A stretch of DNA of 26,082 nt, taken from positions 1 through 26,082 of the IMG/VR virus record IMGVR_UViG_3300045931_000167, one strand, 5' to 3'. The translations under genes were made by a program, and so were the position numbers. Shown here piece by piece: positions 1 through 26,082 of this stretch. Positions within the stretch are counted from its first letter, which is position 1; every line of letters begins with the position of its first letter. The notes under the pieces are model-generated. The model was not told the origin of the DNA and ran no database searches. It saw nothing but the letters and a program-made list of their open reading frames with translations. This DNA is from a virus.

Positions 1-449
1 ACGAGCGCCGTGGTTGACTCGGGCAGTTCGCCCGTCTCCTCGTATCGCTTACGCAGCGCGACTACAGCCTCGTGCGTGATTGGCTCGCCAGTCTCAGCGC
101 GCATCACAACTTCCATGCGCACAGGCTCGGGCGTCTTCGGAGCCGCGATGAGATAGAGCGCAGAGACGTCGATATCACAATTTGCCAATTTGGCAACCTC
201 GGGATTCTCGTATACTTCCATGAACCGATAAGCGGAGCGCCGCCGCCATCCGAACTCCGAATCGACCCATCGAAGGAACCCGCCCTCGTCCTTGAGCTTC
301 TCGCGAACGTCGACGAGGTTCCGTCCTATCGCGACAATATTCGCCGCCGTCATGCGAGCGAGGTTGCGTATTTGGGACGCACGATCCTGCAGGAACTCAC
401 GCGTGTCGCTGTCGAGCGCGTTGTAGTCGAATAGGGGCGCAGGCGTCAT
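1..449 (-). CDS. DUF3102-like phage protein, C-terminus beyond window
   Basis: This frame begins with ATG at 449, in an ATGA overlap with the stop of the ParB-like gene, and stays open to base 1, so its C-terminus is missing. The visible 149 residues contain an N-terminal helix followed by a segment with IVAIGRNLVDVREKLKDEG and then FLRWVDSEFGWRRRSAYRFM, at about residues 38-77. That is the pattern of DUF3102-type proteins: a 'G..L..VKE.L..G.F..W....F..S.RTA.RFM' helical region often found in phages and plasmids beside ParB-like genes. Biochemical role is unknown; DNA binding or partition-like regulation is inference. The plus-strand frame opposite it is a shadow. Confidence 0.72.
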   Translation of the reverse strand, partial: MTPAPLFDYNALDSDTREFLQDRASQIRNLARMTAANIVAIGRNLVDVREKLKDEGGFLRWVDSEFGWRRRSAYRFMEVYENPEVAKLANCDIDVSALYLIAAPKTPEPVRMEVVMRAETGEPITHEAVVALRKRYEETGELPESTTAL

Positions 450-1324
450 GCTGCTTCTTCAACGCTCCCGCGCACGGCCTTGATTGGCCGATTCAGATCC
501 GACCAGTGTTCGTTGGGGTGAATAACAAGGCGATTGATCGGAGCGTCTTCACGAAAGTAGATCCAGCTCTTGAATGCAAGAGCCAGCTTTTCGAGACCCG
601 ATGAACGCCCCTTGTCCGCTAATAGCAGGAGGCGATTCCGTAGCAGGTTGAGCGCTGCGTGTTTGTCTCCGCAATCGCCGCTTTCCAGCCGGTCGAAAAA
701 CGCTATGGCCTTTTGGCGATCGATCCGTGCAAAGACGAGAAATATGAATGTTGCGACCGCATTTGGGATCAACTTCTTAACGACTGCAAGACCCTTGATG
801 TAGTCGAAGGCGTCATTGATTTCCCGCCCGTGCTGGAGTGCGGTTTCCTGCACCTGGGTAACCGTGGGGTTGATGCCAGGATTTTCCAGCGTATCCTCGT
901 GATACTTATGCAGCCATCGCGCCGCTGCCGAAACGACCTTGGAATTCGGGATACCTGCTCTATGAAGATGGTCAGCATTCGTTCGCTTCGAACCCGCATC
1001 AATCGTATAGAAAACATCTTGCTCAATATTACGGTGCACGAAGGACTGGAAAGACGCCTTCGAGAATACGCAGCCCTGGAGCCGATGTTGCCCGTCCAGT
1101 AGATTACCGTGTTCATCAAAGATGATCGGCTGACCATTCAGCTTCCATCGGCCAGCCGCCATATCGGCGGCGTATTGCCGCCACAAACTATCGCGCAGCT
1201 TGCGGTTATTAGGATTTCGATTGCCGAGCCATTCCTGCGCCTTCTCGGGCATAATAGTCTCGACGGAGCATGTTGCTGCTTTCTCATTAGCCACTTTCGT
1301 TTCTCCTTTCGGTTCCATAGTCAT
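446..1324 (-). CDS. ParB/sulfiredoxin-fold-like DGQHR protein
   Basis: A 292-aa protein with the start placed at 1324, an ATGA overlap with the upstream stop. A longer reading to 1426 would only cover the neighbour out of frame. Residues about 35-85 hold a W-L-x-N-R-x2-N-R-x-L segment, then a 'MAAGRWKLNGQPIIFDE' strand-helix, then LLDGQHRL, a GQHR box comparable with the nucleotide-binding GERR/GQHR box of ParB N-terminal domains. The rest is helical and ends in a conserved-looking WSDLNRPI. Phage proteins of this type are often annotated as ParB-like nucleases or partition proteins. No partner ParA is visible, so a role in DNA modification or regulation is as likely as partition. Family confidence is moderate; function is unknown. 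Confidence 0.7.
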   Translation of the reverse strand: MTMEPKGETKVANEKAATCSVETIMPEKAQEWLGNRNPNNRKLRDSLWRQYAADMAAGRWKLNGQPIIFDEHGNLLDGQHRLQGCVFSKASFQSFVHRNIEQDVFYTIDAGSKRTNADHLHRAGIPNSKVVSAAARWLHKYHEDTLENPGINPTVTQVQETALQHGREINDAFDYIKGLAVVKKLIPNAVATFIFLVFARIDRQKAIAFFDRLESGDCGDKHAALNLLRNRLLLLADKGRSSGLEKLALAFKSWIYFREDAPINRLVIHPNEHWSDLNRPIKAVRGSVEEAA

Positions 1325-1539
1325 CTCCGAGTCGCCGCCTCCCCGATAAACACAAAGCCGCGCATGACGGTATCCCAGTCCTGGCGCCGCAGGCCTTCGT
1401 CGAGCAAGCAGTACCCGCGCGCCCACAGGCCGAGCGAGCTAAATTCCGCATACGGGAAGATGAACCGGTCGCTTTCGGCCACGATCACCTCGAGCACGAC
1501 CTCCCGATACGCCTTCTGGTAGCGTTCCTCAAACGTCAC
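1321..1539 (-). CDS. small hypothetical protein (72 aa)
   Basis: Starts with GTG at 1539, overlapping the previous stop as GTGA, and ends in an ATGA overlap with the ParB-like gene, so both ends are set by translational coupling. The protein is acidic at the N-terminus (MTFEERYQKAYREVVLEVI) and aromatic in the middle (RFIFPYAEFSSLGLWARGY). No metal-binding cysteines, membrane segment or recognised domain is seen. Position inside a tightly packed early operon argues that it is real. I do not recognise a family. Confidence 0.62.
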   Translation of the reverse strand: MTFEERYQKAYREVVLEVIVAESDRFIFPYAEFSSLGLWARGYCLLDEGLRRQDWDTVMRGFVFIGEAATRR

Positions 1540-1790
1540 TCGCCGCGCCTCCGTTCATACGTGACGCGCATTTCATAGCCGGCCAGGTTGTCGATCACGC
1601 GGTCGAGGCAGGCCACGGCGATCGCGGTGCGCCGCTCATCACTCGAGGCCAGGAACGCGCGGATCTTGCGCAACGCCTCGAGCGGGTCCTGGCGCCTGGC
1701 CACATACAGCGGCCCGTAGGAGTCGGCGTGCTTGTCGACCTCGGCGAGCAGATCGCGCGCCTGGTCCAGATGCGATCGCGGCTGCACCAT
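1536..1790 (-). CDS. small helical hypothetical protein (84 aa)
   Basis: ATG at 1790 overlaps the upstream TAA as TAATG and has a strong GGAGGAG Shine-Dalgarno a few bases before it. The product is almost entirely charged helix: SHLDQARDLLAEVDKHAD at the start, then a KIRAFLASSDERRTAIAVACLDRVIDNL helix, ending in Arg-rich residues. No domain is recognised. It lies in a row of small coupled genes between the RecT region and the ParB-like gene. Confidence 0.62.
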   Translation of the reverse strand: MVQPRSHLDQARDLLAEVDKHADSYGPLYVARRQDPLEALRKIRAFLASSDERRTAIAVACLDRVIDNLAGYEMRVTYERRRGE

Positions 1791-1936
1791 TACTCCTCCC
1801 GCACGTGCCGGCGCAGTTCCTCGCGCTGCTTGCGCTCCGCCTCGATCCTGCGCACGATCCCGGCGCAGATGAGGATCACCGGGATCAGCAGAAGCGCGAA
1901 GACCGTCCCGACGAAGGGGAAGTCGAGATCAGTCAT
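1790..1936 (-). CDS. small single-pass membrane protein (48 aa)
   Basis: The start at 1936 makes an ATGA overlap with the upstream stop; the frame extends further upstream only as an Arg-rich shadow of the neighbour. Residues 8-28 form one hydrophobic segment (FVGTVFALLLIPVILICAGI), followed by a strongly charged helix rich in Arg and Glu (RRIEAERKQREELRRHVREE). This is a type of small inner-membrane protein with a cytoplasmic coiled tail. Function is unknown; in phages such proteins may act at the membrane in lysis timing or exclusion, which is speculation here. Confidence 0.6.
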   Translation of the reverse strand: MTDLDFPFVGTVFALLLIPVILICAGIVRRIEAERKQREELRRHVREE

Positions 1937-2289
1937 GACGCTCGCTCCGGGAATAGCGCGCCCTGGCGCTCGTCTTCGGTCATGCCCTCGGTGCGCCGTT
2001 CCTCGCCGGTGTCGACGCGCACGATCGTCTTGAGGCCAGGCCGCGGCGTATCGAGCATGACGACGCATTCCATGTCGCGCATCTCGTAACGGCTGGTCAC
2101 CTTTTGCGAGTACTCTGCGATGCGCTTTGCTGAGGCCTTCAGCCGCGCCGCGAAGTCCGCCATAACGGACGCCTTCATTTCATTCAACTCGATCGCGTCC
2201 TGGTTTTCCTGCGCTAACTTTGCGCCAAGGTCGCGCAGCTCGTCCGCGGTGAATGTGTATCGGCAACTTTCGTAGAGTGTTTGTCCCAT
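1933..2289 (-). CDS. hypothetical helical phage protein (118 aa)
   Basis: The start at 2289 is chosen because GGAGGG lies four bases upstream of the ATG; the frame upstream of this codon is a low-quality Arg-rich shadow. The protein begins MGQTLYESCRYTFTADEL, has a central helix with regularly spaced Ala/Lys residues (ADFAARLKASAKRIAEYSQKV), then a strand-rich part with MECVVMLDTPRPGLKTIVRVDTGE and an acidic tail. The layout (helix, then a compact beta part with conserved-looking cysteine and TGE) resembles small phage proteins of unknown function in early operons. It overlaps the end of the preceding gene by 76 bases. Confidence 0.62.
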   Translation of the reverse strand: MGQTLYESCRYTFTADELRDLGAKLAQENQDAIELNEMKASVMADFAARLKASAKRIAEYSQKVTSRYEMRDMECVVMLDTPRPGLKTIVRVDTGEERRTEGMTEDERQGALFPERAS

Positions 2290-2471
2290 TCGTCCCTCCA
2301 GTACAAAATCAGCAGTTCTTCGATCAGAAAATCGTTGACGCCGAGCATGGCCCACTCGCCTTCGCGGTGGACCGCCGCGGCGCATTCCAACTGCACGCGC
2401 CGCAGCGCGTCTATTTCGTCGGCCTGGCTATTGAATCGTGGCCCGGCTGGCGGTTCCATCCCCATCTCCAT
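2214..2471 (-). CDS. small hypothetical protein (up to 85 aa)
   Basis: Three in-frame ATG codons occur at 2471, 2465 and 2459; the second or third has the better-spaced purine-rich stretch, so the true start may be 6-12 bases further in. The core (SQADEIDALRRVQLECAAAVHREGEW, then LGVNDFLIEELLILYWRDEWDKH) looks like a genuine amphipathic helical protein. The last 20 residues overlap the strong start of the next gene and look less protein-like. Overlaps at both ends lower confidence. No family recognised. Confidence 0.45.
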   Translation of the reverse strand: MEMGMEPPAGPRFNSQADEIDALRRVQLECAAAVHREGEWAMLGVNDFLIEELLILYWRDEWDKHSTKVADTHSPRTSCATLAQS

Positions 2472-2653
2472 CCCTTCAGGATTTCGCGGGCGCGGACAGC
2501 GGTTGCCTCATCCGCAACGATGAGCGTGTGCGTAGAAAAAACCGCCGCCGCGATCTTGCGCGATTTCAGGAATTGCTCCTGACTCCAGGCCGTCGAGAAA
2601 TCGCCCGGCTGGAATGTGCCGAGGACAACGCCACTACCTGGAGTCGGCTTCAT
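2411..2653 (-). CDS. small hypothetical protein (80 aa)
   Basis: ATG at 2653 follows the upstream TAG directly, and a GGA-containing stretch lies about ten bases before it. The product starts MKPTPGSGVVLGTFQPGDF, has a basic middle (LKSRKIAAAVFSTHTLIVADEATAVRAREILKGW) and a tail that overlaps the next gene by about 60 bases. The helix-strand pattern in residues 25-62 looks real. No domain recognised. Confidence 0.45.
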   Translation of the reverse strand: MKPTPGSGVVLGTFQPGDFSTAWSQEQFLKSRKIAAAVFSTHTLIVADEATAVRAREILKGWRWGWNRQPGHDSIARPTK

Positions 2654-3010
2654 CTATGTCAGTTCCTCGAGGAGCGTCTTCTCGAGCGACTGCGTGGCGC
2701 CCGTCGTGATGGCATTCGCAATCGTGTACAGTGCGATTGGATCTCCCTTCACCGTCGAACCCGACACAAAGTTCGCGTACACGATGATGGTGGCCGGCGT
2801 CGGGCCTCGGCTCGCTTCTTCGTTGATGAGGATCGTGTAGGGCAGGCTGTGGCGCTTCAGAAACGCGAGCAACCAGTCGATCGACTCGTTGAGCGATTCC
2901 GGCGTCGGCGCCGTCGGATAGTCGTTGTAGGTGAGCGGCAGTTTCTTAAACTTCTGCCCGCTCGCCGGATCAGGCGTATAAACATTGACGCCACTTTGAA
3001 TAATCAGCAT
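2654..3010 (-). CDS. hypothetical protein (118 aa)
   Basis: The ATG at 3010 abuts the stop of the upstream gene. The protein opens with beta-like residues (MLIIQSGVNVYTPDP), continues with a helix (LNESIDWLLAFLKRH) and a second beta part (TPATIIVYANFVSGSTV) and ends in a helix rich in Thr and Glu. No cysteines, membrane segments or catalytic motifs stand out. It sits in the coupled run of small genes downstream of the RecT-like gene. Function unknown. Confidence 0.58.
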   Translation of the reverse strand: MLIIQSGVNVYTPDPASGQKFKKLPLTYNDYPTAPTPESLNESIDWLLAFLKRHSLPYTILINEEASRGPTPATIIVYANFVSGSTVKGDPIALYTIANAITTGATQSLEKTLLEELT

Positions 3011-3271
3011 CTAGGTTGTCCTTTCAAATAGTGATCGTGATCTTCCGTGAATCCATGCCTTGTACTTCTCTGGCGTGCCCCAGCACGCGATCGGTGCGTT
3101 GTTGTTAATCCATAGAACGATCTCGAACAGTGCCGCGCGGTTATCGTGATCCGCAGTCGCGCAGGCCTTCGCCAGGTCGTTCGACAGCACCGCCTCGAGG
3201 AACGGCCCAGTCGGGATGTGCTCGAGGACGTAATCGGTCAGCGTGGAGATGGTCGTCGCCGGGATGGTCAT
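3011..3271 (-). CDS. small conserved-type phage protein (86 aa)
   Basis: Starts at 3271 in an ATGA overlap with the zinc-ribbon frame. The protein has the pattern 'IPTGPFLEAVLSNDLAKAC..AD..N..AL..I..W..N..P..CWG', which I recognise as a small, widespread but uncharacterised phage protein type with a conserved PTG-FL-AVLSNDL stretch and a CWG turn near the end. Length of 80-90 aa fits. Its enzymatic or binding role is not known. The overlap with the zinc-ribbon frame is evidence that the upstream frame is translated. Confidence 0.7.
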   Translation of the reverse strand: MTIPATTISTLTDYVLEHIPTGPFLEAVLSNDLAKACATADHDNRAALFEIVLWINNNAPIACWGTPEKYKAWIHGRSRSLFERTT

Positions 3272-3480
3272 AGATCCTCAATCGCGCCGCAGTCGAGACA
3301 CTTGATTCCCTCTTGAAAGCGCCACTCTTCGCCGCCGTCCGGCGCAACGACGCCCGTCCGGTATTCGCCCCCCACGTACTGCAGCCGTTCGGATCCGCAC
3401 GCGCCGCATACGACCGTCTCTACTCTTTCGTCCGTTTCCGCGGCGGTTTCTGGTCCTCGGTCGCCGGCGCCGGTGGCGGG
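3268..3480 (-). CDS. zinc-ribbon frame without a start codon, possibly the -1 frameshift extension of RecT
   Basis: The -1 frame relative to the RecT-like gene encodes 70 residues ending in CGACGSERLQYV ... IKCLDCGAIEDL, a clear two-knuckle CxxC/CxxC zinc ribbon. Its TGA overlaps the next ATG as ATGA. The frame is open from about 3672 to 3268, yet I find no ATG or TTG in it. The only GTG lies after the first CxxC and has no Shine-Dalgarno. The RecT frame crosses it at T TTT TTC (3486-3480), exactly phased for a -1 slip. Translation would give a RecT-linker-zinc-ribbon protein of about 408 residues. Alternatives are initiation at an unusual codon or a sequence error in the T tract. Confidence 0.5.
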   Translation of the reverse strand, partial: PATGAGDRGPETAAETDERVETVVCGACGSERLQYVGGEYRTGVVAPDGGEEWRFQEGIKCLDCGAIEDL

Positions 3481-4493
3481 AAAAAACTCTCCTGCGCAGC
3501 CTCCTCTGTTGCTGGTGCCTGCGCTGGTTCGGTCGCCGGCGCCGTGGCTGGCTCGGCTGCTGCTGGCGGGGAAACAGATATCTCGCCAGAGATCTGCTCC
3601 TTCGTGATCTGCGCATGCGGATCGCCCCAGCCCGGGTGCGCCAGGATCGTCTGCTTCAGGCGGTCGACGCCCTCAATTGGCACCTCGAAAGTGCGCGCCA
3701 GGTCGGGCGGGATCTGCGCGGGTGGTAGCGACTCGACCGGCATGGTCTCCAGTTGCGCTTCCTCGCGCACCAGCACGCCCCGCAGCACATGGGGCGCGTG
3801 GTATTTCTTCACACGCGAGATGGTTTTCCAGTAGTACATATCCCGCGCCCAGGATTGATACATCGCTTTCTGCGAGAGCGGGATCTGCTTTCCCTTTTCC
3901 CACACCAGGGCGTGATCGGCATCAGCTTCGGTGAACGCCACGCTGATTTCCTTACCCTGCCGATCCAGCATGGGTTTATACTGCCGTTCCTGGGGATTCC
4001 ATTTCTTCAGCCACAGCCTGCATCCCACGCAGCGGGTCCAGGGTGTGCCCTTGTGATCTTCCGTCCGTTCCACCCATTCGATGTCCCAGTCGTACCCCAT
4101 CTGCTGCAACTTAGCGGCTACCAGATCGTTTTCGATGCTGGGTCTGCCATTCACGAAATAGATATTGCGCATGCTGTCCATTTCGTTGAACCCCTGCGAT
4201 CTGCCAATTTGAATCTTCGACATGGCGGTGGCCACGGCCGCTTCCTCGGCCTTATCCTTCAGATCTGCAAATTCCCCGGACTGCACGAACAGGCGCGCCA
4301 GCGCGAGATCCTTGGCATAGATTTGCCTGAAAAGTTCCTGATCAGCCAGCGCCGACAAAGCCGCCGTGCGCTTGTCAAGATCGGGTATCAATGCCATCTG
4401 TTCAGCCGTCATACGCACGACGGCTGCTGGCGGTGCAGATATCGCCAGCGCGGCAGCCGGTAGTGGTCCCTGTGCTTCTTGATTCGGATGCAT
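3420..4493 (-). CDS. recT: RecT-like single-strand annealing protein
   Basis: A 357-aa protein whose ATG at 4493 has AAGGAG six bases upstream. Residues 40-260 show the RecT/Bet superfamily layout: a helical stretch (RQIYAKDLALARLFVQSGEF), an Ala-rich helix leading to 'IGRSQGFNEMDSMRNIYFVNGRPSIENDLVAAKLQQMG', a strand region with TRCVGCRLWLKKW, then 'VAFTEADADHALVWEKG' and a helix with SWARDMYYWKTISRVKKY ending HVLRGVL. Such proteins anneal complementary single strands and work with a partner exonuclease, here the YqaJ-type gene three genes upstream. The last 70 residues are a Pro/Ala/Glu-rich linker ending in basic KRTKE. That low-complexity tail carries a candidate -1 frameshift site leading to a zinc ribbon. 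Confidence 0.75.
   Translation of the reverse strand: MHPNQEAQGPLPAAALAISAPPAAVVRMTAEQMALIPDLDKRTAALSALADQELFRQIYAKDLALARLFVQSGEFADLKDKAEEAAVATAMSKIQIGRSQGFNEMDSMRNIYFVNGRPSIENDLVAAKLQQMGYDWDIEWVERTEDHKGTPWTRCVGCRLWLKKWNPQERQYKPMLDRQGKEISVAFTEADADHALVWEKGKQIPLSQKAMYQSWARDMYYWKTISRVKKYHAPHVLRGVLVREEAQLETMPVESLPPAQIPPDLARTFEVPIEGVDRLKQTILAHPGWGDPHAQITKEQISGEISVSPPAAAEPATAPATEPAQAPATEEAAQESFFPPPAPATEDQKPPRKRTKE
3480..3486 (-). other. candidate -1 frameshift heptamer T TTT TTC in recT
   Basis: In the RecT reading frame the codons run AGT-TTT-TTC-CCG, so the heptamer T TTT TTC fits the X XXY YYZ rule. A -1 slip continues into the zinc-ribbon frame. The following bases are very GC-rich, with short CGCC/GGCG complementarity, but I see no strong hairpin comparable with the tail-chaperone site. 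Confidence 0.4.
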
Positions 4494-5339
4494 TCATGAC
4501 TCCTTCTTCGTATTTGTGAAATTCATCACCGCATAGCTTTGCCGCACTGTCCCCAGTTCCGCATTGCCGCGCTTAAATTCCGGGACCCATACGAGCGCCT
4601 TGACGCGCCCAAACATCCCTCCGCCATGCCGATAGTCGCGCCGATGCGCGCGCACCCAATGCTCGCGCCGCTCGAGCATCTCGTCGGAGGTCTCCGCATT
4701 CAATGGTGCCTGCGCGAAGTGCGGCAGATGGATCGTATGCCATACCGAGCATGGCGCGCGCTTCGGCTTCACTACCTGAGCCGGTGGCTTATCAAACGGC
4801 GGCTCGATCCGCGTCCCCAGCGTATTCATTGTCGTGAGTGCTTCAGATGCCAGAGCAAAGGTGCTGCGTAATGCTGTCAGCCCCCAGTTCGAGCAAGACG
4901 ATTCTTGTATGAGAAGCGGTCTCCCATCTTGATCGGCATATGCGCGAACTTGACCGGCAATCGCCGCGCTCTCCTCATGTTCGACAATCTGTGTGCATTC
5001 GATGAGAAATTGAGCCGGTTCAGGAGGTGGGAAGTTGTTGATGACGCTACTGCCTGAAAGGTCTCGGCGGGCTATGCGGCTAATCCAACTGCCGACATGC
5101 AGATCGGTGCGCGGCATGAACTCGAGCCACATTTCCGCGCGGCAGGGAACGATATCATGTGATGGATTTCCAACCGGGACCTCTCGTCCTACCATTTGAT
5201 CGAAGATGGATTGAATGTTTACCAGAACAGGCCATTTCCGGCGTCCCACTTTATGAACAAAACCATTGCAGATAGCCGGGTCCAGATCAAACGAATACAG
5301 CTGCCGCGCTTTCGAGACTCGAGCCCAAAGGCTGGCCAT
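4494..5339 (-). CDS. hypothetical protein between exonuclease and RecT (281 aa)
   Basis: The ATG at 5339 follows a strong GGGAGGG Shine-Dalgarno, and the stop lies directly before the recT ATG. The C-terminal half contains a striking segment, 'ERREHWVRAHRRDYRHGGGMFGRVKALVWVPEFKRGNAELGTV', with regularly spaced His, Arg, Trp and Gly and then QSYAVMNF. This looks like a conserved fold core, possibly nucleic-acid binding, but I do not recognise a named family. The N-terminal half is mixed alpha/beta with SFDLDPAICNGFVHKV. Lying between a recombination exonuclease and an annealing protein, it may act with them; that is inference from position only. Confidence 0.66.
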   Translation of the reverse strand: MASLWARVSKARQLYSFDLDPAICNGFVHKVGRRKWPVLVNIQSIFDQMVGREVPVGNPSHDIVPCRAEMWLEFMPRTDLHVGSWISRIARRDLSGSSVINNFPPPEPAQFLIECTQIVEHEESAAIAGQVRAYADQDGRPLLIQESSCSNWGLTALRSTFALASEALTTMNTLGTRIEPPFDKPPAQVVKPKRAPCSVWHTIHLPHFAQAPLNAETSDEMLERREHWVRAHRRDYRHGGGMFGRVKALVWVPEFKRGNAELGTVRQSYAVMNFTNTKKES

Positions 5340-5349
5340 AATCCCTCCC

Positions 5350-5652
5350 TTATGAGTCCTTTCGTATCGGTGGTATGAGCGGCTTGGCCGCGGCCGCCTC
5401 GGGGCGGTGTTTCGGTTTGCGGAAGTCGCCGGCCTTGGGGCACTTCACAAAGTGGATCTCGCCACTCTCCTCGTACGGCGCGATATTGCCATTGAGGTGG
5501 CGAATCCAAAAGATCTTCAGGCCGCAGCCGGCGCAGACGCCTTCATCGCCGATGCGCTTGAGTAACCGCGCGGTGAAGTCGCGCGCCTGGTCCAGCTCGT
5601 CCTTGAGCCGCGTGACGTCGAGAATATCGGCCGCAGATGTGAGGTCGCCCAT
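5350..5652 (-). CDS. small zinc-binding-like protein (100 aa)
   Basis: Starts with ATG at 5652 as TAATG overlapping the exonuclease stop. A short helix of about 35 residues (RLKDELDQARDFTARLLKRI) is followed by VCAGCGLKIFWI and, about 25 residues on, IHFVKCPKA. The CxxC with a later H-x3-C suits one treble-clef or zinc-ribbon site; the same 'CxGCG..I.W....NG...P......HF..CP.A' layout recurs in small phage and bacterial proteins. It may recruit or stabilise DNA in the recombination complex, which is inference from its place between YqaJ and RecT. Confidence 0.64.
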   Translation of the reverse strand: MGDLTSAADILDVTRLKDELDQARDFTARLLKRIGDEGVCAGCGLKIFWIRHLNGNIAPYEESGEIHFVKCPKAGDFRKPKHRPEAAAAKPLIPPIRKDS

Positions 5653-6749
5653 TATTCCTCCTCGCGCTCGTTGTCGTGCCGGAACCAGATCCGCCTGACG
5701 CCGGCCTTCGTCGTGGTGTATTGCTCGACCAACTTGTCGCGCTCAGCCTGGTCCTTGATGAAGTTGGTCAGAAGCGCCCAGGCCATTGCTTCGAAGTCGG
5801 TCGACTTTCCGTCCTTCGCTTTGCGCCAGGTGAACCGGCCAGCGTCGTAGCGCAGGCCTTCGCACTCGTCGCCGATCGCCGCCTTGATATCGCTCTCGAT
5901 CTTCCCGCGCTCGGTGGTGTATTGTTTCTGCAGCCTGCGCACGTGGGCGTACTGCTCGAGCAGCGCGATCTCGTCAAAGGTCGCCTGGCGCACATCGGCA
6001 CTCTTCGCCTTGCCAAATTCGCGCTCGAGCCAGCGCCGCTCACCCTTTGATCCGGTGAAGGGCGGGCGCTCATTGCCGACCAGGAACCGGCGGTACCACT
6101 CGTAGAGGCGCTCGAGCATTGCGCGCTCGACCTCCATATCGCGCTCGAGTGTGTAGACGCGAGGCGTACCGCCGACGAGCGCAATCACGTCCCAGACGGG
6201 ATACTCCATCACGCTCATGTAGTGCCAGCACTGCACGCGGACGCGGTCCGGAATCTCGTCGGCCTCGCCGCCCCAGTTGTTGCGCTGCTCATGCGAGACG
6301 ACCTTCGCCTCGACCCCGCGCAATTCACCAGGGCAGAGACCATCGGGCGTGCCAATGAGACACGGAAGCGTTGGATGGCGATAGGTCTTACGTGGACGAT
6401 CGACAGTGCGCCCGGTCATATAGGTGTAGATCTCGAGTAATGCTGGTTCGATCACCTGGCCGGCGAAAACATGCAGCGGAGGCCTCTCATCGCTGAACTG
6501 TGAGATGCCTTTCTTCGCTGCTAGGACGTCCCACTCCGTGCGCATATCGTCGACGCCTAAGATCGCGGGAGAATCCGATCCACCGATCGCGTTGCTGCGC
6601 ACGCTCATATCCAGATCAGCCATCATTCGTTCAGCCTCCAGCCACAGCACGAGCGTCTGCGCGCACTGGGCACACGTCCAGTACCGGTCTACGAACTCAC
6701 TCCCCATGCGCTGGCACAAGTCACAGCGGGTATGATCCGCCAGCGACAT
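5652..6749 (-). CDS. YqaJ-type viral recombinase/exonuclease with N-terminal zinc knuckle
   Basis: A 365-aa PD-(D/E)XK nuclease. Residues 54-66 read AIGGSDSPAILG, the usual YqaJ start; E101 sits in GQVIEP; GTPDG places an aspartate at 136; VEAKVV gives the E-x-K pair at 147-149. W and Y residues follow in the Q-x-x-WHYM helix. These are the metal-binding and catalytic positions of the lambda-exonuclease-like family, which resects double-stranded ends 5'-to-3'. The C-terminal third is a coiled helix (YAHVRRLQKQYTTERGKIESDI) typical of phage YqaJ proteins. Unusual is the first 30 residues, with CDLC and CAQC forming a separate zinc knuckle. If the internal ATG near residue 43 or 48 is the real start, the knuckle would be lost. 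Partner annealing protein is RecT downstream. Confidence 0.85.
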   Translation of the reverse strand: MSLADHTRCDLCQRMGSEFVDRYWTCAQCAQTLVLWLEAERMMADLDMSVRSNAIGGSDSPAILGVDDMRTEWDVLAAKKGISQFSDERPPLHVFAGQVIEPALLEIYTYMTGRTVDRPRKTYRHPTLPCLIGTPDGLCPGELRGVEAKVVSHEQRNNWGGEADEIPDRVRVQCWHYMSVMEYPVWDVIALVGGTPRVYTLERDMEVERAMLERLYEWYRRFLVGNERPPFTGSKGERRWLEREFGKAKSADVRQATFDEIALLEQYAHVRRLQKQYTTERGKIESDIKAAIGDECEGLRYDAGRFTWRKAKDGKSTDFEAMAWALLTNFIKDQAERDKLVEQYTTTKAGVRRIWFRHDNEREEE

Positions 6750-6761
6750 GCGCGCGCCTGG

Positions 6762-7025
6762 CTACTTCCGCTTAGGCCCTTTGCCTTTTCTGTGGCTGCC
6801 GTTCTGCGGCTCGCGGTACTCGATGTAGTCTTCGTCGACCTCGCGCGCCATTTGCTCGCGCGCCAGATCGATAATCACCTTGTTGATGGTGACGAGGCCG
6901 CCGGCGAGGACTCGTTGCCGGGCGGCTTTCACCGCGAAGTATTCATGAACGTCAGGCGGAAAATGGCACAGGTATTGCCGCGCGCCCCCAGTGGCTGCTG
7001 CTGCTTGACTTGGTATACGACCCAT
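6762..7025 (-). CDS. ribbon-helix-helix-like small DNA-binding protein (87 aa)
   Basis: The start at 7025 is chosen because TAGGAG lies 11 bases upstream; the frame extends to 7115 but those residues look random. After a 15-residue linker the protein reads 'RQYLCHFPPDVHEYFAVKAARQRVLAGGLVTINKVIIDLAREQM', a strand followed by two helices like the Arc/MetJ ribbon-helix-helix core. The tail is acidic then strongly basic (HRKGKGPKRK), which would favour DNA. It is the first gene of the leftward early operon, just downstream of a promoter with two dyads, so autoregulation is plausible but unproven. Confidence 0.58.
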   Translation of the reverse strand: MGRIPSQAAAATGGARQYLCHFPPDVHEYFAVKAARQRVLAGGLVTINKVIIDLAREQMAREVDEDYIEYREPQNGSHRKGKGPKRK

Positions 7026-7124
7026 CGGAAAAACGTCTCCTACTGCAAAAGAATCAAGCGAATGCACGACGCGACTCTTGCCCTCGCGGCCGCAGAAGTC
7101 CTGCCGCCAGTGCATCGCGCCTGG

Positions 7125-7163
7125 GGATTCTATATCGGGAGAATCCTATGAAAGTTTCCATAG
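7125..7163. promoter_or_regulatory. two abutting dyads, candidate operator
   Basis: GGATTCT (7125-7131) and AGAATCC (7140-7146) form a perfect 7-bp inverted repeat with an 8-base gap. CTATG (7146-7150) and CATAG (7159-7163) form a second dyad, also with an 8-base gap. Their centres are 19 bp apart, about two helical turns, and the second touches the candidate -10 box of the leftward promoter. The layout suits a repressor bound as two dimers. Candidates are the RHH-like or the HTH protein encoded on either side. Confidence 0.42.
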
Positions 7164-7190
7164 AATATCCCAATGAAAAGCGAATTGCAA
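7162..7190 (-). promoter_or_regulatory. candidate leftward early promoter
   Basis: On the minus strand TTGCAA (7190-7185) and TATTCT (7167-7162) are separated by 17 bases, each matching four of six consensus positions of a housekeeping sigma promoter. Transcription would start near 7155 and read into the RHH-like gene at 7025 and the recombination operon. The area is markedly more AT-rich than the surrounding genes. Confidence 0.42.
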
Positions 7191-7209
7191 ATTGACGCAA
7201 AAGCCAATA

Positions 7210-7232
7210 AAAACGGCCTTTTCGGCCATTTT
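7210..7232 (-). terminator. hairpin with T tract, candidate terminator
   Basis: A short GGCC/GGCC stem with a GAAAA loop is flanked by A-run and T-run arms. Read leftward it ends in GTTTTTA and the stem is extended by U-G and A-U pairs; read rightward it has a C-A mismatch and a shorter T tract. It would shield the leftward promoter at 7190 from antisense transcription out of the HTH region. The core stem is only 4 bp. Confidence 0.35.
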
Positions 7233-7571
7233 CAGGCATAGCGGTTTTCAATACGTTTTCAACTGTGCAATTCGTAATGCTTTCCAACTAGGACTCCCGC
7301 AACCCTCACGACTGCCATAACCTAGGGCGGCGCCGGCGCTATCCGAAAAGTGCAGAACGGTGCATGTTTTGCGCACATCCGTCTTCGTAGTTAACAGATG
7401 TAACAATTCACTCCCTTGGCCAGGTTATTTTTCGTCTAGTGTCCACCACGGCTGCGGGGTGTTGGCGAGGGGCCGACTGCGCGCCGGCGGCCACCGCATA
7501 TATCCCGTCTCTCTTGCGTGCTAGCGCGAATCGGCGCACACTATTCTCGGCGCGCCGAAATGAAGACGTGA
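7233..7571. other. non-coding regulatory gap upstream of the HTH gene
   Basis: About 340 bases without a convincing reading frame. The left half is AT-richer than the genes; the right half is very GC-rich. I see a small dyad, GTTA/TAAC around 7390-7404, and no well-spaced promoter for the rightward HTH gene. A three-codon frame (ATGAAGACGTGA) ends directly before the HTH ATG, which could couple its translation. Confidence 0.4.
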
Positions 7572-7865
7572 ATGCGTGCAATCACGCGTGCGCAGTTGCG
7601 CAGAGCCTTTTCAATTACGACTCGAGTGCTGCGGAGCGAGATGGGATTGTCGCAGGAGGAGCTGGCGCGGCGCGCCGGCGTCGATCGCTCCTACATGGGC
7701 CACATCGAGCGGGGTGAGTCCACACCAACCCTCGAGAAGATCTTCGAGTTGCTGCCGGCGCTTGAGCTGGAGTTCGACGAGTGGGCGCGGCGGTTCAAAG
7801 AGGCGCTCGCCGGCGTCGTGGCGGTGAGTCCGAAGAGCCAGGGGAAACACAAGCGCGGCAAGTAG
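7572..7865 (+). CDS. XRE/Cro-family HTH transcriptional regulator (97 aa)
   Basis: The only convincing plus-strand gene. Residues 20-64 read 'LRSEMGLSQEELARRAGVDRSYMGHIERGESTPTLEKIFEL', a complete Xre-type five-helix DNA-binding core with the usual LSQ-E-LA and R-SY-IERG-x-P-L positions. The C-terminal 30 residues are a helix and a basic tail (SPKSQGKHKRGK), so the protein is a bare DNA-binding domain without a sensor. An in-frame TGA directly before the ATG fixes the earliest start. The gene ends four bases from the end of the convergent leftward late operon. It could be a Cro/CI-like control gene or a host-derived regulator; no second repressor is seen. Confidence 0.82.
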   Translation: MRAITRAQLRRAFSITTRVLRSEMGLSQEELARRAGVDRSYMGHIERGESTPTLEKIFELLPALELEFDEWARRFKEALAGVVAVSPKSQGKHKRGK

Positions 7866-7869
7866 GACG

Positions 7870-8157
7870 TCAGATCATCTTGCCGACAACGGTCTCGACC
7901 GCTCCCTGGAGTGCGGCGTCGGTGATCGCCGCGCCCGCAAGCTGCACCGCGCCGTCCATCACCGTGGGCGGCTGCACTTGCATCGCGACGAGGTCGGGCT
8001 GCTGGAATGTCTGCTGTGCCCACTTGTACCGCGAGTTATGCGCCGGGACGTTCGACGCCTCGATCATGATCGAGTCTGCAAATTTGAGGCACGCCACTTT
8101 CACGCGGCCTCTGAATTCTATGTCCTGCATGAGTGCGCTCGATTCGGTATACGTCAT
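7870..8157 (-). CDS. hypothetical last gene of the tail operon (95 aa)
   Basis: The last leftward gene, 12 bases after the fibre stop. It begins MTYTESSALMQDIEFRGRVKVACLKFADSIM, continues with 'SRYKWAQQTFQQPDLVAM' and ends with an Ala/Val-rich helix (ITDAALQGAVETVVGKMI). The 'RYKWAQ' stretch and compact size fit small phage proteins encoded after tail fibres, but no domain is known to me. It might be a fibre chaperone or a small virion protein. Confidence 0.6.
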   Translation of the reverse strand: MTYTESSALMQDIEFRGRVKVACLKFADSIMIEASNVPAHNSRYKWAQQTFQQPDLVAMQVQPPTVMDGAVQLAGAAITDAALQGAVETVVGKMI

Positions 8158-8169
8158 GAGTGTATTCTC

Positions 8170-9693
8170 CTAAGCTGCTTTCACGAATCCGTTTCCATCA
8201 ACGCTCAACGTTTTTAGCGAACCGCCGAGAAACATCAGTATCGTGCCGCCCGCTACGCCCCCCGCCGCCTTAAGCAGAAGCAGAGGATTATTTGACGGAT
8301 TAAACCCTGTGCCTGCACCAATCGCCAGATAATCGGTAGCTCCATCATGAGCGTTCCAGATTGCCGCGCCGGTATTGGATGGCGTGGCTCGATCCAGCCT
8401 AATCATGTTGCCGATTTCATTCGCCGCTAATGCGGACGGATTAAAGAAATGAAGCTTCGCTTGCGGATTCGCCGTTCCAATTCCGACGTTACCGCCTGCC
8501 GGATTCAATAGCAGCGGACTCCAACCAATACCGGAAATACCTGCCTGAATGACGCCAACATTGGCTGAAGTGTCATAACCAAACCATAGCGTTTTCGTAG
8601 TGTCCGACTGCCCCGCAATTTGAAACTGCGCTAGACCAGCATTGCTAGCTAATCCGTTCGCATCTAATGTGATGCGACACGATCCGTTGACATGCAATAC
8701 GCCCCACGGATCGGCCGTGCCGATGCCGACGTTCCCCGCTTGTGTGATGCGCATCGCAGTGCTGCTGCTATTGACGTGAAAATCTAAACTGCCGATATCC
8801 GTTCTAGTTTCCATTCCCGTGAACAACGTACCCATTCCAAGATCGGTCGCGGTCCCGAAGGCAAGACGCGCATAATTCGCTGCTCCAGCGGCATTGATCG
8901 CGATCACATTATTCTCAGCGACTGCACCGGAAAACGACCCGACACCGAGACTCGACAGCACCTGAAGTTTATGCTGCGGATTCGCCGTGCCGATGCCAAT
9001 GTTGCCCGCTGCCGTGATGCGCATGCGCTCGGGAGTCGACGGCCCCACTGCGAATACGAGATCGGGCACACTGAGGATCAAACTGCTTTGCACATAACTC
9101 GACGCCGCGACTACGGGCGCGCTGAATGATCCCGCGCTCACCGCGCCCGACGCCGTGACGCTCGCCGCTGTCACCGCGCCCGTGATATGCGCCTCCGCCC
9201 CGTTAACTGGCCCGTTACTTGTGAGTGATCCTACTTGCGCCGCGCCGGACGCCGTGATCGTCTGCGCTGTCATCGACGCAGCGAACGATCCGCTATTCGC
9301 GCTGACGTGATTTGCGCTCAGTGTGCCGACGTTCGTCAGATGATGCCCGGCAGCGTCGACGTCCGTACTCCAGGTCCCTTCGTTATGCGCCGCCGCCGCG
9401 AGTGCTTGGACGTCGATCCAGAGATCCTGTAGCGCCTGGCGCACGGAGTTTTCATGCGCTGCGGTGATCAGATCGCCACTCGCGACGGTCGGCGGGATCG
9501 TGGGTGTCACCGGCAGCGTGATGGCTCGCAGGTCCAGGCCTGCCAGTTCGAGACTCACGACGACCTGGCCGCTGCGCACTTCCGGCCAGAGCTGGAAGTC
9601 GGATGGCACGATCGGCGCCGGCGGCACGAGGTTCGGAAACGAGAAATGCGGCGGCGCGGGAATGAGCGCGGTAGTACGCGGGACGTTTGGCAT
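8170..9693 (-). CDS. tail fibre / receptor-binding protein (507 aa)
   Basis: A Ser/Ala/Thr/Gly-rich protein typical of trimeric tail fibres. The N-terminal 100 residues are Pro-rich then helical (SVRQALQDLWIDVQALAAAAHNEG). Residues 115-200 hold many short 'GSVSASG-like' beta repeats (TITASGAAQVGSLTSNG, AAS VTASGAVSAGSF). The C-terminal half has three copies of GN(I/V)GIGTA(N/D)P at about residues 240, 325 and 405, usually found in fibres ahead of intramolecular chaperone domains. No S74 peptidase/chaperone domain follows; the protein ends VDGNGFVKAA. Host binding is inferred from position and composition. Confidence 0.8.
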   Translation of the reverse strand: MPNVPRTTALIPAPPHFSFPNLVPPAPIVPSDFQLWPEVRSGQVVVSLELAGLDLRAITLPVTPTIPPTVASGDLITAAHENSVRQALQDLWIDVQALAAAAHNEGTWSTDVDAAGHHLTNVGTLSANHVSANSGSFAASMTAQTITASGAAQVGSLTSNGPVNGAEAHITGAVTAASVTASGAVSAGSFSAPVVAASSYVQSSLILSVPDLVFAVGPSTPERMRITAAGNIGIGTANPQHKLQVLSSLGVGSFSGAVAENNVIAINAAGAANYARLAFGTATDLGMGTLFTGMETRTDIGSLDFHVNSSSTAMRITQAGNVGIGTADPWGVLHVNGSCRITLDANGLASNAGLAQFQIAGQSDTTKTLWFGYDTSANVGVIQAGISGIGWSPLLLNPAGGNVGIGTANPQAKLHFFNPSALAANEIGNMIRLDRATPSNTGAAIWNAHDGATDYLAIGAGTGFNPSNNPLLLLKAAGGVAGGTILMFLGGSLKTLSVDGNGFVKAA

Positions 9694-9702
9694 AGCGACC
9701 TC

Positions 9703-9918
9703 CTATTGCTGCGCGGGGACCGGATCTGGTGCGCGCTCGAGTTCGCGGCGATTGGCGGCAACGCGCCAATTCCCCTGAAGCTTCTGCTGCTTCATGAAGA
9801 GAATCAGCGCGCCTTGTTCCTGTGATTGCCAGACGAGAATCTGTCGATCGATCGCCGTCTTGATCTCGGCGAGCAGTTCGATCGTCGCGTCATCGAGTGG
9901 ATAATTCTCTTGCTCCAT
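9703..9918 (-). CDS. small hypothetical tail-region protein (71 aa)
   Basis: Lies between the hub protein and the fibre, with only short gaps on both sides. The product is helical: ATIELLAEIKTAIDRQILVW, then 'QGALILFMKQQKLQGNWRVAANRREL' and a Pro-rich tail. I have the impression that the last stretch recurs in small phage proteins found next to fibres, but I cannot name a family. A role in fibre assembly is a guess from position. Confidence 0.58.
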   Translation of the reverse strand: MEQENYPLDDATIELLAEIKTAIDRQILVWQSQEQGALILFMKQQKLQGNWRVAANRRELERAPDPVPAQQ

Positions 9919-9936
9919 GTGCTCTCCTCTTTTCTG

Positions 9937-12777
9937 TCACGGAAATACGCTCGTGATGATGCCGCCCGTAACTGTGACCGTCTTGCCGTCGGCAGATGTG
10001 AAGGTTCGATTGACGCCCTGACTCCCGCTGACACGAAAGCCGCCATCGGCCTGCACGTAGCCCTGCGCTGCAAAGTTGCCCGGCCCCGTCAATCCGATCG
10101 CCGTTGCGTAGATCTGCCGCGCGGAGTCGATCACTGTCGTGCCCGAGATCTGATACGTGCTCGCGCTCATCGTCGACACGCTGAAAGAACCGCTCACAGT
10201 CAGCGAGCCGACAGACGCTGCACCCGAGATCGCGAGCGACGGGCCTGCAATCTGCGCGCTCGCTGCAATGCCGCCCGACGAATTAATCACGATCGCGCCA
10301 CCGACTTGCATGCCGCCATCGCCGCGCACGATGCCGCTCTGCGCATTCAGATGAATTCTGAGCGTGCCGCCGTTTGATAACGTCATCTCGCCCCATGCCC
10401 CGCTTGGGCTCTTGACGAGTGCCGCGCAGTTGACGCCGCCCGCATAGACGACGACGCCGCGCGAGACGAAGTCGGCACGGTCGGTGCCCGTCGCGATGCG
10501 CAGATAGAGACTCGAATACGTCGCGTCAAACGTGGTCGGCGATGTGCTCAGCGTGCTGCCGCTCGCCGCATGCGTAATGCTCAGATTGGAATCCTTGATG
10601 ATTAGGTTGCCGCCCGTGTCGGCGACGAGCTTCGCGTCCTGCGCGCCCGTCCCGCCGACCGCGAGGTACTTCACCCACTCGCCGTGCACGCCGGGCGCGC
10701 TCGCGAGTATGCCGATCTCCGCGACAATATTGCCGCTCGCATCTTTGACGTAGATACGCCCCGGCTTATTGCCGCCGCCGCCGCACTCGATATAGTTCGT
10801 GTTGAGCTTGTCAGAGTCGACTGTGCCGACGATCAGCTTCGTGCCCGAGATCGTGCCGATCTGCCCGTCTTGAATCAGGCCGATGGTGATGGTGGCCGCG
10901 TTGATCGATCCGATCTGCGTCGAGACAATCGTGCCCGTGATTGCGCTTGCGTTGACGCTTGAGATCTGGTCCGCGCTGATCGTGCCTTGAATCGCCGTTG
11001 CATTGACGCTCGCGATCTGGTTCGCGTTGATCTGGCCCGAGATCGAAGACGCGTTCACGCTCTGGATCTGCGACGCCTGGATCATGCCCGTGATCTGGCC
11101 CGCAGTGATGGACTGTATTTGAGATGCCAGGATCAGGCCGATGATCGAGTTCGCGTTCATCGCGCCGATGTTATAGAACTCCATCAGCGACCCTTCCGGG
11201 TTGTTGTTTTCGACCCAGGTGCCGCCCGTGTTTTGATAGAACCGCCCGTTGGATTTCAGATAGACAAAGCTCGACGGCGGATAATTCGCATGTGGCAGCG
11301 CGGGCAGCGCATCCACCATTTCGATGGGCCGCAGCGCGTCGCCGTACTTGCCGAGGTTGTCGATGATCTTGTCGGCCAACTGCGACGAGACGATGACGCC
11401 CTGAATCGTGACCGCATTGACCGAGCCAATCTGGTCCGCGGTGATGACGCCTTCGATCGTGGTCGCGTTGACGCTCTCGATCTGGCCCGCCTCAATAGTG
11501 CCGACAATCGCGCCGGCGTTCACCGAGCCGATCTGGCCGGCCTGGATAGTGCCCATGATCGTATTGGCATTCACCGAGCCGATCACGGCCGCGGAGAGTC
11601 CTGGCGGCACCTGGATGTCGTCGTCGGTGATCGATCCAGGCGTGGTGACGCCCACCTGCTTATTCGATGTGCGCCAGCGCGATCGCTGATCGATGAGCCG
11701 CATCGTGGTATCGAAGTCCGGCTGCGCGGCGCCAAACTGCGCCTCGTAGCGCACCAGGTCCTGCGTCTCCCAGACCATCGTCAGCGCACGCACCAGGTAC
11801 TGCTGGTGCAGGCCCAGCGTGTGCTCGTTGATCAGGACCTGCATGCCGCACTGAAGCCAGTCCGTACCCCAGGTCGTGAAATTGCCACTGGCGATCGGGT
11901 AGGCATTGCGCAGCACCAGCGATTTCGCCTTCAGCGCAGCATCCCAGGCTGTGGTGATCTGGTCATCGACGAGCGCGGCCGCATGCTCGCCAAACGTGGC
12001 GATCGAGATCGGATCGGAATAGGACGCCTCGATCATGATGCCGCTCGAGAAGTCCCAGGTGCCGCGCACGTAGGAGCGGTTCACCGGGTTCGAGAAATCG
12101 TGTCTGTAGCCAGACACCTTCACCGGAAACGAGGTGACGAAATCTGGGTTGGTCGACAGCACATACGGCGCGACGGGCGCCGTGGTCGCTGGCCGATAGT
12201 GGAGTTTGGCGTCGAAGTCGACGCGCCATTCGCCCATCGAGAGCGTGGCGAGCTCGTCGAGGATGGCGCGGCATGACTTCGATTTCCAGTCGAAGTCCAT
12301 AATCACCGGCACGATCTGCGCCGTGTCGGTCGGGTCGATGGTTGGGCAGAAGGTGCCGAGGATCGCCTGGATGATCTGCTTGTCGGACAGCGGAAACGTC
12401 AGAAAGAAGTTGCCGCCCCAGGCGATCGAGCGATCGAGGAAGGCGGCCCAGTCGTTGAGGGACGCGCGAAAGAAGATCTCGAATGGCACCGCATCGGAGT
12501 GCTCCATGTCGAGCGAGTAGATGTGGCCGTGAAATAGCTTGGTGGTACCGTCGCGGCCGTCGTAGATGATGACCTCGTACAGCTCCCGCAGGTCGACCGC
12601 GTAATGGTCCTCGTCGTAGTGGGCGTAATCGTAGCGGGCACTGCGCGACAGCGCGCGGCCCATGATGGTGAGCGAGGCCGTCGTGATGCGTTTCGTCGAG
12701 TCGTATGCAATGCGCGTTTCCTGCAGGCGGCAATCCGCGGTGACGTCGGTGCCGTTCATGAAGACGAGAATGTTCAT
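9937..12777 (-). CDS. tail hub / minor tail protein with repeat stalk (946 aa)
   Basis: ATG at 12777 overlaps the tape-measure stop as ATGA. Residues 1-390 look like a phage hub or minor tail protein: MNILVFMNGTDVTADC, strand-rich, with TASLTIMGRAL, YEVIIYDGRDGTTKLFHG and SGYRHDFSNPVNRSYVRG, as in Dit/Tal-like baseplate hubs that close the tube tip. From residue 400 the protein is built from 17-residue repeats (two arrays, listed separately). About residues 468-537 hold a small inserted domain (SFVYLKSNGRFYQNTGGTWVEN). The last 280 residues are Ser/Gly/Ala-rich fibre-like beta structure. The protein probably joins the tail tip to the fibres. Confidence 0.78.
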   Translation of the reverse strand: MNILVFMNGTDVTADCRLQETRIAYDSTKRITTASLTIMGRALSRSARYDYAHYDEDHYAVDLRELYEVIIYDGRDGTTKLFHGHIYSLDMEHSDAVPFEIFFRASLNDWAAFLDRSIAWGGNFFLTFPLSDKQIIQAILGTFCPTIDPTDTAQIVPVIMDFDWKSKSCRAILDELATLSMGEWRVDFDAKLHYRPATTAPVAPYVLSTNPDFVTSFPVKVSGYRHDFSNPVNRSYVRGTWDFSSGIMIEASYSDPISIATFGEHAAALVDDQITTAWDAALKAKSLVLRNAYPIASGNFTTWGTDWLQCGMQVLINEHTLGLHQQYLVRALTMVWETQDLVRYEAQFGAAQPDFDTTMRLIDQRSRWRTSNKQVGVTTPGSITDDDIQVPPGLSAAVIGSVNANTIMGTIQAGQIGSVNAGAIVGTIEAGQIESVNATTIEGVITADQIGSVNAVTIQGVIVSSQLADKIIDNLGKYGDALRPIEMVDALPALPHANYPPSSFVYLKSNGRFYQNTGGTWVENNNPEGSLMEFYNIGAMNANSIIGLILASQIQSITAGQITGMIQASQIQSVNASSISGQINANQIASVNATAIQGTISADQISSVNASAITGTIVSTQIGSINAATITIGLIQDGQIGTISGTKLIVGTVDSDKLNTNYIECGGGGNKPGRIYVKDASGNIVAEIGILASAPGVHGEWVKYLAVGGTGAQDAKLVADTGGNLIIKDSNLSITHAASGSTLSTSPTTFDATYSSLYLRIATGTDRADFVSRGVVVYAGGVNCAALVKSPSGAWGEMTLSNGGTLRIHLNAQSGIVRGDGGMQVGGAIVINSSGGIAASAQIAGPSLAISGAASVGSLTVSGSFSVSTMSASTYQISGTTVIDSARQIYATAIGLTGPGNFAAQGYVQADGGFRVSGSQGVNRTFTSADGKTVTVTGGIITSVFP
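10804..11166 (-). repeat. five 17-residue plus two 18-residue repeats in the hub protein
   Basis: A second array begins at residue 538, after a roughly 70-residue insertion. Five units are 17 residues long (for example QSVNASSISGQINANQI) and two are 18, the last degenerate. The array is the same type as the first, so the insertion splits one original stalk. Confidence 0.83.
11377..11580 (-). repeat. four 17-residue repeats in the hub protein
   Basis: Residues 400-467 of the hub protein are four consecutive units of exactly 17 residues, for example GSVNANTIMGTIQAGQI and ESVNATTIEGVITADQI. Each has an S-V-N-A start, a central I-x-G and ends in Q-I or Q-L. The pattern suits a beta-helical or triple-stranded stalk. 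Confidence 0.85.
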
Positions 12778-15700
12778 TGGGGCATGAGCTGCCTGGTCAG
12801 GTTGGTCGCGATCTGGTTGCCCATGACGCGCGCCGCCTCTTCGGTCGTGACGCCGGTGGCCGTGACCGTGACATTGATCGTTCGCGGGCCGGCGCGCTCG
12901 ATGTTCTCGAGTAGCCGCAGCATGGAGGCCGTGTTGCCAGCCATCTGGTCGGTGAAACCGCGGATGGCCTTCACGTCCGGCACGACGTACAGGTTCAACT
13001 TCTCGTCGATCCCGCTCGCCGCCGTGATGATTTCGCCGTACGCCGGCACCGTGACGCCCCAGTAGTTGCCCTCGAAGTTGCGCAGGATATTCCGTATCTC
13101 ATGGCCCGTTTTCAGGATCGAATCGGACTGCTCGCCGGTGTAGATTTTCGTGTACCGGGTGTAGTTCTCGATCAGGTCGAGCGTCTTGTTCATGCCGGCC
13201 ATCTGGAAGTTGCCGACGATGCTGGAAATGGCCGTCGCTACGCCGCTGATAGCCGAAATCCACCCGGTCAGGCCGCCCGCCGCCGCACCCGCGCCGCCGC
13301 CACCACCGCCGCCACCACCACCCGTTCCTGGGCCGCCCCAGTCAATGTCGGCGATGTCTTTGCCTTTGCCCTTTACGCTGTCGAATACGCCGCTGATATC
13401 ATCCCAAACGCCCTTGAGCGTCTTGCTCTTGCCGATGAGGGCGCCGATGATCTCTTCGCTCGCCAGATGCATCAGTGAGCGGCCAATATCCGACAGCGCG
13501 CCCTTCGCCAGGTTCCCGATGTCGGTCCAGATCGTCGTGTGCTGCGATTTCAGTTCGGCCAGTTCGCCATCTGGGCCCGTAATGCTGAGCACGAAGGCCT
13601 CGTACTCGGCCTTCTGCTTGGCGAGTTCGGTCGCAAGGTCGGTGGTGGTCTGCTGGTAGTCCGCATTGATGCCGGCGACCGCCTTGTCGCTCTCGGCGAG
13701 GATGTCCGCGACATGCTTTTCGTAGTCGGACTTCTTTTTGCCCAACGCCTCGAGTTGCTTGGCGATCTCGGCTTCTTGCTCCTGTTCATGCGAGACGCGG
13801 ATGCGATCGATTGAGGCGATCGTCTCGGCCTCGAACTTGTCGAGCTCGGCCTTCTTCTTGCCCAATGCCTCGGTCGCATCCGTGACGCCCTGCTCTTCGT
13901 CCTCCTTGATCTTCTGGACGCGCTCGTCATGCTTGGCCAGCGTGTCGGCCTGCCACTGGTCGTAATCACGCGTCTTGCGGTCGAGGCCTTCTTTCGCATC
14001 CGCGACCTCGCGATCCTGCCGCTGTTTCTGATCGCGCACGTAGCGCTCGAGCTTTTCGTTCTGCTCGCGCACATAGTCGTTGAGGTCTTCCTGCTTGCGC
14101 TTCAGCGAGATCTCGAGGTCGTGCTCTTCCTCTGAATAGACGCCCTTGTTTTTCTGGCGCACCTGCGCGATCTTGCGCTGCGTATCCTCCGCGTACCGGT
14201 TGTAGTCCTTCTGGCGGTCCTCGATGTTGCGCTTGGTGTCATGCGTCTCGTCTTCGATATTCTGCTGGGTGTCCTCGCCCAGCCGGGAAAGCTTGGTGTT
14301 GACGTCTTCAACGAAGTCCTCGTAATCCTGCGCGCGATCGCGGAGAGAATCCCGCAGATCCTCTTCTTCTTCCTCCAGCGCTTCCGCCGCGGCTTCATGG
14401 ATCTCGTCGATCCGCTCTTGGACCTCGGACGCATACTCGGCGTAGTCTTCCTGCTTTTCCTGGAGTGCGTCCCTCGCGTCCTGGATCTCCTCGGCGGCCG
14501 CGTCGGCATGCTCCTGCTTGATCTCTTCGATTGACTGCGCCACATCGGCGGCATACTCGTCGTATTTCTCGCGCGCTTCAGCGAGGGCATTCTCGGTTTC
14601 CTGATTTTGCTCAGCGAGCGCCGATTCCCAGTTGGCCGTGGTCTCGGCGAGGTCCGCGGCATTCTCCTGGACGTAAGCATCCCACTCGCGGCCGCGCTCT
14701 GCGAGTGATTCGGTCAGTGCGGCTTCCTGCTTCTTCAGTTCCGCATTCGGGTCGGGGCCGAACATGCGATCGAAGGCGGCGTCGAGCACGTCATGGCCGA
14801 AGGCCTTCAGGCGCTCCTTGACGTACTTGAAGTATTCCTCCCAGATGTTCCGCTGCTTCTTTGTCGACTCCTCCAGGCGCCGCTCGACCTGTTCCAGCTC
14901 CTTTTTGATCTCCTTCGGCACCTGCTGGCCTTGGCGTTTGTAGACTTCGATGGTCGCCTCGAGCGTGCGCTTCCGCGCCTTCAACTGCTCTTCGGATCCC
15001 TTGGCTGTGGACTGGGAGATATCTTCCTCGGCCTTTTTCGCGGCCTCGACTTCTTTCTGCAACTCCTCCGGCGTCTTTTCGCCGATGGCGTGCCAGGCGT
15101 CCTCGTGCTCTTTGATGGCCTTCTTGGTATCCTTCAACGCCTTGTCGAGCGCCGCGAGTTGCTGGCCGGTGACGACGGCCAGTTGGCCGCCGAAATCCTT
15201 CATCGCATCCGTGGCCAGGCCGACGCCGTTATTCAGGTCCTCGAAGGTCGGGATGGTGTCGTTCTTCAGTCGCTCGGCCAGTTTCTTATTCGCCTCTTCG
15301 ATCGCAAGCGCCGCCGCCTGCAGGTCGTTTTTCGACGCCTTGCCGGATGCAATAAGTTTCCAGAAGGCCGCCTCGGCATCCGCGACGCCCTGGCGCAGTT
15401 TCGTCTCGCTCGTAATGCCCAGCGTCTTGAATGCCGCGTCCAGATCGAGTGCGGACTCGATCACCCGCTTGAGTTTTTCCGGCAGCAGATCCCAGGCGGC
15501 GCCGAACATCTTCACCGCCGCCGTGTTCTTCGTGACGAAGGGGAACAATTCGCCGACAGCCTTGGCGGCGTCCGGTGCGAGGCCCAGCAGTTTTTCGTAG
15601 CCGGCGCTCATCGCGTCCAGTTGCTTCTTCGCTTCCTCGGCGGCCTTCTTCGCCGCTTCCGCAGCCTTCTTGCGCGCCTCTTCCTCCTGGCCGGCGAGCT

Positions 15701-17180
15701 CGAGCGCCTTCTTGGTCTGGTCGCCCTGCTCCTTGCGGCGTTTTGTTTCCGCGGCCGCCGCCGCATTGGCCGCCTTCTCTGCGTCTTCGCGCAGTTTCTT
15801 GTCGGCCTCCATCTTGTCTTGGGCGTCAGACCAGGACTTGCCGATGGCCTCGAATTTCTTCGTCAGGCCTTCCATGCCCGGGATCTTCTCGAGCAGGCTC
15901 AGCAGGCCTTTGAAGACCTTCATGAACATGTCGATGGCCCATTTGCCGACAGCCACGAAGCCGTCCCAGACGCCCTTCCAAAACTTCATCAGGTTCGTGA
16001 ACCACGGCTCGATGATGCCCCACAGAATGCCGAGCGCAGCCTTCCACAGGTTGATCAGCGGCGAGAATAGCGTGGACAGGAAATCAATAACCTTGTCGAA
16101 GGCAGCCTTGATCGCCGGCCAGTTGTTATAGACCCAGACGCCCAACAGCGTCAGTGCCGCGACCGCGCCGGTGATCGCGAGCGTCATCGGATTGAATGCC
16201 GCCGCCAGGCCGAGGCCTGCAACCGCCGATTTGATAGCCGCAAATGCGGCCAGAGCGCCGGCCACCGCTGTCGTGATGGCGGTGACTGCGACAGCCGCCT
16301 CCTTGACGGGACCGGGCAGCGATTCAAACCACTTCGCGAGATCGCCGATGACCTCGACGACCTTCTCGATGATGGGCGCCATCTTCGTAAAGATCGAATC
16401 GACCGTGTCGCCGATCTTCACCATGACGTCCTCGGTCGCCTGGTCGAGCCGGTGCATGGCGCCGCGCCATCCAGAGGCGGCATCCTCGGCGGCGCCGGCA
16501 AACCGCTCTTTCAGATTCGCGGTTACCGCCTGCGCCACCTGCTGCGTGGTGACCAGGCCTGCCTTTACTTTCTCGATCGCCTCCGGGACGGACGTCCCGA
16601 TCTGTTTTGCCACCGCATTCCAGACCTCGGGCCCGAATTGCTTTTCGAGCATCTTCATGTCCTTCGAGGTCGCCACCACGTGGCTTTGCATTTCGGCGAA
16701 GGACGCGCTCACCGCAGTGATCCATTCCGGTCCCTGCTTCAGGCCCGCCGCCGCGTCGACGAGCGCCGTCATCTGCTCCTGGGTATCTTCGGCTGATACG
16801 CCCAACTGCATCATCTGCTTCGCCGCCGGCCCGATGGTGTCCTCGAAGTCGAACATGGACTTCATTTCGAGGGCGGACAGGTTCTCGAAGATGGCCTCGG
16901 TTTCAGCGGTCGCTCCGTTCAATGCGACAAAGGCCCCATGCAGGAGTTCCACAGCGTGCGAGGCCTCGAGCGCCGCGGCGCCAAACGCCGTGAGGCCCCC
17001 CAGCGCGCCGATTGCGGCAACCGCGCCCGAGACCTTGCCGATCGCATCACCGATCGCCTCGAACCGCTGCGCCGTCTGCTGCGCGGCCTCCTGCGAGGCG
17101 CGCGTCATGTCGGCAACGGCCTTCAGGAACTGCTGGTTCTCTAATGTCGCGCGAGCTTTTAATTCACCTGCGTCGGCCAT
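12774..17180 (-). CDS. tail tape measure protein (1468 aa)
   Basis: The longest gene, just after the tail chaperone frameshift pair, as in most siphophages. Residues 1-285 are helical and contain the usual TMP-type start and a 'GASAEDT'-like stretch (LGVSAEDTQEQM). Residues about 290-350 are strongly hydrophobic with Ala/Val/Leu (AVAGALAAFAAIKSAVAGLG), followed by a Trp-rich amphipathic stretch (WKAALGILWGIIEPWFTNLM) that may insert into the host membrane on ejection. Residues about 440-830 are Lys/Glu/Ala helix. Residues 832-1191 are nine 40-residue repeats. A run of ten glycines follows near residue 1290. If fully helical the chain would span roughly 0.2 micrometre, suggesting a long tail. 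No peptidase or lysozyme domain is seen. Confidence 0.92.
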   Translation of the reverse strand: MADAGELKARATLENQQFLKAVADMTRASQEAAQQTAQRFEAIGDAIGKVSGAVAAIGALGGLTAFGAAALEASHAVELLHGAFVALNGATAETEAIFENLSALEMKSMFDFEDTIGPAAKQMMQLGVSAEDTQEQMTALVDAAAGLKQGPEWITAVSASFAEMQSHVVATSKDMKMLEKQFGPEVWNAVAKQIGTSVPEAIEKVKAGLVTTQQVAQAVTANLKERFAGAAEDAASGWRGAMHRLDQATEDVMVKIGDTVDSIFTKMAPIIEKVVEVIGDLAKWFESLPGPVKEAAVAVTAITTAVAGALAAFAAIKSAVAGLGLAAAFNPMTLAITGAVAALTLLGVWVYNNWPAIKAAFDKVIDFLSTLFSPLINLWKAALGILWGIIEPWFTNLMKFWKGVWDGFVAVGKWAIDMFMKVFKGLLSLLEKIPGMEGLTKKFEAIGKSWSDAQDKMEADKKLREDAEKAANAAAAAETKRRKEQGDQTKKALELAGQEEEARKKAAEAAKKAAEEAKKQLDAMSAGYEKLLGLAPDAAKAVGELFPFVTKNTAAVKMFGAAWDLLPEKLKRVIESALDLDAAFKTLGITSETKLRQGVADAEAAFWKLIASGKASKNDLQAAALAIEEANKKLAERLKNDTIPTFEDLNNGVGLATDAMKDFGGQLAVVTGQQLAALDKALKDTKKAIKEHEDAWHAIGEKTPEELQKEVEAAKKAEEDISQSTAKGSEEQLKARKRTLEATIEVYKRQGQQVPKEIKKELEQVERRLEESTKKQRNIWEEYFKYVKERLKAFGHDVLDAAFDRMFGPDPNAELKKQEAALTESLAERGREWDAYVQENAADLAETTANWESALAEQNQETENALAEAREKYDEYAADVAQSIEEIKQEHADAAAEEIQDARDALQEKQEDYAEYASEVQERIDEIHEAAAEALEEEEEDLRDSLRDRAQDYEDFVEDVNTKLSRLGEDTQQNIEDETHDTKRNIEDRQKDYNRYAEDTQRKIAQVRQKNKGVYSEEEHDLEISLKRKQEDLNDYVREQNEKLERYVRDQKQRQDREVADAKEGLDRKTRDYDQWQADTLAKHDERVQKIKEDEEQGVTDATEALGKKKAELDKFEAETIASIDRIRVSHEQEQEAEIAKQLEALGKKKSDYEKHVADILAESDKAVAGINADYQQTTTDLATELAKQKAEYEAFVLSITGPDGELAELKSQHTTIWTDIGNLAKGALSDIGRSLMHLASEEIIGALIGKSKTLKGVWDDISGVFDSVKGKGKDIADIDWGGPGTGGGGGGGGGGAGAAAGGLTGWISAISGVATAISSIVGNFQMAGMNKTLDLIENYTRYTKIYTGEQSDSILKTGHEIRNILRNFEGNYWGVTVPAYGEIITAASGIDEKLNLYVVPDVKAIRGFTDQMAGNTASMLRLLENIERAGPRTINVTVTATGVTTEEAARVMGNQIATNLTRQLMPQ
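13608..14687 (-). repeat. nine 40-residue repeats in the tape measure
   Basis: Residues 832-1191 are nine consecutive units of exactly 40 residues. Each starts with an acidic or basic residue, an aromatic or Leu and, two residues later, another aromatic: EWDAY, KYDEY, DYAEY, DYEDF, DYNRY, DLNDY, DYDQW, ELDKF, DYEKH, then EYEAF starts a tenth. Spacing stays at 40 across all nine intervals although the sequence between is diverged. Confidence 0.92.
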
Positions 17181-17599
17181 GACGTCTTCCTACCGGCGGC
17201 CCGATCAAGCCGATGCACCAGCATGTCGGGGTTCTGTGGCCCATAGCGCGATGGCGGCCGCTCGCCTTTGACTGCCCAGCGCATGCCCTGTGCCGGCACC
17301 GGGGCGAGAATGACTGCGGGTGTGCCCTGCTCGCGCGCCGTCGTCGGTGTGTCCTCGCGCGCCCTGCGATACGCCATCAGCACCTGCGGCTCGATGACAC
17401 GACCATCCGTGCGGTTCGAGTTATAGATCGCGGCGGCAACCATTGCAGCGCACCATTCGCTGAAGTCCTGCTCGATGAATGCGCGCTCGGTAAGCGCGTT
17501 GAATTCCTCGAAGGTCAGGCTCCAGAGTTCGGCTTCGCTACAACGGAGGTCGTATCGTCCGATGGCCCAGATACTAAGCCAGTCTCTGGGCCCATCGTG
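17159..17599 (-). CDS. -1 frameshift extension of the tail assembly chaperone (gpGT type)
   Basis: A frame with no need for its own start: from the A AAA AAC site it is open through 'HDGPRDWLSIWAIGRYDLRC', 'LTFEEFNALTERAFIEQDFSEW' and 'AAAIYNSNRTDGRVIEP' to a stop at 17159. The L-T-F-E-E-F-N-L and N-x-N-R stretch is the usual T-domain pattern of lambda-like gpGT proteins. The fusion would have 110 residues from gpG plus 146 from this frame, 256 in total. The ATG at 17443 inside it is not needed and would remove the conserved part. In known phages the fusion binds the tape measure and tube protein during assembly at a low ratio to gpG. Confidence 0.86.
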   Translation of the reverse strand, partial: HDGPRDWLSIWAIGRYDLRCSEAELWSLTFEEFNALTERAFIEQDFSEWCAAMVAAAIYNSNRTDGRVIEPQVLMAYRRAREDTPTTAREQGTPAVILAPVPAQGMRWAVKGERPPSRYGPQNPDMLVHRLDRAAGRKTSWPTQVN

Positions 17600-17928
17600 T
17601 TTTTTATTGCGCGCTCGACGTCGTGCCAGCGTCCGGTGGCCGCATAGATCAACATCGGCGTCAGATCGAGAAGCATCGAGGCGTCGACGTGTTCATCCAC
17701 CCACTCCTGCGTCACTGCGGGGTTCCGCTCGCGCAGGCCATAGTAGAGAATCACGCTCATCCGCTCGGCGTCTTGGAATGCCGTGCTCAGCCCATCGCCC
17801 TTGAATAGCGACACCTGGTGGTCCGCATCGAGCGCCTTGAGTGCGCGCAGGCTGAAGCGGAGTTCCACCATCGTGCCGTCAATCTCGATGAGAATGGGCT
17901 TGCCCGGTTCGGGCTTTGAGTAAGTCAT
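17515..17928 (-). CDS. tail assembly chaperone, gpG type (137 aa)
   Basis: Lies between the tail tube gene and the tape measure, the usual place for gpG. It opens MTYSKPEPGKPILIEIDGTMVELRFSLRALKALDAD, a beta-sandwich-like start followed by helices (LSTAFQDAERMSVILYYGLRERN; DEHVDASMLLDLTPMLIYAATGRW). The frameshift site falls at residues 109-110, so unshifted ribosomes add only a 27-residue low-complexity tail ending in PNSGA. It would act in the cytoplasm, coating the tape measure while the tube polymerises. Confidence 0.82.
   Translation of the reverse strand: MTYSKPEPGKPILIEIDGTMVELRFSLRALKALDADHQVSLFKGDGLSTAFQDAERMSVILYYGLRERNPAVTQEWVDEHVDASMLLDLTPMLIYAATGRWHDVERAIKNTMGPETGLVSGPSDDTTSVVAKPNSGA
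17564..17605 (-). other. programmed -1 frameshift site: A AAA AAC plus hairpin
   Basis: In the gpG frame the codons ATA-AAA-AAC give the slippery heptamer A AAA AAC at 17605-17599. Six bases later GGCCCAGA (17592-17585) pairs perfectly with TCTGGGCC (17571-17564) across a 13-base loop. Slippery site, spacer and a GC-rich stem all fit a stimulated -1 frameshift into the gpT frame. Confidence 0.9.
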
Positions 17929-17944
17929 GGGGATACCCGCTGGC

Positions 17945-18718
17945 TTAGGTGGCCGACTGGTTCACCTTGAAGCTCAGGCGCAGCTCAGGAATCTGGACAT
18001 GCCCGACGCGCGCCGCCGTGCCTGCAGCGACCGTGATCTCGACATCCTCGTCGCCCTCAGTGGGCGCGGTGGGCGCCGTGATCGTGATCCATGACACATC
18101 AGGGACCGCGGTCCAGAGAGCCGTCGAACCGCCGGCCTTCACGCTGAATGTCGACGGGCCGCCGGCGGCCGCGATGGTGGCCTCTGCAGGGGTGAGCGAG
18201 ATCGCCGGCGCCGTTACCTGCCACGGCGACGTGATGCGGATCGTGATCTGGCGGGTGGCGATTCCCTGCGTCGGGTATGCCTCGCCCAGTGACTTCACGA
18301 AGCCGCAGGCCACCCGGGTGTAGTGGCTCGGGTCAGACGCGACCAGACGAAACTTCGTCACGATGCGATTCCAGAACAGGTACTCGAGGCCATAGGGCGA
18401 ATCGATCGCCTGCGTCGGATCCTCGGGGTTCCAGAAGCAGGGGAACGACAGTTCACCGGGATCCGCCATCGTAGGAATGTAGGTGCGCACTGCGGCGCCG
18501 CCTGAATGCGAGGTTGTTTCGGCCTCGCCCATACTCGAGGTCGGGCCACCGATATCGCCCAGGCCGGCGATCGACACGAACTCTTCGGGCGTCACGCCAG
18601 GATTCGAGCAGATCTGAATGAGCGTGCCGTAGGCGGCAAATCCAGTCTGCGCCTGATCACAGCACCCGGCGCCAGAGGCGTCGCGGAGCGTCGGGGCTTC
18701 AAGTGTTGCTGCGGGCAT
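17945..18718 (-). CDS. major tail tube protein with C-terminal Ig/BACON-like domain (257 aa)
   Basis: Position between the tail terminator and the chaperones identifies the tube protein. Residues 1-168 form the tube domain, with 'EEFVSIAGLGDIGGPTSSMGEAETTSHSGG' and a GELSFPCFWNPEDPTQA stretch that is typical of HK97/lambda V-like tube subunits. Residues about 171-256 are a separate beta domain: AEATIAAAGGPSTFSVKAGG, then LWTAVPDVSWITITAP, GDEDVEITVAAGTAARVGHVQI and a final FKVNQ. That is a BACON/Ig-like pattern (W-x-A-x2-D-x-SWI, VxVNQ). Such domains decorate tail surfaces and may bind carbohydrate; binding is inference. Confidence 0.84.
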   Translation of the reverse strand: MPAATLEAPTLRDASGAGCCDQAQTGFAAYGTLIQICSNPGVTPEEFVSIAGLGDIGGPTSSMGEAETTSHSGGAAVRTYIPTMADPGELSFPCFWNPEDPTQAIDSPYGLEYLFWNRIVTKFRLVASDPSHYTRVACGFVKSLGEAYPTQGIATRQITIRITSPWQVTAPAISLTPAEATIAAAGGPSTFSVKAGGSTALWTAVPDVSWITITAPTAPTEGDEDVEITVAAGTAARVGHVQIPELRLSFKVNQSAT

Positions 18719-18720
18719 AG

Positions 18721-19155
18721 TTAACTCCTTGTCAACTGCGGTTTGATACTACGGGTTGGTACTGCGGGTTCGAAGATGATCTGGTACTCCTGGATCACCT
18801 GGAATAGGCGTGTGTCGGCCTCATAGGTGGATGTCTGCGTGAGGTAGAACGTTGAGCCGAAGTTCACGCCATCGTAAAGACCGTGATAGGTGTCGAGCCA
18901 GGCGCGCAGTGAATCTGCGATCGCCAAGGCGCGCGACTGCGATTCGTCGAAGATCGATACCTGATATACGCGCTGCAGCTGCTTCAAGGGGCCGCGGTGG
19001 GTGTGATGCGGCACCGGCGCCACATGGAAAAAGACGATGTAAGGCAGCGTCAGACTCGTGTTCGGGGACTGCGGCGCGCGCAGGAGAAACACGCGATTAC
19101 CAACGAGGTTCGACTGAATCAGAAGCTTCCGCAGTGTCTGCTCGAAGATCTGCAT
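18721..19155 (-). CDS. tail terminator / tail completion protein, DUF3168-like (144 aa)
   Basis: Placed directly before the tube protein and after the gp10-like gene, the usual position of the tail terminator. Features are a short N-terminal helix with FEQTLRKLLIQ, 'RVFLLRAPQSP', then LPYIVFFHVAP, a strand with 'VYQVSIFDESQSRALAIADSLRAWLD' and 'FQVIQEYQIIFEP'. The R-V-Y-Q-V-x-I-F/D with a following helix is the DUF3168/gpU-type core, which caps the finished tube. Start and stop abut its neighbours. Confidence 0.75.
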   Translation of the reverse strand: MQIFEQTLRKLLIQSNLVGNRVFLLRAPQSPNTSLTLPYIVFFHVAPVPHHTHRGPLKQLQRVYQVSIFDESQSRALAIADSLRAWLDTYHGLYDGVNFGSTFYLTQTSTYEADTRLFQVIQEYQIIFEPAVPTRSIKPQLTRS

Positions 19156-19574
19156 TAAGTCGGAGGTTTGTAAGCGGTCTCGGCGAGGGAATCCTCGATG
19201 ATCTTTTTGACGCCTGCCGCGATATCGTTCACGTAGTAACTGTGCATCTCGATCATCGCCGGACGGAAAAAGGGATGCGGCGGGGTGCGGCTGGTCCCAA
19301 ATTCCACATAGCCGGCGTATTTGACCTTCTTGCGGACGCCCATCAGGATGCCGCGCAGTTTCGCGCTCCCCTTATTCGCGTAAAGGTTTTCCGCCAGGTA
19401 TCCGGTGCGCTTCGGCGCGAGAGCCTGGGCCCGGCCCATCGCTTTCTGGCAAGGCACGAGCAGAACCTCTTTGAGGCGAGGATCGCGATCGTCCAGTTTC
19501 AGGCCTGCCTCTTCCAGCGTGCGTTTCAGTTCCTTCACGCCGGCCCATTCGATCTTGGCGGGATTCCGAGCCAT
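19155..19574 (-). CDS. HK97 gp10-like neck/tail completion protein (139 aa)
   Basis: The stop of the joining protein lies directly before the ATG. The protein shows the HK97 gp10 layout: 'IEWAGVKELKRTLEEAGLKL', a helix with 'ALAPKRTGYLAENLYAN', then strands with 'YAGYVEFGTSRTPPHPFFRPAM' and a final helix. The P-x-R/K-T-G-x-L and Y-x-E-F-G-T-S-R-x3-PFFRPA motifs are characteristic. It probably sits at the head-tail joint; related proteins are classed as minor tail or neck proteins. Confidence 0.85.
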   Translation of the reverse strand: MARNPAKIEWAGVKELKRTLEEAGLKLDDRDPRLKEVLLVPCQKAMGRAQALAPKRTGYLAENLYANKGSAKLRGILMGVRKKVKYAGYVEFGTSRTPPHPFFRPAMIEMHSYYVNDIAAGVKKIIEDSLAETAYKPPT

Positions 19575-19907
19575 CTACTTCACCTCCCGGCACTGGAGTT
19601 CGAGGCCGGCGCCACGGCGCAGCGCGTTGACGATGCCGCGGATCTCATACGTCACGCCGGTATGGGTCTCTTTGATGCGCCAGCGCTGGTCGAGATCGCC
19701 CCGGAAGCGCAGAGTCACGACCACGTCCGTGATCGCGACCACGCGCGCCGCGGCATCCTCCTCGAGGCCAGACGCTGGCGCAATCCCGGCCCAGACAGTG
19801 GCGATGTCCTGCCAGGAGACTATTTCGTCTTGCTCTTCGTTCAAGACCGGCATTTGCAGCGTTACGCGCTTATCGAGCGTTCCGGCTGCCAGTTCAACAG
19901 TGGGCAT
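19575..19907 (-). CDS. head-tail joining (stopper-type) protein (110 aa)
   Basis: Begins MPTVELAAGTLDKRVTLQMP and continues with a beta-rich core, 'WQDIATVWAGIAPASG', 'VTLRFRGDLDQRWRIKETHTGVTYEIRGIV' and an ending 'LELQCREV'. The 'L-x-KRVTLQ', 'D-x-A-T-VWA-x-I' and 'R-x-R-x2-DL' positions match phage head-tail joining proteins (SPP1 gp16/HK97 gp7-like). Its start overlaps the small membrane ORF upstream by 14 bases. It would plug the portal-connector after DNA packaging. Confidence 0.82.
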   Translation of the reverse strand: MPTVELAAGTLDKRVTLQMPVLNEEQDEIVSWQDIATVWAGIAPASGLEEDAAARVVAITDVVVTLRFRGDLDQRWRIKETHTGVTYEIRGIVNALRRGAGLELQCREVK

Positions 19908-19992
19908 AGATTCCGCAGACCCGCGCGATTACAAGGCCTCCGACAAGCAGCGTGAGAATCAGGGCGTATAGCCAGAATGCGCGCGTGCTCAA
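19894..19992 (-). CDS. micro-membrane protein, TTG start (32 aa)
   Basis: The 32 codons start with TTG at 19992, overlapping the connector stop as TTGA, and end at TGA 19894, just inside the next gene. The residues are a single hydrophobic span (FWLYALILTLLVGGLVIA) after a short polar start and before RVCGIYAHC. An AGGTG lies four bases upstream. Without this ORF there would be an 81-base gap in an otherwise gap-free operon. It would be a single-pass inner-membrane peptide. Function is unknown; the lack of sequence conservation data means it could still be chance. Confidence 0.5.
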   Translation of the reverse strand: MSTRAFWLYALILTLLVGGLVIARVCGIYAHC

Positions 19993-20501
19993 ATTACACC
20001 TGGTGGATAGTCGCGCTCGGGCGCGAGCAGCGATTCGACGGCGAGCGGGACCGGGTTCATCGTGCCCTCGGCCACCGCCTCACGGTTGCGGTAGAAGTGC
20101 GCGATCAGAAACTTGATCGCCCACTTCACGTTTTCGCCTACGCTCGCGTCGATCTGCCGGCGCAGGATATTCTCCGCGTGGAGGCGCGCGGCCATCTCGA
20201 GGCCGGCCAGATACTCGTCCTCGACGGTGACGTCCGGCTCGATCCGCAGATGCATCTTCACTTCGAGGAGCGTCAGCACCGGCGCGCGGCCGACTGCGGA
20301 TGGCGTGAGCGGCGTCTCCGGCCAATTCTCCGGTGGCGCCGAGTTGAAGCCCCAGGCGCCGCCGGTCAGGATCGTGACGAGGTTGCGCACGAAGTTATCG
20401 CGGTCTTCGAATGACCTGGGGCCCGGTGGGAACAACTCCGGCGCGTCGGCCAGATCATGCGCCGAGACGCGGATATGCGGCAGCATCGGAGGCTGGCTCA
20501 A
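19989..20501 (-). CDS. HK97 gp6-like head-tail connector (170 aa)
   Basis: The start at TTG 20501 is preferred because GGGAGG lies five bases upstream and the codon overlaps the previous stop as TTGA. The first ATG, at 20486, is 20 bases from that site. The N-terminal 80 residues are a polar head, and residues about 85-155 show 'VLTLLEVKMHLRIEPDVTVEDEYLAGLEMAARLHAENIL', then 'VKWAIKFLIAHFYRNREAV'. That is the helical phage gp6-like connector domain that forms a ring under the portal. The 15 extra residues at the N-terminus are unlike typical family members. Confidence 0.8.
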   Translation of the reverse strand: MSQPPMLPHIRVSAHDLADAPELFPPGPRSFEDRDNFVRNLVTILTGGAWGFNSAPPENWPETPLTPSAVGRAPVLTLLEVKMHLRIEPDVTVEDEYLAGLEMAARLHAENILRRQIDASVGENVKWAIKFLIAHFYRNREAVAEGTMNPVPLAVESLLAPERDYPPGVI

Positions 20502-20644
20502 ACGGTCCTCCCGATGAGGAGAGACAGCACCCAGAAGGCCAGGCCGAGCGCGGTGAGGTTCACGCGCGACACGCTCCATGAGATCGCGGCCGCGAGGAAG
20601 CAGATGAACGCGAGGATCAGTAGCAGGAGGTTGACGGTAATCAC
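20498..20644 (-). CDS. small two-pass membrane protein, GTG start (48 aa)
   Basis: GTG at 20644 overlaps the Ig-like gene's stop as GTGA and TGA at 20498 overlaps the next start as TTGA, so both ends are fixed by coupling. The protein is nearly all hydrophobic: VNLLLLILAFICFLAAAI, a SWSVSRVN turn, then LTALGLAFWVLSLLIG. This suggests a helical hairpin in the inner membrane with both ends on one side. It is in a place where neck proteins are expected. It may be a holin-like or exclusion factor, but the size and position give no proof. Confidence 0.6.
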   Translation of the reverse strand: MITVNLLLLILAFICFLAAAISWSVSRVNLTALGLAFWVLSLLIGRTV

Positions 20645-20931
20645 TCGAGTACTCCTGCGGCCTGGTTGATGGTGAAAGTCCGGCCCGTGACGAAGATCGT
20701 GCCGCTCCGCGCCGGGCTGCCGGCGCCGTTCACCGCGACGGTGTAGTTCACCGTGCCGGTTGTTTCCTGGAGCGATGTTGGCGAGCTGATGGTGATCCAA
20801 GCGGCGTTGGATTTCGGAAGCCATGCGCGCGAGTCATCCACTGTCACCGTGAATGAGCCAGGCCCGCCGATCGCGCCCACCGACGCACTCGCCGGCGAGA
20901 TCGCAAAGGTTCTGCATCTTCCCTGAGTCAT
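20641..20931 (-). CDS. Ig/BACON-like domain protein in the head-neck operon (96 aa)
   Basis: The start at 20931 makes ATGA with the upstream stop; the long in-frame upstream stretch is a shadow of the proline-rich and small genes. The whole protein is one beta domain: TFAISPASASVGAIGGPGSFTVTVDD, WLPKSNAAWITISSP, 'TGTVNYTVAVN', 'ARSGTIFVTGRTFTINQA'. The A-A-W-I-T-I and R-S-G-T-I-x-V-x-G-x-T-F-x-I-x-Q-A positions are BACON/Ig-like. It resembles the tail-tube C-terminal domain. It may sit on the capsid as a decoration or fibre base. Confidence 0.76.
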   Translation of the reverse strand: MTQGRCRTFAISPASASVGAIGGPGSFTVTVDDSRAWLPKSNAAWITISSPTSLQETTGTVNYTVAVNGAGSPARSGTIFVTGRTFTINQAAGVLE

Positions 20932-21110
20932 ATCGATTTCGTCTCCTTCGGCTCGTGCGGCTCGCGGATCTGGACCGTACCATCGAGCGCGAGCGCGTTG
21001 GCTTGTTCGTAGGGTAGGCGGGCGTATTCGCCGGCCTTGCGGTGTTTGCCGCCTGGTTCGGTATACGCCCGCAGAAAGATCACCGTAACTATTGAGGTGT
21101 CTCGTTTCAC
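20928..21110 (-). CDS. small hypothetical protein, GTG start (60 aa)
   Basis: GTG at 21110 overlaps the stop of the proline-rich gene as GTGA. The product reads 'TVIFLRAYTEPGGKHRKAGEYARLPYEQANALALDGTVQIREP', like the many short phage proteins with a strand, a 'GE-x-A-x-LP-x2-x-A-x-L-x3-G-x-A/V' motif and a variable tail. Such proteins are often encoded near head or connector genes, with unknown role. The reading further upstream (to 21173) would run inside the previous gene out of frame and is rejected. Confidence 0.64.
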   Translation of the reverse strand: MKRDTSIVTVIFLRAYTEPGGKHRKAGEYARLPYEQANALALDGTVQIREPHEPKETKSI

Positions 21111-21658
21111 TTCGGCTGCGCTGGCGGCGGCGTATAGATCGGCGGCTGCATGCGGCCTTCCACGATGAGCCATCGATACCCCACACCCACCACCCAGATC
21201 AGAATTACGGCGCGGCCCGCGATACCGGCGTCTGGCGGCAAGGGCGGCCAGAGTACCGGCGGTTCAGCGGGGTAAATGGGACCGCCACCAATAACGCCTC
21301 CTGGCGGGAGCGGGTGGCCCGCAATCCCGCCTGGCGGCAAGCCCTGATCCGGTCGGACTGGCGGAGTGGCCGGGCCTCCACCAACTACACCTCCCGGTGG
21401 CAGGCCGGCGTCTGGCCTGGGCGGCAGCCCTGGTTGGGGCTTGTCCGGCGGTATCGGGATGACAATGGGCCAGTCCGGCGGCGTGATCGGCCACGTGTCG
21501 GTTCCGGGCGGCTTGGTCCACCAGCCTGGCGGTAGGCCTTCGATCGGCGGCAGTGGCGGCAGGCCGTTGGGCGGCCAGACCGTGTCTGGATACACCGGAC
21601 CTCCACCCAGTTCGGGTGGATCGCCCGGCTTCCGAATGATCGTGATCTCAGCAAGCAT
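21107..21658 (-). CDS. proline-rich protein beside the capsid gene (183 aa)
   Basis: ATG at 21658 has AAGGAG ten bases upstream. After a short strand (MLAEITIIRKPGDPP) the protein is about one quarter to one third proline, with many PP-pairs and repeated 'GLPPGG(V/I)' and 'GGGP(V/I)YP' phrases. Near the C-terminus there is a hydrophobic, conserved-looking stretch (AVILIWVVGVGYRWLIVEG) and then PPIYTPPPAQPK. I recall similar proline-rich proteins with a GYGYKW-like end encoded next to capsid genes of other phages; a decoration or head-fibre role is inferred. No enzyme motifs. A transmembrane reading of the hydrophobic part is possible but less likely because of G-x-GYRW. Confidence 0.72.
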   Translation of the reverse strand: MLAEITIIRKPGDPPELGGGPVYPDTVWPPNGLPPLPPIEGLPPGWWTKPPGTDTWPITPPDWPIVIPIPPDKPQPGLPPRPDAGLPPGGVVGGGPATPPVRPDQGLPPGGIAGHPLPPGGVIGGGPIYPAEPPVLWPPLPPDAGIAGRAVILIWVVGVGYRWLIVEGRMQPPIYTPPPAQPK

Positions 21659-21701
21659 TCTTGGAGTTCTCCTTCTCGTTCAATGAACCAGATGCATGTT
21701 T

Positions 21702-22886
21702 CTACGGCGTGACGGCGAGGGCGCCTTTCACGAATGCGGTGGGCCGGAATACGGCGAGGGCCACGCGCTCTTCGGCGCGGATCGTGACCATGTTCCGCAC
21801 GAAGTCATCTTCGTTTTCGTAGGCGATATCGACCGTGACAGCCTCACGATCGAATAGCGTGGCGTTGGGCGCGAATTCGCCCACCAGGAATTGCCCCGCA
21901 GGCATTCCGAAATTCGGCACCACCGGCACTCCCCAAAGAGACGGTGACGCCGTGGATGCAGGCGGCCCGCCCAGCAGATAGACGCCCTGCGCGGTCTTGG
22001 CGAGCTGCATGCCGGCCCAGTCGGTCGGATTGACGACGATGGCCGTGGCGCGGAATCCCAGACTTGCGAGATAGGCCACTGCGGAAAGGAGCACGTCTGC
22101 GGAATTGGTAATGCCCGGCACGAAGGCCGCAGGGAGCGTCGGCGCCTGCGGATAGATGCCGTTCAGATGGCCGGCGGCGTTGTTGCCCATGAGGATCTCG
22201 ATGTCCTCTTTTTTCAGCACGCCATAGATCAACTGGTCGTCGACGGTCGATGCGAAGTACGGAACATCGGCCATCATCTGGCGGCTGACCTTCACAAACC
22301 AGGCGATCGTGCGCACCGGCGCCAGCGCGTCGGTATACGTGACGGTGCCTTCGGCCTTCTTGTCGCCCTCGGCCACCTGGTAGTCGGCGTTATATGTCCA
22401 GTTCGCGATGACGTATTCGATGGCGTTTGTGCCGGTGATCGAGACCACGGTGAGGAGATCGCGCATGACGATCGGCAAGGTGGGCGGCACGAAGTGGCCC
22501 ACCCGCACCGGCACGATCGGATAGCCGGATGACACCGTCGTGATGGCTTTCAGGTCGCGGATGCGGCCTGGCGCCGTCAATTGAATGCGCGTCTTGCCGG
22601 CAAAGCCGGCGGCCGCGGCGGCCTTGTATCCCTCGAGTGCCGCGATGCGGTGGCCGAGCGAAAGCGGTTCGCCACCCGAGAGCACGCCATCCGGCATGCG
22701 CGAGGTGCGCTCCTTGATCAGCCGCTCAGACTTCGTTTCCTGGGCGGCCGCCCACTCAAGCCACTTGGCTTCAAATGCCTTTCCCTGCGCGACGATCTGC
22801 TCGCTCGATTTCCCCTCCCAGCCTTTCTGCAGGTCGAGGACGAGCGCCCGGATCTGCTCGCCAAATTCCTTATCGATTGGTTCCAT
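21702..22886 (-). CDS. major capsid protein, HK97 fold (394 aa)
   Basis: The start at 22886 is preferred over the ATG at 22910 because AGGAG lies eight bases upstream; it overlaps the protease stop by 17 bases. Residues 1-100 are a charged coiled delta/scaffold domain (IRALVLDLQKGWEGKSSEQIV) that the protease would remove. Residues 110-394 show the HK97 fold pattern: strands with VPVRVGHFVPPTLPIVMRDLL, 'WFVKVSRQMMADVPYFASTVDDQL' (the E-loop/spine helix region), 'YLASLGFRATAIVVNPTDWAGM' and 'GVPVVPNFGMPAGQFLVGEF', ending 'ALAVFRPTAFVKGAL'. The gene is bracketed by the protease and the connectors. Confidence 0.93.
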   Translation of the reverse strand: MEPIDKEFGEQIRALVLDLQKGWEGKSSEQIVAQGKAFEAKWLEWAAAQETKSERLIKERTSRMPDGVLSGGEPLSLGHRIAALEGYKAAAAAGFAGKTRIQLTAPGRIRDLKAITTVSSGYPIVPVRVGHFVPPTLPIVMRDLLTVVSITGTNAIEYVIANWTYNADYQVAEGDKKAEGTVTYTDALAPVRTIAWFVKVSRQMMADVPYFASTVDDQLIYGVLKKEDIEILMGNNAAGHLNGIYPQAPTLPAAFVPGITNSADVLLSAVAYLASLGFRATAIVVNPTDWAGMQLAKTAQGVYLLGGPPASTASPSLWGVPVVPNFGMPAGQFLVGEFAPNATLFDREAVTVDIAYENEDDFVRNMVTIRAEERVALAVFRPTAFVKGALAVTP

Positions 22887-23559
22887 GCGATTGCTCCTTA
22901 ATCGCGGCACAAGCGGCCGCGAATAGTTCCTGATGCCTCTTCGTCCGGGCGTCCCACTCGGAGTCTGGTGGCTGGTTGCCGCTCGCGCCTGCGAGCAGAT
23001 AGGGCGAGAGTAACGACAGCGTGCGTCGTGCCGTCTCCCTAGAGCAGCCTCCTACGTCCCGCAGGATCTGCTCAACATTGCGCAATGACTTTAAGGACTC
23101 GACGCGCGCCTGGCGGTTGGCCGGAAAAGGCGTGATCGAGGTTTCCCAGAGATTGATCTTCTTCAGCGTGCGCGAGCCGGTGGCCTCGTCGTATTCCACC
23201 TCTTCGGCGGTGAATCCGATCGACAGGCCCACCTTGAAATCGACCTTCTCGGCGGTCTGCATCAGCGCATAGGCATCGCGGCCGCGCGTGGTCTCCATCG
23301 AGATCTGCCCTTCGATGTAGAGGCCTTTCTTGTCCTCGGCCAGGTCGGTCGAGACGCCGATCCAGTGCATGTGCTCGAAGAAGATCGGGATCTTGCCGCG
23401 CTGCTCCTTGATCGACTCGGCGAAGGCGCCTGGCTCGATGCGATCGCCGTACGCATCGCGCCCGTAGGTTGAGGCGTAACCGGTAAACTTCCCGGTCGCC
23501 GCGTCGCTCTTGGTCTCAAGAAGCGAATAGGCCTTGTACTCGCGGATGGCATCCGGCAT
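22870..23559 (-). CDS. HK97-type prohead protease, S78 family (229 aa)
   Basis: The protein has the S78 protease layout: 'FTGYASTYGRDAYGDRIEPGAF' at 25-47, a histidine in FFEHMHWIGVSTDL (H63 or H65), 'LYIEGQISMETTRGRDAYALM' and the serine in VGLSIGF (S113). A helix follows and then a tail rich in Ser/Arg, ending TKRHQELFAAACAAIKEQ. It cleaves the delta domain of the capsid protein and itself during prohead maturation. The stop runs 17 bases into the capsid gene. It lies between the portal and the capsid, as in HK97. Confidence 0.93.
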   Translation of the reverse strand: MPDAIREYKAYSLLETKSDAATGKFTGYASTYGRDAYGDRIEPGAFAESIKEQRGKIPIFFEHMHWIGVSTDLAEDKKGLYIEGQISMETTRGRDAYALMQTAEKVDFKVGLSIGFTAEEVEYDEATGSRTLKKINLWETSITPFPANRQARVESLKSLRNVEQILRDVGGCSRETARRTLSLLSPYLLAGASGNQPPDSEWDARTKRHQELFAAACAAIKEQSHGTNR

Positions 23560-23562
23560 GAT

Positions 23563-24768
23563 CTAACCTCCCTGTGGTTCTGGTACTGCTGTGGCTGGCG
23601 CCATGTTTAACGGCGTCAGATAGACATCGCCCTCGTCGATGCGGTTCTGATCCTCGAGCTCGCGGATATCGTTGACGCTCAACCAGCCCCACTGGCGGCC
23701 GACGGCATAGGCGCCGTATCGCGTCCGGATGTCCGACCGCTCGAAGGCGGCGATATTGAGTTTGTAGAAGAACGGCTCGTCGAGCAGCACCGACTGAATG
23801 GTGCGCTCGATCGACGTCACGATCGGCTGCAGCGTATATTGCAGGAACTCGAGCGCCTGTTGCTCGACCGACGCATACGTCGGTTTATCCATCGCGCCGA
23901 CCAGGTGCGGCGGCACACCATAGATGCGCGCGATCTGCTCGACGGAAAACTTCTGCTGCGCGATGAATTCCATCTGCTCCGGTGCGATCGCGAGTGCCTC
24001 GTACTTGACGCCGCTTTCCAAGATCGCCACGTTGCCGGCATTGCCCGGGCCGCCGTGCACGATTTTCCATGTCTCGCGGATATTCTGCACCTGCTCTTTT
24101 TTGAGCGGACCCGGCGTCGTCAGTACGCCCGAAGGCCTGCCCCCGTTCGAGTAGAGACTCGACGCATAGATGCGCGAGGCGGCGTCGATTTCAAACGTCA
24201 GGCGGTGATAGTCGATGGGCGAGAGGCCAATGATCCCGTCGATCGAAAAGATGCGGAAGTGCAGCAGCTCGCCTGGTGCGTAAATGCGCGCCGGCTTCGA
24301 GGTCGCCGGATCCTGGACGTGGTAGCTGTACTGGCCGGTGCGCGGGTCGATGACGATCCGCACACGGTCGGGCATGAGCGGCCAGAGCGCGAATACCTCG
24401 CCGTCCTGGCGGTCGGCCACCGCATAGGCGTTGCCGTAGAGCGCGAGATGCAGCACGCTCGTCTGCAGCCAATGCTGAAGCGTCATGAGCGGGTTCGGCT
24501 GCACCGTGAGCATGCGATACAGCGGGTGGTTCACCGCCTTGCGCTTTCCGTCCGGCGTCACCTCGAAAACATGCCCGGGCAAGGTCGCGACCGACTGCGA
24601 CAGCAGCCGGCAGCAGGCCCAGACTGCCGAGCACTGGAGCGACGCCGCGACATTCGGCGAGGTCACCGCCGAGTTGATCCCGTCACTTACTGGACTAGAT
24701 TTGGCGCCCGAGCGGGAAAACAGTCCACCCAGGCGCCGGGAGAAGTCGCGCCATAGTCCGCCGAACAT
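23563..24768 (-). CDS. portal protein, HK97 family (401 aa)
   Basis: A GGAGG inside the terminase end precedes the ATG at 24768. Motifs: 'ASLQCSAVWACCRLLSQSVATLPGHVFEV' (N-terminal clip helix), 'NPLMTLQHWLQTSVLHLALYGNAYAV', 'YAPGELLHFRIFSIDGIIGLSPI', then 'GGRPSGVLTTPGPLKKEQVQ' and 'QQKFSVEQIARIYGVPPHLVG', finishing with 'YASVEQQALEFLQYTLQPIVTSIERTI'. These are the usual residues of phage HK97-type portal subunits. The dodecameric ring is the channel through which DNA enters. It is encoded one base downstream of the terminase stop. Confidence 0.95.
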   Translation of the reverse strand: MFGGLWRDFSRRLGGLFSRSGAKSSPVSDGINSAVTSPNVAASLQCSAVWACCRLLSQSVATLPGHVFEVTPDGKRKAVNHPLYRMLTVQPNPLMTLQHWLQTSVLHLALYGNAYAVADRQDGEVFALWPLMPDRVRIVIDPRTGQYSYHVQDPATSKPARIYAPGELLHFRIFSIDGIIGLSPIDYHRLTFEIDAASRIYASSLYSNGGRPSGVLTTPGPLKKEQVQNIRETWKIVHGGPGNAGNVAILESGVKYEALAIAPEQMEFIAQQKFSVEQIARIYGVPPHLVGAMDKPTYASVEQQALEFLQYTLQPIVTSIERTIQSVLLDEPFFYKLNIAAFERSDIRTRYGAYAVGRQWGWLSVNDIRELEDQNRIDEGDVYLTPLNMAPATAVPEPQGG

Positions 24769-24769
24769 C

Positions 24770-26082
24770 CTATTCGTCCTCCATCGAAATGACCCACGCG
24801 CCGCGGCCCTCCGCGATCGCCGGCGCCTTCAGCGCACGGTGAATGCACATGAGCGTGGCCGTGACGCCGTCGATCTTCTTCTCTTCGCCGGCCTTTTTCG
24901 GAAACAGCAGATCGTCGGAGGAGCGCCGGCAATTCACGTTCGCGAACATCCATGCCAGTACCGGGTCGCCGTCATGCCGGATCGTGCCGCCAATGACGAT
25001 GCCCTCGAGTTCGATCATGGCCGGGCTCATGTTGGCGGCGCTCTGGCGCACCTCGATGGGCTTCGGCAGGCCTTCGCGCTCGAGCGTGGCGATCAGCGGG
25101 CCGGCGTCATACGGATCGATCGTGATCTCGATGATCTGGAAGCGCTCCGCATGATCGGCGATCGCCGCGATGATGAAGTCGAAATCGGTGATGGCGCCAG
25201 GCGTCGCGGTGAGCCGGCCCGTTGCTTCCCAGCCCTGGTAGTGCTGGTTCTCGCTGCGGTTCACCGTCTGCTCTGGCAGAAAGTAGCGGCCGAACACGGC
25301 CCAGTATTCGCGCTCGCCGTGCGGCGGAAATACCGTCATCAGCGCGGCAATATCGGAGCGCAACGCCAGATCGATGCCCAGATAGCAGGGCTGGCCGGTA
25401 AAGTCCTCGATGTCCAGTTCGCGGTCGGCGCACTTTTCCCAGGCGCCGGCAGGGAGCCACGCGCTATCGGCCGATATCCAGACATTGCAGTGCTTGGTGA
25501 GAAACGTCCCCTGTGCGCTCGCCATGACCTGGGCCCGGCGCGCTTCCGCCTGGATCGATTCCGGGTAGATCGAGATGCCGTAATTCGGGTTGCACTTAGA
25601 GTTGTAAGTCTGAAGACCAGAGGCAAGCGTCCAGATTCCCGCGGGGTCGTCAATCGTGATGTGGAAATATTCTTCTGCGTCTGGCCGGCGTTCAATGCCC
25701 AGAAGTTCGCCTGGCGGGAGTGATCTGTCCGTGGTTTGCCATCTCCATTCCCCGCGCCGGATTGGATGGCGTTTGCCGGTTTGATCGCGTGATTTTGACG
25801 GTTTAAGATGAACACGCGCCCCGGTTCTGGCTCCTAACGTTCGCAGACTTTCAGTGAGTTTGTCATTGGCGCAAAAACCGAGACGCCAGCGATCGTTTTC
25901 TTTGTCGAGCGCACCATCGCCGTCTAGATAACCGTCGGCCACTCGCCGCAGAAATTCGGTCGACCGGCGCCAGATCGCAGGCTTGAGAAACTTGGTTTTG
26001 GCGGTATCTCCTCCGATGTAGAGATCCAGAATTGTCGACAATATGCGGCACTCAATACGGATGATCCCCTTGTTTCCGTAAG
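24770..26082 (-). CDS. terL: terminase large subunit containing an intein, 5' part beyond window
   Basis: The frame stays open to the window edge; a TTG at 26041 is only the first possible start inside the window and not a real start. Residues after the splice junction belong to the Terminase_1/HK97 large terminase: 'KCNPNYGISIYPESIQAEARRA', a helix with 'FLTKHCNVWISADSAWLPAGAW', then the RNase H-like nuclease with D in CYLGIDLALRSDIAAL, D in ITIDPYDAG and D in KKIDGVTATLM. It cuts and packages the concatemeric genome. The ATPase half lies outside the window. Before the junction lies an intein rather than terminase sequence. Confidence 0.9.
   Translation of the reverse strand, partial: YGNKGIIRIECRILSTILDLYIGGDTAKTKFLKPAIWRRSTEFLRRVADGYLDGDGALDKENDRWRLGFCANDKLTESLRTLGARTGARVHLKPSKSRDQTGKRHPIRRGEWRWQTTDRSLPPGELLGIERRPDAEEYFHITIDDPAGIWTLASGLQTYNSKCNPNYGISIYPESIQAEARRAQVMASAQGTFLTKHCNVWISADSAWLPAGAWEKCADRELDIEDFTGQPCYLGIDLALRSDIAALMTVFPPHGEREYWAVFGRYFLPEQTVNRSENQHYQGWEATGRLTATPGAITDFDFIIAAIADHAERFQIIEITIDPYDAGPLIATLEREGLPKPIEVRQSAANMSPAMIELEGIVIGGTIRHDGDPVLAWMFANVNCRRSSDDLLFPKKAGEEKKIDGVTATLMCIHRALKAPAIAEGRGAWVISMEDE
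25601..26082 (-). mobile_element. intein with LAGLIDADG-like motif in TerL (C-terminal part)
   Basis: Upstream of the conserved terminase segment 'KCNPNYG' the same frame encodes a different protein: 'EFLRRVADGYLDGDGALDKEN', a LAGLIDADG-type homing-endonuclease motif (near 25911-25949), a 'DKLTESLRTLGARTGARV' helix and a C-terminal splice block 'YFHITIDDPAGIWTLASG' ending LQTYN before Ser. Splicing would join the N-extein, beyond the window, to SKCNPNYG at 25600. The residue before Asn is Tyr, not the usual His. The first splice block and the N-terminal junction are outside the window. Confidence 0.86.

Follow-up and report, generated by a model that had tools for sequence, protein, structure and literature searches.

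The window analysed here is a 26,082-base virus record, a single metagenomic contig with no host genome attached. Its minus strand carries, in order, a gene for a YqaJ/RecE-like exonuclease, two more genes, a gene for a RecT-like annealing protein and a run of small genes (Table 1). The annealing protein has a profile match to PHROG 4171, 'RecT-like ssDNA annealing protein' (E 2.1e-5), and its structural model is nearest to lambda Red-beta (Z 5.9 over 140 residues), with weaker matches to Rad52, Mgm101 and Sak (Z 3.7-4.8); all Z scores are under 8, and Foldseek alone returned no significant match. It resembles annealing proteins of the RecT/Red-beta type in its PHROG 4171 sequence, in the exonuclease upstream, which is likely its partner, and tentatively in its predicted fold, but it differs from them in having no match to Pfam RecT. 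Proteins of the RecT/Red-beta type are known as single-frame proteins and are not known to carry a zinc ribbon.

Table 1. Features of the annealing-protein locus in the window.
Feature	Position	Strand	Remarks
YqaJ/RecE-like exonuclease gene	5652..6749	-	Pfam YqaJ E 3e-13; PHROG 434 E 2e-47
recT-like single-strand annealing protein gene	3420..4493	-	357 aa; stop TAG 3422..3420
Internal Shine-Dalgarno-like AGGAGG	3500..3505	-	13 nt upstream of the heptamer
Slippery heptamer T TTT TTC	3480..3486	-	in phase, at about codon 335 of 358 in recT
Open -1 frame, 134 codons	3268..3672	-	holds the heptamer and the zinc ribbon; TGA at 3270..3268
Part of the proposed 408-aa fusion translated in the -1 frame	3268..3486	-	linker and zinc ribbon
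Zinc-ribbon domain VETVVCGACGSERLQYVGGEYRTGVVAPDGGEEWRFQEGIKCLDCGAIEDL	3268..3423	-	GTA at 3423 overlaps the recT TAG
Next gene, 86 aa	3011..3271	-	ATG 3271; ATGA overlap with the zinc-ribbon stop

The initial annotation proposed that a -1 shift within recT fuses its product to a zinc ribbon, and the sequence elements from which it argued are in place. The ribbon frame is exactly -1 relative to recT and open from 3672 to its TGA; it contains no ATG or TTG, and its single GTG (3375) falls between the two CxxC pairs. The heptamer T TTT TTC is in the right phase for a -1 shift, the 0 frame reading ..GAG AGT TTT TTC CCG.., and an ATGA overlap joins the end of the ribbon ORF to the next gene. A -1 shift at T TTT TTC would give a 408-aa product whose predicted junction peptide ends ..ESFFPATGAGDR. 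Other routes to a fusion were rejected. The 0 frame past the recT TAG does not encode the ribbon, which disposes of an in-frame fusion or readthrough of that stop, and the -1 frame of an in-phase G GGA AAG at 3894 in recT closes before the ribbon frame opens.

The ribbon itself recurs among viruses. It turned up at about 30 loci in scans of 2.9 million viral contigs, and an alignment of 27 of these has four Cys, a TGV motif, a DG pair and two Glu as invariant positions. The AlphaFold2 model of the window ribbon (pLDDT 94.7) is a beta-hairpin ribbon of three strands. Its best PDB match is chain 7ui9_S, which we take to be TFIIS (probability 0.99, E 0.095), and serine-integrase chains come next; ribbon-bearing chains were among the PDB matches, none of them at an E value below 0.001. 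Judged by the alignment and the predicted fold, the -1 frame of the window encodes a genuine zinc ribbon.

No curated family claims this ribbon, and the best profile scores, Lar/RalR included, are well below cut-off. The Lar/RalR proteins (PF14354) are, like the window ribbon, small CxxC/CxxC phage proteins, and RalR presumably adjoins recT in the E. coli Rac prophage. Membership was nevertheless rejected: the window ribbon scores 13.7-15.3 bits vs a PF14354 cut-off of 28.6, and TIGR03655 gave a best E of 0.017, in 2 of 16 members. Among annotated phage isolates (50,697 phage records) the window RecT had no relative and the ribbon none that was credible, and a search of GTDB genomes for relatives found none. 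In isolates with distant relatives of the annealing proteins of loci L058, L049 and L060, only hypothetical small genes, by annotation, follow recT.

How much does the arrangement in the window say about frameshifting? That the ribbon is in the -1 frame says little by itself: wherever a stop and a start overlap as NTGA, the second gene is in this frame without any frameshift. The open -1 frame and the missing starts within recT are likewise weak, or 'cheap', evidence: the recT tail is rich in Ala, Pro and Glu and has no codon beginning with TG, and each -1-frame ATG, GTG or TTG upstream of the recT stop would need such a codon (Cys or Trp). The absence of a start is informative solely in the four codons (GAG ACG GTC GTA) that separate the recT stop from the first Cys.

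The heptamer T TTT TTC belongs to the class H_HHU_UUY, which is, with V_VVA_AAR, among the most efficient in E. coli (PMC4066793). In-phase sites of the form X XXY YYZ, with YYY being AAA or TTT, occur only five times in the 7,966 codons of the window's genes, and just two of these have six identical bases, namely T TTT TTC in recT and A AAA AAC in a tail-chaperone gene. A synonymous-codon null for the window overlap gave P 0.08-0.10 for the heptamer, which is therefore only suggestive when taken by itself. The upstream AGGAGG has an anti-Shine-Dalgarno (anti-SD) energy of -11.7 kcal/mol, lower than in any of 302 windows sampled from the genes on this contig, although its synonymous-codon P is 0.33, since the hexamer encodes Glu-Glu. 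Its spacing of 13 nt falls inside the 6-17 nt over which SD-like stimulators were sought upstream of E. coli candidates (PMC4066793). A search for hairpins downstream of the window site found none beyond chance (z 0.24 to 0.5). Downstream stimulatory structures are common at -1 sites but are not required.

The second six-base site lies in a tail-chaperone-like gene (17928..17159, minus strand), just before the tape-measure gene. A -1 shift at its in-phase A AAA AAC, at 17605, continues into an ORF at 17443..17159. Because this is the arrangement of lambda gpG/gpGT (PMC5009743), the phage very probably uses -1 frameshifting elsewhere in its genome.

Relatives were compared in a set of 15 non-redundant loci with the ribbon in the -1 frame at the end of an annealing gene. 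Alignment of homologues, which the initial annotation had offered as a check on frameshifting, gave a divided answer: the three loci that lack a start all have a heptamer, but several relatives have an ATG, GTG or TTG of their own. A separate ATG-started ribbon, which had been named as an outcome against frameshifting, does occur, in L030, L040 (window RecT type), L060 and L062; the ATG of L040 is SD-led and in the +1 frame. GTG or TTG starts were seen in L007 (GTG with an SD), L014 (GTGA), L017 (TTGA) and L067, and free ribbons with an ATG start in L012, L022 and L057. Since many relatives start the ribbon at their own ATG, GTG or TTG, frameshifting, judged from these sequences, is not the rule for the whole ribbon family, nor is it conserved in every recT-ribbon pair. 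A plain in-frame RecT-ribbon fusion was seen in none of the relatives examined.

Three relatives take yet another form. L009, L018 and L046 have a common ATG inside the annealing gene and no heptamer, with a strong SD in L018 and L046. A ribbon translated from this ATG could have a long N-terminal extension encoded over the annealing gene. It stands in the -1 frame within Thr-Trp codons, about 48-61 codons before the ribbon.

In the open frame, an ATG, GTG or TTG before the first Cys is missing only from the window, L049 and L058 (three of the 15 comparable -1-frame loci). Each of these has an efficient in-phase heptamer, T TTT TTC in the window, A AAA AAG in L049 and A AAT TTT in L058. In L049, CCGGAGGG, with an SD-like GGAGG, is followed after about 9-10 nt by the heptamer. 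In L058 the heptamer is followed by a 6-nt spacer and an 8-bp stem-loop, with the annealing-gene stop within the loop, and L017 has the same heptamer and spacer before a 10-bp stem of different sequence (folding z, with the hairpin itself folded, -2.8 in L058 and -5.9 in L017). As far as the end of the heptamer, L058 and L017 use the same codons for the residues that they share (Gln, Ala, Ile, Glu, Asn, Phe), whereas the next three codons, which also encode the same residues, all differ.

Other loci carry signals of varying quality. L007, with the window RecT type and a -1-frame ribbon, encodes the same Ser-Phe-Phe as the window site by AGT TTT TTT, which contains the heptamer T TTT TTT; an SD-like stretch precedes the site by 7 nt, and a small GCGCC/GGCGC hairpin follows after 6 nt. 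In L002 the open -1 frame begins exactly at a heptamer, A AAT TTA, and the only start is a distant GTG without a strong SD. L005 (4849-5001) has a conserved -1-frame ribbon and no useful start, with a T TTT tetramer alone at the matching Ser-Phe. A far-upstream G GGA AAA in L005 was rejected as a functional site, as a shift there would cut RecT in its core; it is still included in the tallies below.

Efficient heptamers are found in 3/3 start-less loci vs 3/12 others (one-sided exact 20/455 = 0.044, by hand). For the 15 loci together, we used a null in which the protein is kept and synonymous codons are shuffled. Heptamers occur in seven of 15, including the unusable L005 site, where 2.4 are expected (P for six or more = 0.012). 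The published efficient set gave 6 loci observed vs 2.7 expected (P 0.03), and the last 60 codons alone gave 5 observed vs 2.1 expected (P 0.04). P under the synonymous null spans 0.012-0.042 overall; with one representative per group it is 0.036 to 0.097. Elsewhere in the same loci heptamers are rarer than the null predicts (14 vs 22.5), and the null is therefore somewhat conservative. Some tests and groupings were chosen after inspection of the data. We regard the excess across loci as moderate evidence, modest statistically (P about 0.01-0.1, by null).

We suggest that SD-assisted -1 ribosomal frameshifting at T TTT TTC yields a minor 408-aa RecT-zinc-ribbon fusion, and from the sequence comparisons we give this reading a probability of roughly 0.55. 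Most ribosomes would finish at the TAG and release the 357-aa annealing protein. A minority would pause with the internal AGGAGG bound to 16S rRNA and T TTT TTC in the P and A sites, and would slip back one base, the Phe tRNAs re-pairing on TTT TTT. Now in the -1 frame, the shifted ribosomes would run past the recT stop and append the linker and the zinc ribbon. Similar ribbons interact with nucleic acid or with protein partners. We infer the slippage itself, its rate, and a role for the ribbon as an extra DNA- or partner-binding arm on a minority of the oligomer subunits; this tagged minority could recruit a partner. In favour of this reading, a conserved ribbon presumably needs to be translated, yet has no ATG, GTG or TTG before its first Cys. 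Frameshifting probably operates, on this comparative evidence, at the window locus and in some relatives, and as a reading of the window locus it is plausible and better supported than any rival. Against it count the lack of downstream structure in the window, the modest heptamer excess, the relatives with their own starts, L005, and the single contig.

The rival that survives best is translational coupling, in which ribosomes that finish at the recT TAG re-initiate at once on a non-standard codon (GTA 3423, ACG 3417 or GTA 3411) and make a free ribbon of about 50 residues. It draws on the ordinary starts that L014, L017, L030, L040 and L007 have at the same spot, on the free ATG-started ribbons, and on a GTAG at the position of the recT stop common to the window, L005, L009, L018 and L049 (GTAA in L046). 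GTA is not known as a bacterial start codon. We consider re-initiation unlikely: SD-like pairing before the candidate codons of the window is weak (-2.9 to -3.5), an ATG or GTG is only one or two base changes away and yet absent, and L009, L018 and L046 have the upstream ATG instead.

Programmed transcriptional slippage, with RNA polymerase adding one U on T6C3 so that the fusion is read in one frame, we think improbable. The window T6CCC does resemble a U5C4 slippage site in a Roseiflexus insertion sequence (PMC5009743), and L007 has a run of seven T. But six T is, in our judgement, a short run, the window site has no strong hairpin around it, the start-less L058 (AAATTTT) and L049 (A6G) lack a common U-run, and this mechanism leaves the internal SD without a role. 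That the ribbon is not made at all, being a decaying gene with a lost start or a contig error, would fit a single metagenomic contig and the missing start codon but is very improbable, as all metal ligands and the core motif are preserved, no stop interrupts the frame before the ATGA overlap, the ribbon is undamaged in other relatives that have no start close by, and an error in the T count would have to recur in L007, where the 0-frame stop and -1 ribbon are likewise kept.

The ribbon lies directly behind annealing genes of four types (at least four sequence families): the window RecT type, PHROG 3657, Pfam RecT (L060, L062, L067) and the type of L017 and L058, which no family model claims and which we assigned as annealing by position and resemblance. 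Other relatives of the window RecT (L003, L006, L031, L033-L039) have no ribbon, or have it elsewhere. PHROG 3657 is annotated as 'unknown function' and sits between the YqaJ exonuclease and the ribbon in L018, L014, L009, L046 and L049; because of this place, it may be an unrecognised family of annealing proteins. The linkage to the ribbon thus flags an unnamed family as a candidate that can be tested in recombineering assays.

The annealing genes of L017 and L058 align only over their last 76 residues and not in their front parts. Since the two loci share this tail, the heptamer, the hairpin and the ribbon but not the front parts, the sequences look as if a tail-plus-ribbon cassette (L017:3936-4060, L058:789-901) had been swapped between different cores. 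A broader reading is that the ribbon is a phage-wide cassette placed behind unrelated annealing proteins, made either free or, independently in several lineages, as a -1 frameshift fusion, and that phages thereby tune the share of zinc-armed subunits; a recombination protein would then be under frameshift control. We offer this tentatively, with somewhat less than even confidence.

Most known cases of frameshifting in phages concern tail chaperones and insertion sequences. The proposed fusion resembles lambda gpG/gpGT and other tail chaperones in a heptamer-driven -1 shift near the 3' end of a gene that extends a minority of the product at its C-terminus; the difference is that here the gene encodes an annealing protein, and the added zinc ribbon is a free protein in other phages. 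With E. coli dnaX it has in common an SD-like element inside the gene, about 10-13 nt ahead of a homopolymeric heptamer, L049 (A AAA AAG) being the closest look-alike. In dnaX, however, frameshifting shortens the product and a hairpin follows the site, whereas in the window the product would be longer and no hairpin is seen. In the literature that we searched, there was no description of a frameshifted annealing protein, nor of PHROG 3657 as an annealing protein. Ribosomal -1 frameshifting itself is already known; it is an annealing protein as its target that we did not find described. If the reading is correct, a frameshifted annealing protein would be a new class of target, and the subunit composition of a recombination filament would be set in a new way.

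Other small cysteine-rich proteins were seen at these loci. A small CxxC protein is encoded at 5652..5350 (minus strand) of the window, between the exonuclease and the annealing gene, and has a look-alike in L003. Shortly downstream of recT in the ribbon-less L031 (4932), L033 (4981), L037 (4925) and L045 (5389) lies a different cysteine-rich protein, with the pattern C..C.G....C..C.
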